Positions 1-64,000 of a DNA stretch of 64,000 nucleotides are shown piece after piece. How positions within the stretch are numbered: the first letter of the stretch is position 1; each line of letters opens with the position of its first letter. This DNA comes from Spirochaetota bacterium (GTDB taxonomy: Bacteria > Spirochaetota > UBA4802 > JAFGDQ01). The DNA is taken from positions 1 to 64,000 of the forward strand of contig JAXHTS010000007.1 in the NCBI GenBank assembly GCA_034190085.1, written 5' to 3'. The notes under the pieces were generated by a model, which was not told the origin of the DNA, made no database searches, and saw nothing but the letters and a program-made list of their open reading frames with translations. The position numbers and the translations under genes are program-made.

Positions 1-1
1 T

Positions 2-118
2 GAAGAAAAAGCGGCAATCATGAGCGGCGATATAAATAAAATCGAATCATGGGTTGGCAAGCTGGATAAAAGGCTTGAAAAGTGGCTCATTGCCAGACTG
101 CAAAGGGAGAGTTGGTGA
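2..118 (+). CDS. C-terminal end of an unknown protein (partial)
   Basis: An open frame enters from the left edge and ends at the TGA at 116-118, giving 38 residues. The tail is charged and helical (ends LQRESW) with a regular spacing of hydrophobic residues, as in a coiled coil. No family can be named from so little. It lies on the same strand as the flagellar genes downstream, but a 242-base AT-rich gap separates it from the next gene, so shared transcription is uncertain. Confidence 0.5.
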   Translation, partial: EEKAAIMSGDINKIESWVGKLDKRLEKWLIARLQRESW

Positions 119-360
119 ACGAACATACGACTAAAAGCAAGTACACATACAATAAGACATGCGCCTATTATTTACAAATATAAAATTATATCGATTTACT
201 AAATTATACTTGAAATTAAAATGATAAATTTCAATGATTTATCAATCTGAGTATTTTCTATAAAATCCATACAATTTATGAAAATGCTCAAGAGAATCTA
301 CAATATTTATATCTTTTTAAAATATAAATTTGTATATTTTTTATACCAAGGAGAATCTAT

Positions 361-1086
361 ATGACAAGATCAATGGACTTGCATATAAGTAATCAGTTGA
401 AATATTGGAAACAGCAAAAAGATAAAATTATTAATATAAAGGATGAAAAATTATTTATAAACAAGAAACAAAATTTACCTTTTATTACTATTTCAAGAGA
501 ATATGGATGTGGAGGTGTTGAAATTGGGGAAACAATTGTAAAAAAAATAAATAGAGATTATAAGTCAGAACCTGAATGGGCATTGTATGATAAAAAAGTC
601 TTAGAAAAAATATCAGAAGATACGGGCTTTACGACTAATCTATTAAACGTGATGACCCATACATCTGTAAATAAAATTACTAATGTCCTGCAAACCATGT
701 TTGCCAAATTACCTTCACACTTGACTATATACCGAAAAATGGGTGAAATTATCCGAACGGTTGCTACAAATGGAAATGCGATTATAATAGGCAGAGGCGG
801 ATGCTGGATAACCAGAGATATGGAAAAAGGATTACACATTAAGATTGTTGCCCCATTAAAATGGAGAATAGAAAGAATATCAACTCTATGCAAAATAAAT
901 AAAAAAGAAGCTGAGAAGTTAATTAATAAAAAGTCTGATATGAGAGAAAATGATTTTAAAGAATATATTAAATTCGATATCTCTGATCCTAAAAACTATC
1001 ACTTAGTGCTTAATAGTGAAAAATTAAGCCCCGATGAATGTGCAAATATTATCATTGCTTTAATCAAAATAAAAGGGTATTTATAG
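361..1086 (+). CDS. Cytidylate kinase-like family protein
   Basis: 241 residues. The N-terminal third has the sequence ITISREYGCGG, the glycine-rich nucleotide-binding signature of the cytidylate kinase-like family (Pfam Cytidylate_kin2). Near residue 141 comes IIIGRGGCWI, the second conserved block of that family. By family it is a small P-loop nucleoside or nucleotide kinase-like protein in the cytoplasm; its substrate is usually unknown, and it is not the essential Cmk. The ATG at 361 has AAGGAGA at 348-354 with good spacing; a second in-frame ATG at 373 is less likely. It lies just before the hook genes but 170 bases away, so a flagellar role is not implied. Confidence 0.75.
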   Translation: MTRSMDLHISNQLKYWKQQKDKIINIKDEKLFINKKQNLPFITISREYGCGGVEIGETIVKKINRDYKSEPEWALYDKKVLEKISEDTGFTTNLLNVMTHTSVNKITNVLQTMFAKLPSHLTIYRKMGEIIRTVATNGNAIIIGRGGCWITRDMEKGLHIKIVAPLKWRIERISTLCKINKKEAEKLINKKSDMRENDFKEYIKFDISDPKNYHLVLNSEKLSPDECANIIIALIKIKGYL

Positions 1087-1256
1087 TTTTTCAAAATTTT
1101 ATGAATTAGTATATTCCCCTCTAATCGTCCAACCTAATAGAATAGTATTAACATATTCTAATTTTCCATTCAGTTTATATTACCTTTTATCGATATTAAT
1201 AATATATAATAAAATTGGATTATAATCACTTATTATAATTGAGGATATCTAATTTC

Positions 1257-2546
1257 ATGAAAATAGATTTTTATAGTACCCAGCATGAAAATAAAACATC
1301 AATAGATACTTTTAATAAGATAACTAATAGTACTACAAATTTTAAGAATGTTCTTGATAGACAAATAGATAATATGGGTGAAGCGCCAAATATTGATGAT
1401 AATAAAAATAATCCTGCTGAAGAGCCTATATCCTCAAATGAGGAAAGGATTGAAAATAGTGCGAAACCAGGATCTGAAAAATCAAAATCTGCTGATTCTA
1501 AAGTGGATAATGATGATAAGGATACTATTGCTCAGAACATTAAGGAAAAGTCTAATTCAATAATTGAAAATGATAATAAGACTGAAATTAGCAGTGAGGG
1601 AATAGGATTGAGTATAGACTTAAATTTAGACATGCTCAATATCCTACAAAATATGCTGAAGGATCTGTCTGTTGATGCTCGAGAGATTAAAAATATTAAA
1701 GAAGTATTGCAAGGCTTGAAGGACTCCCTTATGGGTAGAGATATCAAGGATACACATATTCAGAAGAATATTTTTGACAACCTTATAAAACTTAGGTCAT
1801 TCCTCAATATGCTTAACAATGAAGAGCCTTTATCAAGAGAACAGATCAAGATTGATAGCAAATTCCTCCAATTCAAGGATATAATTAAACAACTAAATAA
1901 TTCAATACAAAAGCATCTTTCAAAATCAAATGATAACACCTTACCTAGTACTATGGAGTCCAAGCCAATAGAAACGATTGGGTTAATAAATGAAAAAATT
2001 CAATTTTTTAGTAAAGCCACCAATAATAATGAAAGCGCGCCATCAGATAACAATGATTCGAATAGCGCATTTCATTTTTTTAGGAATCATAGCAACATAT
2101 CAAAAGGAAGCGCTTCAGCGCTAAACCTTCCGAAAAATAATAACTTCAATGAACAACTTCAAAACATAATACAGAATGCAAGAATTTATATCAGGGATAA
2201 TAAGAATGGCAAATTCTCCATCAGACTATACCCCGAATCGCTAGGTAGGGTAAACGTGAACCTGGGGCTTGACCAAGGAATGATCTCCGGCAGATTTCTT
2301 GCTGAAACGGCAGAGGCGAGGAATCTTCTTTTAGAAAATATATATTTAATAAAAGAAAAGCTCCAGGAGGCAGGGATGTCTGTGGGAGAATTTCAGGTTA
2401 ATGTTAAAAATGAAAACAAAAGTTGGGAATGGCATGCAAGAGGCGAGGATTTCTCAATCAATATTGATCCTAATATTAACCTGCAGAATGGATATGAGAC
2501 TATCTCCAGGTATATTCACCATGGAGAGATAGATATGATAATTTAA
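1257..2546 (+). CDS. fliK: Flagellar hook-length control protein FliK
   Basis: 429 residues from the ATG at 1257, which has GAGG at 1241-1244; an upstream in-frame TTG at 1239 overlaps that site and is rejected. The first 300 residues are polar, low-complexity and rich in Asn, Lys and Ser, as in FliK linkers. The C-terminal part (about residues 300-390) carries the FliK C-domain (Flg_hook): LYPESLGRVNVNL, then a glycine-bearing strand and a helix ending in EKLQEAGM. FliK is a secreted ruler that switches the export apparatus from hook to filament substrates. Its position directly before flgD and flgE is the usual arrangement. The N-terminal half would be hard to recognise alone; the C-domain and neighbours decide the call. 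Confidence 0.85.
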   Translation: MKIDFYSTQHENKTSIDTFNKITNSTTNFKNVLDRQIDNMGEAPNIDDNKNNPAEEPISSNEERIENSAKPGSEKSKSADSKVDNDDKDTIAQNIKEKSNSIIENDNKTEISSEGIGLSIDLNLDMLNILQNMLKDLSVDAREIKNIKEVLQGLKDSLMGRDIKDTHIQKNIFDNLIKLRSFLNMLNNEEPLSREQIKIDSKFLQFKDIIKQLNNSIQKHLSKSNDNTLPSTMESKPIETIGLINEKIQFFSKATNNNESAPSDNNDSNSAFHFFRNHSNISKGSASALNLPKNNNFNEQLQNIIQNARIYIRDNKNGKFSIRLYPESLGRVNVNLGLDQGMISGRFLAETAEARNLLLENIYLIKEKLQEAGMSVGEFQVNVKNENKSWEWHARGEDFSINIDPNINLQNGYETISRYIHHGEIDMII

Positions 2547-2570
2547 GTTTTTATAATCCAGGAGAGCATA

Positions 2571-3122
2571 ATGGATAATATATTCCCCATACAGAGTGAT
2601 AAAGTCAATAATGCAAGGAATCCTTCAAGACTAACCAACACTCAGGAAGAAAAAAAACCTGAGGGAATTAAGAAGGGACTGAATAAAGACTCATTCCTTA
2701 AATTGCTGGTTGCTGAACTACGCCATCAAGATCCTACACAACCCATGAATGATAAGGAATTCATATCTCAGATGGCACAATTCTCAGCCCTTGAACAGAT
2801 GACAGAGATAAACAAGTCAATCAAAGCCTTAACAGCTAGCACTCTATCGGGCGAAGCATACTCCCTCTTAGGCAAGGGAGTTGAGGCAATAAATCCCATT
2901 ACAGGGAAGAGACTGAAGGGTATTGTAAGCAAAATATTTTACAGCAATGATGGCGTAAAACTAAAGGTTAACAACAGTGAAATTGGGCTTTCAGATATAC
3001 ATGCAATATATTCAATTGAAGCCTCAACAAATATGATGAATAATAAAGCAAATATGATTAAAGAATATTCTAAACAAGCAAATCCCTCTAAAGATATCAA
3101 CACATATAACGATACTAATTAA
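2571..3122 (+). CDS. flgD: Flagellar hook assembly scaffolding protein FlgD
   Basis: 183 residues, starting at the ATG at 2571 with AGGAG just upstream, 24 bases after fliK. The FlgD hallmark is clear at residues 40-80: SFLKLLVAELRHQDPTQPMN followed by FISQMAQFSALEQM. FlgD is the hook cap that guides polymerisation of FlgE at the growing tip outside the cytoplasmic membrane; in spirochetes this happens in the periplasm. The C-terminal half is short and ends in a polar tail, so the Ig-like and tudor-like C-domains of longer FlgD proteins are reduced. It is co-oriented and tightly spaced with fliK and flgE, so one transcript is likely. Confidence 0.95.
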   Translation: MDNIFPIQSDKVNNARNPSRLTNTQEEKKPEGIKKGLNKDSFLKLLVAELRHQDPTQPMNDKEFISQMAQFSALEQMTEINKSIKALTASTLSGEAYSLLGKGVEAINPITGKRLKGIVSKIFYSNDGVKLKVNNSEIGLSDIHAIYSIEASTNMMNNKANMIKEYSKQANPSKDINTYNDTN

Positions 3123-3163
3123 GAGAGTATAACTATAGAAAATATAATCAGGAGTATTGAGCC

Positions 3164-4537
3164 ATGATGAGATCCCTTTTTTCCGGTGTTTCAGGTTTAA
3201 AGAATCACCAGACCAGGATGGACGTGATAGGTAATAATATATCTAATGTAAATACGTACGGATTTAAATCCGGAAGAGTCACATTTCAGGATATGCTGTC
3301 ACAGACCATTGCCGGAGCAGCTAAGCCAGAGGAGAACAAAGGTGGAGTAAACCCTAAGCAGGTTGGCCTGGGTATGACTATGGCTTCAATTGATAAAATA
3401 TTTACCCAAGGCAGCCTGCAAACAACCGGAAATCAAACTGATCTCTCAATTACAGGTGATGGTTTTTTTATCTTAGCAGATGGCGATAAAAAATATTACA
3501 CCAGGGATGGCTCTTTTGCTCTTGATAGAGATGGAACTATGGTAGATCCATCAAACGGATTAAAGGTACAGGGATGGATGTCCACGAGCAATGAGGCTGG
3601 AGAAAAAGTTGTAAATCCATCTGGCACAGTGGAGGATATCATAGTTCCTATCTATGGTAAGGTGGAGGCAAAGGAGACAACCTATGTAAAATATAAATGT
3701 AATCTTGACTCCAAAAAGTCTATTCTACCACCGAATTCTACTGGCAAGATGAGAGCATCAGCAGGAATAACCACAAATATTGACATCTACGACAAACTCG
3801 GGAATAATCACCGCTTAACCATGAATTTCTGGAAAACAGGCGTTAATCAATGGACGGCCTCGGCTGCAATTACAGGCGCTTATGGCGACGTTATCCTTGA
3901 TGTTCCTGCAGGAGCAAATCAGCCTAATCAGGCCAATCCCACATCCAGAATCAACTTAAGGTTTTCTCCAGATGGAAGAGTTATCTCTGTTGGAGACGAT
4001 TCAACACCCGATGGATTAAATCAGGGGAATCTGGTGGTTAACCTCAATTACAGAAGGAGCGGCGATCCGACTATAAGAACAATCAATCTCGATCTAGGCA
4101 AGGCAGGACAAATTGAGGGCATAACGCAGTTCTCATCCCCATCAACAACCAAGGCCGTTGAACAAAATGGATATTCCTTGGGTTACATGGAGGATTATAA
4201 CATCGACAACTCCGGTATAATCACTGGAGTATATTCCAATGGTGTCAAGCAGATGATAGGTCAGGTGGCTATGTCTGTATTTACAAACCCACAGGGACTC
4301 ATCGCAAAGGGAGAAAACCTATTCGAGGTGTCCAATAACTCAGGACTACCCAACATAGGCCCTGCTGCAGAGGCTGGAAGGGGTAAGATAGTAGCGGGTT
4401 CCCTTGAGATGTCAAACGTTGATCTATCAGACCAATTCACTGATATGATAGTAACTCAAAGAGGATTTCAGGCCAACTCAAGAACTATTACAACCTCTGA
4501 TCAGATGCTACAGGAGTTACTCAATCTTAAGAGATAG
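3164..4537 (+). CDS. flgE: Flagellar hook protein FlgE
   Basis: 457 residues. The N-terminus (MRSLFSGVSGLKNHQTRMD then GNNISNVNTYGFK) and the C-terminus (SNVDLSDQFTDMIVTQRGFQ) are the paired rod/hook-family coiled-coil ends; the middle holds the FlgE D1 and D2 domains. Two adjacent ATGs (3164 and 3167) follow an AGGAG. Counting from the second, Lys165, Cys178 and Asn179 are present. These match the positions I recall for the Treponema denticola residues that form and catalyse the lysinoalanine crosslink between hook subunits. This is the best taxonomic marker in the window. The gene ends the flagellar run; the next gene is on the opposite strand. Confidence 0.97.
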   Translation: MMRSLFSGVSGLKNHQTRMDVIGNNISNVNTYGFKSGRVTFQDMLSQTIAGAAKPEENKGGVNPKQVGLGMTMASIDKIFTQGSLQTTGNQTDLSITGDGFFILADGDKKYYTRDGSFALDRDGTMVDPSNGLKVQGWMSTSNEAGEKVVNPSGTVEDIIVPIYGKVEAKETTYVKYKCNLDSKKSILPPNSTGKMRASAGITTNIDIYDKLGNNHRLTMNFWKTGVNQWTASAAITGAYGDVILDVPAGANQPNQANPTSRINLRFSPDGRVISVGDDSTPDGLNQGNLVVNLNYRRSGDPTIRTINLDLGKAGQIEGITQFSSPSTTKAVEQNGYSLGYMEDYNIDNSGIITGVYSNGVKQMIGQVAMSVFTNPQGLIAKGENLFEVSNNSGLPNIGPAAEAGRGKIVAGSLEMSNVDLSDQFTDMIVTQRGFQANSRTITTSDQMLQELLNLKR

Positions 4538-4633
4538 AGCTTCTCACAAAATAGCATCATAAATTGAAACCTTCTATAGGTGTACTATTGTCCTATTGAA
4601 TCAGGTTATCATTGAGTTTATACAGCATATTGT

Positions 4634-6124
4634 CTATCGTTCATGTCGTTTATAATAATCTGATACATGTTTCACTGCCCTGAAGGCATCTATTACATCA
4701 TGAAAAACAGGTATTCCTTTATTATAAAAGGCCTGCCTTGCTAAACGCATCATCTCCTCAAGATCAATATCCTCAACCCCCTGCCTGTATCTGGGTAATA
4801 CGATAACTGCCGGCTTACCAGTTGATTCTGCAACATCCCAGAGCATTGAAGCAAGTTGTTCATAAGGGGTTAACTCCTTAACATTCCCTCCCATTCTGTC
4901 AGCAACAGCTTTATAGGTATGAAGAAGCTGAATCATAACCTGGAAATCTACCCTCTCGTCCTTCCCGGCTATCAACATAACCTCCTTTAAAAACTCAATT
5001 GACACCATTGGATTCGCCACATCAATTGGATTAGCCGCGCTTGAACCTGGTTTTGGCAACAAGGACATTATATTATCATAAATTTCACCCTTAAAAACCG
5101 GAAGTTCTATTCCAAAAGAATCAGCAGCATCAGAAGCCATCACACCTAAAGCTCCCCCACCTCCAATGATCGACACCCGCCTATATACCCTTCTTGGAAG
5201 CAGACAAAAGGCAAGGCAGGTTTCAGCCATCTCAATGAGGCTTCTAACTTGAACGATGTTGCATTGCTTTATCATAGATTCCCATATCTTTCTCTTGCCC
5301 CCCATTGAGGCGGTATGGCTTGCCACAGCTCTCTGCCCTGCATCCGAAAGCCCACCCTTATATACAATTATAGGCTTTTTTGAGGCAACATCCCTCAATA
5401 CCTTGAAAAACCTTCTCCCATCCCTGACACCTTCTATGTACATCGAAATTATCTCTGTATCCGAATCCTCTGCCAAATATTCCAATAGCTCCGTCTCCCT
5501 TAGATCAACACCATTACCAAAGCTCACCATCTTGCTGAAATTGATCCCCATCCATTTACCAAGACATGCAAAATCTGATGACATGCCGCCGCTCTGAGAT
5601 AGAAAAGCGACAGGCCCGCTTTCATGCGAAAAATCAGGACCTGGGGGTATATTAAGGCCACACTTTGGACAATAGATACCAAAACAGTTTGGACCTATCA
5701 CCCTGATACCCTTTTGCGCGACCCTCTTTATATCTTCCTCAAGCATAATGCCTTCCTGAGTTCCTGTCTCACTAAACCCGGCTGATAGGATTTCAACACC
5801 CGCCGAATTTTTCTTTAAACATTCCTCAATCACCCCGGGTACATCCTTTGCTGGAACACTGATAACAGCAAAATCTAATTCCCCATCAATTTCATCCAAA
5901 CTCTTATATATCTTCATCCCATTGATACTGCCCCCCCTGGGATTAACAGGATAAATATCTCCAGGATAATTTAGCGCCTGGATGGCGAGAAGTGAACCAT
6001 TCCCGAAACCAGCCCCTTTTGAGGATACTCCAATGATAGCAATTCTCTTAGGATTGAATATTCTATCAAGATCTTGAAATTTCACCTTTTCTTCTACTAT
6101 TTCTCTATCCACTCTATCCAACAT
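4634..6124 (-). CDS. Acyl-CoA synthetase (NDP-forming), alpha-type subunit
   Basis: 496 residues from the ATG at 6124 with AGGAG upstream. An N-terminal CoA-binding Rossmann domain (IAIIGVSSKGAGFGNG, then PVNPRGG) is followed by two succinyl-CoA-ligase-like domains containing GPNCFGIYCP, FLSQSGGMS and VASHTASMGG. His270 in the last motif corresponds to the phosphohistidine that relays phosphate. The family converts acyl-CoA plus ADP and phosphate to acid, CoA and ATP, a common last step in anaerobic fermentation. The ATP-grasp beta domain is absent here and no beta subunit lies in the window, so a partner must be encoded elsewhere. The substrate cannot be read from sequence; acetyl-, propionyl- or aryl-acyl-CoA are all possible. 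Confidence 0.85.
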   Translation of the reverse strand: MLDRVDREIVEEKVKFQDLDRIFNPKRIAIIGVSSKGAGFGNGSLLAIQALNYPGDIYPVNPRGGSINGMKIYKSLDEIDGELDFAVISVPAKDVPGVIEECLKKNSAGVEILSAGFSETGTQEGIMLEEDIKRVAQKGIRVIGPNCFGIYCPKCGLNIPPGPDFSHESGPVAFLSQSGGMSSDFACLGKWMGINFSKMVSFGNGVDLRETELLEYLAEDSDTEIISMYIEGVRDGRRFFKVLRDVASKKPIIVYKGGLSDAGQRAVASHTASMGGKRKIWESMIKQCNIVQVRSLIEMAETCLAFCLLPRRVYRRVSIIGGGGALGVMASDAADSFGIELPVFKGEIYDNIMSLLPKPGSSAANPIDVANPMVSIEFLKEVMLIAGKDERVDFQVMIQLLHTYKAVADRMGGNVKELTPYEQLASMLWDVAESTGKPAVIVLPRYRQGVEDIDLEEMMRLARQAFYNKGIPVFHDVIDAFRAVKHVSDYYKRHER

Positions 6125-6566
6125 TACTTAACTCCTAATTAAACTCGATCATCTTAATATATCTGAATTTAATGATATGAAGGTATATTTTCTTTTTCTT
6201 AATATTAAACAAGCAATCAAAAATTTGCTTCTTTTAACTAGCAAATATCAAATTATGATCACCCTACTCCCCTTCAGTCCATTATTTTTAATTGTGTTAC
6301 ATATTCTATATTACAACAATCGATTTCAACAATATTTCGCATCCTCTCAAAATTTCATGTATAATTTTATTATTGACAATTTTAAAAACTTTTGACAGAT
6401 TCTATAGTCAAACATTGATATTTCCGTTATAATAAAATTTCCCGACATTAATGGCCAGTTTCCGTAAGCCTAGCACATAAAATAATTACACGAAACGCAT
6501 CAGACTTGCTGAAAAAGTCTCACTAAGCTGTCCCATATAAACAACACGACATAATAGAGGAGAATT
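6125..6566. other. Intergenic region between divergent genes
   Basis: 442 AT-rich bases separating two divergently transcribed genes, so promoters for both should lie here, though I could not pick a convincing pair of boxes. A 72-codon open frame at 6177-6395 is hydrophobic and low in complexity, without a ribosome-binding site, and is probably not a gene. Confidence 0.5.
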
Positions 6567-7529
6567 ATGATGATTAAAACAAGAGTTAGTAGACTCTTAG
6601 ATATAAAATATCCCATCATCAAGGGGGGGATGTCCTGGGTTTCAAATGCTGAACTTGTTGCTGCGGTCTCCAATGCTGGAGGGCTAGGAGTATTAGGCAT
6701 CGCCTCCTTAGATAAAGAAACCTTACAAACCGAACTGGATAAGATAAAGACACTTACTACCAATCCCTTTGGTGTGAGCTTTCCATTAGCAAGGCCTGAC
6801 TATAAGGAGATGATAGGCGCGGCCCTAGACAAGGGAGTAAAAATTGTAGTCACCTCTGCCGGGAATCCAGCAAAGGTTGCGGATATGTTGCAATCTGCTG
6901 GGGTTATCGCGATACAGGTGATCGCAAATGTAAGGATGGCGCTAAAGGCCGTGGACCTGGGTTATCATCTTATAGTAGCAGAGGGATTTGAGGCTGGTGG
7001 TCATAATGGCAGAGATGAAATCTCTACATTTGCACTTCTTCCACAGGTTGTGGATGCTGTTGAGATTCCCGTAATTGCAGCAGGTGGAATTGCAGATGCA
7101 CGGGGAATGGTCGCTGCATTTGCTTTAGGAGCTGAGGGAATACAAATGGGGACGCGGTTCGCTGTAACCAAGGAGTCCCCTGTTCATAAAAATTTTAAGC
7201 AGGCGATAATTGATGCCGATGACAGAGGTACAACCATTACTGGAAGAGCTACGAACGACCTTGTGCGTATGATAAAGAATAAACTATCAGAGGAGGTCTT
7301 GGAAGCAGAGAGAAGTGGCATGTCTCCTGATAAAATAATAGAGATGATAGGACAGGGTAGGACCTACATGGCATCTGTTAAAGGAGACATTGATAATGGC
7401 TCAGTGCAAAGCGGTCAGATTGCAGGAATGATAAATGATATTAAAAGCGTTCAAGATATTTTTGATGATATTATTTCGAATATTAATCCGATATTAAATA
7501 CAACAGCTGATAGATTGAAAAGCAAATAA
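6567..7529 (+). CDS. FMN-dependent enoyl-ACP reductase II / nitronate monooxygenase family protein
   Basis: 320 residues. A TIM-barrel flavoprotein with PIIKGGMSWVSNAEL at the N-terminus, NPFGVSF, then AEGFEAGGHNG near residue 140 and PVIAAGGIADARG followed by GAEGIQMGTRF. These blocks are shared by FabK and the nitronate monooxygenases (2-nitropropane dioxygenase family). FabK reduces enoyl-ACP in fatty acid synthesis; the monooxygenases detoxify nitronates. The overall pattern leans to FabK, but no fatty-acid gene is adjacent, so I leave the symbol empty. ATGs at 6567 and 6570 both follow AGAGGAGA (6556-6563); the second has the better spacing. Confidence 0.8.
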   Translation: MMIKTRVSRLLDIKYPIIKGGMSWVSNAELVAAVSNAGGLGVLGIASLDKETLQTELDKIKTLTTNPFGVSFPLARPDYKEMIGAALDKGVKIVVTSAGNPAKVADMLQSAGVIAIQVIANVRMALKAVDLGYHLIVAEGFEAGGHNGRDEISTFALLPQVVDAVEIPVIAAGGIADARGMVAAFALGAEGIQMGTRFAVTKESPVHKNFKQAIIDADDRGTTITGRATNDLVRMIKNKLSEEVLEAERSGMSPDKIIEMIGQGRTYMASVKGDIDNGSVQSGQIAGMINDIKSVQDIFDDIISNINPILNTTADRLKSK

Positions 7530-7614
7530 CTAACACCTCATAGCCGTTATTACTGAATAATTAGAAAAAGTTGAATCTGAAAGTCTGCGATAACTGTGAA
7601 AAGTTCGAATAATA

Positions 7615-8517
7615 ATGAAAAATAAAACTAAAAGGCATTTCCCCTTTGGATTATTTTTTGTCAACCTTCTAATTCTAATAATAATGTCTGCTCTAATCCT
7701 AATGAGTTATTTTTATTTTATTGGGAAAAGCAGAATAACAGAAATTGAGAATGATACCCGTAATTACTCAATAATTCTAACAGAAGCCTTTGCGAGCACA
7801 GCGGAGCTTAGCTATAGGAGAAATAATTACTTAAAGTTAAGAACACTCTTTCAAGAAAAAATTCAGGACAATATCATTGATGAAGCATTCTTTGTACTTA
7901 CTAATGGTAAGATCATTGTCCACTCCAGCAAATCGATTGCTAAAAGACTTAAGGGGAATATTGTAAACGATGAATTAGCATACAACATTGACCTTATTCT
8001 TCTACCATTGAAAAGAAATATTTGGGGTACCCGATTTCTTGACTATCATATCATGGAGAAGAGGATTCCTTTTAAGAGAGATTTAACAAGGCTGATAAAG
8101 AGATATCTCTATAAAAAGATCGATATTGTAGGATGGTTAATCACTAGAGCTGTTGTTGTAAAAAGTAAAGCTGTAGGAAGCATGAACCTCATTATTAGTA
8201 AAGATAGAATTTATACTTTTTTGTTACAGCATATTAATAAATGCAAACAACTCTCTATCTTTTTTCTTGTTGCATCGATTGCGTTATCCTCTCTTATATC
8301 AATAATTATTTACATTAGAGACAGAGGATTGATGAGAGGTAGAGCAGAGGAGTATATAATTGATTTAGAAAGCGCTCAAGTCCCCGCACCTTTTAGAGGC
8401 GAATCAATAGGTATTGTTAAAAAAAGATCAAAAATAATTGCGAAAAGACTTAATGAAAGAGAATTATTAAATGTCAATAAAATAATTAAGGATGCCATTC
8501 CAATAACAAAGATGTAG
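7615..8517 (+). CDS. Membrane sensor protein with extracytoplasmic Cache-like domain, no output domain
   Basis: 300 residues. Two membrane segments (about residues 12-34 and 213-234) enclose an extracytoplasmic region of about 175 residues. Within it, FFVLTNGKIIVHSS near residue 92 resembles the ligand-binding strand of single-Cache sensor domains. The cytoplasmic tail is only about 65 residues, basic, and shows no kinase, HAMP, GGDEF or methyl-accepting domain. It is 11 bases upstream of a STAS-domain gene, which suggests a sensor feeding a partner-switch-like protein; this is inference from proximity. No good ribosome-binding site precedes the ATG. I do not recognise a named family. Confidence 0.6.
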   Translation: MKNKTKRHFPFGLFFVNLLILIIMSALILMSYFYFIGKSRITEIENDTRNYSIILTEAFASTAELSYRRNNYLKLRTLFQEKIQDNIIDEAFFVLTNGKIIVHSSKSIAKRLKGNIVNDELAYNIDLILLPLKRNIWGTRFLDYHIMEKRIPFKRDLTRLIKRYLYKKIDIVGWLITRAVVVKSKAVGSMNLIISKDRIYTFLLQHINKCKQLSIFFLVASIALSSLISIIIYIRDRGLMRGRAEEYIIDLESAQVPAPFRGESIGIVKKRSKIIAKRLNERELLNVNKIIKDAIPITKM

Positions 8518-8528
8518 AGGTAATTCAC

Positions 8529-9158
8529 TTGGTTTTTATTAGTCTTACAGAAGCTATTGATGGTAAAGTTGCCATTATTGAATTAGATGGGGCATTGGAT
8601 AGCGAGACCAGCCATGATTTGGAAGAATATATTGATCAGCTTACCGCTAAAAATCAGAACCTCATTATCATGGATACCAGCAAATTGGAATATGTTAGTT
8701 CTGTAGGGATTGGAGTGACTCTCTATGTTCACAAAAAAATATTATTAAATAATGGATGTTTTGTAATCTGCAATCTAACAAATGAAATTTCAACCCTATA
8801 TAAACTACTAGGTTTTGATAAAATATTTAGAATAGCCAGCAATAGGGAGGAGGCGTTACAGATCATGAACAAACAGCTTGAGATGAGAGATCATCCGGAG
8901 ATGAAAAATTCAATGCATGAGGATAACTTGGAATTGGAGAGACTAAGGGTGCATTCCATAGAAGAGGTGGGATTTGAAGAGAATAGTCTAGAGATGCCTT
9001 CAGATGAAATTGCAGAAAAAGTAGCATTCGATAATCCAATTATATTGGAATGTGCGGAATGCAAAAGCCTTATACGAGTTAAGAAAAGCGGCGCCTACAT
9101 GTGCCCGGACTGTAAAATGGAATTCACTGTAGAAGCTGATCAAACTGTTTTATTTTAA
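8529..9158 (+). CDS. STAS-domain protein with C-terminal zinc ribbon
   Basis: 209 residues from a TTG at 8529 preceded by AGAGG (8516-8520). Residues 10-115 form a STAS domain of the anti-sigma-factor-antagonist type, with MDTSKLEYVSSVGIGV at the site where such proteins carry the phosphorylatable serine (Ser57 or Ser58). After an acidic linker, residues 175-195 hold CAEC and CPDC pairs, a rubredoxin-like zinc ribbon. STAS proteins relay signals by binding kinases or sensors in the cytoplasm. It sits 11 bases after a sensor gene with no output domain and 16 bases before lgt. The fusion of STAS with a zinc ribbon is uncommon in my experience; the partner kinase or phosphatase is not in the window. 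Confidence 0.75.
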   Translation: MVFISLTEAIDGKVAIIELDGALDSETSHDLEEYIDQLTAKNQNLIIMDTSKLEYVSSVGIGVTLYVHKKILLNNGCFVICNLTNEISTLYKLLGFDKIFRIASNREEALQIMNKQLEMRDHPEMKNSMHEDNLELERLRVHSIEEVGFEENSLEMPSDEIAEKVAFDNPIILECAECKSLIRVKKSGAYMCPDCKMEFTVEADQTVLF

Positions 9159-9174
9159 CCGGAGTTAAGAGACT

Positions 9175-9927
9175 ATGTTTCCAATATTGTTCAAGTATAA
9201 ATTTATAACCATTGGCGGATATGGGGTAATGTTAGGCCTTGGTTTCTACATGGCCTTTCTGCTTCTGGAAAGGGAATTAAAACTTAGGGGGATTGATCCT
9301 GATCTAGCATATAAGCTTCTGCTAGTTGCGATACCATGCGGAATCATTGGAGCAAAGATCGCTCATATACTCGATCATTTTGATTCATTTTTAGTTGATC
9401 CATGGGGCATGGTCTTTTCAGGATCAGGATTAGCGGCATATGGGGGTTACATACTAAGCTTAGCAGCAGGCATTATTGTAATTAAAAAAAATAAACATAA
9501 TGTATTAACCATCTTTGACGCTATCTCTCCCTCGTTAGCCCTAGGCTATTGTTTTGGACGGCTTGGCTGCCATGTTGCGGGAGATGGTTGTTATGGTTTG
9601 GATACTGTCTCCTTTTGGGGCACTGCTTACCCAAACGGTATTGTCCCAACGACAATGACAGTATTGCCAACCCCTCTCTTTGAGTCATTCTTTTCATTTT
9701 TATTGGTCGGATTACTCTTAGCTTTTCGAAAGAGAGGGCTTCCCACTGGAAGACTATTCTCAATCTATCTTATGCTAAGTGCATCCGCCAGGTTTATGGT
9801 AGAATTCATTAGGAGATGCCCTGAAACATTCCTTAATTTAACTCAGGCACAGCTAACTGCCATCCTTTTCATACTTATTGGTATAGCATGCTGGATGTAT
9901 TCGAATAAATTAGAAGTTGAGACATAA
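9175..9927 (+). CDS. lgt: Prolipoprotein diacylglyceryl transferase family protein
   Basis: 250 residues with about seven membrane segments. It shows the Lgt family layout: IGGYGVMLGLGFYMAF at the start, SGSGLAAYGGYIL in place of the usual His-Gly-Gly block, GRLGCHVAGDGCYG in place of GRxGNFxNxExxG, and RFMVEFIRR near the end. Lgt transfers diacylglycerol from phosphatidylglycerol to the lipobox cysteine of prolipoproteins at the cytoplasmic membrane. The altered blocks resemble the divergent GRxGCxxxGDGxxG form that I recall from other non-proteobacterial Lgt relatives. Several lipoproteins in this window would be its substrates. The ATG at 9175 follows GGAG. Co-directional with the STAS gene, 16 bases away. 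Confidence 0.8.
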   Translation: MFPILFKYKFITIGGYGVMLGLGFYMAFLLLERELKLRGIDPDLAYKLLLVAIPCGIIGAKIAHILDHFDSFLVDPWGMVFSGSGLAAYGGYILSLAAGIIVIKKNKHNVLTIFDAISPSLALGYCFGRLGCHVAGDGCYGLDTVSFWGTAYPNGIVPTTMTVLPTPLFESFFSFLLVGLLLAFRKRGLPTGRLFSIYLMLSASARFMVEFIRRCPETFLNLTQAQLTAILFILIGIACWMYSNKLEVET

Positions 9928-9971
9928 TTTATCTCTTCCTTTTCTGGACTTCAAAGATTAATATATTAGAA

Positions 9972-11129
9972 TTACTCGCTCATCTTATCTATCTGATCAA
10001 TTACCTTAATAGGTTCCACTACATCTCCCAGAGATGAAAAATTCATTAACCTCGTTTTTAACACCTCAGTAATCTCATTACCCTTTGTAATCAATATCTT
10101 ACCTCTCAAATCCTTGACATCATCAGCAAGCACCATGCCTATTAATATATCCTTCATCATAATCGATTTGACAATATAACCCTCTTCAACACTCAGAACC
10201 TCAGCTTCCAAAGCGGCAAAGATTTCAGGATCATACCACTGAATATGGCTTTGCATAATCTTAAGTGAATTCTCATTTGTCTCTCCCTTCGATTTCAGGA
10301 GATCATAATCCAGAACCGCCTTAATTATTCTTCCAATTAATGGGATTGCCTTCCCCTTTTTATCATCCTCTGGCAAACCTCCGCCATCAAATTGTTTGAA
10401 TTGATATACAATCGCATCAGATATCTCCTCCAAACGAGGGATATTTGATAGAAATTTCTTCCCTATTTGCGGATGTTTATAAAACATCACCCTTTCATTT
10501 ACAGGAAGTTCGACCCCCTTATACTTCTTTTCCAATATCTCTGTTGGAAGAGTAACACAGCCGATTTGCGATAGCATTGCAGCAATCTCAATTTCCCAGA
10601 ATCTCTCTATCTTCAAACGTTCTGCGATTCCTCTAGCCATTTTACGAAGTCTGAAAGCACGGCTAAAGGTTATTGGACTTACTATGGATAATACATCTAT
10701 TAGTATTTTAATGCTGCCCTTTAGGGTCCTATCTAATATTTCACGCTCCGCTGTAATAAGACGATATTGCTCAATCCCTGCATTTAATGCATTCTTCAGA
10801 TCATTCATATAACAGGGTTTTGTAAGGAACCGGAAAATGTTCCCTTCATTTATTGCTTTAATTGAGGACTCCATATCGGCCTGTCCAGTAAGCATAAGGC
10901 GCACTGTGTCAGGAGAAATTTCTCGGGCCTTGGAAAGAAACTCAATCCCATCCATCTCCGGCATGCGAAAGTCTGAAACAACAACAGCGAAAGGCCCATC
11001 CTCTGTTAGAGCAGCAATTCCCTGAATCCCACTCTCAGCAGTAACAAGATTGTATTTATTCCTGAGTTGTCTTTTAAATGAAGAAAGAATATTAGCATCA
11101 TCATCTACAAATAATATCTTTTCATCCAT
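9972..11129 (-). CDS. Response regulator with degenerate HD-GYP-like domain
   Basis: 385 residues; ATG at 11129 after GGAGGGG. Residues 1-120 are a receiver with Asp53 (VVVSDFRMPEMDG) and Lys104 (FLTKPC). Residues 140-320 follow the HD-GYP fold, but the metal-binding signature is lost: the HD dyad is replaced by SerGln (AAMLSQIGCVTLP, 187-188) and the later HHE by YQF (about 242-244). FDGGGLPED stands where DGxGYP is expected; His219 remains. A true HD-GYP enzyme hydrolyses cyclic di-GMP; this one is probably a binding or regulatory form. It lies downstream of a hybrid histidine kinase on the same strand, 218 bases apart. Confidence 0.85.
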   Translation of the reverse strand: MDEKILFVDDDANILSSFKRQLRNKYNLVTAESGIQGIAALTEDGPFAVVVSDFRMPEMDGIEFLSKAREISPDTVRLMLTGQADMESSIKAINEGNIFRFLTKPCYMNDLKNALNAGIEQYRLITAEREILDRTLKGSIKILIDVLSIVSPITFSRAFRLRKMARGIAERLKIERFWEIEIAAMLSQIGCVTLPTEILEKKYKGVELPVNERVMFYKHPQIGKKFLSNIPRLEEISDAIVYQFKQFDGGGLPEDDKKGKAIPLIGRIIKAVLDYDLLKSKGETNENSLKIMQSHIQWYDPEIFAALEAEVLSVEEGYIVKSIMMKDILIGMVLADDVKDLRGKILITKGNEITEVLKTRLMNFSSLGDVVEPIKVIDQIDKMSE

Positions 11130-11347
11130 TCTTTCACCCCTCCACTATTCCAGTAAAATCAAACGCTGCCACAAGGATGACGGCAGCCTAAGGTATAAAT
11201 TGTAGTACATTTTTCTTTATGCCTATATACCCCTTATGAGCAATAACAAGATATGCTCCGTAACAAAGAATTCAAATGTAAAGTATAGAATTGATATAAG
11301 GGTGAAGGGCTGTTCGTACTTTGCATTATCCCTTTCCCCTCTACTCC

Positions 11348-13714
11348 TTATTCAATAGGCAATTCTATCATAAAAGTTGTGCCCTTGCCAATCTCAGACT
11401 CAAAGGATAATCTCCCACCATGCTTCTCAACAATAGATACATAAGCAATGGCCAACCCCTGACCAGTGCCCTTGCCAACCTCTTTAGTTGTAAAGAAGGG
11501 ATCAAATATTCTACTTCTCACCTTTTCAGGTATTCCAGGACCGTTATCTGTAATTGAAATTATTACATTAGCGCCATTTCTATAAGAAGTTATATCAATA
11601 TATCCTTTACCCTTGTCGCCACCATCAACAACGTCAGCTATTGCCTGAGATGCGTTTACAATGATATTTAAAATAGCCTGATTGATTTCATCAATATTGC
11701 ACTTCACAAGTGGGAGATCAGGTTCCAGTTCTGTCTTAAGCTCTGCTACATATTTCCATTCATTTTTGGATATAATAACTGTTGATTCAATTGCTTCGTT
11801 TATATTCGAAAATTGCTTCTCTTTGCTCTTTGGATGTGAGAAGCTCTTCATTGCCTTTACAATTGTGCTTACCCTATCAATCCCTATTATGGTTTCTTCA
11901 ATAGCTGTAGGAATTTCATTTATCAGATAACCTATATCCAATTCCTTCTCCGTCTCCAGTATCTTTCTAATTCGCTTACTACTAACTCTGTTTCTTTCAA
12001 CAACCTCAGCCATCATATCATAATAATCTCTAAAAAAATTACAAATACTGGAAAAGGAATCCTTAAAAAATTTTGTATTGTCACCTATATATTGCATCGG
12101 AGTATTGATCTCGTGTGCGATTCCGGCAGACAATTGTCCGATAGATTGCATCTTTTGGGTCAGGGCCAATTGTTCTTCTGATTTTAGGAGTTCAGAAATG
12201 TCTTGAAAAATTATAACATACCCAATCACATTTCCTTCTCTTCCCTTAATTATTGAAATAGTTCCTGAGAGATTCTTTATCATGCCATCCTTTGTAATGA
12301 GATGAGTCGATTTTGGCAATTTAACCCTGTTATAATTTTTCAAGAAATTTCCAATGCTATCCTTGCTGTAATTGATATTCTTCCCATTGGTAATGTGAAA
12401 GACCTGCCTGAGTGATCTATTAATAGACTCATCCTTTGACCATCCTGTGATCTCCTCTGCAATATTATTTATGATTGTTATATTTTCATTCATATCAGTT
12501 GCTATCACCCCATCACCAATAGACTGGAGAGTTGTGGATAATTTTTCCCTCTCAGCAGTAATTAAGTTATCAGCCTGCTTCTGTTCAGTAATATCCTTTA
12601 GCCCAATAACAATTCCATTTATCTCATTATTACTCGCATACAAAGGGACCGCTGTCAAGGCACAATCGAGAACTGTGCCGTCCTTGCGTCTATAGCACAC
12701 TTCCTCCTTAATAATCATACTTTGGCCGAAAAGGATGCGCTTCAATGGACAATCATTTGTATTACAAAAGGAGTAGTGCAACACTTCGTGACATTTCTTC
12801 CCCTCCAGCTCTTCTGAGCATACATTGGATATATTTGACATGGTAATCAGGGTCTTATTAACTCTGAGTATGTTATGATCAGTATCAATCACACATATTC
12901 CATCGGTGATTGTGTTGAAAATTTGATTTAATTCAGAATATAGGCTCAATATCGCTTTCTCTGAACGCTGACGATCAGAAATATCTTTAACAATCATATT
13001 TATAGCCTCAACTTGCCCATCCCTGATAACTGGACTGATGCGAACATCATATGTTGGGACTTCATCGTCACTCCCAATCCCATTGCATTCAAAGTCCTGA
13101 ACCTCTCCTGTTAATAACATCCTTTCAATAGATTTCTTTACTATCTTATGATCTTCAGGTGAAATATATGAATAGATATCATTTTCATCATTAGAGTGTT
13201 CTGATACTTTCCGGTTAATAGACTTTATCTGACCATCAAGGCCTGTAGTAACAATAATGTCTGGTGTATTTTCAACTAATGAACGCCATCTCTCCTCACT
13301 CTCTATAAGTCTTTGTTCTGTCTTCTTTCGCTCAATTGCAAAGAGAATAGTTTTCTCTAATATGTATTTATTTATTTTACTCTTGTTAAGAAAATCTTGA
13401 GCGCCATGTTCAATAACTTTAATACCAAAGTCATCATCCATACCAGTAATCACCACAATTGGCATTGAAAGATATCTAGTTCTAATCCTATTCAGAGTGT
13501 CGAGACCTGAACTGTCAGGAAGATTCAAATCCAGCAAAACAATATCAAAATATTCATTATCTAACAATCTATAGGCATCCTCAAGGGTAGAGGTTGCTCC
13601 TGTTTCAAAACTGTAAATCGAAGATTTTGATAGCAGTTCTTGCAGTACTTTTACGTTAAACCTTCGATCCTCCACTATCAGTGTTTTAATTGGAATTATA
13701 CAATCTGTAGACAT
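11348..13714 (-). CDS. Receiver-PAS-PAS-PAS sensor histidine kinase
   Basis: 788 residues, no membrane segment, so cytoplasmic. Order: an N-terminal receiver (Asp62 in LLDLNLPDSSG), PAS at about 136-250, PAS at 256-375, PAS at 384-510, then the dimerisation region with His534 (GIAHEINTPMQYIGD) and an HATPase domain with N box (NIIVNASQAI), DNGPGIPE and GKGTGQGLAI. It autophosphorylates on His534 and should pass phosphate to a response regulator, perhaps one of its two neighbours. The second PAS holds Cys299, Cys308, Cys317 and Cys322 (KKCHEVLHYSFCNTNDCPL), a cluster that could hold a metal or sense redox state. The receiver placed in front means the protein is itself regulated by another kinase. 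Confidence 0.92.
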   Translation of the reverse strand: MSTDCIIPIKTLIVEDRRFNVKVLQELLSKSSIYSFETGATSTLEDAYRLLDNEYFDIVLLDLNLPDSSGLDTLNRIRTRYLSMPIVVITGMDDDFGIKVIEHGAQDFLNKSKINKYILEKTILFAIERKKTEQRLIESEERWRSLVENTPDIIVTTGLDGQIKSINRKVSEHSNDENDIYSYISPEDHKIVKKSIERMLLTGEVQDFECNGIGSDDEVPTYDVRISPVIRDGQVEAINMIVKDISDRQRSEKAILSLYSELNQIFNTITDGICVIDTDHNILRVNKTLITMSNISNVCSEELEGKKCHEVLHYSFCNTNDCPLKRILFGQSMIIKEEVCYRRKDGTVLDCALTAVPLYASNNEINGIVIGLKDITEQKQADNLITAEREKLSTTLQSIGDGVIATDMNENITIINNIAEEITGWSKDESINRSLRQVFHITNGKNINYSKDSIGNFLKNYNRVKLPKSTHLITKDGMIKNLSGTISIIKGREGNVIGYVIIFQDISELLKSEEQLALTQKMQSIGQLSAGIAHEINTPMQYIGDNTKFFKDSFSSICNFFRDYYDMMAEVVERNRVSSKRIRKILETEKELDIGYLINEIPTAIEETIIGIDRVSTIVKAMKSFSHPKSKEKQFSNINEAIESTVIISKNEWKYVAELKTELEPDLPLVKCNIDEINQAILNIIVNASQAIADVVDGGDKGKGYIDITSYRNGANVIISITDNGPGIPEKVRSRIFDPFFTTKEVGKGTGQGLAIAYVSIVEKHGGRLSFESEIGKGTTFMIELPIE

Positions 13715-13846
13715 TTTATGAAATACCCTAATACAAGAATGTATATAACATAAAAGCAGATTAATTGTGCGTGAATACCCTATATAAAATTATATAATAA
13801 ATTGCCTTCTATTATTATGATAAATCCTTCCTTTATGCATCATTGC

Positions 13847-14203
13847 TCATGATTTATCAATATTTGAGATCAACTCTTCAGCATTGCATGGTTTTGAAAT
13901 ATATACGTCGACTACTCCCTTCGCCTTTTCGAATATCTCCATTTCCGATTGACCTGTTAATAGAAAACGTTTTATTTTAGGGTAATTGCCCTTAACTTTC
14001 TCCAGTAATACTAACCCATTCATTCCAGGCATCTTATAATCGGTTACAATAATATCATAATTCTTCTTTTTAAGATTCTCAAGGGCTTTATCCCCACTAT
14101 CAACGAATTCCATCTCCCATTCATCAGCCTTCACCCTCAACATCCTTTGTAAGCCATTTAGTAGATTGTTCTCATCATCAACAAAAAGAACAGTCTTCTT
14201 CAC
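13847..14203 (-). CDS. Single-domain response regulator
   Basis: 118 residues from a GTG at 14203 with GGAGG six bases upstream. A complete receiver domain and nothing else: acidic pocket VDDE, phospho-acceptor Asp55 (IIVTDYKMPGMNG), the Thr/Ser switch in LLTGQ and Lys104 (ISKPC). Such proteins act as phosphate shuttles or by binding a target, as CheY does. It is the promoter-proximal gene of the three minus-strand signalling genes, 132 bases before the hybrid kinase, whose N-terminal receiver it resembles in role. Most likely it is in the same relay. Confidence 0.9.
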   Translation of the reverse strand: MKKTVLFVDDENNLLNGLQRMLRVKADEWEMEFVDSGDKALENLKKKNYDIIVTDYKMPGMNGLVLLEKVKGNYPKIKRFLLTGQSEMEIFEKAKGVVDVYISKPCNAEELISNIDKS

Positions 14204-14857
14204 GCTAACCTCCGGACTCCTTTAATTAATTGTACTATTCTACAATACACTCAAACTCATTATAGATATAGCAATCAAACTATAGGATATCAGAAATTTT
14301 TCAATTCCTAGTCAGTTATAAATTATTGTATTACACTTAAATACTCTATTCTACTTATTTATTAGAGTCCAATACAATGACAGCTATAATAGTACCTAAC
14401 TGAATATTGACATATACTAGTGTTGAACCAATATTTCCAATCAGAATGATTGTTAATTATAGCTGAATGGTATAATCTTAGCATATATCATATAACATAA
14501 AAAGTCAAGAATAACAGATACTAATAGATGCCTAGCTAAGTGATGTCACAATATTATTAGGATTAAGTTGTAAGTCCTATAGACAAAAGTGTACGCTAAT
14601 AGGGGAAGGATTTGAATCATTTATTGTAACTGAAATCATTCAACCACTTATAAACATATTTAATAATCTACATATGATAGATTGTAGGAATAGTAAGGAT
14701 CAATTATAACAAAAAGTTTTTCAACAAAGTGCCATGTCCACCATCAGCATGGTAGAACACAACAATTCCCAAGATAATTATTAAAACTTACTATACGCAA
14801 TATTAATAGAATAGCAATATGGTTGACAAAGATAATTATTAAGATAATAATATATTG

Positions 14858-15118
14858 TTCTAATGAAATTTGAACGACTACAATAAATCGATAATTGTAA
14901 CGATACATTGGCAACCACTTTAATTAGCATAATTTCTGAGAATTGTTACTTTAATTAACTTTAGTTATTATTGTTACATTTATATGGATTTTGTTTGTGC
15001 ACTCCCTTTAAGTAGAGTCAACAGCCATTACTTGGAGGAGAATACAAATTACCTAGGCACAGAGGGACAAAGTCACTACTAATATTGATTTTCTTCTTTG
15101 TACCTCAGTGCCTTTTTT
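14858..15118 (+). ncRNA. Candidate small RNA ending in a terminator hairpin
   Basis: Tentative. A -35-like TTGACA (14823-14828) is followed by weak -10 choices (GATAAT at 14843, TAATAT at 14848), and the transcript would end at the strong hairpin and T run at 15055-15118. That gives about 260 bases with no protein-coding frame. A GGAGGAG in single-stranded context near 15034 could expose an SD-like or anti-SD-pairing site. The start is approximate. It could instead be an untranslated leader with attenuator for the kor operon, whose first gene begins 155 bases downstream. Confidence 0.25.
15055..15118 (+). terminator. Long stem-loop followed by a T run
   Basis: Arms 15055-15072 (AGGCACAGAGGGACAAAG) and 15096-15113 (CTTTGTACCTCAGTGCCT) pair at 16 of 18 positions around a 23-base loop, and six T residues follow (15113-15118). 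The form is that of an intrinsic terminator on the plus strand. No plus-strand protein gene lies upstream for several kilobases, so the terminated transcript is either an unannotated RNA or the leader of the kor operon. Confidence 0.6.
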
Positions 15119-15272
15119 ACTATAGGCCCTTTATATAAATGATAAATTAAATAATAATGATACCTAAATCCTTACACAAGGGTGATACCTCATATCCTCG
15201 TAAGGGGCAATACAAAAGGCTATATTTTATTTGTTACTTATGTTAGGTTGAATAAAGGATATATATTTAAAC

Positions 15273-15500
15273 ATGAATAAAAAACGCTATCTTCCAAAAA
15301 TATTCTATGATTGGTGCAAGGCCTGCGGAATATGCAGTGAATTTTGTCCCAAATCCGTAATTAGCAGGGATGGATACAGTGTTCCATTGATCGAGCATCC
15401 TGATAATTGCGTTGGATGCCGTTTCTGCGAATTGCATTGCCCAGACTTTGCTATTTCTATTGAAGAACTGGATGATGAAACTGAGGTAAATCAATCATGA
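15273..15500 (+). CDS. korD: 2-oxoacid:ferredoxin oxidoreductase, delta (ferredoxin) subunit
   Basis: 75 residues with two full 4Fe-4S motifs: CKACGICSEFCP (about residues 15-26) and CVGCRFCELHCP (about 46-57). Small two-cluster ferredoxins of this kind are the delta subunits of four-subunit 2-oxoacid:ferredoxin oxidoreductases, passing electrons from the catalytic core to soluble ferredoxin. It is the first gene of a D-A-B-C operon; its stop overlaps the alpha-subunit start by four bases (ATGA), implying translational coupling. The ATG at 15273 has only a weak AAAGGA upstream. Confidence 0.88.
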   Translation: MNKKRYLPKIFYDWCKACGICSEFCPKSVISRDGYSVPLIEHPDNCVGCRFCELHCPDFAISIEELDDETEVNQS

Positions 15501-16639
15501 CAAAGAGTGGATCCAATAAAAGGTTGCTTTTGCATGGCAATGAAGCTATAGTGGAGGGAGCATTAACAGCGGGATGTAATTTTTTTGCGGGCTATCCTAT
15601 TACTCCAGCCTCTGAGATCAGCGAGATATTATCTGTACGACTACCTCAGGCTGGGGGGACATTCATACAAATGGAGGATGAGATTGCCAGCATTGGAGCT
15701 GTTATCGGCGCTTCACTCGCAGGGGCCAAAAGCATGACTGCTACCAGCGGACCTGGTTTCTCGCTTATGCAAGAAAATTTGGGTTATGCCTGCATTACAG
15801 AGGCTCCCTGTGTAATAGTAGACGTTATGCGAGGAGGTCCTAGCACAGGATTGCCAACTAATCCGTCACAAGGGGATGTGATGCAGGCAAGATGGGGGAC
15901 ACATGGGGATCACCCTATTATTGTTTTGGCTGTATCCACTGTATTAGATTGTTTTGAAGTTACTGTTCAGGCCTTTAATCTATCAGAAAAATATCGTGTT
16001 CCTATAATCATTCTGTCAGATGAAGTAGTAGCGCATACCCGCGAGACTATCATACTTCCATCACCGGATGAAATTACAATCTTTGATAGAATTACACCCA
16101 GCAGACCTCCGGAATGGCACATACCCTTTGAGGATAACAGTCGAGGAGTCCCGCCCATGGCAGCCTTTGGAGATGGATACAGATATCATGTAACCGGACT
16201 CGTCCATGATATACATGGATTCCCTACTCAACGTCCTGATGAAATCCAAATATTCATGAGTCGTCTCTTTCGCAAGATCAGACAGGGTTTTCATGAAATT
16301 CAGATAACAGAAACCTTTATGATGGATGATGCTGAAATAGGAATTATAGCTTATGGCTCTGTCGCTCGTTCCGCCCGTAGGGCAATTCTTGATGCCCGTG
16401 AGAGTGGAATAAAGGCCGGAATGTTGCAGTTGATCACACTCTTCCCATTTCCAAGAAAAGCTGTAGAAAAGATGCTGGCGCAATGTCGGGCTGTAATAGT
16501 ACCGGAGATGAACATGGGACAGATAAGCAGGGAAGTAAAACGAGTAAACCAGGGCATGTCTCAGATCAGCCATTATAACCGTTTTGATGGCCAGTTGATA
16601 ACACCAGAGGGGATATACCGTGAGCTAATAAAGATGTAG
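15497..16639 (+). CDS. korA: 2-oxoacid:ferredoxin oxidoreductase, alpha subunit
   Basis: 380 residues. The pyrimidine-binding domain of the 2-oxoglutarate type: FFAGYPITPASEIS, MEDEIASIGAVIGASLAGA, TSGPGFSLMQEN, and GGPSTGLPT near residue 115. The C-terminal transketolase-like domain contains IAYGSVARSARRA. With the beta subunit it binds thiamine diphosphate and oxidatively decarboxylates a 2-oxoacid, giving acyl-CoA, CO2 and reduced ferredoxin. The D-A-B-C order and motif set favour 2-oxoglutarate or branched-chain oxoacids over pyruvate, but substrate is not settled by sequence. Starts in ATGA overlap with korD. Confidence 0.92.
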   Translation: MTKSGSNKRLLLHGNEAIVEGALTAGCNFFAGYPITPASEISEILSVRLPQAGGTFIQMEDEIASIGAVIGASLAGAKSMTATSGPGFSLMQENLGYACITEAPCVIVDVMRGGPSTGLPTNPSQGDVMQARWGTHGDHPIIVLAVSTVLDCFEVTVQAFNLSEKYRVPIIILSDEVVAHTRETIILPSPDEITIFDRITPSRPPEWHIPFEDNSRGVPPMAAFGDGYRYHVTGLVHDIHGFPTQRPDEIQIFMSRLFRKIRQGFHEIQITETFMMDDAEIGIIAYGSVARSARRAILDARESGIKAGMLQLITLFPFPRKAVEKMLAQCRAVIVPEMNMGQISREVKRVNQGMSQISHYNRFDGQLITPEGIYRELIKM

Positions 16640-16674
16640 GCTGTTATATATAATCTCAATATTAGGAGTTGAAT

Positions 16675-17526
16675 ATGGCAAAAAAGCCCACAAGAATAAT
16701 TCATAAATATTTGCGCCATGAAAAGAAGTTCCCACATGTCTGGTGTCCGGGCTGCGGAAATGGCATCGTAATGGGCGCTTTAGTACGAACTATCGACAGA
16801 TTGGGTCTAAGTAAAGACCAGATTGTTCTGGCATCAGGGATTGGTTGTTCCGGTAGAATGCCTGTTTACGTTGACTTCAATACACTGCATACCACTCATG
16901 GCCGCGTTTTAACCTTTGCCACAGGCATCAAACTTTCGAAGCCTTCTTTAACGGTCATTACGGTAATGGGAGATGGCGATGCCACTGCGATTGGAGGCAA
17001 TCATTTTATACATGCCGCAAGGCGCAATATTGAACTAACAGCAATAATTATCAACAACCAGATATATGGCATGACTGGTGGGCAGCATTCACCCACCACG
17101 CCCTATGGCAGCTTCGCCACAACAGCCTTATATGGAAATATTGAACATCCATTTTCAATTTCAGAATTAGCAGTAACAGCCGGGGGAGCATATGTTGCTA
17201 GAGGCACTGTTTATCATGTCCAACTTCTGGAAAAACTTATTGAAAAGGCAATTACTCACAATGGATTCAGCGTCGTTGAAGTTCTTTCAAATTGTCATAC
17301 TCAATTCGGTCGCAAAAATGATATGGTTGATCCTATAACAATGATGAAATTTTTTAGAGATCATGCTGTAGCGATAGAAAAGACACATGAAATGACGCAA
17401 GAATCTATGGAGGATAAGTTTACCATAGGCGTTTTAGCAGATTTACAGAAACCTGTTTATACAGAAGAATACAATAAAATAATACAAATGACAAAGAATA
17501 TAAGACCTGAAGAGGAAACCGAATGA
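16675..17526 (+). CDS. korB: 2-oxoacid:ferredoxin oxidoreductase, beta subunit
   Basis: 283 residues from the ATG at 16675, six bases after AGGAG (16664-16668); an in-frame TTG at 16669 is too close to that site. This is the thiamine-diphosphate-binding subunit: CPGCGNGIVMGAL at the N-terminus, GDGDATAIGGNHF then IIINNQIYGMTGGQHSPTTP for the diphosphate and Mg site. It pairs with the alpha subunit to form the active site in the cytoplasm. The stop overlaps the gamma start by four bases. The PTTP motif is usual for 2-oxoglutarate-type enzymes. Confidence 0.92.
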   Translation: MAKKPTRIIHKYLRHEKKFPHVWCPGCGNGIVMGALVRTIDRLGLSKDQIVLASGIGCSGRMPVYVDFNTLHTTHGRVLTFATGIKLSKPSLTVITVMGDGDATAIGGNHFIHAARRNIELTAIIINNQIYGMTGGQHSPTTPYGSFATTALYGNIEHPFSISELAVTAGGAYVARGTVYHVQLLEKLIEKAITHNGFSVVEVLSNCHTQFGRKNDMVDPITMMKFFRDHAVAIEKTHEMTQESMEDKFTIGVLADLQKPVYTEEYNKIIQMTKNIRPEEETE

Positions 17527-18110
17527 AAGACGATCGATATGAGATAAGGTTTAGCGGTTCAGGGGGACAGGGAATCATCACTATGGCAATCATCCTGGCT
17601 GAAGCTGTAGGAGTATATGACCAAAAATATGTATGCCAGACTCAGAGCTATGGGCCTGAAGCGAGAGGCGGAACCAGCAAAGCAGAAGTGGTTATTAGCA
17701 ATAAACCAATTGACTATCCCAAAGCAATAAAAACTGACCTGCTATTAGCCATGAATCAGGCATCATGCAATGCCTATTGCAGTGGTCTTAAACCTCAAGG
17801 ATTGCTTATTGTTGATTCTGGATTTGTTGAACAGATACCCTTCAATCGGGCTGTGGCCATCCCCTTTACGCAGATTGCCATTAAAGAATTAAAGAATCAA
17901 ATGGTTGCGAATATGATTGCCCTTGGAGCAATTGCATCTCTATCAGAAATTGTGTCTATAAAGAACCTGGAAAAAGCCCTGAAAGCAAGAACCCCCCAAA
18001 AAACTGAGGGAATAAACCTCAAGGCTCTTCATGCTGGCCTTCAATCTGTGAAGCAGTATGATATTACTAGTCTACCTGAATCCGAAACCTCTGAGGATGA
18101 GGATGTTTAA
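17523..18110 (+). CDS. korC: 2-oxoacid:ferredoxin oxidoreductase, gamma subunit
   Basis: 195 residues. FSGSGGQGIITMAIILAEA and QTQSYGPEARGGTSKAEVVI are the conserved blocks of the gamma domain, which binds CoA and completes the enzyme. It overlaps the end of korB (ATGA at 17523). It ends the operon; the C-terminus is acidic (SETSEDEDV). The four genes have the same order as the korDABC operons of anaerobes and some microaerophiles, so the electron acceptor should be ferredoxin. Confidence 0.92.
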   Translation: MKDDRYEIRFSGSGGQGIITMAIILAEAVGVYDQKYVCQTQSYGPEARGGTSKAEVVISNKPIDYPKAIKTDLLLAMNQASCNAYCSGLKPQGLLIVDSGFVEQIPFNRAVAIPFTQIAIKELKNQMVANMIALGAIASLSEIVSIKNLEKALKARTPQKTEGINLKALHAGLQSVKQYDITSLPESETSEDEDV

Positions 18111-18447
18111 TATCCGCTAATAGTTTAATTCTTCATCTTCTTTTCTCATTCAAAAACTGATATAATAACAGATATCTTAAAAAATCACCCAATATTTACC
18201 ACAATAGCATCTATATAAGATGCCTGATTTTCTTATCTAACAGTATTTTTCTCTTGACTTTCAAGGTCGATTCTGTTGTCGCTATTCTGTCAATTATAAT
18301 CAAACAAGTTTTACAATTTTACTTCATTATGTAGCTATAATATCATTGGATCTTTAATTACCACTATCCTCTGTGATGTTATACTATGAGGAATTAAGGT
18401 ATTGATAGATAATAAACAGATGCAAATTAATAAAGGAGTATGATCTA
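18111..18447. other. Intergenic region before the aldehyde oxidoreductase pair
   Basis: 337 AT-rich bases between two co-directional operons. A possible extended -10 (TG-T-TATACT, 18377-18385) lies 62 bases before the next ATG but has no good -35 partner. No clear terminator for the kor operon was seen. Confidence 0.4.
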
Positions 18448-18981
18448 ATGTCCAAGAAACTGACTGTAATACCTGAGCAATGCTCAGGTTGTAAAATATG
18501 CGAACTCGTTTGCTCGATCAAGCATTTCGGAGTAAACAATCCAAAAAAGTCAGCAATACGAGTTATGGTAACATATCCCCACCCTGTGATGAGGATGCCG
18601 ATTGTATGCAGCCAATGCAAGGCGCCCGTTTGCGAGCAGGTATGTCCAGTCGACGCCCTGCGCCGTGTAAATGGTGTGGTTCAACTGGATGAGTCTGTCT
18701 GCATATCATGCTACAAATGTGTAGAGGCATGCCCCTTTGGGGCGATATATGCTCATGATGACTGCGAATATCCTATTAAGTGCGATATGTGCAACGGAGA
18801 GCCTGAATGTGTAAAAAAATGCCCCAAAGGAGCGCTTATGCTTATTCCTGAAGTTGTGTTAGGCGAATCGAAACGCCTTCATAATTTATTGAGCTACACC
18901 CAAATGAAGGAAATCGAGTTTTACGAGAGTGGGGAGAAGAAGATTATCCATTATGCAGAGATAGGTAAGGAAGAGCTATGA
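18448..18981 (+). CDS. Four-cluster ferredoxin, electron-transfer subunit of aldehyde oxidoreductase
   Basis: 177 residues with four cysteine groups in the DmsB/HycB pattern: CSGCKICELVCS, CSQCKAPVCEQVCP, CISCYKCVEACP and CDMCNGEPECVKKCP. They would bind four 4Fe-4S clusters. The gene overlaps the downstream aldehyde oxidoreductase by four bases (ATGA), so the two should be made together. This matches the AorA-AorB pairing known from Aromatoleum, where the small subunit moves electrons from the tungsten subunit to a partner. No signal peptide, so cytoplasmic. A purine-rich AAGGAG precedes the ATG. Confidence 0.88.
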   Translation: MSKKLTVIPEQCSGCKICELVCSIKHFGVNNPKKSAIRVMVTYPHPVMRMPIVCSQCKAPVCEQVCPVDALRRVNGVVQLDESVCISCYKCVEACPFGAIYAHDDCEYPIKCDMCNGEPECVKKCPKGALMLIPEVVLGESKRLHNLLSYTQMKEIEFYESGEKKIIHYAEIGKEEL

Positions 18982-20807
18982 CAATAAAGAGTGGATATTT
19001 CAAGAAGCATATGCATGTCAACCTGACAACAGGGAGGATAGAGCGTCAAAACCTTTCAGATAAATTTATTGAAAGATATATCGGTGGCAGGGGATTTGGC
19101 GCAAAAATGGTGTGGGAAAATCTTAAGAAGCACAATTATTATATAGATCCCCTTGGTCCAGAAAATCTCATAGTTATTGCCCCTGGTCCCCTCACAGGAG
19201 TATATTTACCGGCATCTGGGAAATGCTCATTCATTGCCATCTCACCGGCTACTAATATGTATGGGGATTCATCTGCTGGCGGCGGATTTGGAGTTGAACT
19301 TAGACAGTCAGGAATCGATGTCCTCTCCATTGACGGCAAGTCTGACAAATTATCCATCCTCTTTATTGACAACGATGAAACGACTATCATTCCCATGCCT
19401 GAACTAAAGGGAAAGAGTTGCCTGGAGACTGAGGGTATCATTTTGGAGCGACTCGGCACTCATGCGGTCCATGTGGCTACAATAGGAATAGCTGGAGAGA
19501 ATATGATAAGATTCGCATGTATCAACACCGATTGGAGTCGAAATGCCGGAAGGACAGGCATCGGGGCAATCATGGGTTCCAAAAATCTTAAAGCCATCGT
19601 GGTGCGAGGATATGAAGACATTCCCGTTTTTGATATCAAGGGGCTAATGGATGAGGCTGATAGGGCTTATAAATATATGGTTGAACATAAATACTTTAAA
19701 CTTTGGCAGCAGCAAGGATTGATGAACGTAATCGAATACGCAAACGAAAAGGGGATCCTGCCAACCTACAACTTCAAGGACAGTGTTTTTGCCAAACATG
19801 AGCAGATTAATGGCACAAAGATGCTGGATCAGTATAAGATAGGCGACAGCGCATGCTTTGCCTGTTCTATGTGTTGCGGCAACATCTGTCTTGTAAAGAA
19901 CGGAAAGTATACCGGCACTGTAACTGAGGGGCCTGAATACGAGACCTGTGCTATGCTGGGCTCAAACCTCGGTATTGACAATTTTGCAGCAATACTATCT
20001 GCAAGCAGACTATGCGACGAATTGGGTGTAGATACAATCTCAACTGGCAACATTGTTGGAGCTGTGATCGAGGGTTATGAACAGGGTATACTAACTCTAG
20101 CTGACCTTGATGATAGGAAGATATCCTGGGGTGACGAGGATGCAATAATAGACCTGATTCAGAAGATCGCCATGCGTCAGGGAATTGGAGACATCCTTGC
20201 AGATGGCTCTCGTAAAATAATTGAGAGATGGCCTGAGATGGATAAAATAATTCTTCAGGTAAAGGGTCTTGAACAGTCAGCCTATGACAGCCGTGCTGGC
20301 ATATCCATGGGTTTGGCCTACGCTACATCCGACATAGGCGCTCATCATACCCGCGCCTGGACAATAGCCAAGGAGATGGAGGAGGGACAAAATTGGTCTG
20401 ATGAGGTTAAGGTTGACACAGTTATATATCACCAAACCCTGCGTCCGCTATTCGATATGCTTGGTGTATGCCGCCTTCCATGGATAGAGTTGGGTCTGAA
20501 TGAACTGCACTATGAAAATTTTTACAGATATGTAACTGGAAGGGATGTAGGTCTTGAACACCTTTTGAAGCTCTCTAATGATATCTATGATCTAACCCGC
20601 TTGATAAATGCCCGAATGGGTATCAGCAGAAAGGATGACACGCTACCATACAAGGTTCACTCTCGCCCAGCGCTTACAGGACCAAATGCGGGCAAGGTAA
20701 TCGATAGAGAAGAATTTGAGAAGCTCCTTTCATTATACTACAAAAAACGAAATTGGAACAACAATGGCGTACCAGATTCAGAAATGGAGAATAAATTTGA
20801 GGACTAA
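18978..20807 (+). CDS. aor: Tungsten-containing aldehyde:ferredoxin oxidoreductase
   Basis: 609 residues, the usual length. RYIGGRGFGAKMVWENL, APGPLTG, SAGGGFGVELRQSG and GRTGIGAIMGSKNLKAI are the tungstopterin-binding blocks. Cys293, Cys296, Cys300 and Cys498 correspond to the 4Fe-4S ligands of the Pyrococcus enzyme (288, 291, 295, 494). The family oxidises aldehydes to acids with ferredoxin as acceptor, or runs in reverse. Relatives also include class II benzoyl-CoA reductase BamB, so the substrate is open. The coupled four-cluster protein upstream supports electron exchange with ferredoxin or another redox partner. It lies after the kor operon, consistent with ferredoxin-linked fermentation. 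Confidence 0.93.
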   Translation: MTIKSGYFKKHMHVNLTTGRIERQNLSDKFIERYIGGRGFGAKMVWENLKKHNYYIDPLGPENLIVIAPGPLTGVYLPASGKCSFIAISPATNMYGDSSAGGGFGVELRQSGIDVLSIDGKSDKLSILFIDNDETTIIPMPELKGKSCLETEGIILERLGTHAVHVATIGIAGENMIRFACINTDWSRNAGRTGIGAIMGSKNLKAIVVRGYEDIPVFDIKGLMDEADRAYKYMVEHKYFKLWQQQGLMNVIEYANEKGILPTYNFKDSVFAKHEQINGTKMLDQYKIGDSACFACSMCCGNICLVKNGKYTGTVTEGPEYETCAMLGSNLGIDNFAAILSASRLCDELGVDTISTGNIVGAVIEGYEQGILTLADLDDRKISWGDEDAIIDLIQKIAMRQGIGDILADGSRKIIERWPEMDKIILQVKGLEQSAYDSRAGISMGLAYATSDIGAHHTRAWTIAKEMEEGQNWSDEVKVDTVIYHQTLRPLFDMLGVCRLPWIELGLNELHYENFYRYVTGRDVGLEHLLKLSNDIYDLTRLINARMGISRKDDTLPYKVHSRPALTGPNAGKVIDREEFEKLLSLYYKKRNWNNNGVPDSEMENKFED

Positions 20808-20853
20808 ATTTGCTATACCATTAGTATAAATCGGTGGACATGAAATATTATAT

Positions 20854-21411
20854 TTATAGTATAATCTCCACAATCTCACCCCTCATGCTGACGCCAGCCA
20901 ATAAATTGTTTTCATCCACAAGATAAGACACAAGCGTCAACCATGAACCAGGGACAATGCTATCCATTGAGAAACTTTTAGTAATAGTGTTGGTTTTAAC
21001 ATCTCTCCCCTCATCCTCAACATCTGAAAAAAGGATTTCAATTGACGAGTCCATACCCAGATTGTATTCATCACTATTATCCCCTACAAGCGAGCCCAAT
21101 ATATATGGAGCCATTTCCTTATAGAGTTCAGTATAAATGAATCTCTCACTATCTGTCATATTAACGAAATCGATATCCTGTAACTCATCAGTTATTCTTT
21201 TTAGTTCATTTATATTTGAGTCAATGAAAATAAAAAATCCACCAAATCTCTGATTTGTAGTGTTTTCTGATCTAAATACTAGAATATAATCATTATCTGA
21301 TTTGGATATTTCTATACCTACAGGTGGATTGGCCGGCTGATAATATTCAAATTCAATATCATTACAGGCTAAGATAAAGATACCTATGAGTATTAAGAAT
21401 GATTTATTCAT
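20854..21411 (-). CDS. Small lipoprotein, unknown function
   Basis: 185 residues from the ATG at 21411, preceded by AAGGGATT; an upstream in-frame start at 21435 would add eight polar residues before the signal and is rejected. The N-terminus MNKSFLILIGIFILAC is a short lipoprotein signal with a loose lipobox ending in Cys16. The mature part is acidic with no motif I recognise. Its start overlaps the end of the preceding gene by eight bases, and that gene also encodes a probable lipoprotein with a similar strand-rich layout, so the two probably work together in the envelope. Confidence 0.7.
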   Translation of the reverse strand: MNKSFLILIGIFILACNDIEFEYYQPANPPVGIEISKSDNDYILVFRSENTTNQRFGGFFIFIDSNINELKRITDELQDIDFVNMTDSERFIYTELYKEMAPYILGSLVGDNSDEYNLGMDSSIEILFSDVEDEGRDVKTNTITKSFSMDSIVPGSWLTLVSYLVDENNLLAGVSMRGEIVEIIL

Positions 21412-21934
21412 TGTTAATCCCTTCTTGTTGGCCAAACTCTACGCTTACCTGGTTGCTGACGCCTTCAGGGAAAATTTCCCCAAATCTGTGATGAGAACAT
21501 AGCAGTATATAATATGTTGTCCCCTCCTCAAATGGGAATGGGATGTCTCCCATATCCTCAACATCCCTGTAATAATGATAAAGGATGGCCTCTCTGGTTA
21601 GATCTGGATCATACTCCTCCGGACTCAAAGGAAAGGAAGGCTCTGCAGATGTATAGCCATCAACTTGAACATATTTATAACTTCGTATATTGTTTCTATT
21701 CATGTTGGATGTGGATATGTAGATATTATAACCGTCAAAGTAGTACTCATTATTGTATCCCCTGAATTCGACGACTATTTTCTTGTTATCCATCTGAGAC
21801 TGAAAGGCATTAGTAATAACTGGTGGGGCTAAATAATCATATCCCTTCTCTGGCGCGTCCATTGCACAGGAGTGAAAAAGATGAGACAGGAGAAATAATA
21901 TGAATATCATATTTTTAAGGGTTTCAATAAACAT
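21404..21934 (-). CDS. Small lipoprotein, possible fibronectin-III-like fold
   Basis: 176 residues. The N-terminal hydrophobic stretch ends in LFHSCAMD, a lipobox of the loose kind seen in spirochetes (Cys23). The mature part has IVVEFRGYNN, FDGYNIYIS and TYYILLCSHHRFGE, a pattern like one fibronectin type III repeat. That suggests a binding role rather than catalysis, but this rests on pattern alone. It overlaps the start of the next lipoprotein gene by eight bases, so they are co-transcribed. Confidence 0.65.
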   Translation of the reverse strand: MFIETLKNMIFILFLLSHLFHSCAMDAPEKGYDYLAPPVITNAFQSQMDNKKIVVEFRGYNNEYYFDGYNIYISTSNMNRNNIRSYKYVQVDGYTSAEPSFPLSPEEYDPDLTREAILYHYYRDVEDMGDIPFPFEEGTTYYILLCSHHRFGEIFPEGVSNQVSVEFGQQEGINNE

Positions 21935-22051
21935 CCTGATTGAAGAAAAGAGTATTTTTTCATAATAGCAAAAAAATCTAGCGAATTAACCTATCACTCC
22001 ATCAAAGGCCTGAATAGAAGATATATAGGATTAATAATATATAAGGGTTGC

Positions 22052-23548
22052 TTAAAATTTAAATTGCTTCTTAAATTTCTTGTCAAGCTTCTTTTCTATT
22101 TCCTCTTTTGCCTTATCCTTGCCCTTGTCCACAGCCTTTTCCGCAACCTTCTTCCCAATCTCTTTGACCTTCTCCTTCGCAATATCCTTTACATCTCCAG
22201 CTGAATCCTTTATTAACCCTTTTATTGATGGCAGCCTGGGATGGACCAGTTTTGCATCTGGCTTGCTTAATGTGCCCTTTATACTATACTTCAGGTATAC
22301 CTTCCCATCCTCATTTGCGATCCGTTTCATCGCGATACTGGTAATCTGATCTGGTTTAACATATTTCTTCATCTTGCCCTTAATGCTCTTGGATACATTT
22401 TTCGTAATTCCAGAGCGGATGGAGTCCTGATGTTTATCAGCAAGCAGCATGTCAGCATCAATAGCAATAGCTTTTGAATTTACATTTGTAGAGCCGACAA
22501 AGGTTAACAGATAATCATCAGTATTTATTTTGCTCTCACTAAATTTTACTATTCCACCTTTGTACCAGACCTTAACAAAGGCATTGCTCCATTTTATATC
22601 CTTCTTGAGAAAATCTAATTTCCCACAATATTTAGACAGGGCTTCCACTGACTTCATCTTTTCGAAAATTTGGAGTCCTGTAATGGTTCCATAAGGGAGC
22701 CCCATCAGTAGATCAATCTCCGGATCAGCCTTTCGGCTTTTTATATCAAATGGTATGATGTTGCCATTGATATCAAACCCTATATCAAAAGATTTTACGC
22801 TTCCTGACTTCATCTTGCCAATGGTTTTAACACCCATTTCTACTTTTAGTTTTACAGAATTTCCATTATCGAGATCCTTTGGATCAATATCTATTGAATG
22901 GATTAGCGCAGTGAGGTTATAAACCTGAAATGTCTGCCCAAGGGTTCTGTCAAGGTACTTTAGCTCTCCCTTTTCAATTCCAATCTTACCGATTGTTATC
23001 TCAATGGGAAGATCATCTGCGGTAAAGGGTTTGTCAGAGGCTTTTTTGCCCTTTTCGTCTGTTTTGGTTTTAGCCTTGCCCTCAGTCCTCTTCTCCTCCT
23101 TCTCAGGTTCCCCCGACTTTGGCTTGGTCAAATCGTCAAAGTTGAAGCTGCCATCCCTATTCTTAATTATGTTAATGATTGGCTCATCTAAGACAAACTC
23201 ATTTAATACAAAATTGCCGGATAGAAGCGGTAAAAATCGAATCTTAAAACTGAAGGCCTTTAATCCGACAAAAAGATCCCTCTTCTTAACGGGCTTATCC
23301 TTCAATGCCTCTAGTTGTTTTCGGGTTTTGTAATTAGATATCTTTACATCCTTAACCTCAATACCTGATAGTGCAGAGAATATACCAACATCAATGTCGC
23401 CAATAGTAACATGTCTATTGAGGGAGCTTTCCATCTGTGAAGCGATCATCTCCTTATCCACAACAAACATTACTACTACACCAGCAATGACAATCAGAAG
23501 AAGCACTATTCCGATAGAAATACCAAACCATAGGATAAGCTTTTTCAT
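22052..23548 (-). CDS. AsmA-family envelope protein
   Basis: 498 residues; ATG at 23548 after AAGGAGG. One N-terminal membrane segment (about residues 5-30) and the AsmA start pattern: LNRHVTIGDIDVGIFSALSG, then ISNYKTR and FLPLLSGNFVLNEFVLDEP. A lysine/glutamate-rich linker lies at about 145-175 and a highly basic helical tail ends the protein. AsmA-like proteins span the periplasm and are linked to phospholipid transfer to the outer membrane. The length is short for TamB or YhdP but normal for small AsmA relatives. It is in a group of envelope genes on the same strand. Confidence 0.75.
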   Translation of the reverse strand: MKKLILWFGISIGIVLLLIVIAGVVVMFVVDKEMIASQMESSLNRHVTIGDIDVGIFSALSGIEVKDVKISNYKTRKQLEALKDKPVKKRDLFVGLKAFSFKIRFLPLLSGNFVLNEFVLDEPIINIIKNRDGSFNFDDLTKPKSGEPEKEEKRTEGKAKTKTDEKGKKASDKPFTADDLPIEITIGKIGIEKGELKYLDRTLGQTFQVYNLTALIHSIDIDPKDLDNGNSVKLKVEMGVKTIGKMKSGSVKSFDIGFDINGNIIPFDIKSRKADPEIDLLMGLPYGTITGLQIFEKMKSVEALSKYCGKLDFLKKDIKWSNAFVKVWYKGGIVKFSESKINTDDYLLTFVGSTNVNSKAIAIDADMLLADKHQDSIRSGITKNVSKSIKGKMKKYVKPDQITSIAMKRIANEDGKVYLKYSIKGTLSKPDAKLVHPRLPSIKGLIKDSAGDVKDIAKEKVKEIGKKVAEKAVDKGKDKAKEEIEKKLDKKFKKQFKF

Positions 23549-23703
23549 TATTTTCCTCCTTGGAAAAACTATTATAATTTCATATAATAGGTTATTTATT
23601 ATACAACGATATAATAGTCAAGCCAATGAACAAATATAATTTAGTTATTTTAATCAGAATATGTAAAGTAAAAACGGAAATCAAGAATATTTATAAAAAA
23701 TAT

Positions 23704-24870
23704 TTACCAGACTATTCCTGCTGTAATTCCAACAGCAAAACCAGATGTCAGATACCATGTTATGGGGATGTCGATCTTAATCGGCAATATATTTATTCCA
23801 ACACCTGTGGTTACTCTAGGCCTCACAAAAGATGGTTTCGCATCTCTTGTGCTCCCGTCTATAATAACACTGCCTGGAATGTTGCTCATTTCAACATCTG
23901 CGTTCTCCGGCACATTAGCGTGCACATCGCCAGCCGCTTCAAGGATAATATCAGATGTTCCCATGTCTATATCAACCCCTGCTCCGAGGTTGAGATTAAG
24001 GACCCATAGCAAGCGTACTGAGGTTGTGGCATCAAAGGGAATGCTTATCGTCTTTGCATGCACTCCCATAACAAAGGAAGGGGTAAGCTCAACACTGACA
24101 CCTGTTATATCATTCAAGCCATAAGCCGAGAGATCGTAATCCGGGATTTCTTCAATTATTGGCTCCATATTAACCGTTAGATCCACCTCAGTTTTGTTAT
24201 ACAATAGGCCAGTTCCAAGGGATATCCCACGCCATCTAATAAGACCCATGAAATAATCCTTAGATTTTTTCCATGTATAATTCAAACCCAGACCTAAGAG
24301 GGTTGACTTCGTTTGAAAATCATCGATCTCATTGATGCTCTCAGGGAGTTTTCCGAATTTGAAACTCAAGTATAATCCTGGATAGATAAAATTCGCGTTA
24401 ATACCCACGTTTATCATGGCCAAGCCAACGCCAACCCCAGCGTATAGATCACCATCCTCCTTAACCTTGTCCTCTAAATCATCATAATAATCAGGATCAA
24501 TGCTGGGTGTCTGTACTCCCACCATTATGCCCGTTGTGACAGCAAAGTGTGAATAATCCTGATATCCCTGATGGGTCGCAGCGCGTGAGGCGTAAGCATT
24601 GGCATTAGCAAATCCTTTTGCAAGGTCATCCTGATTTTGAAATATAGATAAACTTTCATTAGCTTCAATAACAGCTAGGTTGAATGCATTTATAAGTTCC
24701 GTCTCAATTTCTGAATTTATTGGATTGAGTATTGCAGAATCAGTGATAGAACCAATTCTTGTAACCGTAACGGTTGGAGGAGTTCCAGTTAAGGTAGCAG
24801 CCTCTGCCAATACCTGTGAGAAATACCCAAAAGTCAATACTGCGAATAAAATTCTAAACATTTTTTTCAT
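23704..24870 (-). CDS. Predicted outer-membrane beta-barrel protein
   Basis: 388 residues with a cleavable signal peptide (cut near LAEA, residue 23). The rest is rich in alternating polar and hydrophobic strands (YAGVGVGLAMINVGINANF, GLGLNYTW, GVGINILPIKIDIP) and ends in an aromatic residue (GITAGIVW), the usual C-terminal signal for barrel assembly. The start ATG at 24870 follows a GGGGAAAG. It has weak resemblance to spirochete surface proteins but I cannot name a family. It shares the strand and layout of a second barrel gene at 25225-26310. Confidence 0.65.
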   Translation of the reverse strand: MKKMFRILFAVLTFGYFSQVLAEAATLTGTPPTVTVTRIGSITDSAILNPINSEIETELINAFNLAVIEANESLSIFQNQDDLAKGFANANAYASRAATHQGYQDYSHFAVTTGIMVGVQTPSIDPDYYDDLEDKVKEDGDLYAGVGVGLAMINVGINANFIYPGLYLSFKFGKLPESINEIDDFQTKSTLLGLGLNYTWKKSKDYFMGLIRWRGISLGTGLLYNKTEVDLTVNMEPIIEEIPDYDLSAYGLNDITGVSVELTPSFVMGVHAKTISIPFDATTSVRLLWVLNLNLGAGVDIDMGTSDIILEAAGDVHANVPENADVEMSNIPGSVIIDGSTRDAKPSFVRPRVTTGVGINILPIKIDIPITWYLTSGFAVGITAGIVW

Positions 24871-25224
24871 TTCTTTCCCCTTTTGAAATGTAGTTTATTT
24901 GTACAATATAACAATGCCAAATAAAAGAGAATCCTTCCTTCTACCCCTTCATCTAAATTGTATATTAATATTCGAAATATATCCGTTCAATGGATCTACA
25001 TTGCTATAGTATGATTATATAATAATTGATTGGTTTTATAATTGAGAAAATAATAGTGATAAAAGCAAGCCCCCCTTATCCTCATCACAGACATTATACC
25101 ACAACTATATATTATGTAAAGCAAGGAATTATAGTATAGATGAATAAGAAATTCCATTCCAGTTCATCAAACTAATGTCTAATAATTAAGCATAAAGGGA
25201 TTTACATTAAATCGTCTTTCGCAT
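24871..25224. other. Intergenic region between two barrel genes
   Basis: 354 AT-rich bases with no open frame and no clear hairpin. It should contain the promoter of the barrel gene that ends at 23704, but no convincing boxes were found. Confidence 0.4.
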
Positions 25225-26310
25225 TTATAATTGAAATCGTATACCAACCTGCGCAGTAAAGCTATCTGTAACGCTTGTAAGGAGGGTAGCCCCTTCTATC
25301 TGCAACTTGGCCAACAATAAATCAATCTCAAACCCAACAGTCCACTTGGGAATTATGAGTCTGGGGGTCATATGATTTCTGGAACGAAGAGTCACATTTC
25401 CAATATCACCACTTATCGGATCTATTAGTACAATGAAATCACCTGTTGCATCAATATTAAAATCAAAGGAACCGAAATTAAAGGAAACAGAAGGGCCGGT
25501 ATAGAGGCTAAAGACATGAAAAAGATCAATATATGCAAAAATTTCCGGTGTAATGGTGAGAATATTCCAGTCTATAGTTCCTTCCCCGCAAATATTGGAT
25601 GAAATGTTGGCTGAAATAGGCATTGTTTGATAATTTAGGTCAACACTCTGAGTGTCGGATAAGCTGAATGTGGTACCAACTTCTCCTTTCATATAATCAA
25701 TACTCAGATTTAGGGTAATACCACCAAAGGTGTATACCATAGGGATGTAAAGTCTATCCCTTATCAATCGGTATCTCCCTTTAACACCTAAGGAGGTCAC
25801 ATCAGATTCATCCAATTTTATTTCATAGGATGTTGTAACCCCTTCCCCTTGAAAAGTCTGATCTATAGATGATACCCATTCAAGGGAGAAGAAAAAAAGT
25901 TTAAAGGTTATATCTAATCTATCTGTGATACCAGTTCCCCAATGGAAACCACAATTCACACCTCCAAAGGGAACAGAGGGCTTCTCATCCGTATAATCAT
26001 CCTTTCTGCTATATTCCAGAAGACCACCTCCAGCCGCAATGCCAAACTCAAAGTGAGGGAAAAGACATATTGTTGATTTCCCCATAGGATAACCCAGTGT
26101 ATTCACCATAGCAAAAGCAGTGGGTATAACCTCGTCATTCTCAGAGAAAAAAAGAGTTGGAAATTGTTCAAAACTACTCTCTGTCATCTCTTTATTGACA
26201 AACTCAATATCATCTATAAGATCAATAGTGAGATCAGTGGACGCACTGAGACTTGCTGTCAGAATGGTCAATACAAACAAATTATATAATAAATATTTAC
26301 TAAATCTCAT
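25225..26310 (-). CDS. Predicted outer-membrane beta-barrel protein
   Basis: 361 residues. A signal peptide (MRFSKYLLYNLFVLTILTAS, cleaved near residue 24) precedes strand-rich sequence with LPxFEFGIAAGGGLLEYS-like turns and FGGVNCGFHWGTGITDRLDITF, typical of transporter-like barrels. It ends in VGIRFQL, with the aromatic-then-hydrophobic end used for insertion. No family is recognised. It lies between clpB and the other barrel gene on the same strand, and the two share length class and layout, so paralogy is possible but was not shown by alignment. Confidence 0.65.
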   Translation of the reverse strand: MRFSKYLLYNLFVLTILTASLSASTDLTIDLIDDIEFVNKEMTESSFEQFPTLFFSENDEVIPTAFAMVNTLGYPMGKSTICLFPHFEFGIAAGGGLLEYSRKDDYTDEKPSVPFGGVNCGFHWGTGITDRLDITFKLFFFSLEWVSSIDQTFQGEGVTTSYEIKLDESDVTSLGVKGRYRLIRDRLYIPMVYTFGGITLNLSIDYMKGEVGTTFSLSDTQSVDLNYQTMPISANISSNICGEGTIDWNILTITPEIFAYIDLFHVFSLYTGPSVSFNFGSFDFNIDATGDFIVLIDPISGDIGNVTLRSRNHMTPRLIIPKWTVGFEIDLLLAKLQIEGATLLTSVTDSFTAQVGIRFQL

Positions 26311-26387
26311 CTATTAATCCATATAGAGCAATCAAAAGGGGTTGATCTGTCCAAATCTGCATAATATACAACATAAATTGATCAAAG

Positions 26388-28970
26388 TCAACTAAAGACT
26401 AGGGATTTCTTATCGCTGTCAATCATAATATTTTCTTCTCCCATAATATCGCCACTCAATAACTTAACTGAAAGCTGATTTAGAAGATGCTTTTGAATTG
26501 CCCTTTTTAGGGGTCTGGCTCCAAACTGAGGATCATATCCAATATCTACAAGGTAATCAATAGCCCTCTCTGTGAGTTTAAGTGTAATACCCCTTTGCTC
26601 TTTAAGACTCTTTGCAAGGAGATTTAGCTGTAATTTTACTATATTTCTGATATTATCTTTAGTAAGAGGATTAAATATAATTATCTCATCAACCCTGTTC
26701 AAAAACTCTGGCTTAAAGCGGAGTTTAAGCTCCTGCTCCACACCCCTCTCTCGCTCCTCCATTGGTATAGATGCATCTGCAATATATGATGTTCCGATAT
26801 TGGAGGTCATAATAATAAGGGTGTTTTTAAAATCAACAGTACGACCCTTTGAATCAGTTAGTCTTCCCTCATCAAGAATCTGTAAAAAAATGTTGAAGAC
26901 ATCTGTATGAGCCTTCTCAATCTCATCAAATAGTATTATTGAATATGGCCTTCTTCGGACAGACTCCGTAAGCTGCCCCCCTTCATCATATCCTACATAT
27001 CCTGGGGGAGCACCAATTAACCTCGCCACAGAGTGCTTTTCCATATATTCAGACATATCAATCCTGGTTATAGCCTTCTCATCATTGAATAAAAACTCTG
27101 CTACAGCCTTCGCTGTTTCGGTCTTCCCAACACCAGTAGGGCCTAGGAAGATAAATGATCCTATGGGTCTATTTATATCCTGAATGCCGGATCGAGATCT
27201 CCTCACTGCATCGGATATTGCAATTATCGCCTCGTCCTGTCCAACCACCCTACGACCTAGCACAGCCTCCATATGCAGAATCTTCTCCTTATCCCCCTCA
27301 AGCATCTTATTAACTGGAATCCCAGTCCATCTCGACACTACAGCAGCGATCTCCTGCTCAGTCACCTCCTCTTTTAAGAGCTTCCTATCGCTCTGAATAT
27401 TAGCAAGCTTATCATTCATCCCTTTCATTCTCTTTTCAAGCTCAATAATCTTGCCATATCTTATCTCAGCGACAAGATTGAGATTACCCTCTCTCTCAGC
27501 TTTCTGTTCCTCAATCTTCAATCTCTCGATATTCTCCTTGATCGTTCTAATCTCTGATATCACCTCCTTCTCATTCCTCCACTGGCCAACTAACTCATTC
27601 TTTTTCTCATTTAGATTTGCTAGATCCTCTTCAATCTTTTGGAGTCTTTCCTTTGAAATATCATCCTTTTCCTTCTTTATCGCCTCCCTCTCTATTGTGA
27701 GCTGTCTTATTTTCCTCTCTATCTCATCAAGCTCTATGGGTAATGAGTCAATCTCCATCCTTATGAGAGAAGCGGATTCGTCAATAAGGTCCACTGCCTT
27801 ATCTGGCAGAAACCTATCGGTAATATATCTGTTAGAGAGCTTAGCAGCCGCAATAACAGCGGAGTCAGATATCCTGACACCATGATGCACCTCATATTTC
27901 TCCTTCAATCCCCTTAAGATGGCAATGGTATCCTCAACACTTGGCTCCTTGGTGTAGACTGGCTGGAATCTTCTCTCAAGCGCCTTATCCTTTTCGATAT
28001 ACTTTTGATACTCACCAAGGGTTGTCGCGCCAATACATCTAAGCTCTCCCCTTGCCAAAGCAGGTTTCAACATGTTCGAGGCATCCATAGAACCCTCAGC
28101 AGCCCCAGCCCCTATTAGGGTATGAAGCTCGTCAATAAAGAGGATTACATCGCCCTCTGATTCCTCAATCTCCAGAATAACGGCTTTCAGTCTCTCCTCA
28201 AATTCTCCCCTGTATTTTGCTCCAGCAACAAGCGCTCCCATATCCAATGCCGCGATTCTCTTGTTTTTCAACCCCTCCGGAACATCACCAACTACGATCC
28301 TCTGTGCAAGCCCCTCAACTATCGCAGTCTTGCCAACCCCAGGCTCCCCAATCAATACAGGATTGTTCTTGGTTCTTCGGGTCAAGACCTGCATTACCCT
28401 TCTGATCTCTTCATCCCTCCCAATTACCGGATCCAGCTTGTTCATCCTTACTAATCTGGTCAGGTCTCTGGCATACCTCTCTAGGGCGTTGTACTTCTCT
28501 TCAGCGCTCTCGTCTGTCGCCCTCTTGCTGCCACGAATATCCATGAGAACCTTCAAAATATTCTCTTTGGTAAAACCATGTGCATTTAAAATAGTTTTGG
28601 ATTTAGTATTCCCCTTCGAGGAGAGGGAGAGTATCAGGTGTTCTGTGCTGAGATATTCATCCTTAAGATTAACAGCCTCATCCCATGCATTATTGAGAAC
28701 ATCAGACAAAGACATTGACATTGAACCGCCGCCAGGACCCGCTCCAATCTGTTTGGGGAGCGAGGCAATGGCTCTATCAACCTCATCCTTTATTTCATAT
28801 GAGGAAACTCCAATTTTTTGAGCAATAGAATTAAATATTCCTCCATCCTGAACGATCAGAGCCTTTAAAAGATGCTCAGGTTGAATCTCCTGATGATTAT
28901 TCTCTGTGGCAATATTTTGTGCGTTATATATAATATCCTGTGCTTTTAGCGTCAGTTTATCCATTCTCAT
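26388..28970 (-). CDS. clpB: ATP-dependent disaggregase ClpB
   Basis: 860 residues, full length. Clp N-domain at 1-150, first AAA domain with Walker A GEPGVGKT at 208-215, a long middle coiled coil (about 410-530, needed for disaggregation and for DnaK contact), and second AAA domain with [13 protein letters not shown] near 605. The middle domain separates it from ClpC and ClpA. It rescues aggregated proteins with DnaK in the cytoplasm. ATG at 28970 follows GGAGGGG; an ATG two codons later is also possible. A consensus promoter and a perfect CIRCE operator lie directly upstream, so HrcA should repress it. Confidence 0.97.
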
Positions 28971-29014
28971 AAATTAGCCCCTCCATAAACCTAATTAAGT
29001 TAGAATTACCATTG

Positions 29015-29055
29015 GCGACTGTTAGCACTCATCAATACAGAGTGCTAACAGTCGC
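29015..29055 (-). promoter_or_regulatory. CIRCE operator (HrcA site) upstream of clpB
   Basis: TTAGCACTC, nine bases, GAGTGCTAA (29022-29048) is an exact match to the CIRCE consensus including the nine-base spacer. The symmetry extends outward to 16-base perfect arms (29015-29030 and 29040-29055). It lies about nine bases downstream of the clpB -10 box, across the expected start of transcription, where HrcA binding would block initiation or escape. In RNA the arms would also form a strong hairpin in the 5' leader. Confidence 0.95.
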
Positions 29056-29063
29056 CCGGTATT

Positions 29064-29092
29064 ATTATAACAAATTAATATCAAATCGTCAA
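29064..29092 (-). promoter_or_regulatory. Sigma-70-type promoter of clpB
   Basis: On the minus strand TTGACG (29087-29092) and TATAAT (29064-29069) are separated by exactly 17 bases, close to the ideal housekeeping promoter. It reads toward clpB, and CIRCE begins just after the -10. The spacing and position leave little doubt that this is the regulated promoter. Confidence 0.88.
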
Positions 29093-29239
29093 CAAGTCTA
29101 TCCTAAAAACTTAAAATAAAAGAATTCTTTCCCTATTATCAAATTGAAAAAATATAATGATCTAACTGATTTATGAAACCAACAGACTAAATCAACAATC
29201 CCATCATTCTGTTTACTAATCCCTTTATTCGTCTAATCC

Positions 29240-30931
29240 TTACCCTTGATCTCGTATATCATTAACAGGTTTATTCCTAATTATTTGTTCAGCCTTTACT
29301 TTGATAAACCATATAGGAGGATAACATAACCCATTACTCATATAGTAATCCGAACGCTGAACTATCTCTTTTAGATTGATCCTTATTAAATCAGGTATAT
29401 ACTCTCCAGAGAGATTAGTAACAAAATGATAGGGATTAAACGTAATCCCATATGGTTCTCCTGGCTTCTCCTGCAGGGACACACCAAGTATAAAGTAATG
29501 TTTCAAGAATACCAATCTTTCAAAAAAATCCATATCCCCCTTATTTACAACATCAACCCAAAAGGATATTTTTTCATCTACAAGAAGAACTCGTCCAAGT
29601 GTTTTCTTTACTGGAGTTTTGTATTCCGTCTCCAGGAAGTGATAACCAACTTTACTCAATAATACTGAAACATTATTCTCCAATTGATATGTCTTGATAA
29701 TATTCATCCCAGTTAGAATCGAATAAAATCCTGACATATTGTAGGCATTAATTTGATATTTGGCTTCATCATATAATATCTCACTCAAATAACTCTTCGG
29801 CATCCCAACATCCCCCGCTTTTACAGCATCAGCACTCTCAAACAGGCCATCCTCCCACATATTCCTATGGATTCGTCCATGAAACAATCTTCCAGATTCC
29901 ATAAATATATCTATAATCCTGGCTGATGTGTCGAAAAGCCTCTGATGGTAGGATGCTGCAAAGTGAAGCCCCTTCCCTATAATCGATAATCGCTCTAGTA
30001 TTTCCATTGATTTATGACTCATCCACCCAAGTCCAATTGTAAATATTTGAATACCCCTTCCCCTTGCCCTCAATGCAAATCTCTCTAAAAACCTCCCACT
30101 TTGAAGGATTGAATTCATGACGACAATAATTATCTTATCTGAATTATCCCGCCAAAAGCTATTATTCAGCGTATTGGCAAGAGCCTTTTCAAGAATTTGA
30201 GTCGAACAAATGCCGCCTGGCTTCAAGTTTGATAATCCCTTTTTAATCTTAAAAAGGGAAGTGTGATACATCAAATTTTCATCATAAGAATGATCTGTGG
30301 ACATAGGGACAATATTCACCCTTGAGTTAATATTCCATATATCAAAAATACTTCGTGATAAATCTAATACTCCATTATTTACTGATCTCCACTCACTCCT
30401 AATGGAATGAGAAATATCGATCAAAAGAGCAACATCTAGGCATAGGTCAGGCGTCTCCCCCATGGTCTTGTCAGTATAATTATAAAAGATACTTGCGACC
30501 TCCTTCTCTGCTAATTGAAGGAGACTGTTGGATTTTTCACGGCTGCGTGATACGATTCTTTGATCCCTAATCGAATACAAAATACTCTCAGATAGATATA
30601 AATCCTTTACCCAAGACAGACCCCCAAGCAAAAAATAATCAGAATGTATAGCCCTGCTTAAGATTTGCAGGTCTTCTTCTGTTATAGACCGCTGGGGATT
30701 TAATGATAATTTATGTAAAAACGTCTGCAATTGGGTCGGGGGATATATCTCTAATCCCTTTTTAATTGATATAGCCGCGCCAAGAAGCTTTGCATACTCT
30801 TTTCCCATTCCCATTGGATTACTCCTAGATGGGTTAATCATTTTGAAGGGGATGACGGCAACCTCAGAATAGGCTCTTGTGATAAATACAAATAATAAGT
30901 CTATTATAATTATAAAAAAAACTCTTTTCAT
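29240..30931 (-). CDS. Exported protein with von Willebrand factor A domain
   Basis: 563 residues from the ATG at 30931; a TTG three codons earlier is the alternative. A signal segment (FFIIIIDLLFVFITRAYS) is followed by VAVIPFKMIN and a domain with the look of the TolB/FlgO N-terminal fold (residues 25-150). The vWA domain begins near residue 175 with DVALLIDISHSI, a DxSxS metal-binding site, and continues through DKIIIVVMNS and GIQIFTIGLG. The remaining 200 residues are unassigned. vWA domains bind protein ligands through a metal ion. It lies downstream of clpB's promoter region on the same strand but is transcribed separately. Function unknown. Confidence 0.65.
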   Translation of the reverse strand: MKRVFFIIIIDLLFVFITRAYSEVAVIPFKMINPSRSNPMGMGKEYAKLLGAAISIKKGLEIYPPTQLQTFLHKLSLNPQRSITEEDLQILSRAIHSDYFLLGGLSWVKDLYLSESILYSIRDQRIVSRSREKSNSLLQLAEKEVASIFYNYTDKTMGETPDLCLDVALLIDISHSIRSEWRSVNNGVLDLSRSIFDIWNINSRVNIVPMSTDHSYDENLMYHTSLFKIKKGLSNLKPGGICSTQILEKALANTLNNSFWRDNSDKIIIVVMNSILQSGRFLERFALRARGRGIQIFTIGLGWMSHKSMEILERLSIIGKGLHFAASYHQRLFDTSARIIDIFMESGRLFHGRIHRNMWEDGLFESADAVKAGDVGMPKSYLSEILYDEAKYQINAYNMSGFYSILTGMNIIKTYQLENNVSVLLSKVGYHFLETEYKTPVKKTLGRVLLVDEKISFWVDVVNKGDMDFFERLVFLKHYFILGVSLQEKPGEPYGITFNPYHFVTNLSGEYIPDLIRINLKEIVQRSDYYMSNGLCYPPIWFIKVKAEQIIRNKPVNDIRDQG

Positions 30932-31106
30932 ATCATTCAACCTATCTTTTCACAAAAAACCGATGAAAAATAATCCCAGCAATAAAACCTGAGATATGTG
31001 AAATCCATTTCTACAATATCCTCTTTCATCTTCCTAAATCTTCTTAAATAGATTCTAGGTTTATTAAACAATGCCTTCAATTAATTCATTTATGGCAAAG
31101 CCGCTA

Positions 31107-32264
31107 TTATGCAATTGATAATCCATTATATAGATGTCTAGTCTTTGAAAAAAATTTCTCGCCCTTACCTGAAGCGATATAACAAGCGCCGCCTATTTTA
31201 GCTCCCTCAGGGATTGTACAATCTTTACCAATTAAGGTTATACTACCAAAAACTGATCTGGGAAAATCATTATTCTTTATTTGATTATCCCTTGTGCCAA
31301 TTATACAACCATCACCAATATTAAGATGATCCTTTTCAGTATTAAAGTCAGTCCGCTCGTCTATTAGAGACTTGATTATCCTAACGCCAGCACCGATGCG
31401 TGTAAAAGGCAACACAATTGAATCCTTTACAATGGACATTTCCCCAATCTCGACTCCAGGAAATATAATTGAGTTTATGACTGTCCCAAAAATCTGACAG
31501 TTATCGGATATAAATGAGTTTAATATATTAGCCTTTATCCCAACCTTAGCCGCTCTATCATTATTTATAAAACCCCTCATCAAGGATTCACTACATAAAA
31601 GCTTTAATAATGTCGGATCTCTAAGAATATCCATATTGATATAATAATATTCTGGTATATTTTTTACTGGCCAGTAATAAGCATCTATTATATCACTCTT
31701 AATACCCTTATTCGTTAGAATGTTAATTATCATTTCAAAAATATTTGGAGATCTGCTATCTTCTTCAATTGCAGAGTTAATAATCTTCATTAGACCCTTC
31801 TGATTAATTACAAGAACCGTATGTGCCATAGTCGCCTTTCCTGAAATCTTCAGCTTAAAAAGAACAGCAGATGATCTCATCTTCTTATATACCTTGAATA
31901 ACTGAGTAAAGTCAATTACAGAAGGATTATCTCCATTATATATGATATAATAGGCTGTATTGCTATCAAGAATGAGATTGTAGCAGAACCTCATATCGGA
32001 ATACTCCCGTGAGACCACCTTTATTAAAGGGAATTTCATATTCTTAAAGGGCCCATAGTGCTCAACATATGATTCGAGTTCATCCTCACAGTTGTTATAT
32101 ATTATTGTTTTTCGAGCGCCGGAGGAAATGGAATTCCTAATTGTGAAATCAACCACCCGATATCTTCCCCCAAAGGGAAGCATATATCTCGATCTGGACT
32201 CTGTGAGTGATAGAAGATTATTGGTATTTGAACTTGAGTATGATATTACTGTAAAATCATTCAT
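31107..32264 (-). CDS. GlgD-like ADP-glucose pyrophosphorylase homologue, probably non-catalytic
   Basis: 385 residues from the ATG at 32264; a TTG at 32300 is the alternative start. The N-terminal nucleotidyltransferase fold has YMLPFGGRYRVVDFTIRNS, a clear match to the glucose-1-phosphate adenylyltransferase family, and the C-terminal third is a left-handed beta-helix with hexapeptide repeats. The usual GGxGxRLxPLT loop at the start is replaced by SSSNTNNLLSLT, so pyrophosphate binding is probably lost, as in the GlgD regulatory subunits. GlgD partners the catalytic GlgC in glycogen synthesis, but no glgC is in the window. Confidence 0.8.
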   Translation of the reverse strand: MNDFTVISYSSSNTNNLLSLTESRSRYMLPFGGRYRVVDFTIRNSISSGARKTIIYNNCEDELESYVEHYGPFKNMKFPLIKVVSREYSDMRFCYNLILDSNTAYYIIYNGDNPSVIDFTQLFKVYKKMRSSAVLFKLKISGKATMAHTVLVINQKGLMKIINSAIEEDSRSPNIFEMIINILTNKGIKSDIIDAYYWPVKNIPEYYYINMDILRDPTLLKLLCSESLMRGFINNDRAAKVGIKANILNSFISDNCQIFGTVINSIIFPGVEIGEMSIVKDSIVLPFTRIGAGVRIIKSLIDERTDFNTEKDHLNIGDGCIIGTRDNQIKNNDFPRSVFGSITLIGKDCTIPEGAKIGGACYIASGKGEKFFSKTRHLYNGLSIA

Positions 32265-32533
32265 TGAGCAATTGTTCCACAATTCATAAATACTTAACAA
32301 AACATAGAAATATCATCCAAAACAATACGAAAGATGACTAAATTTATTAATTTATATGGGAAAATCAATTAAAAAGTTACTATCAGAATGAATTAATCTG
32401 ATATACTATATAAATAACAGCTGACCTTTGTGATAAAATCTGTTTCCCTTACATTTGATACATTTATTTTTTTGGGGAAATATTAAGCGGGTCAGGAAGA
32501 TCAACAGGCTGATGAGGGGTTTATACTATTAGA

Positions 32534-33409
32534 TTATAGAAATCTAATCCTGCTGAATATCCAAGGGGAGCATAGACTTATCCATATGCCGATAACAAAA
32601 AAATGAATAAAAACAGAAACCAACCCCATAGCGACTCCATCAATAGCAACTAATCCCAAACTAAAATGCAGAGCTATAAGCATTGGAATACCTATTGCAC
32701 AGCGCAATAACAACTGCAGGAGGTTGCCGGTTCTATCAAATTTGACATACTTACGCTCAATATAGAAGGCCGGACCAAATCCAGCCAACAGTGCCATTGG
32801 AGAGACAGACCACTTTGTTGGAAGCATTAGCGCTAAGAGGAAAGGTATTGTAAAAGTGATTAACATTCCCTGAATAAGTGTAAGGTTTTTGAGCCATTTT
32901 TCAATTTTTTCAATTGAACCATAAAAAGCAAGTAGTAGCAGGCATGCAATTATCCAACCTCCTAAAATATCTGTGGGGAAGTGAACACCTAAATAAACAC
33001 GTGAAAAAGCGATAAGAATTATAATTGACACAGAAAAGGCATAAAACCAACCCTTTTGTACCCAGCAGGCAAGATAGGTCCATAAAATGAAAGACCCCTG
33101 AGCATGACCACTGGGAAGCCCCGGTCCACCTGTTTCTCCAATCTTAACGTCGGGATTCAGATTGTAGGGACGTGGTTGTTCAAAGATGTTCTTGAGTTCA
33201 GAATTGATCCAGCTTGAAAGAAAGAATATTGCGAAGAGACGAACAGATACCCTTGTATTAGAGCACCAAAATATAATCGGCAAAAATATAAGATAGAAGA
33301 TGCTATCCCCTAATGTAGTGATGACCTTAAAGAAGTAATCAAGATATGGTGTTCTGTATTGCTGAATAGCAATTATTACATCAATTCCCCATTGCTGAAC
33401 CTGATCCAA
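32534..33409 (-). CDS. PAP2-family membrane phosphatase
   Basis: 291 residues with about seven membrane segments. All three PAP2 motifs are present: KNIFEQPRP (Lys73, Arg80), PSGH (99-102) and SRVYLGVHFPTD (Arg137, His143, Asp147). These form the catalytic site on the outer face of the cytoplasmic membrane, removing phosphate from lipid phosphates such as undecaprenyl diphosphate or phosphatidate. The exact lipid cannot be told. The start is a TTG at 33409 with AAGGAG upstream. No operon partner on either side. Confidence 0.9.
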   Translation of the reverse strand: MDQVQQWGIDVIIAIQQYRTPYLDYFFKVITTLGDSIFYLIFLPIIFWCSNTRVSVRLFAIFFLSSWINSELKNIFEQPRPYNLNPDVKIGETGGPGLPSGHAQGSFILWTYLACWVQKGWFYAFSVSIIILIAFSRVYLGVHFPTDILGGWIIACLLLLAFYGSIEKIEKWLKNLTLIQGMLITFTIPFLLALMLPTKWSVSPMALLAGFGPAFYIERKYVKFDRTGNLLQLLLRCAIGIPMLIALHFSLGLVAIDGVAMGLVSVFIHFFVIGIWISLCSPWIFSRIRFL

Positions 33410-33675
33410 TAAAATTTCTCCTTTTTATAGCTTTTATCTCCCTCTCCCTTCTCAGGTATGTCAATGAGAAATAAATGGATAATCTTATAGGCATATATTA
33501 CAATTATTTCCAACGAAGCAAGATTAACTGATATTTATGAGGAGATATGCACTCCCAATCATACCCTAATGTGAGATCAATAAAACTACTCTATTATTAT
33601 AATATCAACATAGAATTTTCACAAGTAGATATTTGCTTTTGATTGAAGTCCATAAAAACAAAAATGAAGACAATT

Positions 33676-36048
33676 CTAATAAACTATCTCCAAAATTTCA
33701 TCGAAATAATTTATAAAATGCGCATCAATTCCCTTTTTAATGTGATCTGGTAGTTCGTCAAAGTCTTTCATATTTTCCATGGGGAAGATTATCGTCTTTA
33801 CCTTTGCTCTCTTTGCGGCAATGGTCTTTTCTTTTACACCACCAATGGGTAGAACCTTGCCAGTAATAGTAAGCTCGCCAGTCATTGCGATCTGCTTTTT
33901 AATAGGTTTATCCTTTGCAAGAGAATAGAGCGCAGTGGCCATTGTTATCCCCGCAGAGGGTCCATCCTTAGGTGTCGCGCCAGCAGGCACATGAAGGTGA
34001 ATATAATGAGTTTCGAAAAAATCCTTACTTATACTATACTCCTCTGCCATGGAATGTATATATGAATAGGCGATCTCAGTAGATTCTTTCATAACATCGC
34101 CAAGTTGCCCCGTTTGTTTATAGCCCTTTGTCTTTGAGGGCATAGCTGTAGCCTCTACATATAATGTTGTCCCTCCGAGACTTGTCCAGGCCAATCCCAT
34201 AACTACACCTGGTATTTTCTTGTCATACAAGGATTCATCTGTAAATCTTGGCTTACCTAAAAAATCTTCAATATTGTCGACATTTACCTGGATTGTTTCT
34301 TCCTCCCCTTCAGCAAACTTCCTTGTGGATTTTCTCATAATTTTTTTTATGTTATTCTCAACACTTCTTACACCTGCCTCCCTGGCATACCCACTAATAA
34401 CCTTTTTAATTGCCTTATTGTCCACCTTGACCATCCCCTTTTTCAAACCATGCTCTTTTAGCTGCTTTGGGATAAGGTATCTTTTAGCAATCTGAAACTT
34501 TTCTTCTAAAATATATCCTGACAGCTTCATTATCTCCATCCTATCAAGTAGCGGCGGGGGAATGGTATCAGGTTGATTTGCTGTCATGATAAAAAGAATA
34601 TTGGATAGATCAAATCTCACATCCAAGTAATGATCGAGAAATTGAGAATTCTGTTCCGGGTCAAGGACCTCTAAAAGGGCTGAAGCTGGATCACCCTGAA
34701 AGCTAACTCCAAGCTTGTCAATCTCATCCAACATAATAACAGGGTTTGCTGTCTGAACAAGTTTCAGGGTTTGAATGATCTTCCCTGGCATTGCTCCAAT
34801 GTATGTTCTTCTATGGCCCTTTATCTCTGCCTCATCCCTCATACCGCCGAGTGAAAATCTGAAGAACTTTCTATTTAAGGCTTCAGCTACTGATTTACCT
34901 ATGGAAGTTTTGCCAACCCCAGGTGGCCCCAAAAAACATATGATAGAACCGGAAAGATTCCCCTTCATCTTTCCAGTGCTAATAAATTCAAGTATTCTCT
35001 CCTTTACATCATCCAGACCATAATGATCACGATCCAATACTAATTTTGCCTTTTGAATATCATAATTATCCTCAGAATATATACCCCAGGGAAGGGAGGT
35101 TAACCAATCCAAATAATTCCTACTCACACCATATTCTGGAGAATTTGGCTCAAGCAACTTCATCTTATTGAGTTCTTCATCAATCTTATTTGCTGCCTCT
35201 TCAGTGAGTTTGAGTTTCTCTATTCTCTCTTCAAATTTTTCAATCTCAGAAGTCTTTTCATCTTTTGTAAGTCCCAATTCCTTTTTTATCTCTTTTAGCT
35301 GCTCGCGTAAAAAGAATTCCTTCTGATTTTTTGAAAGCTTCTCTTCAATCTGTTTGGTTATCTTTTGTTGAAGCTTACTAAGCTCCATCTCCTTTCTCAA
35401 AAGAATAAGCACCTTCTCTGCTCTCTTTTTTACATTAAATGTCTCTAATATCTCCTGTACTTCATGTGGTTCGGCAGAGGTCATTGATGCTACAAAATCT
35501 GAAAGTTTACCTGGATCCTCCATGGTAAACCTGTTTAAGAATAATTTCAACTCCTCCTGAAAAAGTGAATTGGACTTAATAAGCTCTTTTAAAGCTGAAA
35601 TAATCGCCATTGAATATGTTCTTATTTCATCCGTTGATTTCAAATCCTTCTCGATATAATGAGAAACCTTCCAAAGTATTCCAGGTTCATCATTCATTAC
35701 TTCAGTGAGAGTGAATCTATGTAGCGCATTTATGGTCATCTGAATAGTGCCTTCATCTATTGGAACAACCTTTAATATCTTTACAGTTACTCCCACTTGA
35801 TAGAGGTCTTCTGATACAATTGTGCCATCATGTTGATTTTTAATTAAGACAATACCACCGATCTTATTCTCTTTCGAGACAATCTGCCGAGTTGTCTCAA
35901 GCAATGTTGGTCCATTGAGCACAACAGGGATTACCATCCCAGGAAAGACTGGTCGTTGATATACAGGAATAATTGGAATAACCTCTGGTAAAACCTCGGA
36001 TGGCAATACTAAATGCTTATTCTCTTCGTTATTCTTAGATTCATCCAT
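33676..36048 (-). CDS. lon: ATP-dependent protease Lon
   Basis: 790 residues from the ATG at 36048; the TTG immediately before it is better spaced from AGGAG and may be used. LON substrate-binding domain at 25-215, a helical region, AAA domain with Walker A GPPGVGKT (375-382) and Walker B PVIMLDEIDK, and the C-terminal serine protease domain with Ser699 (PKDGPSAGIT) and Lys742 as the catalytic pair (numbered from the TTG). It degrades misfolded and regulatory proteins in the cytoplasm. Transcribed alone. No CIRCE element lies upstream, so unlike clpB it is not an obvious HrcA target. Confidence 0.97.
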   Translation of the reverse strand: MDESKNNEENKHLVLPSEVLPEVIPIIPVYQRPVFPGMVIPVVLNGPTLLETTRQIVSKENKIGGIVLIKNQHDGTIVSEDLYQVGVTVKILKVVPIDEGTIQMTINALHRFTLTEVMNDEPGILWKVSHYIEKDLKSTDEIRTYSMAIISALKELIKSNSLFQEELKLFLNRFTMEDPGKLSDFVASMTSAEPHEVQEILETFNVKKRAEKVLILLRKEMELSKLQQKITKQIEEKLSKNQKEFFLREQLKEIKKELGLTKDEKTSEIEKFEERIEKLKLTEEAANKIDEELNKMKLLEPNSPEYGVSRNYLDWLTSLPWGIYSEDNYDIQKAKLVLDRDHYGLDDVKERILEFISTGKMKGNLSGSIICFLGPPGVGKTSIGKSVAEALNRKFFRFSLGGMRDEAEIKGHRRTYIGAMPGKIIQTLKLVQTANPVIMLDEIDKLGVSFQGDPASALLEVLDPEQNSQFLDHYLDVRFDLSNILFIMTANQPDTIPPPLLDRMEIMKLSGYILEEKFQIAKRYLIPKQLKEHGLKKGMVKVDNKAIKKVISGYAREAGVRSVENNIKKIMRKSTRKFAEGEEETIQVNVDNIEDFLGKPRFTDESLYDKKIPGVVMGLAWTSLGGTTLYVEATAMPSKTKGYKQTGQLGDVMKESTEIAYSYIHSMAEEYSISKDFFETHYIHLHVPAGATPKDGPSAGITMATALYSLAKDKPIKKQIAMTGELTITGKVLPIGGVKEKTIAAKRAKVKTIIFPMENMKDFDELPDHIKKGIDAHFINYFDEILEIVY

Positions 36049-36051
36049 CAA

Positions 36052-36653
36052 TATTGTGATGCTCCTTTTTATTATACTTTATACTTGACCGAATATTCAT
36101 ACCTTGAAAATTTCTCTTTTCATTGGAAAATATTTACGCTTAATGAGTATATCGGTGATTATTACATTCTTGTTTTTTAAACATTTCCACTGAGAAAAAT
36201 TAAAAAATTCCATATATGATTCCAGCCAAACAAATAAAGTTTATTGAATATAAAATATCTAGATTTATTAAAGCTAATTTTTTTAAGATACTATTCATGT
36301 TTATTGCTTCCTTATCATTTGATGAGAAAATATTCATTATCAAAGGTTACAATTATAAATAAAATTATAATGTTAATATTTGTTTAAAAAAAAGTATATT
36401 TGGAAACATATACTTATAACTCAATACAGCCCTTAGCTATGAAGAAGCCCTATCTGCACATTTCCATATACAATTATCCATATTTATTAGAATCTCCTCA
36501 AATACCCTGAATTACCGCAAATTATGAACATCAATAGTAACCGTCTAGAAGTGAGATGTCTCCCTTAATCAACATTATTCCTCATTCTTTTATATTGTCC
36601 AGCTTTAATTTATATTATTTACTAAATCGAATAGCTGAGAAGCGACTCAATAA
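36052..36653. other. AT-rich gap before a decayed gene
   Basis: About 600 very AT-rich bases upstream of lon. A 61-codon frame at 36556-36741 overlaps the SDR remnant in another phase and is not a gene. Promoter elements for lon must lie at the left edge; a TATAAT-like sequence there is too close to the ribosome-binding site to be convincing. Confidence 0.4.
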
Positions 36654-36977
36654 ACAATTGGCAGTGCAATGGGGATGGGACTTTATTTGGAAAAGTACAA
36701 AGCTAAACTGGTGCTATGGGATATCAATAAAAAATAACTGAAGGAAGCTAAAACTGGGTTAGAAGAATTGGGAGCAAAGGTTTTTGGTTATCAGGTTGAT
36801 ATAACAGACAGAGCTATTGTTTATAAAACAGCAAATAGAGTAACACTGGTTATAGGAGACATTGACATTTTAGTCAACAATGCCAGCATAGTTCGCGGAT
36901 GATTCTTTCTAAATGTGGAGGATGAGGATTACTTGAAGACATTGGAAGTAAATATTAACTCTTACATACTAAAATAA
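36654..36977 (+). pseudogene. Short-chain dehydrogenase/reductase remnant
   Basis: One reading frame over 324 bases gives the start of an SDR: the cofactor loop GSAMGMG, then KLVLWDINKK, GAKVFGYQVDITD and DIDILVNNASIV, matching the Rossmann TGxxxGxG, acidic strand end, D-x-T-D and NNAG blocks in order and spacing. Two in-frame stops interrupt it (after DINKK and after IVRG) and the frame ends before the catalytic YxxxK. The 3' half is gone, ending 12 bases from the stop of the opposite-strand DUF3795 gene. It is a dead gene fragment. The sequence type (KLVLWDIN) suggests the retinol-dehydrogenase-like branch. Confidence 0.8.
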
Positions 36978-36988
36978 ATCCTACAAAA

Positions 36989-37444
36989 CTATTTTTTTTC
37001 TTTAATCACTGTATACCAATATTTTTTTCCATAAAAAAACTCATCTACTCCCTTTTTATTAATTATTCTGAGATTTTTCAAATGAGCATCACCATGGTTT
37101 ACTTTTAAAAAATCCAGTTTTTCACATTTTTCAAATTCATTGCATTCCCAACAACCAACAATTTCCATCTTCTGACAACATTTCCTGATTTTACAGAATG
37201 GATTCCCTCCACCTCCCCTACATGCATTTTTACACCTTAATCTTACAAGAGCCCCCAAGACGTCATAGCATTCTTTATAGTTGCGAAACTCCTTAAAGGG
37301 TATGCCGTCAACAATTCTATCAAACTTTTCTTGTCGTAACTCCTTTCTAAGGTCCCTTGCCAAATCAGCAATCTTACCTTTATATCCAAAACAATCATCA
37401 CAATAGAGACCGCAAAAAGCAATGAGGTCATCTCTTTCAACCAT
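36989..37444 (-). CDS. DUF3795 cysteine-rich protein
   Basis: 151 residues from the ATG at 37444, which has AGGGGG about seven bases upstream; longer starts at 37471 and 37477 have no such site. The pattern CGLYCDDC at the start, then CRGGGGNPFCKIRKCC and GCWECNEFEKCEKL, is that of the DUF3795 family, small cysteine-rich proteins likely to bind zinc or another metal. Function is unknown. It stands alone between two gene remnants (an SDR and a methyltransferase), in an area of active decay, yet is itself intact. Confidence 0.8.
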   Translation of the reverse strand: MVERDDLIAFCGLYCDDCFGYKGKIADLARDLRKELRQEKFDRIVDGIPFKEFRNYKECYDVLGALVRLRCKNACRGGGGNPFCKIRKCCQKMEIVGCWECNEFEKCEKLDFLKVNHGDAHLKNLRIINKKGVDEFFYGKKYWYTVIKEKK

Positions 37445-37593
37445 TCCAATCCCCCTTACTCTATGGCTCATATTCACTTAATTGTGCCCAAGTACACAGC
37501 ATAGATGCTGATGACTTGCCAATTCAAATTCTATCCCGAAACCTCATCTCACGAAGAAATCCACTGAACTTCCACCAACAAAATCAAAGTCAA

Positions 37594-37911
37594 TTACTTT
37601 TGACATGCCTTAACTTCAAGACGCATCATATGCACATATGTAAATCCGTCTTTATCGATGAGATGAATCTTGAGGTAAGCGTTTACAACATTACTAATAA
37701 ATGATTCCTTTAGTTTATCAGGGACTCTTTCAGTAAACGGAAGCCATGTTGAACTAATATAACCCGCTAAGACATCTTTGCCCTTATGTTTCATGTCCTT
37801 TGGGATCAGTTCAATTCGTTCAGTTTTTAAACCAACCTGAGAGAACCATTTTTCATAATCATCTGGTTCAGGGAATCTGAGTGGAAAAGTAAATCCAACA
37901 AAATAAGACTT
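37594..37911 (-). pseudogene. C-terminal fragment of a SAM-dependent methyltransferase
   Basis: An open frame of 105 codons has no start codon before its TGA boundary at 37912-37914. It reads SYFVGFTFPLRFPEPDDYEK, then WFSQVGLKTERIELIPKDM and SSTWLPFTERVP, the last third of class I methyltransferases of the trans-aconitate methyltransferase type (F-x-F-P-F-x-x-P then a W-x-x-x-x-G segment). The SAM-binding domain upstream is missing and was not found in other frames. An internal ATG would give 66 residues, too little for activity. A truncated, dead copy. Confidence 0.7.
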
Positions 37912-38094
37912 TCATATTATAGTTTCAATTTCACTATCCACTACAGTTAATAGATCTCTAACATTTATCTCTCATAATGCTCTTTAGGTAAATTTCAACT
38001 TACAGGTTGTCAATATAATTTGAAAATTATCTATTAAAATCCTTATATGACATTTTCTTCAATTTTCGTCCTTTTTAAACTCTTTAAATAGTAA

Positions 38095-38145
38095 AAGACA
38101 TAAGCCCTCTCCACCGTCAGAGGAGGTGGAGAGGGCTTATGTCTT
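38095..38145 (-). terminator. Strong intrinsic terminator of the Qrc-like operon
   Basis: A perfect 21-base inverted repeat (38095-38115 and 38125-38145) around a nine-base loop, followed on the minus strand by TTTT. It lies 170 bases downstream of the last gene of the minus-strand redox operon. The perfect stem also has T-rich sequence on the plus side (ATTTG), so it may work both ways. Confidence 0.8.
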
Positions 38146-38313
38146 ATTTGCAGTTATGTTTGCTTTGAAAAAATTATTGCTTTAATTATTCTTTATTCAG
38201 TGAAATCTAAATCGATTTATTCAAATCATATAATTTGTATTCTTTCTGCAAACTATTTGGATAATAAGAAAATGTCTAAAATGTAATGAAATAGAATATT
38301 CCCTAATATCTCT

Positions 38314-39609
38314 CTAAGCAACCTTCTCCTGTTTTTCTATATTTGGGTAAAGAGGAAGATATTTTGAACACAACATATATACTAAAGCCATACTGGCAAA
38401 GATGCCCAGGGTAAGAAACCACTCCTGCACCGTTGGACTATAGGATTGGAATTCCTTCCATGGAAAATTGGGTACTGAAAAACCATGTATTGTAGCGTTT
38501 ACTCTGTTCATTATCATACCTAGGGTTGCTGATCCCACACCGATTATTAAAGTCTTTTCAGTCTCTCTAAATTTTCTAATATTTAGCAATATCACAGGGA
38601 TAAAACACGCTACCAATTCAAGGACTAACATCCACAGTCCAAATGGCCCGCCCCACAAATCCAAATAACTTCTATCAAATAATGGCACGAACTCGGCAGA
38701 CATGCTATAGACATCCCACATCCTGTAGATAAAATAAATAATGAACATAAAACCTGATACACGCGCAAGACTTACATATGTTTTGAAAGGTACAACCTCA
38801 ACCTTTTTCATCTTTCCAGCAAACCAAGTCACTAAAACAGTAAATGAAGGACCAACAGAGACGGCTGATAGAACAAATATGAAGAAGGTATGCGGGATGT
38901 GAGTAAATACCTCAGGCCTATACCAGCCGGGCTTTGCAAAGAGAATTCCATATGTACCCCCCAAAGAACCCTGATGAAAGAATGAAAGAAATGTTCCAAC
39001 AGCTGCTGCTATCCACATCAATTTATGCATATAATGAGTAATTTTATGTATTATTGGATTTTTATCCAGAAATGGATGCTCAAGCACTATTGGCGTAAAT
39101 TCAATTACTAATATCGTAAAGTATAAAGTAATACAGAAAATAACCTCTGTTAGCATGGAGTTTGGCAGGAGATGCTCACCCCAGTTGGGGTATATGTAAG
39201 CGAATGGAACCCTTAAAGGCTGACCAACATCAAAAAGAAGAAACATGAATGTAAAAGCATAACAGAGAAGACCAATCAAAATTGCAGAGTTAATGATTGG
39301 TTGGAACTCATCCCTTCTAAAGATGTATAATATAAATGAAGTGAAAAAGGCCCCTCCACCAAGGACAATAAGGCTCAAGTCCCCAGCTATCCAGATCCCC
39401 CAACCCATAATGTTGTTTAAATCAGTAAAGCCTAAACCCAAAAGAATTACCTGAAGGCCCGCAAATGCAAAACCTGCAGCAAATATAAGCAAGATAAATA
39501 TGCTAATTTTCACCTTCTTTGAGTAACTGAAAAACTCTCCTACAACACTATCAACGGCTAACATACCTATTTGAAAAATTTGCTTCCCTAAAACGATTAT
39601 TCCATTCAC
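38314..39609 (-). CDS. qrcD: NrfD-like integral membrane subunit of a Qrc-like complex
   Basis: 431 residues from a GTG at 39609, seven bases after AAGGAG. A longer frame from an ATG at 39669 would overlap the preceding gene by 28 bases and has no site. About ten membrane segments with WGIWIAGDLSLIVLGGGAFF, the start pattern of the NrfD/PsrC family, and LFDVGQPLRVPFAYIYPNWGE. In CISM-type complexes this subunit holds the quinone site. Last gene of a cytochrome, molybdopterin-like, ferredoxin-like, NrfD operon, the exact order and size series of Desulfovibrio QrcABCD. Symbol given by context. Confidence 0.75.
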   Translation of the reverse strand: MNGIIVLGKQIFQIGMLAVDSVVGEFFSYSKKVKISIFILLIFAAGFAFAGLQVILLGLGFTDLNNIMGWGIWIAGDLSLIVLGGGAFFTSFILYIFRRDEFQPIINSAILIGLLCYAFTFMFLLFDVGQPLRVPFAYIYPNWGEHLLPNSMLTEVIFCITLYFTILVIEFTPIVLEHPFLDKNPIIHKITHYMHKLMWIAAAVGTFLSFFHQGSLGGTYGILFAKPGWYRPEVFTHIPHTFFIFVLSAVSVGPSFTVLVTWFAGKMKKVEVVPFKTYVSLARVSGFMFIIYFIYRMWDVYSMSAEFVPLFDRSYLDLWGGPFGLWMLVLELVACFIPVILLNIRKFRETEKTLIIGVGSATLGMIMNRVNATIHGFSVPNFPWKEFQSYSPTVQEWFLTLGIFASMALVYMLCSKYLPLYPNIEKQEKVA

Positions 39610-39641
39610 TGTGTATCTCCTTCTTCTCTTTTGGGAGTTTA

Positions 39642-40433
39642 TTAAAACCGCATCATCTTGCGGATCCATTCATGGCTTGTTAAATAATATACCTTTGGTT
39701 CCGGATACAGTTTCTTCAACTTCTGCTTTTTACTTTCCTCCCATTCATCAACTGTATGCACCAACCTAAATGCCCGATTGCTCTTAATAAGTTTTGAAAT
39801 CCTTGTAGTAGGATCATTCAGATCGCCAAATACTATTGCCTCTGTGGGACATGCTGAAACACATGCAGGTGTGTACTCCACCGCATTAATATCTGTAATT
39901 CCTTTTGCAACAGCCTTATCTCTCTCCCTCTTCCAGATGTGGCTGCAAAAAGTACATTTCACGACAGTACCCCTTGATGCTATTGAAACATCAGGATTGA
40001 GTGATTCTTTAAAGGTACATTCATATCTGGGTTTCCACCAGTTGAATACTCTAGCCTCATAGGGACATGCCGCGATACAATACCTGCATCCAAAACATCT
40101 CGACCATATTTGGCTTACAACTCCATCATCACCAATATCCGTTGCTGTAACAGGACATACAGAAACACAAGATGGGTTTTCGCATTGCTGACACATCTTT
40201 GGAATGTATACAACCTTAACATCACCGTATTCCAAATCATTCTCTCGATCATTGGTAACCTTCATTAACGTCAGAAAGGATACTCTCTTGGGAATATTGG
40301 AATCATCCTCAAATATTGGCATGTTGTTTTCCTGCATACATGCGACCTCACACATGCCACATCCCGTACATTTGTCTAAATCTATGACCATCCCCCATTT
40401 CCTCTTCATCATTCCCAATTCCCTTCTTTTCAT
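39642..40433 (-). CDS. qrcC: Four-cluster iron-sulfur subunit of a Qrc-like complex
   Basis: 263 residues; ATG at 40433 after AGAGGTGA. Cysteine groups in the DmsB/PsrB/NrfC pattern: CTGCGMCEVAC, CQQCENPSCVSVCP, CFGCRYCIAACP, and a split group CTFC...ACVSACP. ARVFNWWKP is the linker typical of the alternative complex III and Qrc ferredoxin subunits. It would wire the periplasmic molybdopterin-like protein to the NrfD quinone site. It carries no signal of its own, so export would be with the molybdopterin-like partner. Eleven bases follow the preceding gene. Confidence 0.85.
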   Translation of the reverse strand: MKRRELGMMKRKWGMVIDLDKCTGCGMCEVACMQENNMPIFEDDSNIPKRVSFLTLMKVTNDRENDLEYGDVKVVYIPKMCQQCENPSCVSVCPVTATDIGDDGVVSQIWSRCFGCRYCIAACPYEARVFNWWKPRYECTFKESLNPDVSIASRGTVVKCTFCSHIWKRERDKAVAKGITDINAVEYTPACVSACPTEAIVFGDLNDPTTRISKLIKSNRAFRLVHTVDEWEESKKQKLKKLYPEPKVYYLTSHEWIRKMMRF

Positions 40434-40443
40434 AATTCACCTC

Positions 40444-42426
40444 TTAGCTAATTTTGATCCTCGTATGCCACCAATCAGCAATTCCAGAAATAGGATCTAT
40501 ATCATCAGACATAATTCTCTTTGGATTGATCCCTTTGTGTTCAGCATATTTGGTATAATCATCATGACCGAATCCAAGTGGGATAGCAACCACCTCAGGA
40601 GCAACAGTTTTGGTTAGGTGAACCTTAAGCCCTTCAATTTCTCCTCTGCTTGAGATGATATCAATCGAAGAACCCTCAGAGACACCATGCTTCTTTGCGG
40701 TAATGGGATTCATCTCTACCCATAACCTTTTTCCGGAAAGGGTTTTCCCATCAATGCTCTTTAGGACATAAGGGAAAGCAAGTCCGCTCCCATCACCAAC
40801 TAATCGAATCTCATATGGTATTAATGTCAGAGGATATTCTGACTCACCTTCAACCATTTCAGTTATTTTAGTATAATAATTCTTGAAAAGCTTAATTGGA
40901 AATGCATAATTGGTCGCTTCCCTTATCTCAACCTTTTCCGAAAGCTTGATAATATCCTTATAACTATCCACAGGGAATAGATGTTTAATCGATTTAATCT
41001 CCCTAGCGATTTTAAGAATAATATCGCCAGCATGCAATGATTCATATCTCGGCGCTACCGGTTCATTACTCCTTGAGGTTGCCATCTCTATAGATGAAAT
41101 GGTTGGTAGTATATAATCTGAATAATGGGCTGTATCGTTAACAAGTGGTGTCATTGAAACGACCATTGGGATATTTTTCATCTTTTGCGAAAAAAGCTTT
41201 CCATATACACTACGGTGAACTGGATTGGCCTCATTTATTATTAAGATTCCAATGTCATCAACATTTTTTATAAAATCATCGAGTCCCTTTGCCTTATTTG
41301 AAGAGGTTGCATATCTGCCAAGTGTATTGTTCAACCTAACAGAGACCCCACCCCTTTTATTAAAGTTATTTACGAGGTTGTTCAAAGACTGAACCGCAAT
41401 AACCTCTGCAATCGATGAGGAGACCTCAACACCACCCTTTCCGGCAACCGCTAAAGGTCTTCTGGCAGAAGCGAACTCTTTCGCAAGCTTTTCAATTTCA
41501 TCTTCACTTATCCCAGTAATCTTGGATACCCTATCAGGGGTGTACTGATTGATGACTATCTGAGACCAACTGGAAAAATAGGATCCGCTGGAGCGCTTGC
41601 CCATCTTTATGAGATGATGAGCAATCCCTAATGCCAATACACCCTCAGTTCCAGGCCTTATGGGAATCCAATTATCCGCTATAGAAGCGGTTCTTGTGCA
41701 GAGTGTATCAATATGTACAAATTTCACTCGCCTTCTTTTCCAATTTGCAAAGGCCTTGTGAATCCGCGCCGTATCTCCCCACCCCTCCAAAATCCTTGCT
41801 CCAAAACTAATAATATAATCTGCATTCTCAAAATCATAGTCCAGACAACCATCCAACCTTTGTGTAATCTTCACTGCGGCATTGGATATTGTATTCAGGG
41901 ATGGCTCAAAGAAGACCTTAGAACTACCTGTAGAACTAACTAACCTCTCAACAAGCAGGTTAGATGCATTTCGCTTTCCACCTGTAATCGCAACAATGCT
42001 ATCTGTTTTATTGGTATTAATTAAGTCTGTTATTCTTGATGAAATATCCTTGATTGCTGTATCCCATGATACAGGAATAAACTTACCCGATCCTTTATTC
42101 CCAATCCTTTTCATGGGCTGCTTGATCCTCTCAGGATGATATAACTCCTGAAGCGCAATCTGACCCATAGCACACCCTGCATTAGAGGTTTCAACCTTGA
42201 CCGCCCGATCTCCTATCATCCTGATGGTTATATCAGATCCACAATCTATGCATCTACTCTTAACCAACACCTCCCTTCCTTTGGCAGAAGCATATTGGTC
42301 CTGAGTCCATTCGACAACCCACTGTAAGGATAAAAAGGGAGCCCCACTACAAAGCGTCCCAACGGCTCCACCAGCAAACACACCACCAGCCATTGATAAA
42401 AAATCTTTTCTATCTATTTTTTCCAT
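40444..42426 (-). CDS. qrcB: Molybdopterin-oxidoreductase-family subunit, degenerate, of a Qrc-like complex
   Basis: 660 residues; ATG at 42426 after GAGGAGC. N-terminal export signal DRKDFLSMAGG with Arg-Lys in place of twin Arg. The 4Fe-4S site is incomplete: CIDC then GSDITI where the third Cys should be, and CAMGQ where CxKG is usual. The pterin-fold blocks are kept (RPGTEGVLALGIAHHLI, GKGGVEVSS). Loss of ligands is what is known of QrcB, which holds no molybdenum and acts as a structural relay. Its size and place between a multiheme cytochrome and a ferredoxin support Qrc over polysulfide or thiosulfate reductase. Confidence 0.78.
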   Translation of the reverse strand: MEKIDRKDFLSMAGGVFAGGAVGTLCSGAPFLSLQWVVEWTQDQYASAKGREVLVKSRCIDCGSDITIRMIGDRAVKVETSNAGCAMGQIALQELYHPERIKQPMKRIGNKGSGKFIPVSWDTAIKDISSRITDLINTNKTDSIVAITGGKRNASNLLVERLVSSTGSSKVFFEPSLNTISNAAVKITQRLDGCLDYDFENADYIISFGARILEGWGDTARIHKAFANWKRRRVKFVHIDTLCTRTASIADNWIPIRPGTEGVLALGIAHHLIKMGKRSSGSYFSSWSQIVINQYTPDRVSKITGISEDEIEKLAKEFASARRPLAVAGKGGVEVSSSIAEVIAVQSLNNLVNNFNKRGGVSVRLNNTLGRYATSSNKAKGLDDFIKNVDDIGILIINEANPVHRSVYGKLFSQKMKNIPMVVSMTPLVNDTAHYSDYILPTISSIEMATSRSNEPVAPRYESLHAGDIILKIAREIKSIKHLFPVDSYKDIIKLSEKVEIREATNYAFPIKLFKNYYTKITEMVEGESEYPLTLIPYEIRLVGDGSGLAFPYVLKSIDGKTLSGKRLWVEMNPITAKKHGVSEGSSIDIISSRGEIEGLKVHLTKTVAPEVVAIPLGFGHDDYTKYAEHKGINPKRIMSDDIDPISGIADWWHTRIKIS

Positions 42427-42485
42427 GAATTCGATTGCTCCTCTTGAATTATTTTGTATGCTTTTATATTATAATTTGTATCCTG

Positions 42486-42998
42486 TCAATCATGACAAAC
42501 AGCGCAGGTATTGCTTATCTTTAGAGCATCATGACAATCCATACATCTTCCCATCTTCATTTTACCAGTAATCTTTTCAGTTGAAGTAGAATTTGCTTTA
42601 TCTCCATGGCAAGAAGCACATCCCACCCTTTTGGGGGATGCCAAGACAACCTTATGACTAAAGTAGACAAGATCAGGTTGTTTGGAAAAAGGTTCCCATG
42701 GAATATCAGTATCATTATAATTCATAAAAGCTTTCACCTCTTCTGCATCTTCACCATTATGACAATCCTTACAATCGTTAACACTAGGGATACCCATAAA
42801 CCTTCCATTATCATAGTACTTATGACACGTGTCGCAACTCCCTACATCATACTCAGATAGATGAGCCTGATGATTGAATGGTATAGGTTTTTGAGCCTGA
42901 AAATTCATTGTATAATCACAGGCTTTTTGAAATACAATAAACGAAATAAAGGCAATTACTATAAAGGGGATGAAAAATAGCAGGGCTAGACGTTTCAC
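42486..42998 (-). CDS. qrcA: Pentaheme cytochrome c of a Qrc-like complex
   Basis: 170 residues from a GTG at 42998 with AAAGGAG upstream. An uncleaved-looking signal anchor (residues 5-27) precedes five CXXCH haem sites: CDTCH, CKDCH, CASCH, CMDCH and CAVCH, with FNHQAH supplying a distal His in the cytochrome c7/c3 manner. It would sit on the outer face and accept electrons from periplasmic donors such as hydrogenase or formate dehydrogenase. Desulfovibrio QrcA has six haems, so this is one fewer. First gene of the four-gene operon, 60 bases before the molybdopterin-like gene. Confidence 0.85.
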   Translation of the reverse strand: MKRLALLFFIPFIVIAFISFIVFQKACDYTMNFQAQKPIPFNHQAHLSEYDVGSCDTCHKYYDNGRFMGIPSVNDCKDCHNGEDAEEVKAFMNYNDTDIPWEPFSKQPDLVYFSHKVVLASPKRVGCASCHGDKANSTSTEKITGKMKMGRCMDCHDALKISNTCAVCHD

Positions 42999-43615
42999 AA
43001 ATATTCTCCTTTTACCTTATGATGTAATGAATCACTCTTTGGTATAATATAACAACACATCATTGGACTTCCCTCATTCAATCGGGATATGTTGCTGTAC
43101 AAATTTTAAGGTTGAATTTTTATAACTTCTATTTATTTTACAAAAACAAGAGACGTAAAACTCGATTTTCAAAAAATAATTCTTTACTAAACCATTCTTA
43201 ACAACTTTTTTTGATAATCTAATCGGGTATTTTAATGTCAACAAAAATATAGAAAAAATTATGCATTATTTCAATTATTATTATTTTCATAATAATTGAA
43301 AATATCTTTACCCTATGAACCGCTACGGGGATCAATATTTTTCATCCTTCAAAGTACACTAAAAAGTAATCCCTTCAATCTTGTGAGAATGAATATATTG
43401 AGAATGTTCTTATTATTCGAATGAATTATTGATTGACTAATCAAAAGAAGAGTTCTATCCTTCAATCAAATCTACTCATCTAAAAATATGATATTCCATT
43501 TACTGGATTTCCATCATCTAATCTTAGTAATATCTTGGCATACTTATTTAAAAGCTAGTCCCATTAAGGATTGGTTAAGATTACATATATAAAAAGCAAA
43601 TTCATTACTTTTAGC
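42999..43615. other. Gap between divergent genes
   Basis: 617 AT-rich bases holding the promoters of the Qrc-like operon and of queE. I looked for a preQ1 riboswitch before queE but saw no convincing stem and tail. No open frame. Confidence 0.4.
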
Positions 43616-44263
43616 ATGGACTTATTAGTAAACGAGACATTTTATTCAATTCAGGGTGAAAGCTCGAGGGCCGGATTCCCATCTATATTTATAAGGCTAT
43701 GCGGCTGTAATCTAAACTGTATTTATTGCGATACTGAATATGCCAAAGCTGAGGGCTATACTAAATCAGTAGAAAAAATCATAGAAGAGATGGCATCACA
43801 TAAATCCATAAACCATATAACAATAACCGGTGGTGAACCTCTATTACAGATCAACTCTATATTTCTTATGGAAAGGTTGATAGATATCGGATATTCTGTT
43901 CAATTAGAGACCAATGGAAGCCTAAGTGTAAAGAATGTTCCGGCCGGAGTTAGAAAAATCCTGGATGTGAAAACCCCTTCAAGCGGGGAAGTGACATCAT
44001 TCATGTTCGATAATCTGAATTATCTATCAAAAAAAGACGAAATAAAATTTGTCATAGCGGATATTGATGACTATAATTTTGCAAAAGATTTCTTGAAAAA
44101 ATATTTAAGAAAAAAAAAGATTATCATAAATTTTTCTCCTGTATTAAATAGTATGTCTATTTCAGAACTTGCAGAATTAATACTTATTGACAGATTGCAG
44201 GTCAGATTAAACATTCAATTACATAAGATAATCTGGCCAATTGCAGAACCAAAACATTGCTAA
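43616..44263 (+). CDS. queE: 7-carboxy-7-deazaguanine synthase
   Basis: 215 residues from the ATG at 43616, chosen because family members start with a short run before NETFYSIQGES; a TTG at 43571 would add 15 residues and touches its own AAGGA. The radical SAM cluster ligands are Cys31, Cys35 and Cys38 (CNLNCIYC, the C-x3-C-x2-C form). ITITGGEPLLQ is the SAM-binding GGEP motif. QueE contracts 6-carboxytetrahydropterin to the 7-deazaguanine core on the way to queuosine. No other que gene is adjacent. It is followed ten bases later by another radical SAM gene. Confidence 0.92.
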   Translation: MDLLVNETFYSIQGESSRAGFPSIFIRLCGCNLNCIYCDTEYAKAEGYTKSVEKIIEEMASHKSINHITITGGEPLLQINSIFLMERLIDIGYSVQLETNGSLSVKNVPAGVRKILDVKTPSSGEVTSFMFDNLNYLSKKDEIKFVIADIDDYNFAKDFLKKYLRKKKIIINFSPVLNSMSISELAELILIDRLQVRLNIQLHKIIWPIAEPKHC

Positions 44264-44272
44264 GGAGGAGAC

Positions 44273-45148
44273 ATGAACTATGTTGGCATTGTCATCCGAC
44301 CACCAAGCGAGGCTTACAGTCTGATAATTCAGGTTAGTGTCGGATGTTCACATTCAAGGTGCACTTTTTGTAGCAGCCCTAAAGAAAAAATGTTCTATAT
44401 TAAAGATATTGATATAATCAAGAGAGATATTGACGAGGCCTCATATTATACGGGATATAATCGCGCCTTTCTGGCTGGGCAGGACGCCCTAATAGTTCCA
44501 ACAGGTATGCTTCTTGATATACTAAGATATTTAAAAGAAAAGAATCCCTCTATTCATAGAGTTGGACTCTATGGAAATACAAAGGCTATTCTCAAAAAAT
44601 CAATAAATGAGCTAAAGGAGTTGAAAGATGCAGGATTAGGCATAATCTATCAAGGGATTGAGAGCGGGAATATGAATATACTGCGAAAGATTAAGAAGGG
44701 CGCTCTTCCTCATCAACAGCTTGAGGCTGCTGAAAGGGTAAAATCGGCTGGCATTCTTCTTTCGCAGACAGTGCTTTTAGGGATTGGCGGTAAAAAAAAT
44801 TCCATTGAGCATGCTGTGGATACGGGAAAGCATCTTGGTAGAATGTCACCCGATTATGCGTCAGCATTAACTCTAATGGTTATACCAACAACAGAACTCG
44901 AAATAGATCTGCGCGAATCCAAATTTGAACTGCCAGATAAGTTTGAATTGCTAAATGAACTAAAAGTGATTATTGAAAACATGGACGTAACGAATAGATG
45001 CCTCTTCACCTCTAATCACGCCTCAAACTATCTTCCTATTCGAGCCACACTTCCAGATGACAAAGATGAAATAGTGAATACAATTAGTTTAGTCATTGGT
45101 TCACGGGATGAGAGCGTGCTTAAGCCTGAGCATATGAGAGGCCTATAG
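44273..45148 (+). CDS. Radical SAM protein, unknown substrate
   Basis: 291 residues; ATG at 44273 after AAGGAGGAG. Cluster ligands GCSHSRCTFC (the variant C-x4-C-x2-C seen in a COG1032-related set), then AFLAGQDALIVP, VGLYGNTKAI and IYQGIESGNMNILRKIKKG, the typical barrel strands of this set. No B12-binding or SPASM domain. The family's members are usually uncharacterised. It lies ten bases after queE and just before a 54-codon gene, and the three may share a transcript. Confidence 0.82.
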   Translation: MNYVGIVIRPPSEAYSLIIQVSVGCSHSRCTFCSSPKEKMFYIKDIDIIKRDIDEASYYTGYNRAFLAGQDALIVPTGMLLDILRYLKEKNPSIHRVGLYGNTKAILKKSINELKELKDAGLGIIYQGIESGNMNILRKIKKGALPHQQLEAAERVKSAGILLSQTVLLGIGGKKNSIEHAVDTGKHLGRMSPDYASALTLMVIPTTELEIDLRESKFELPDKFELLNELKVIIENMDVTNRCLFTSNHASNYLPIRATLPDDKDEIVNTISLVIGSRDESVLKPEHMRGL

Positions 45149-45176
45149 TAACAACTATCCTTATGGGAAAAATATA

Positions 45177-45341
45177 ATGAATACAAAGCCCATGGAGAAG
45201 GCTATCCATTTTATTAGTTTAGAGCTTAAACAAAACCCTGCTGCTGACAGATCTAAACTAATAGATGAAGCAAGCCAAAAATTTGATCTTACACCCTTAC
45301 AGAGCGATTTCTTATTGAATAAGTATGTACTAGAATCATAA
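45177..45341 (+). CDS. Small conserved-looking protein, 54 residues
   Basis: ATG at 45177 to TAA at 45339-45341. The sequence (FISLELKQNPAADRSKLIDE then ASQKFDLTPLQSDFLLNKYV) is balanced, amphipathic and looks like a folded helical domain, not random translation of AT-rich DNA. It starts 28 bases after the radical SAM gene on the same strand. The ribosome-binding site is weak (GGGA). I recall similar short helical proteins beginning with the same pattern in other bacteria, but cannot name a family. Confidence 0.6.
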   Translation: MNTKPMEKAIHFISLELKQNPAADRSKLIDEASQKFDLTPLQSDFLLNKYVLES

Positions 45342-45495
45342 AACAACAGACACCACATATATGACAATAAGGTATAGAGATACAACAATTTTACCATATT
45401 ACATCCATCTCTACTTGTTTTTGTCCTAAAACCGAGATTGTACCAACATACTTTGAAGGAATAAAATCAAAGTATCACTCTTGGAGGAAGCTCTT

Positions 45496-45831
45496 ATGTT
45501 TCTCAATAGTAAAATAATACTCATTTTATTATTATTTTCGTTTCTTGCGGGCTGCAGCGAGGAGGATATTGATGGAAAGATCGTGATTGAATATATTGGG
45601 GATTGGCAGGGCTCAGTGAACATTGACCGAAACGAGATGACCATTGAAGGGAATAGCAACTGGGAAGCAGATTATATTAATCCAGATAATATAAAGGCGA
45701 CAGTAAGAAAACTTGATTCCTCTCAAGACAAGCTTACACTATATATTTATGAAGATGAAAGGATTGTAACTGGCGCCTCAACCAGAGATCCAGAAGGCAG
45801 CGTAAGCGTTGAGTATGAGTTCCCCTTTTAG
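45496..45831 (+). CDS. Small lipoprotein
   Basis: 111 residues from the ATG at 45496, with TTGGAGGAAG directly upstream; a TTG at 45481 is part of that site. Signal and lipobox FSFLAGC (Cys20) give a clear lipoprotein. The mature 92 residues are acidic and strand-rich (IVIEYIGDWQGSVNIDRNEM, VSVEYEFPF), ending in an aromatic. No domain recognised; a small beta-sandwich is likely. It stands alone between the small helical gene and the large exported protein. Confidence 0.75.
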   Translation: MFLNSKIILILLLFSFLAGCSEEDIDGKIVIEYIGDWQGSVNIDRNEMTIEGNSNWEADYINPDNIKATVRKLDSSQDKLTLYIYEDERIVTGASTRDPEGSVSVEYEFPF

Positions 45832-46141
45832 TATGACTCTGAATAGCAGCCAATACTATAACCAATGTTAGAGATGCCATCCCGTAAACATAAATACAAT
45901 TCCTTAATATAATATTCAAAAAAAATTCCCACTTGATGTAAATCCATACATATCTGATTTATAAACCCCATTATCCGCATACCCTTTGCCTTTATTATCG
46001 AGCAATAGGGTGAACACAACTTCCCCCTCCATGTGTAACTCAAGCTAAGCGATAATCTTAACGATAAGATATATGTAGCCCTATCCCTTTAAGACTCGCT
46101 AAATTAGGTTTAGCGCTAACATTTCAAATAGAGGAACTATA
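45832..46141. other. Intergenic region
   Basis: 310 bases with no supported gene; short minus-strand frames here lack ribosome-binding sites. Promoter of the large exported protein is expected at the right end (AGAGGA precedes its ATG). Confidence 0.4.
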
Positions 46142-48916
46142 ATGAAAAATATCTTTATCCCCTTATTCACAATACTCATTTTCATATATTCAAATGAATC
46201 CAATGGTTTCGTTAACCAAAGACATGGTTGGTGGAAGACTGAATTGAAAAATCTTAACAATGAAAGGATTTCGATATCAAATAATAACAAAATCGAAAAG
46301 TCTGTTCTTACCCTAGTGGATAATGAGATTGAGAGGACTCAGGAGATGCTAAAAATATTCGAAAATATAAATAACAGCAACGATCCCCTGGCCTATCAGA
46401 GAAAAAGACACAACGAAATAGAAATAAAGGAATGCATAACAAAGATCCTTGATCCATTATTCTCTCTCTATTACATGGAATATCTTGTAAAGAATATTGG
46501 TGAAAGGCAAACCTATCATCATACTGTGGATATTGTTCAAGAATCCTTAAGTAAATCCGTAAATGAGCATTTTAATCAATCAAATAAGGAGTTCCAAAGA
46601 GCAATAACCAATGAACATATTACAAAGGTCGATTGGAAATACCTATCCATGGAGACGTTTGTCGGAAGAATGATGATGAATAGGAAAAGGTTATCCAAAA
46701 ATGCTTTTATAAGTATAGAGAAAAGTTTACATAAGGAACTTATGCAAAGAGAATTCAACATCACCCCAAAGGAGCTAGGTGATATTATTCTTTCTCTATC
46801 AAGTGAATATCTGGATAAGCTTCAGATTAACAACAATATGCAATTTTCCCAAGAGGCTCTTTTTGACTCAAACCGCTGGCATGGCATATACAGCATGATA
46901 GTAAGGAATTTTGAACATTATAAGAAGATAATTCAGATGTTTGAGGGTGTTAATAAAAGACTCTCCCTACAAAGGGCTCACAACTTTTATAAAAATCCCA
47001 TTGATCTTGAGAACACCCTTTTCAAATACCTGTCAAGACAACATCTTGATATGAGGCCTCTTCAAAAAGAAGAGATGTTACTCAATGATTCAGAGGAAGG
47101 GGTATATATAATGAATATACCTGATGATCCGAACATGCCTCAATTATTCAAGGATATGGATAATTTACGGAAGAAGATATTATTCACCGTTACTGGGAGT
47201 AAGGATAACAAATTTTATAGTGATTGCGAGATACAATTTGATAGAATTATAATGAAATATTTAGGTAATGCTCAAGAGCAATTTTCTATTGAGGGAAAGA
47301 GATTGTTTTCTACTTTAGAAAGCCTAATAAATGCAATTTTTTCGAATGATGAAGATAATAAAACCGATTTACATGATAAGATTGCTTGGAATGGGATTAA
47401 AAATGAGATTATAATAGCAAACGAAAGAAAATTTTTTGATGCAAAAAAAATTTTTAAGGATAAAGTCAAATCTGTAAATGGATATAAACAAAAATCCATC
47501 GATTTTCTAAGATGGGTTTCAGACACAAAAGAAATACAAAATCATAGAATTCTTGAAATATATAGAAGACAAACACAGAGGAATATAAGCCATCTGAATT
47601 TTATCAAATCACTCGTTAAGGATGTTACTGAACATGAGTTGGAGCTATCTCCACCAATTATGAAAAGGCTTGCTCTATCTATTAGAAGGACTAACAATAT
47701 TCTCAATTTCATCAGCTATTCCCATGGACTGCACCGAAAATATACATCTCATTTTAAAAAAGAGGAATTAACTGAGCTAAAAAAAATGAAGAGAGAGCTT
47801 ATCAATGCCGTAAAGATCACCAAGCATGATATAAATTCACTATATTCCGCCCTAATTCAAAGGAATGAGATGAATGCAAGACAGATGAGGCAGAGAGAGA
47901 AAAATTATAAGGAAATGTTAGCGGAATTCGAGATTGAGTTTATATGGGACAAGGTTCAGGAATATGCAATATTATTTGACAGCCTGACATATTCCAAGAT
48001 AGCGTTTATAAATTATTCTAACAAGTTTACAGAGCTCATAGAGCAGGCAAAATCCGGCAATATCTCCAATACCCTTCAATATTCCATCAAAGAACAATCA
48101 ATCATCTCAGTCCTGAAGGAATTCAATGTTGAGAAGATAAGAATACAATATGAGACAAAGAGATATCTGAAGAGGGGGATTGAGAGATCAATATCAAGGA
48201 TCATGAACCTCCTTAAACTTTATAAGAGAAATAATATTGTGATAAATAATCGACCAGCGCAGAATGACATAAAGGAGATTCGGCTTAAACTTAGCAGGAA
48301 AGATGAAACAAGAATAGCCGACTGGAGAATGAATGAATCAAATTTTGCGGTAGTGGACAAGAAACTCATTAAGAAACTGATAATAACCCGCAATAGAAGG
48401 ATATGGGATCGCTACAGAACAACACAAAAGGAGATTAATCCTCAAAATACAATAATCATCCGTGAACTTGATCTTTCACTCTCTATTCCTGATGGATGGG
48501 AAGAAAAGGAAGAACTGAAGGATCGGGATTACAAAAAAAGGATAATCAGATCATTTATAAGTCTCGATGATATCGCTAATCTGTATATAGTCAAAATACC
48601 AAAGAAAGGTAGAGATGCGAGGAAGATTACGGATCATTGGCTCAAGGAGACAACTAATCACAGGCTTAAGGAGAGATGGGGGAAGAAAGATGGTATTGAG
48701 TATTTATGGACATTATCCAGGGATAATAAAAATAACATTATGGAGATTTATACTATACCACGGAGGAACTATGCTATTATTCTCACCGGTTCAGCCCCAA
48801 GGGATAAATATAAATTCTTTCGACATATGATTGGGTCCATGTTTCGTTCTATCAGGATCGGATTACCCCCCCCTTATGCTCCTACACATAAGGAAAAGGG
48901 ACTAGGAATGCTGTAA
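46142..48916 (+). CDS. Large exported helical protein with possible PsbP/Mog1-like C-domain
   Basis: 924 residues; ATG at 46142 after AGAGGA. A signal peptide (IFIPLFTILIFIYSNES) is followed by some 730 residues of highly charged, mainly helical sequence with long coiled-coil-prone runs (LTELKKMKRELINAVKITKH). The last 150 residues change character: LDLSLSIPDGWEEKEEL, then ANLYIVKIPKKG and ILTGSAPRDKYKFF, which resemble the PsbP/Mog1-like fold seen in many small bacterial lipoproteins. No catalytic motif. I do not recognise the family; it may be lineage-specific. It is transcribed alone. Confidence 0.7.
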   Translation: MKNIFIPLFTILIFIYSNESNGFVNQRHGWWKTELKNLNNERISISNNNKIEKSVLTLVDNEIERTQEMLKIFENINNSNDPLAYQRKRHNEIEIKECITKILDPLFSLYYMEYLVKNIGERQTYHHTVDIVQESLSKSVNEHFNQSNKEFQRAITNEHITKVDWKYLSMETFVGRMMMNRKRLSKNAFISIEKSLHKELMQREFNITPKELGDIILSLSSEYLDKLQINNNMQFSQEALFDSNRWHGIYSMIVRNFEHYKKIIQMFEGVNKRLSLQRAHNFYKNPIDLENTLFKYLSRQHLDMRPLQKEEMLLNDSEEGVYIMNIPDDPNMPQLFKDMDNLRKKILFTVTGSKDNKFYSDCEIQFDRIIMKYLGNAQEQFSIEGKRLFSTLESLINAIFSNDEDNKTDLHDKIAWNGIKNEIIIANERKFFDAKKIFKDKVKSVNGYKQKSIDFLRWVSDTKEIQNHRILEIYRRQTQRNISHLNFIKSLVKDVTEHELELSPPIMKRLALSIRRTNNILNFISYSHGLHRKYTSHFKKEELTELKKMKRELINAVKITKHDINSLYSALIQRNEMNARQMRQREKNYKEMLAEFEIEFIWDKVQEYAILFDSLTYSKIAFINYSNKFTELIEQAKSGNISNTLQYSIKEQSIISVLKEFNVEKIRIQYETKRYLKRGIERSISRIMNLLKLYKRNNIVINNRPAQNDIKEIRLKLSRKDETRIADWRMNESNFAVVDKKLIKKLIITRNRRIWDRYRTTQKEINPQNTIIIRELDLSLSIPDGWEEKEELKDRDYKKRIIRSFISLDDIANLYIVKIPKKGRDARKITDHWLKETTNHRLKERWGKKDGIEYLWTLSRDNKNNIMEIYTIPRRNYAIILTGSAPRDKYKFFRHMIGSMFRSIRIGLPPPYAPTHKEKGLGML

Positions 48917-48932
48917 AACCAATGATTTCAAT

Positions 48933-48964
48933 ATTTCATATATTCATAAACAATAATATGAAAT
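48933..48964. terminator. Weak AT-rich stem-loop between convergent genes
   Basis: ATTTCATAT (48933-48941) pairs with ATATGAAAT (48956-48964) around a 14-base loop, between the ends of two convergent genes. It has no G+C-rich stem and no proper T run, so it is only a possible bidirectional terminator. Confidence 0.3.
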
Positions 48965-49016
48965 AAACCGATTTTCTATAATTACTGAATAGATGATGGG
49001 GCAATTGAAGAACAGC

Positions 49017-50930
49017 TTACCAAATATATCCATTCCACCCGCCATCTAATCCAATATCCTCATCAAACCAGTAATCGAGCATCTCAAACCAGTTTTCAAC
49101 CTTACCATTGCCCTGGATTGCTCCTTCCTGGCACCAATCCAACTTTCCATAATAATGACCGCCATTCCACCAATTATCAGTGTCTATTGCATTATACCAC
49201 CACTGGTAAGCCCAAATCCTCTCCGATGGATTGCCATAGGTAAGGCTGTCGCCATCCGTGAAAAAGATATGCAGTCCGTTCTTACCCTTGGAAAAACCCT
49301 TGTAATCGCTGCCGGCAAAGGAATAGATAACCATATCATCTACAGCCTGCATTACGATTGAGGCATCAGTCTGTATTATTGGATTGTCATTAAACCTGCT
49401 GCTTACATTCACCCTATCGCATAGATCATAGATATCGAAGAAGGGATAGGAGATCCACTCCCCTATACTAGCATAAAAATAGTGCATCGTTTCCGGGGAA
49501 GGGTAGCTCCCCCTAATATCTTCAAAATCCTCCTTTTCATTACAATCAACAATATGAGTCGCTAGTTGATCCACAGCATCCTTTACATGATCAACCCTGC
49601 TGAGGTCGTAACAGCTCAATGCCTGCCCCTCCTCGTTCGGTTGTGTAGAATCAAATTGTTCTTCAACAATTATTCCTCCAAATTCAATAGCAGTCATTGT
49701 TAATGGACTATAATTCAGCTCACTACCACCCATCACTTCATCATTCTCTCCATTATCCCCACCACCTTGATTTATCCTTTCAAAGATCTTATCGTACTGC
49801 CATCCGAGTCCCCACTCCACAGGCGGAGAGGCAACCATAACATCTGCATGAAAGTCCATATTACTCGGGCGATATTGATAAGCAACCTCAACTGAACCCA
49901 TTAAACAGGCGTCGAATCCCAACAGATCAACGGAATCAAATTCCTCTAACACATCAGTAATCTCCGCAGTATAGAGGGAATCATAATCATCTGTATCATC
50001 AACGCAAACAGCCCTAGTATTGAGACCATCGCCATCTACAGCCTCCCTTCCTCGCAGGCCATTGCCATGATTCCATAGTATCAATGCGTAATTATGCGCT
50101 GGATAATTATTCTTACAGTAACGAATAAACTTGCCCAATGTCTCAGCATTCCCCATATTCGCCTCATAATCTGAACTCATCGTAATCTCTGGAAACTCAG
50201 TCCCTCCCCCAATCCTCTTAACACACCCATTAGTAATTCGATATAGTCTAGTATCTGTAAAATCTTCCTCAAATACAATGTCATCTCTGGAATAGCCATC
50301 GATTCTATCTACTAATACTATAACATCCAAGCCCTGGAGGTTAACATAACCCTTCTTCATCTCGTTAATATCATCTAACAGAAATCCTTCAAGATTATTA
50401 TCCCCATCTGCGTAGATCATCACAGTCCAACCCCGTTCTGATGTTGAAAAGCGCCAACTATAGTCTCCTTTAAGACTATTGCCATCAATTGATTTTATTC
50501 CCGGTGTAACTATAGCCTGATAAACGGTATCCCTTGATAGAGGAGAGTTTGCATAAAAAAGCGCTCTGTTAGTAACAAAATTAAAGGATACACGACCTTC
50601 AATATAATTCCCATTCTCATCCAATAATTTAAATGTGTCTAAATTTACAGTGGAACCATCGATTTCCTCGTTGAATTGAACAGTAATAGAACGTGAATTC
50701 TCAGATGGAAAATAAGCGTTATCTTCAGGTATTGTGTTGGACACCTCTAATGTAGATTGTGTATCAATGTAATCATAGGTCAGGTCTTCACCATCTCCAT
50801 TACATGCTATCATATAAAATGCAAAACCGATATAACAGAGGTTGATAATGAACCTGTGTAAATCAAGATCATTGATCTCATCTAATAATAAATTGCTCTT
50901 CTGCCTATAAATTTTAACAATTATTCTCAT
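49017..50930 (-). CDS. Clostripain-family (C11) peptidase lipoprotein with Big_5 domain
   Basis: 637 residues. After a 26-residue polar lead, a hydrophobic segment ends in FYMIAC (Cys43), a probable lipobox, so the mature protein would sit on a membrane. Residues 60-165 are an Ig-like SbsA/Big_5 domain (SRSITVQFNEEIDGSTV... SLKGDYSWRFST). The peptidase domain starts at WTVMIYADGDNNLE and has the C11 dyad His288 (LWNHGNG) and Cys342 (GFDACLMG). Family enzymes cut after basic residues and often need self-cleavage. The start ATG has no strong ribosome-binding site; a start nearer the signal is possible. Confidence 0.85.
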   Translation of the reverse strand: MRIIVKIYRQKSNLLLDEINDLDLHRFIINLCYIGFAFYMIACNGDGEDLTYDYIDTQSTLEVSNTIPEDNAYFPSENSRSITVQFNEEIDGSTVNLDTFKLLDENGNYIEGRVSFNFVTNRALFYANSPLSRDTVYQAIVTPGIKSIDGNSLKGDYSWRFSTSERGWTVMIYADGDNNLEGFLLDDINEMKKGYVNLQGLDVIVLVDRIDGYSRDDIVFEEDFTDTRLYRITNGCVKRIGGGTEFPEITMSSDYEANMGNAETLGKFIRYCKNNYPAHNYALILWNHGNGLRGREAVDGDGLNTRAVCVDDTDDYDSLYTAEITDVLEEFDSVDLLGFDACLMGSVEVAYQYRPSNMDFHADVMVASPPVEWGLGWQYDKIFERINQGGGDNGENDEVMGGSELNYSPLTMTAIEFGGIIVEEQFDSTQPNEEGQALSCYDLSRVDHVKDAVDQLATHIVDCNEKEDFEDIRGSYPSPETMHYFYASIGEWISYPFFDIYDLCDRVNVSSRFNDNPIIQTDASIVMQAVDDMVIYSFAGSDYKGFSKGKNGLHIFFTDGDSLTYGNPSERIWAYQWWYNAIDTDNWWNGGHYYGKLDWCQEGAIQGNGKVENWFEMLDYWFDEDIGLDGGWNGYIW

Positions 50931-51503
50931 TTATTATTATCCTTGTAGAATTATTATATTCATCAATATAGGGAACCTATGCATTGCTTTTGATAACAAA
51001 GAAAATAAACCACCTATGCCGTTAATATCTTCCTATAACATCCTGTAATTAGATGTAATCAGGCATAAGTCATATAAATCGACATCAATCAGTTTTCCTG
51101 CTGTTATTGTCTAAAAAGCCAAAACTATCTTAGTATTGAGAATAGTCAAGAAAAATTAGTATTTTTTTATCTCATTGAAATTATTTACATTTATTAAATT
51201 ACCAATTAATAAATGGGTTAATTCTGAAATTTAATATAATTTGAGCATTTAATTGTCAAAAAACTGACATAATACAGGTTTGTGAACATAGATTGTCATG
51301 AAAGTTTATCCAAGTTGTAATTAAAATGAACCTCTGCTAATATCACATCATAACATATCCGATAAATCCTTTCTCATCACATATATTACTGCATGATATC
51401 TGCAAATAATCGTTTTGGAATTGACACTTTTTTCATTATATACCCTTATCAATAATCATACATAATATTTTAGTTGGCTTACTCTCAATCCAGAAGGTCA
51501 TTG
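50931..51503. other. Gap between divergent genes
   Basis: 573 AT-rich bases. A TTGACA at 51421-51426 upstream of the aminotransferase is the only clear box; -10 candidates are poorly spaced, and a sigma-54 reading also fails. No open frame. Confidence 0.4.
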
Positions 51504-52685
51504 ATGAATAACATTTTTTCTGATCGCATATCGGATGTGCCGAAGTCATTTATCCGAGAGATACTGAAGGTTGCCATAGACCCTTCGGTGATCTCTTTTG
51601 CTGGCGGATTGCCAAACCGAGACCTGTTTCCCATTGCCGAGATACAGAAAGCAACTCAAAGGGTCTTTGAAACAGCTGGGAAGGAGTCTCTCCAATACAG
51701 CAATTCAGAGGGTTATCTCGCTCTTCGGCAATATCTTGTTGACCGATATCAAGAAAAGCAAGGGATTACCTTTACAACTGATAACATCCTGATAACGAAT
51801 GGTTCACAACAAGGGCTCGACTTACTGGCCAAAGCTTTTCTGAACGAAGGTGACGATGTCATTATCGAGGAACCAGGGTATTTGGGTGCAATCCAGGCCT
51901 TCTCGGTTTACAGATCGGTGTTCAACCCAGTACCGATTAATGAAGAAGGATTGGATATCGAAGCTCTGAAACAGGTGTTGAAAACCAAGTTACCTAAATT
52001 GTTGTATGGGGTTCCCAACTATCAAAATCCGTCGGGCATTTCGTACTCGAAACAGAACCGTCGTGGGATCGCTGAAGCACTGGCAAGTACTACCACGCTC
52101 GTGATCGAAGATGACCCCTATGGGGATTTGAACTTCTCTGGAATCAGGAGACCGTCGTTCAAGACTATGATACCAGAGCAATCAGTTCTGCTGGGGTCAT
52201 TTTCTAAAACCATCGCTCCTTCTTTTCGCATTGGGTGGATCATCGCAACTGATTCAATCATGGAAAAGCTATTGGTAGCCAAACAGGCTTCCGACTTGCA
52301 TACAGGCTATTTCGTCCAAAGAATCATTCATGAGTATTTAGTTCATAATGATTTCGATGAACACATAAAACAAATAGTCAAGACCTACGGCAGCCAGTGT
52401 GCTGCTATGATCCGAAGCATTCAGACATACTTTCCATCCACCGTGGGCTACACTAAACCAGACGGAGGGATGTTCTTGTGGGCTACGTTGCCAGCAGGAA
52501 TTTCATCGATGGCTCTATTTGATCTGGCCATAAAAGACAAAGTAGCTTTTGTGCCGGGAGATCCTTTTTACACTAACAAAAAGCAGACAAACACACTCAG
52601 ACTCAATTTCTCATGTGTGGATGAGCAAACAATAGATGTCGGAATCGAGCGACTGGGGTTGGCCATGAAAAAGCTGTTGGAGTAA
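51504..52685 (+). CDS. PLP-dependent aminotransferase (2-aminoadipate/MocR-like class I)
   Basis: 393 residues from the ATG at 51504, with AGAAGG (51492-51497) upstream; the frame opens ten codons earlier at an unlikely start. Fold type I motifs: ISFAGGLPNRDLFP, NSEGYLALRQYL, NGSQQGLDLLAKAF, PNYQNPSG, the PLP-binding Lys in GSFSKTIAPSFRIGW and the carboxylate-binding Arg in LRLNFS. This is the group holding 2-aminoadipate transaminase (LysN) and the catalytic half of MocR regulators, here without a DNA-binding domain. Its G+C by eye is about 45-50%, against about 37% in neighbours, and codon use differs, which points to recent gain. Substrate unknown. Confidence 0.88.
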   Translation: MNNIFSDRISDVPKSFIREILKVAIDPSVISFAGGLPNRDLFPIAEIQKATQRVFETAGKESLQYSNSEGYLALRQYLVDRYQEKQGITFTTDNILITNGSQQGLDLLAKAFLNEGDDVIIEEPGYLGAIQAFSVYRSVFNPVPINEEGLDIEALKQVLKTKLPKLLYGVPNYQNPSGISYSKQNRRGIAEALASTTTLVIEDDPYGDLNFSGIRRPSFKTMIPEQSVLLGSFSKTIAPSFRIGWIIATDSIMEKLLVAKQASDLHTGYFVQRIIHEYLVHNDFDEHIKQIVKTYGSQCAAMIRSIQTYFPSTVGYTKPDGGMFLWATLPAGISSMALFDLAIKDKVAFVPGDPFYTNKKQTNTLRLNFSCVDEQTIDVGIERLGLAMKKLLE

Positions 52686-52900
52686 GCCAACAGCTCATTG
52701 GAGCCAACTGCACTAACTGTATCGATTGACAGGCGTTCATCGGCTAAGTTGAGTCTTGCATAGGTCGATCGTATTCTTGGCTGCACCGTGCATCGGCTCA
52801 ATTCGGGCGATATACCAATTACTCAGATTGCATGGAATTACATCATCAAATAACGATGAAGGTGCATGATATTGAATAATTATACCAAAAGGAGCAAGAT
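52686..52900. other. Compositionally distinct non-coding tail after the aminotransferase
   Basis: About 190 bases as G+C-rich as the aminotransferase gene before it and unlike the mnmA gene after it, with no plausible open frame. It carries two CATCGGCT copies. It is probably the rest of an acquired segment; the native sequence resumes near 52850, just before the mnmA ribosome-binding site AAAAGGAG. Confidence 0.4.
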
Positions 52901-53968
52901 TTGCGCATAGCTGTGGCCATGAGTGGCGGTGTCGATTCCTCAGTCGCTGCAATAATGCTGAAAAAATTGGGACATACGGTTGTAGGAATTACAATTAATG
53001 TTTCAATTCACGATAATTCAGGCAAACCATATCCATCCCATCACTATCCATCATATATCCTTGATGCGAAGAGAATAGCAAAACAATATGATTTCATGCA
53101 TAAGGTATTAGAGGTTAACAGCGATTTTTCTAATACAATAGTACATCCATTTTGCGATGAATATTTGAGAGGTAGAACGCCTAGCCCATGCATAATATGC
53201 AACTATAAGATAAAATTCAAAAAAATTATCGATTATGCCAAATCGATTGGATGCGACGGGGTCGCAAGCGGACATTATGCAAGAATAAGAATCAGTGATA
53301 AGGGGGTGTATTATATATCCAGGGGATTGGATAAGGAAAAGGATCAATCTTACTTTCTTTTCATGCTATCTCAGGAAATACTACAAGAAATAATTTTGCC
53401 TCTAGGGGAATATACTAAGGATGGCATAATTAAAATGGCAGATTCTTTTAATCTTCATGTTGCGCATAAACCTGAGAGTCAGGAAATCTGCTTTGTTTCA
53501 GATCAAGACTATCCCGGATTTATTGAAAGAATTAAAGGCATAATACCACCACCAGGGGACATCCTCGATACAAGTGGCAACGTCATTGGGAGACACAAGG
53601 GTATTCACAAGTATACTATAGGACAGAGGAGGGGCTTGGGAATATCCGCCAATAAACCACTCTATGTGATTGAGATAGATGCTGATAAAAACATCATCAT
53701 TGCCGGAGATGAAGAATATCTTTATAAAAAAGGATTATTTGCTACTGAAATAAACTATATGAAGGAAAACTCTTTTGATGATCTGACTGCTTATGTTAAG
53801 ACGCGTTCATCTCAAAAGCCTTTCAAGGCCAGCCTAAAAGAAAGCGAGGGTGGTGTATATGTGTATTTCGAAGAACCACAGATGGGTGTAACACCGGGAC
53901 AGGCAGCGGTCTTCTACGATAACAGAGGAAATATCATTGGCGGCGCATGGATAGAGAAGGGGCTTTAA
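52901..53968 (+). CDS. mnmA: tRNA-specific 2-thiouridylase MnmA
   Basis: 355 residues from a TTG at 52901, six bases after AAAAGGAG. The PP-loop AMSGGVDSSV binds ATP at the very N-terminus, which fixes the start. Catalytic cysteines are Cys97 (TPSPCIICN) and Cys197 (PESQEICFV), matching the pair at 102 and 199 in E. coli. HKGIHKYTIGQRRGLGI and the C-terminal beta-barrel are present. MnmA puts sulfur on U34 of Lys, Glu and Gln tRNAs. Single gene, no obvious operon partner. Confidence 0.95.
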   Translation: MRIAVAMSGGVDSSVAAIMLKKLGHTVVGITINVSIHDNSGKPYPSHHYPSYILDAKRIAKQYDFMHKVLEVNSDFSNTIVHPFCDEYLRGRTPSPCIICNYKIKFKKIIDYAKSIGCDGVASGHYARIRISDKGVYYISRGLDKEKDQSYFLFMLSQEILQEIILPLGEYTKDGIIKMADSFNLHVAHKPESQEICFVSDQDYPGFIERIKGIIPPPGDILDTSGNVIGRHKGIHKYTIGQRRGLGISANKPLYVIEIDADKNIIIAGDEEYLYKKGLFATEINYMKENSFDDLTAYVKTRSSQKPFKASLKESEGGVYVYFEEPQMGVTPGQAAVFYDNRGNIIGGAWIEKGL

Positions 53969-54083
53969 TATAAGCTGAGGAAATCAGTCAGGGTACTGCA
54001 TTAATTTGTTAACAATCCACACAAAAGGCTGGAATCATGAGACTTCCAATCCGCCAATTATAATAACATGAATGACTGAGTGC

Positions 54084-55010
54084 TTATTTGGAGACATCAC
54101 TATCTTCAACACACATGGTTCTCCATATTCCATCTTTTAATACAACGCGCGATGATTTGCCTTCCGGACATGACTGGATTTTAAATTCAGGAATTGTATA
54201 ATCAGGGTCATGCGGATAAAGAAGCGCGCTTTCTCCATCCTTGGCATAATGCTGAAGCAAAACAGTATGGATATTATCAGGTGAAATGCAGAATAGCAGT
54301 TGATCAACAGTAGAATAATTAGACATCTCCTCAACTATCATCAAAGTCGGCGGTGAAAGGACAATTTCACCAGCATAGTGTTTCTCAAGCGCTCCACTTG
54401 CTGTAGTCCAGAGTGAATCAGTCATCTCAACAGAATCATGAATTGTTCTCTGCCCCTCTGGAACCTGCGCCAATAAAAATCTCGTATTGTATCTTTTTGG
54501 CGCTCCCTCTGGTGTAATCAAGTGAGCATAAGGCGTCAGAAGATCAATTGTAAAGCATATCCCCTCCTTTTCAGCTAAATCCTTCATCGTCATCTCGCCA
54601 TTATGTATCTTTTTTCTATACTCGTTATAGCAGATCTGTACCTCAGGAATGCTAAAATCGATCTTCTCTCCTGAACTCCTAAGAGCCATAAGCGCTCCAG
54701 ACTCCTCAAAAGTCTCTCTAATAGCAGCGACAAAGAGACCAACAGCCACCTCATCATCCAGCTCTGGCTCATTCAACAGGGATTTCGCTTCGTGGAATGT
54801 AAATCCTTTAATATGATCATCGAGATCAAGGACACTGTCTTCTTTATCCAATTTACCTCCAGGGAATACATACATCCCCCCCATAAAGGCCTGCTTATGA
54901 TGTCTCTGCATGAAAAAAATTTCTATTCCCACCTGACTATTATCCCGCATCAATATGACCGTTGCAGCATCCACAGGTTTTGGTTCACCCAAGTTTTTAT
55001 TATTAGTCAT
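54084..55010 (-). CDS. Nudix hydrolase, NUDT19-like with split Nudix box
   Basis: 308 residues from the ATG at 55010, nine bases after GGAGGTG; an in-frame TTG six codons up is within that site. The N-terminal part has AATVILMRDN and GGMYVFPGGKLD, then about 40 residues later AAIRETFEESGALMA. Together these make a Nudix box with a long insertion, as in the NUDT19/RP2-like family, several members of which hydrolyse CoA or acyl-CoA. Metal-binding Glu residues (RETFEESG) are intact. The substrate is unknown. Transcribed alone. Confidence 0.82.
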   Translation of the reverse strand: MTNNKNLGEPKPVDAATVILMRDNSQVGIEIFFMQRHHKQAFMGGMYVFPGGKLDKEDSVLDLDDHIKGFTFHEAKSLLNEPELDDEVAVGLFVAAIRETFEESGALMALRSSGEKIDFSIPEVQICYNEYRKKIHNGEMTMKDLAEKEGICFTIDLLTPYAHLITPEGAPKRYNTRFLLAQVPEGQRTIHDSVEMTDSLWTTASGALEKHYAGEIVLSPPTLMIVEEMSNYSTVDQLLFCISPDNIHTVLLQHYAKDGESALLYPHDPDYTIPEFKIQSCPEGKSSRVVLKDGIWRTMCVEDSDVSK

Positions 55011-55379
55011 CAAATATACCACCTCCAACTCATTTAATCAAGGATCCCTTATAAAGATTATATAATCGCAAAGACTCACTACCACATTGGATTATTAATT
55101 CAATGCTTGAGTTTATTATTTACTTTGCAGTCATAGAGAGGATCAATTACTCTATATTTTTATCAACTGTTACTATCTATAAGTCTAATGCTTACCACTC
55201 AAGTCTATTAAAGAAACAAATAATCCATAGAAATACTCTTATGCTGAACTATTTAATGTCAATAAGACAATTATGCAAAAGCATAAGCAAATTTTCAGTA
55301 ATTACTATCTGATTTCTACCATAGCATTAGATATTACATTCCACTAAATAGACCTATAAATCGAGTGTCCCTGTAAATT
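55011..55379. other. Intergenic region
   Basis: 369 AT-rich bases. A 69-codon plus-strand frame at 55103-55312 is low in complexity and lacks a ribosome-binding site; I do not take it as a gene. The promoter of the Nudix gene should be at the left edge. Confidence 0.4.
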
Positions 55380-56027
55380 CTATACTTGCTCTGTTATTAT
55401 TTTTGCCTTAGTCCGTAGCAAAAAATGCCGTAAGGCTTTTGCGATCTGAGTCGCACCATTACGGGCTTCTACCTCTAGCCTCTCTCCTGGCACAACCTTT
55501 GAGACTAACCCAATTGAGAGAGCTTCTGATGCATCAATTGTTCGTCCAGTCAGGATTAGCTCCCTTGCCTGGGCCCCGCCTACAATATCATGAAGGGGCG
55601 AGTAAACTACATATCCAAAACTCATTTCAGGATGTCCAAATTTTACATTTTCAGACGCGATACGGATATCGCACATCGTTGCCATATCAAAACCACCTGC
55701 TAAGGCATAACCATTAACAGCCGCGATAGTAGCCAGTGGAAACTTCAAAAATGCCAAATGGAATGAACACATAAATCCCAAATTTTTTTAACAAAATCTG
55801 GGTCGTCTAATTTTTTAAATTCTTCAAGGTCAAATCCTGCAGAAAAGGCATCACCAGCTCCGGTTATGATAACTACTTTAACATCTTCCTGGTCCTGTAA
55901 TTTATAGAGTTCTGACGTTAACTCCTGTCGCAGCGCTATAGAAAGCGCATTTTTTCTCCGGTCGATTAAGGGTAATTGTTACAATGCCATCCCATGGAGA
56001 TGTAACCTGAATCAATGAAGTAGTCAT
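55380..56027 (-). pseudogene. Enoyl-CoA hydratase/isomerase, frameshifted
   Basis: Three frames in order give one crotonase: MTTSLIQVTSPWDGIVTITL then LNRPEK from the ATG at 56027, NALSIALRQELTSELYKLQD through ITGAGDAFSAGFDLEEF, and FLKFPLATIAAVNGYALAGG to the end. The first shift lies at a run of six T (55950-55955, plus strand), the second near a run of seven T (55783-55789). The oxyanion-hole blocks (GDAFSAGFDL, NGYALAGG) are kept. The end is also short of the family's usual 255-260 residues; another frame near the stop (SIEFTGTLDL) may be the lost tail. Either a decayed gene or indel errors in homopolymers. Confidence 0.8.
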
Positions 56028-56152
56028 TTTATTTACCCTCAAAATCATCAAAATTTATATTGTGCTTCTGTTAATTGTCAAATAACTCTAACTACAATGA
56101 AACATCCTAATCGATCTTGAATCACAATAACAAAAACAATTAAACTTTTCTA

Positions 56153-56686
56153 TTAATTAGTATCAAATTTGTCATACTTTTGTAACTCATCATAAAATTC
56201 CTTGAGCCATTGAAAACGCATCTGCTCCTTAATAATTCCATATTCTATAATTTATATTTTTAATCTATCCAATTCCAACAAAATCACATTCTTGCAGGCG
56301 ATTCTTGATACATCAATGCTCTTCTAAGTTATTTCAATTTGTTTCCTCACTTTCCTCAGCGCAACCTTCTTGTTCATATGCTTAATAAATGCACATCTTG
56401 TTATTAAAGCATCTTTGCGGAGAAAATTGTACCGAATCTTGTTCTCTTCTTCATTAAAATTTTCCAACCAATCCTTAAACTCCTCTTTCCCATCTTCAAT
56501 TATACTATATTTATGTTTACTCGGTACTCCCTCCTGATGAACAACATCTTTTATAACAAGGCCTTCGCTATCAAGCTTTTTCAGAGTAGTGTATAACTGT
56601 CCGTCATTTATTCCGAGTTCGTCAAGAAATTTATCAATATTGCTAAATTTTAGCATGTATCCAGAAGACCACAGAGATAAAACATA
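56153..56686 (-). pseudogene. PadR-family transcriptional regulator with in-frame stops
   Basis: One frame of 178 codons, the usual length of long PadR proteins, reads YVLSLWSSGYMLKFSN and LGINDGQLYTTLKKLDSEG (the winged helix), then FLRKDALITRCAFIKHM and, past a TAG at 56324-56326 and a later TAA, EYGIIKEQMRFQWLKEFYDE (the C-terminal dimerisation helices). A TGA at 56687-56689 cuts the first residues off. A piece from the ATG at 56656 to the TAG (110 codons) is open and could be mis-called as a gene. It lies beside the broken enoyl-CoA hydratase, which it may once have controlled. Confidence 0.75.
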
Positions 56687-56791
56687 TCAGGATGGATATT
56701 TTTTTTAGAACAGTACAATAATAATCTTGCACTAAAGATATAATAATCGAATATTGATGTTGAAAAATACTTAGCTGAATAAGGAATAAAT

Positions 56792-57616
56792 ATGATAGTA
56801 GGTATCGATATTGGCGGAACAACAACTGATATTGTAGGTTTAAAGGATGGCAGTATTATAAATCCTATATCTGTAAAAGCGGACGATCCAATAACCGCTG
56901 CTGCCGGAGCATTGGGTAAATTGTTAGACTCCCTCAATTTACCGTTGTCTAATGTAAAAATGATTGCAGCAACAGGGGTAGGATCCTCATTCATCAATTC
57001 AAAATTATTAGACATTCCCGTTACCAAGGTAAATGAGTTTACATCAATTGGGACTGGCGGATCATTCCTTACCAATATTCACAAGGGCATTGTTGTAAGC
57101 ATGGGAACCGGAACGGCCATTGTTCAAGTTGATGATAATGACATTTCACACTGGGGTGGATGCGGAATTGGCGGTGGCACGCTCATTGGATTATCAAAAA
57201 AAATTCTTAATATATCAAATATCAACATACTACTTGAGAAAGCAAGCACCGGATCGCTTGACAAGGTAGACCTAACAGTACAGGATATCGCTGGAGGGCC
57301 TATAGACCATTTACCGGGATCATTAACAGCCTCCAACTTTGGAAAATTGTCTGATGATGCATCTGATGAGGATATTGCATTGGCTATCATCAATCTCGTG
57401 TGTCAAACAATTGGCGTATTAGCAATTTCAGCAGCCAGAGCAACTGGATATATAAATATTATTTTAATAGGGAAACTTGCAAGCATACCGTATGTAAAAA
57501 GTATAATAATTGATGTAGGCGACCTGTTAGGCATGAAATTTTATATTCCAGAATATGCTGACTATGCTACAGCCATTGGAGCAGCAATTACTGTAGACAG
57601 AAATATTACCACCTAA
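56792..57616 (+). CDS. coaW: Type II pantothenate kinase
   Basis: 274 residues; ATG at 56792 after AAGGA. An actin-like ATPase fold: IVGIDIGGTTTDIVG (phosphate 1), AATGVGSSF, GIVVSMGTGTAIV (phosphate 2), HWGGCGIGGGTLIGLSKKIL and IILIGKLASIPYV (adenosine). This set is that of eukaryotic and staphylococcal type II pantothenate kinases, which phosphorylate pantothenate in the first step of CoA synthesis. Some relatives have other substrates. No other CoA gene is near. The upstream neighbour is a dead PadR gene on the opposite strand. Confidence 0.85.
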   Translation: MIVGIDIGGTTTDIVGLKDGSIINPISVKADDPITAAAGALGKLLDSLNLPLSNVKMIAATGVGSSFINSKLLDIPVTKVNEFTSIGTGGSFLTNIHKGIVVSMGTGTAIVQVDDNDISHWGGCGIGGGTLIGLSKKILNISNINILLEKASTGSLDKVDLTVQDIAGGPIDHLPGSLTASNFGKLSDDASDEDIALAIINLVCQTIGVLAISAARATGYINIILIGKLASIPYVKSIIIDVGDLLGMKFYIPEYADYATAIGAAITVDRNITT

Positions 57617-57835
57617 GTCGAGAATCTCGGAACCGAGTCACTATCCTTTGATTAATAGCAACACATTCAGAACGCTGATCAACGAGCATTGTTGATAGCA
57701 GCTGGTGCCCCTATTCCCATTCACAGCGCAGTTGAATAAAATGTCTTGCCCCTTAGCACTCGATTCTACTGGAAGAAATTGCCGTATTTCTCATCGACAA
57801 GCAGCATTGCCTGGAATAAATATTGTCTCGCTTCA

Positions 57836-58462
57836 ATGAAAATGGACATAGAAAAAATATTCACTGATATCTATAGATACAACATATTTGGTGGGATCGA
57901 TTCCATTTCCGGCCCTGGTTCTTCCAGGGATCAAACCCGAATGATAATAGATAAATTACCAATCATCTTTCATGATTTTCATATTTCGACATTATTGGAT
58001 ATACCTTGTGGTGATTTCCACTGGATGAGCGCTGTAAATTTAAATGCTGTAGATTACATAGGAGCAGACATTGTAAAGGAGTTAATCAATCGAAATAGGA
58101 AATATGAAAAGGACAATATAGTTTTTAAAAAAATGAATTTAATAACGGATACATTTCCACGGGTTAATCTGATCTTGTGTCGTGATTGTTTTGTACATTT
58201 TTCTTATAGCAATATTCTCCAGTCATTACAAAATATATATAAAAGCAAGTCACAATATCTCCTGACAACAACCTTCTCAGATTATCAAGAAAATCATAAC
58301 ATACTTACAGGGTTATGGAGACCATTAAACCTAGAAATCGCTCCATTCAATTTCCCTAAACCAATTTTGTGCATAACCGAAAAATGCACTGAGGGGAATG
58401 GATCATATTGTGATAAATCCTTAGGATTATGGAGAATAGATGATATAAAGATGAGCCTTTAG
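57836..58462 (+). CDS. Class I SAM-dependent methyltransferase
   Basis: 208 residues from the ATG at 57836; a longer frame opens at 57746 with an unsupported TTG. LLDIPCGDFHWMSAV is the SAM-binding motif I, DYIGADIVKELI motif II and VNLILCRDCFVHFSY motif IV. The C-terminal part has W and P-rich segments (GLWRPLNLEIAPFNFPKP) typical of a small family of bacterial methyltransferases often seen near polysaccharide genes. The substrate is unknown. No clear ribosome-binding site. A 15-base stem-loop follows 50 bases after the stop. Confidence 0.78.
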   Translation: MKMDIEKIFTDIYRYNIFGGIDSISGPGSSRDQTRMIIDKLPIIFHDFHISTLLDIPCGDFHWMSAVNLNAVDYIGADIVKELINRNRKYEKDNIVFKKMNLITDTFPRVNLILCRDCFVHFSYSNILQSLQNIYKSKSQYLLTTTFSDYQENHNILTGLWRPLNLEIAPFNFPKPILCITEKCTEGNGSYCDKSLGLWRIDDIKMSL

Positions 58463-58511
58463 TACCTTAATCATATGATCTTTGGTTTTTGGTAAAACTT
58501 AAAATAATTAT

Positions 58512-58555
58512 ACAGTATTACAGGATAAGCTGGATAAAGAATCCTGTAATACTGT
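58512..58555 (+). terminator. Stem-loop after the methyltransferase gene
   Basis: A perfect 15-base inverted repeat (58512-58526 and 58541-58555) with a 14-base loop. The stem is half A+T and followed by CATTATTTC, a poor T run, so it is a likely but not textbook terminator for the gene ending at 58462. Confidence 0.5.
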
Positions 58556-58568
58556 CATTATTTCGGTA

Positions 58569-58727
58569 GGCTTCGGATATATTTGGTTCCAGCTTTGCCA
58601 GGTTAGGCACAATGAAAAGTATAAAGCCGCTCTAATATTTAGGAGTGGATCCTATAAAATCGATCCCAATGTGGATCTTATAAACAATAATCTGGAGCAA
58701 GGAGAAGAGGGAATAATTCCTCAATAG
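58569..58727 (+). pseudogene. Possible decayed TPR-repeat fragment
   Basis: One frame of 52 codons to the TAG at 58725-58727 reads GYIWFQLCQVRHNEKYKAAL, then IFRSGSYKIDPNVDLINNNL. The order of small and aromatic residues, ending in IDPN, fits one tetratricopeptide repeat. There is no start codon or ribosome-binding site and the rest of such a gene is absent. A chance match is possible. Confidence 0.35.
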
Positions 58728-59232
58728 GTCGTCAACACTGTTCCCATTGCAGGCGTTTTTTCTATTTTACTGCCTTAAAACTAACAATGTCAGTAAAAAT
58801 TGTGTAAGAATATTACAACATTAACAAAAATAAATGACGGTACAATAAGTGACTTCAGAAGACAAAACTATATACATCATTGAGTATAAAAACAAGTTGA
58901 AATCTGGAATATTGCTTTGATAATAATTCTAAGCTAGAATAATAAATCAAGTAGTATTGTAAAGCTGTGGGAAAATTCACTGGATACAACAGAATTATCT
59001 TGCAGTTCCTCCATCTTTACTGAAACGTATAATTTCTGCTTGAATAAATTGAATTAAATAGTTCTATCCATTGAAATAATTTTTATCATTTGTATGACAC
59101 AAGATACGGTATTTATGGATTAGCGAGAATAATGATACAGATAATTCTCTCTTATACGATTTCATAGGATATAAATTAATGATAAGAATCCACTTTTACA
59201 GAAGTAATTAAGCTCAAATCAGGAGATTTATA
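58728..59232. other. Gap before the SNF transporter gene
   Basis: About 500 AT-rich bases with no supported open frame. The promoter of the transporter gene is expected near its right end; CAGGAG precedes the start. Confidence 0.4.
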
Positions 59233-60621
59233 ATGGCTAATGGAAATAACAGAGAACATTGGGGATCTATGATGGGATTTATCCTCGCAGCATCTGGTTC
59301 AGCGGTTGGACTTGGTAACGTATGGAAATTTCCTTATGTTACCGGACAGAATGGCGGAGCGGCATTTGTTATCGTTTATCTTATATGTGTGCTCCTTCTT
59401 GGTCTACCGATTATGATTGCTGAACTCGTAATCGGAAGGCATACAAGGAAGGATCCTGTTGGCGCCTTTAAATCCATGGCTAGCGGAACAAAATGGGGCT
59501 TGGTCGGATATTTGGGTGTTCTCTCTGGCTTTTTTATTTTATCCTTCTATAGTGTTGTAGGGGGTTGGACTTTAGGCTATATTGTGAAGAGTATAAATGG
59601 GATTATTGCAGGCATTAAAGATATAGAATCAGCGAAAAATATGTTTCATGATTTTTCTAGTGATCCATATTTGACATTACTCTTTCATCTCCTCTTTATA
59701 GCATCCTGCATGTTCATCGTGGTAAAGGGAATTAAAAATGGAATAGAGAGATGGAGCAAATATTTGATGCCTCTTCTATTTTTATTACTCTTTATTCTTA
59801 TTATCAAGGGTATCTCAATGGAGGGCGGGATGAAGGGAGTGTCATTCTTTCTAAAACCTGACTTCTCAAAAATTAACCTTAACTCAATAATATCTGCGCT
59901 TGGACACTCCTTCTTTACATTGAGCCTTGGAATGGGAGCAATGATAACCTATGGCAGCTATCTATCTAAAAGAGATAAAATACTGCATTCCGCCTTCTAC
60001 ATCGTTTTCCTGGATACTGTAGTAGCTATACTCGCTGGCCTAGCAATATTTCCATCAGTATTTGCAATGAATATGTCTCCGGATAAGGGGCCTGGATTAA
60101 TATTTCATATAATTCCTGCAGTATTTGGTAATATGAATTACGGCATAGTCTACTCTACCATATTCTTTATTCTTCTATTTATTGCTGCCATCACCTCTGG
60201 AATCTCTCTATTGGAGGTTGTGGTTGCCTATATAATTGATGAGAGGGGATGGAGCAGAAGAAAGGCTGTTTATATCTTTGGAATATCCATCTTTCTCCTT
60301 GGCATACCATCAGCGCTATCATTTGGATCATTGAGTAATGTTACAATTTTTTTGGGCAATAACTTCTTTGATTTCATGGATCAACTTACAACTAACTATA
60401 TGCTTCCTATTGGAGGATTTTTTATAGCGATATGTTTAGGGTGGAAATATGGTCTGGCGAATACCATACATGAACTCGATCCGGACACTAGAATCATTTC
60501 CTTCAAAGAATTATGGGCCTTTACAATAAAATTCATCTCTCCAATAGTCTTGTTTATGCTCTTTCTGATGTTAATTAAGGATGATGTTATCCCTATCATA
60601 TCCAAGGTCCTTGGGCAATGA
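59233..60621 (+). CDS. Sodium:neurotransmitter symporter family (SNF) transporter
   Basis: 462 residues; ATG at 59233 after CAGGAG. The opening HWGSMMGFILAASGSAVGLG then NVWKFPYVTGQNGGAAF is the first helix pair of LeuT-fold SNF transporters, with the unwound GSAVGLGN stretch that forms the Na and substrate sites. About 12 membrane segments. It would import an amino acid or related amine with Na+. The bacterial branch with 11-12 helices (MhsT-like) is nearest by length. It stands alone, so the substrate cannot be inferred. Confidence 0.92.
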   Translation: MANGNNREHWGSMMGFILAASGSAVGLGNVWKFPYVTGQNGGAAFVIVYLICVLLLGLPIMIAELVIGRHTRKDPVGAFKSMASGTKWGLVGYLGVLSGFFILSFYSVVGGWTLGYIVKSINGIIAGIKDIESAKNMFHDFSSDPYLTLLFHLLFIASCMFIVVKGIKNGIERWSKYLMPLLFLLLFILIIKGISMEGGMKGVSFFLKPDFSKINLNSIISALGHSFFTLSLGMGAMITYGSYLSKRDKILHSAFYIVFLDTVVAILAGLAIFPSVFAMNMSPDKGPGLIFHIIPAVFGNMNYGIVYSTIFFILLFIAAITSGISLLEVVVAYIIDERGWSRRKAVYIFGISIFLLGIPSALSFGSLSNVTIFLGNNFFDFMDQLTTNYMLPIGGFFIAICLGWKYGLANTIHELDPDTRIISFKELWAFTIKFISPIVLFMLFLMLIKDDVIPIISKVLGQ

Positions 60622-60921
60622 TCATATATTATCCCACTTCTGCTGAACTAGTAAGGGTATACTACTAGTCGCATTGCTATAATCAATTATGTTAGTTCCA
60701 AATATCACATTTATTTGTTCATCCATTTATCAACTACTTTCAGATGTATAATTATATGTACTTAGAAAAAATATGATCTTCTCATATTCATAATATTTCC
60801 TGCTATTAGAATGATTAAAAGATTGAAGTTTTAACATTTATATATTATAATTTCAATATTGTCGAAATCCTAATATAAAATGTTGTACCAATAGGATAAT
60901 TACTCTTTTAGGTTAGCTCTA
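60622..60921. other. Intergenic region
   Basis: 300 AT-rich bases; nothing recognised beyond an expected promoter for the following gene. Confidence 0.4.
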
Positions 60922-61920
60922 ATGGTAAAAATAATCCTTTTTAATGAATTAGAAAGCAGCATAATAGATAAATTATTATGGCATCTTAAAAAGAATAACA
61001 AAACAGATGACATCTCTTTTGTCAATAATAACCGGACAGCCCTTGAAGAGATAGCAAGATCAATTTCATTGTATCCATCTATTATGAAAGAGCAACAACT
61101 TGGCAAGGGTATCAGGACTATTGAAACTTTAGTAGAATCGCTATGTGAAAAAGATGAACTCTCCATAATGTTACACATTCCGACAAAGGCTGTTTTGGGA
61201 AATGGTTATTTGATAGCAAAGATCAATTTTTTTTCAATGCTAATATATCTTACTAATGAAATTCAAGGACTGGAAGATATTGCTGCTCAGATTAAATCAA
61301 TTATATCCAACAATGTTTTTACGATTATGTCTGAGGAGGTCTTCCTTTCAATAATAGAGGATAATGATATTCCAAAGCATATAAGGATGAATGCAGGATA
61401 TCTGCTCGCTAAAATCTGGGAATACAGGCTTGATCATGGTGTAAAGGAGTTTGCTCCGATTTTATTAAATATTTGGAAGGCCAGGGAGAAGCTTATGCCA
61501 GCTTTTGGCACTATGAACGGTTTCTCTGAACTCTTATTGATATCCGAACAAACTGAATCAGTATGGCTGGATTTTTTCCGGAGGGATAGCTTATCAGAAA
61601 AAGAGATTAGCTCCCTTGAGGAATTTATCTTTGGGCTCAGTTATGAAGAGATGATACAAATAAGGATGCAGATGGAGAGGATGGGAAAGAGTTCAATAAC
61701 CAAGCAAGATGTGGAAGAGATTATAGGCAAAAACAGAATATATCCAGAATATAAAATTTGTGATCCCAGGGAGTTCTATCGCTCCTTTGAGCATAGGAAA
61801 ATAAATGCGAAATTTCGAGCAAAAGCCAGGACAGATGGCCCGCACAAGACGATTGAGGAATATATTATGTGCTATCTCCTCTCCATACCCGAAGAGTGGA
61901 TGGGAAGAGATGCTATGTGA
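60922..61920 (+). CDS. Hypothetical helical cytoplasmic protein
   Basis: 332 residues, no signal peptide or membrane segment. The composition is helical and mixed-charge throughout (IEEYIMCYLLSIPEEW near the end, LEEIARSISLYPSIM near the start), with no catalytic or metal motif I recognise. The coding pattern and a clean stop support a real gene. AGG lies 11 bases before the ATG. Neighbours on both sides are co-directional but well spaced, giving no clue to its job. Confidence 0.6.
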   Translation: MVKIILFNELESSIIDKLLWHLKKNNKTDDISFVNNNRTALEEIARSISLYPSIMKEQQLGKGIRTIETLVESLCEKDELSIMLHIPTKAVLGNGYLIAKINFFSMLIYLTNEIQGLEDIAAQIKSIISNNVFTIMSEEVFLSIIEDNDIPKHIRMNAGYLLAKIWEYRLDHGVKEFAPILLNIWKAREKLMPAFGTMNGFSELLLISEQTESVWLDFFRRDSLSEKEISSLEEFIFGLSYEEMIQIRMQMERMGKSSITKQDVEEIIGKNRIYPEYKICDPREFYRSFEHRKINAKFRAKARTDGPHKTIEEYIMCYLLSIPEEWMGRDAM

Positions 61921-62072
61921 TATATTATATGCAATGAGATGAATAATAAATATAAATGTATCAATTAAGTTGTGGGGGTTTACAGGTGAAATCTCCGGTT
62001 ATATTTTGAGTGCTGGCTACTCTTTTATTCACTTCAATATTTAACTAACTTACTTGAGGGAGGCATTGAGAT

Positions 62073-62747
62073 ATGGATTGCGCCAAATGCAGGATCAATA
62101 ATAAGATCTGTCGAAAACCCGATGGCAACGGCCCACAGGATTGTCCTACAAAAGCAGGAAGAGAAAGCATCGATAAGTCGCTCACAGAATACCAAAAGTC
62201 TGAAAACGCTCAATTAGCGCGAATGGCCTCTGTACAGGAGGGAGAATGCTATGCAAAGAAAGGGGAAAAACCATTTGCAAGGCATCCTGTGAAGCCAAGG
62301 CTTCAGGAGATTATTGAATTTGCTCAAAAAATGGGATATGCCAAAATTGGGATAGCCTTCTGTTCAGGTCTATCTTATGAGGCATCAATTTTATCGGATC
62401 TATTGGAGAAGCATGGTTTCGAGATAGTGTCAGTGGCATGCAAGGTTGGGGGCATACCCAAGGAGAAGATTGGTATAAGTGAAAATGAAAAGGTAAATCC
62501 CGGCAACTTTGAAAGCATGTGTAATCCCATTAGCCAGGCGAATCTGCTTAATGAGAAAAGCACTGAACTAAATATTATGCTGGGTTTATGTGTTGGACAT
62601 GATTCCCTGTTTCTCAAATATGTTGAGGCTCCGACCACCGTCTTTGCAGTAAAAGATAGGGTAACAGGACATAATCCACTTGTCTCTCTATATACTTTAG
62701 GATCCTATTCAGAAAGGTTTATCAAAAGGAATCCTGAACAATGGTAA
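62073..62747 (+). CDS. DUF1847 metal-binding family protein
   Basis: 224 residues; ATG at 62073, nine bases after GGGAGG. The start MDCAKCRINNKIC and DCPTKAG, then KIGIAFCSGLSYEA, VACKVGGIPKE, MCNPISQANLLN and LCVGHDSLFLKYVEAP are the ordered blocks of the DUF1847 family. The cysteines and His (CVGHD) suggest metal or cluster binding. Function unknown; members occur mostly in anaerobes. It stands alone. Confidence 0.88.
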   Translation: MDCAKCRINNKICRKPDGNGPQDCPTKAGRESIDKSLTEYQKSENAQLARMASVQEGECYAKKGEKPFARHPVKPRLQEIIEFAQKMGYAKIGIAFCSGLSYEASILSDLLEKHGFEIVSVACKVGGIPKEKIGISENEKVNPGNFESMCNPISQANLLNEKSTELNIMLGLCVGHDSLFLKYVEAPTTVFAVKDRVTGHNPLVSLYTLGSYSERFIKRNPEQW

Positions 62748-63027
62748 ATTTGGTTTTTATCTTAATCCTCCGCTATATATCTAATGATGTGATAGAGAGA
62801 AATGCCTTAAGCCTTGAGAATAGTATAGAGGCCTAATGATGAATTTGAAGCTATAATTCTCATATCAATTGCAGAAAAAAGGCAAATGTGAATTAAGATA
62901 TGCAATAAATAACATAAAAGGTTTGAATTATTTATTAAAATGTATTATATATAATTCATTGAAAAAAATATCTCCATTCTTGTTTGTAGGATTGATATAA
63001 ACAATATTTATTGAAAAAGAGGATTTC

Positions 63028-63321
63028 ATGAAAGAGAAAAGGCAAGATCGAAGAATTAAAAAAAGAATCAAATCTGAGATACATTCATTAGAAGGGATGA
63101 CCTTCAGCCCTTCTGAAGATATGAGTAATGGCGGTATATTTATTTCAACCCCTGAGCCACTTATGATAGGTTCTGAATTAGATCTTTCGCTCTACGTCCC
63201 TGAAAGAGAGAATCCTATAAATATTAAAGGGGTCGTTCGATGGATACGGGATGATGATGCCAAGGGAGAAAAATCTGGAATGGGAATTGAATTTATAAGT
63301 TCCTTCATAGATATGATATAG
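63028..63321 (+). CDS. PilZ-domain protein
   Basis: 97 residues; ATG at 63028 after AGAGG. A stand-alone PilZ domain: the RxxxR motif (Arg9 and Arg13 in DRRIKKR) and the D/NxSxxG block DMSNGGIFIS, followed by strands ending in GMGIEFI. With both motifs intact it should bind cyclic di-GMP. Single-domain PilZ proteins act as adaptors for motility or polysaccharide systems. Together with the degenerate HD-GYP protein it shows cyclic di-GMP signalling is used here. Confidence 0.88.
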   Translation: MKEKRQDRRIKKRIKSEIHSLEGMTFSPSEDMSNGGIFISTPEPLMIGSELDLSLYVPERENPINIKGVVRWIRDDDAKGEKSGMGIEFISSFIDMI

Positions 63322-63424
63322 TGATCGCCTTAAGCAACTTCAACTTCACTTGTCCGTTGTAATGGATTCAAGAGTCATCCATCAACTTTGAAATGATGAT
63401 GAATAAATGGCATCCCCCCTTCCC

Positions 63425-64000
63425 TTATCTCATATCCTCTCTATATAGGTCTACTCCGAAGGGGATGTTCTCATCGATAACTGGCATAATTTTTGCTCTT
63501 CTCTGCTTAAATCCCCTTGCCAGATTTACCCTAGCATATTCATTTTCCCTATTAATTCTTTTAGCATAGTCAATGGCTCTCCAGTAACTGATGTTGCTTT
63601 TAACCTCGTTGTTTTGCAATTGATATAAAGCCCCGATGTTATTGTAAGCCGAAGAGAGTGTTTGGTATATCTTGATATGTTCAAGCCTATCCGGAAGGAC
63701 TTTCCTAATGCTATCCGCTTCATGCTCAAACATTGATATAATTTTCATATACTCCCCCTTACTCGCCCTTAAATTATTTAGATGATAGAAGGCATTACCC
63801 AAACCAAACATGAGTTCAGGCTTAGAGGAAAAGTCTTCATATAGATTCAACCATTGCTTTATTGCTTTGGCATATTGTCCCTTCATGTAATAGATTCGTC
63901 CGAGATTATAAAAGAGTTCCTGCGATTTATAGCCGAGTTCTCTAGCCTTCTCATATTTTTCCTGTGCAATCACGTAATTTGCCAGTCTCTCTCCCTCTGC
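63425..64000 (-). CDS. Tetratricopeptide-repeat protein (partial)
   Basis: 191 residues to the right edge, where the frame is still open, so the N-terminus lies outside. TPR units are visible: LFYNLGRIYYMKGQYAKAIK, ELMFGLGNAFYHLNNL and TLSSAYNNIGALYQLQ. The GTG at 63973 is internal and should not be taken as the start. TPR arrays bind other proteins. The 3' end (FGVDLYREDMR) lacks further domains. Confidence 0.75.
   Translation of the reverse strand, partial: AEGERLANYVIAQEKYEKARELGYKSQELFYNLGRIYYMKGQYAKAIKQWLNLYEDFSSKPELMFGLGNAFYHLNNLRASKGEYMKIISMFEHEADSIRKVLPDRLEHIKIYQTLSSAYNNIGALYQLQNNEVKSNISYWRAIDYAKRINRENEYARVNLARGFKQRRAKIMPVIDENIPFGVDLYREDMR

Follow-up and report, generated by a model that had tools for sequence, protein, structure and literature searches.

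A four-gene operon in a member of the Spirochaetota very probably encodes, judging from its sequence, a QrcABCD-type complex, that is, a periplasmic cytochrome c:menaquinone oxidoreductase, coupled to periplasmic hydrogenase. The operon lies in what we call the window, the whole 64,000-nucleotide stretch of contig JAXHTS010000007.1 (positions 1 to 64,000; assembly GCA_034190085.1) that was analysed, and belongs to a host genome of 4.27 Mb in 86 contigs. Its genes run on the minus strand from 42998 to 38314 in the order A-B-C-D, with all four open reading frames at the expected coordinates:

QrcA, 42486..42998, minus strand: membrane-anchored c-type cytochrome of 170 aa with a GTG start, five CXXCH motifs and an N-terminal signal anchor.
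QrcB, 40444..42426, minus strand: molybdopterin-oxidoreductase-like protein of 660 aa with a Tat-like N-terminus in which RK replaces RR.
QrcC, 39642..40433, minus strand: ferredoxin-like protein of 263 aa with four Cys clusters (16 cluster Cys).
QrcD, 38314..39669, minus strand: quinone-reactive membrane subunit of the NrfD/PsrC family, 451 aa as called.

QrcA and QrcB are separated by about 59 bases and QrcB and QrcC by about 10, and the called frames of QrcC and QrcD overlap; comparison with relatives places the true QrcD start probably about 35 codons downstream of the called one.

A sequence-only reading had identified these genes as subunits of a Qrc-like menaquinone reductase in QrcABCD order, and profile scores, QrcD residues, phylogeny and the loss of the Mo ligand in QrcB all agree with that identification. 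The top NCBIfam model for each of the four genes is the matching Qrc subunit: 111 bits versus 43 for the runner-up in QrcA, 336 versus 169 (PhsA) in QrcB, 286 versus 151 (DsrO) in QrcC, and 356 versus 120 (HybB) in QrcD, so that the Qrc models beat the next family by about 1.9 to 3-fold in bits across all four subunits. Each score falls under the curated equivalog cut-off (180, 440, 400 and 570, respectively), a value that marks an annotation threshold and not a biological one; among other QrcD proteins of the same clade, an acidobacterial sequence scores 574 against the cut-off of 570 and another spirochaete sequence scores 326. Chance resemblance is excluded by E-values of 1e-32 to 1e-106 and by the recurrence of the operon in the same gene order in 20/20 fetched relatives, in one of which it is cut by a contig end. 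The window QrcD is the single NrfD-family gene of its genome.

For D. vulgaris QrcD, published work assigns positions to the menaquinone site and to the proton path from the cytoplasm (PMC13059093, PMC6303296, PMC8076601). Of 20 literature-listed residues that were mapped, a set that excludes R358 and E413, 18 are identical in the window: I67, D70, Y88, D93, N100, Y110, D120, S138, M139, L140, E142, Y150, E157, E164, H182, S196, H199 and S202. These include D70, Y110, S138 and Y150, mutation of which in D. vulgaris prevented growth on formate/sulfate (PMC13059093) and which correspond to window residues D97, Y137, S171 and Y183. Residue spacing is correct over two ungapped blocks, which are set apart by a single insertion of six residues located between D120 and S138. 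The two differing positions are F63, which is W in the window, and R87, which is L; the latter has a conservation of just 53% in Qrc (PMC8076601). A Kyte-Doolittle scan of QrcD recovered seven membrane segments versus the ten expected, and this simple scan was taken as insensitive. A profile search of the PDB found no solved relative of QrcD, while a tblastn search of plasmids with QrcD returned only HybB-type proteins at 24-27% identity.

The electron-transfer subunits retain Qrc features as well. QrcA has one N-terminal transmembrane segment and five CXXCH motifs; published accounts give Qrc six hemes. Since five motifs are present in all 34 QrcA proteins of the genome_contigs loci, Desulfobacterota included, and six were never seen among them, this count does not set the window apart from Qrc. 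All four Cys clusters of QrcC are kept, along with the Tyr of the CRYC motif, which reads CFGCRYC in the window and is of the Qrc type, whereas ActB reads CVGTRYC (CxxTRYC). This residue, Y118, is the probable equivalent of D. vulgaris QrcC Y113, the two being equated through a one-residue offset from Desulfovibrio homologues; the Y113 mutant did not grow on formate/sulfate (PMC13059093, PMC6303296, PMC8076601).

An intact catalytic Mo ligand in QrcB had been named beforehand as an observation that would count against Qrc. The ligand is not intact: at the aligned position the window has N, and its relatives have A, D, H, W, K or C. The third Cys of the FS0 set is missing in the window, the set is complete in many relatives, and it is lost again in Desulfovibrio, a patchy pattern to be expected of a subunit without a cofactor under selection. 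QrcB thus probably lacks a catalytic cofactor and is not a catalytic molybdoenzyme. About nine residues before the fourth FS0 Cys are missing in spirochaete QrcB compared with other Qrc, and the Tat-like motif is mostly RK in spirochaete QrcB and RR in the Desulfobacterota. A PDB profile search with QrcB matched only general Mo enzymes. In a QrcB tree the spirochaete proteins form a clade separate from the sampled Mo enzymes, which did not include true PsrA/PhsA; these were compared with QrcB through HMM scores only. The position of ActB beside Desulfovibrio in this tree is probably due to long-branch attraction, and the placement was not used.

Periplasmic partners, predicted from the operon, are present in the genome. 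Two [NiFe] hydrogenases score over the NF033181 cut-off, each with a small subunit of the Tat type and with a tetraheme cytochrome encoded in its operon, but with no membrane subunit; the operon of hydrogenase 2 also carries an octaheme cytochrome. The tetraheme cytochromes, of which the genome has several, are c3-like, yet under the cut-off of every curated model, and no FeFe hydrogenase was found in the genome. In 12/12 relatives examined the hydrogenase has a tetraheme-type cytochrome upstream of it, with three CXXCH motifs matched in one. The qrc genes do not adjoin a hydrogenase in the window genome; in one relative (G117) a hydrogenase is directly upstream of qrc, and in another (G174) a single strand carries, in order, tetraheme cytochrome, protease, small subunit, large subunit, qrcA, qrcB, qrcC and qrcD. 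Within the order, hydrogenase is encoded by 30/34 genomes with Qrc and 2/12 without (Fisher p ~1e-5, without correction for kinship). Futalosine-type menaquinone genes (MqnC-like, MqnE-like and MenG/UbiE) lie on the contig of hydrogenase 2. The tetraheme cytochrome, which would be fed by a hydrogenase without a membrane subunit, is a candidate electron donor to Qrc.

Several other loci were seen in the same genome. Hydrogenase 1 has beside it two tandem glycyl radical enzymes (L059:13617-18807, contig C52), which score far under all curated cut-offs, the best match being HpsG-like at about 450 of 1000 bits. The contig of hydrogenase 2 (C40) also encodes adjacent 26- and 16-CXXCH cytochromes near exported proteins (L060:9255-12460), possibly an extracellular electron conduit. 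On a further contig (C57; L062:4990-6586), a membrane protein, an HmcF/TmcB-like ferredoxin fragment and a tetraheme cytochrome are clustered and possibly form a minimal Tmc/Hmc-like complex.

The data presented above lead us to propose a model for Qrc in this organism, in which cofactor loading, electron flow and its direction are those we infer. Soluble, Tat-exported [NiFe] hydrogenases without a membrane subunit would exchange electrons in the periplasm with the tetraheme c3-like cytochromes, from which electrons would pass to the QrcA hemes, then to the FeS clusters of QrcC, and on to QrcD, where menaquinone would bind close to the periplasmic face. QrcB would be a structural relic of a molybdoenzyme. 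The QrcD channel would supply cytoplasmic protons for quinone reduction, thereby building a proton-motive force, while operation in reverse would spend this force to drive electrons from menaquinol to H2. Qrc is characterized by electrogenic menaquinone reduction with an H+/e- of 1.

The sequence-only reading had also envisaged a periplasmic electron route like that of sulfate reducers, with formate dehydrogenase (FDH) as a second entry point. Hydrogenases and tetraheme cytochromes that could serve such a route are encoded, whereas the formate branch is doubtful, and periplasmic FDH has been downgraded as a Qrc partner. The periplasmic FdhA homologue of the genome reads GIRGYSATV versus ARIUHSATV in selenocysteine-containing (Sec) relatives, so that both the Sec/Cys ligand and the His are lost, which makes this homologue an unlikely way for formate to supply Qrc in this genome. 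The gene belongs to an FdhA/FdhB-like Tat operon (L052:7187-12395, contig C35) in which FdhA scores 1016 bits with FDH-N, GY replaces UH, and a gene for a 454-aa protein without a Pfam hit follows; two members of the family (G087 and G170) also carry non-Sec FdhA copies, one reading SH. Three further Sec-containing FDHs of the genome keep UH and have no obvious export signal, and NuoE/F-like genes adjoin two of them. FDH-N alpha occurs in 28/34 genomes of the order with Qrc and in 5/12 without.

No dsrA was found in the window genome, and the gene is absent from 25/34 Qrc-bearing members of the order and present in nine; Qrc in this order is thus not tied to sulfite/sulfate reduction. DsrA scores over the cut-off in 10/46 genomes of the order (G042, G050, G071, G082, G102, G158, G195, G198, G213 and G222); most of the corresponding loci (e.g. 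L246, L247, L248) show another hit, of DsrB-like type, and some have a DsrC-like gene nearby. The window genome encodes FeS oxidoreductases that are anchored in the membrane, carry CCG domains and belong to the general class linking acyl-CoA oxidation to quinone, and these are candidates for the menaquinol partner of Qrc. Elsewhere in the window (15497-20807), inspection by eye alone suggested a series of genes for subunits of a 2-oxoacid:ferredoxin oxidoreductase, for a ferredoxin and for a protein resembling aldehyde ferredoxin oxidoreductase.

These observations bear on the direction of electron flow. The same complex may work mainly in reverse, re-oxidizing menaquinol at the expense of proton-motive force and disposing of electrons as H2 through the tetraheme cytochrome and hydrogenase during syntrophic growth, a reading to which we give somewhat less than even weight. 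The lack of both dsrA and FeFe hydrogenase in the genome is in keeping with it, the CCG-domain proteins could deliver electrons from acyl-CoA oxidation to quinone, and Qrc has been reported to be reversible and important in syntrophic growth (PMC6303296, PMC13059093); syntrophy in a qrc-bearing spirochaete would then be plausible. However, direction cannot be told from sequence, and the 26- and 16-CXXCH cytochromes offer a possible alternative electron outlet. Those same cytochromes, located beside other exported proteins on their contig, raise the prospect that Qrc exchanges electrons with multiheme cytochromes for extracellular electron transfer and not with hydrogenase. We consider this unlikely, as it is hydrogenase, not a large multiheme protein, that co-occurs and clusters with qrc across the order.

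The placement of the complex among its relatives was addressed with a DNA pattern made from published QrcD residues only, which was verified on known loci and then scanned against GTDB genomes (genome_contigs). Among the matches listed were loci from Desulfobacterota, Spirochaetota, Acidobacteria and Bacteroidetes, mostly with qrc neighbours, and at least four more distant loci from Chloroflexi. In a QrcD tree of 73 rows, the spirochaete sequences fall inside a Qrc clade with 100/98 support, where they form a clade of their own (100/99) with the window basal within it, sister to Desulfobacterota plus Acidobacteria/Bacteroidetes (100/98). ActC, DsrP, NrfD-type, HybB/HmcC and Chloroflexi sequences lie outside the Qrc clade; a tree of the NrfD subunit, one of the checks suggested by the sequence-only reading, thus groups the window QrcD with Qrc and not with Psr/NrfD-type, DsrP, HybB/HmcC or ActC proteins. 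The NrfD proteins from Chloroflexi metagenome-assembled genomes (L106, L128, L153 and L162) have the Qrc residue pattern and branch just outside Qrc (91/77); they possibly represent an undescribed Qrc-like complex.

Two other identities for the operon, a catalytic reductase of the polysulfide, thiosulfate or DMSO type and an alternative complex III, are very improbable and already largely refuted. QrcB and QrcC do belong to the same superfamily as these enzymes, PhsA and ArrA models and structures match QrcB, and ActB-type proteins of about 1000 aa occur in other Spirochaetota; however, the Mo-ligand position of QrcB is unconserved, and in the tree QrcD is separate from ActC as well as from the remaining NrfD families. 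Alternative complex III was rejected because QrcB and QrcC are separate with no ActB fusion, QrcC has CxxCRYC in place of CxxTRYC, and QrcD is outside the ActC clade. Psr/Phs was rejected on the lost Mo ligand and a QrcD outside the PsrC/NrfD clade, with PsrA/PhsA compared via HMM scores only. Least credible of all is contamination, or the recent acquisition of the operon by a single assembled genome from a sulfate reducer. The assemblies are of metagenome type and contamination is estimated at 1.9%, but the spirochaete QrcD clade (100/99) lies outside the Desulfobacterota clade, the operon is found in 34/46 sampled genomes of the order, and flagellar genes are borne on the same contig as the window. 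The figure of 34/46 rests on QrcB-type hits among 393 sampled genomes of the phylum, in which the remaining hits are mostly ActB-type proteins of about 1000 aa.

Comparison with known systems shows that the architecture and residues of the spirochaete Qrc are as known, and that its deep lineage and metabolic setting are new. With QrcABCD of the Desulfobacterota (Nitratidesulfovibrio (Desulfovibrio) vulgaris) it shares gene order, subunit families, the menaquinone and proton-path residues of QrcD, a four-cluster QrcC, a QrcB free of the Mo ligand, and soluble hydrogenase and tetraheme cytochrome as candidate partners. It differs in the roughly nine residues missing before the fourth FS0 Cys of QrcB, in the use (mostly) of RK for RR, in the six additional residues between D120 and S138 of QrcD, and in a host without dsrA; its subunits are about 25-50% identical to non-spirochaete Qrc and form a separate deep clade. 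QrcD from Acidobacteria and Bacteroidetes metagenome-assembled genomes groups on the Desulfobacterota side, not with the spirochaetes. Qrc of Blakebacterota, taken here from the literature (PMC9727166), is likewise outside the Desulfobacterota, in hosts largely without DsrABC. Alternative complex III (ActABCDEF) of other Spirochaetota is related, with a pentaheme cytochrome and QrcB/C-like and NrfD-like subunits, but has a single fused ActB of about 1000 aa, a CxxTRYC motif and an NrfD subunit of a different clade. HybB/HmcC of group-2 hydrogenase and Hmc are likewise NrfD-family quinone-reactive subunits fed by hydrogenase, but they form a separate clade, and the window protein favours QrcD by 356 versus 120 bits.

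In a survey of 2021, QrcD occurred in Deltaproteobacteria alone (PMC8076601), and as late as 2026 Qrc was ascribed to sulfate reducers of the Desulfobacterota (PMC13059093). The earlier statement that Qrc is known from sulfate reducers needs widening, since after that survey a Qrc was assigned in a sulfate-reducing acidobacterium (PMC10564751) and the complex was reported in Blakebacterota largely without DsrABC (PMC9727166). No description of a spirochaete Qrc came to light in a literature search, which covered few subscription papers. It is conceivable, though we regard it as rather doubtful, that Qrc is not primarily a sulfate-respiration complex, and that hydrogenase, tetraheme cytochrome and Qrc form an old module, present as a separate, deeply branching lineage in an order mostly without dsrA; the module may be older than the role it has in sulfate reducers, or of independent origin.

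The recurrence of qrc across a whole spirochaete order indicates that sulfate reducers are not the sole users of this energy-saving route. A deep, order-wide Qrc, clustered in some members with hydrogenase and a tetraheme cytochrome, suggests that the electrogenic redox loop also serves other metabolisms, and would give grounds for expecting uncultured spirochaetes to take up H2 or to produce it in syntrophy. The spirochaete QrcD proteins also constitute a second set of sequences against which to judge which QrcD residues matter.
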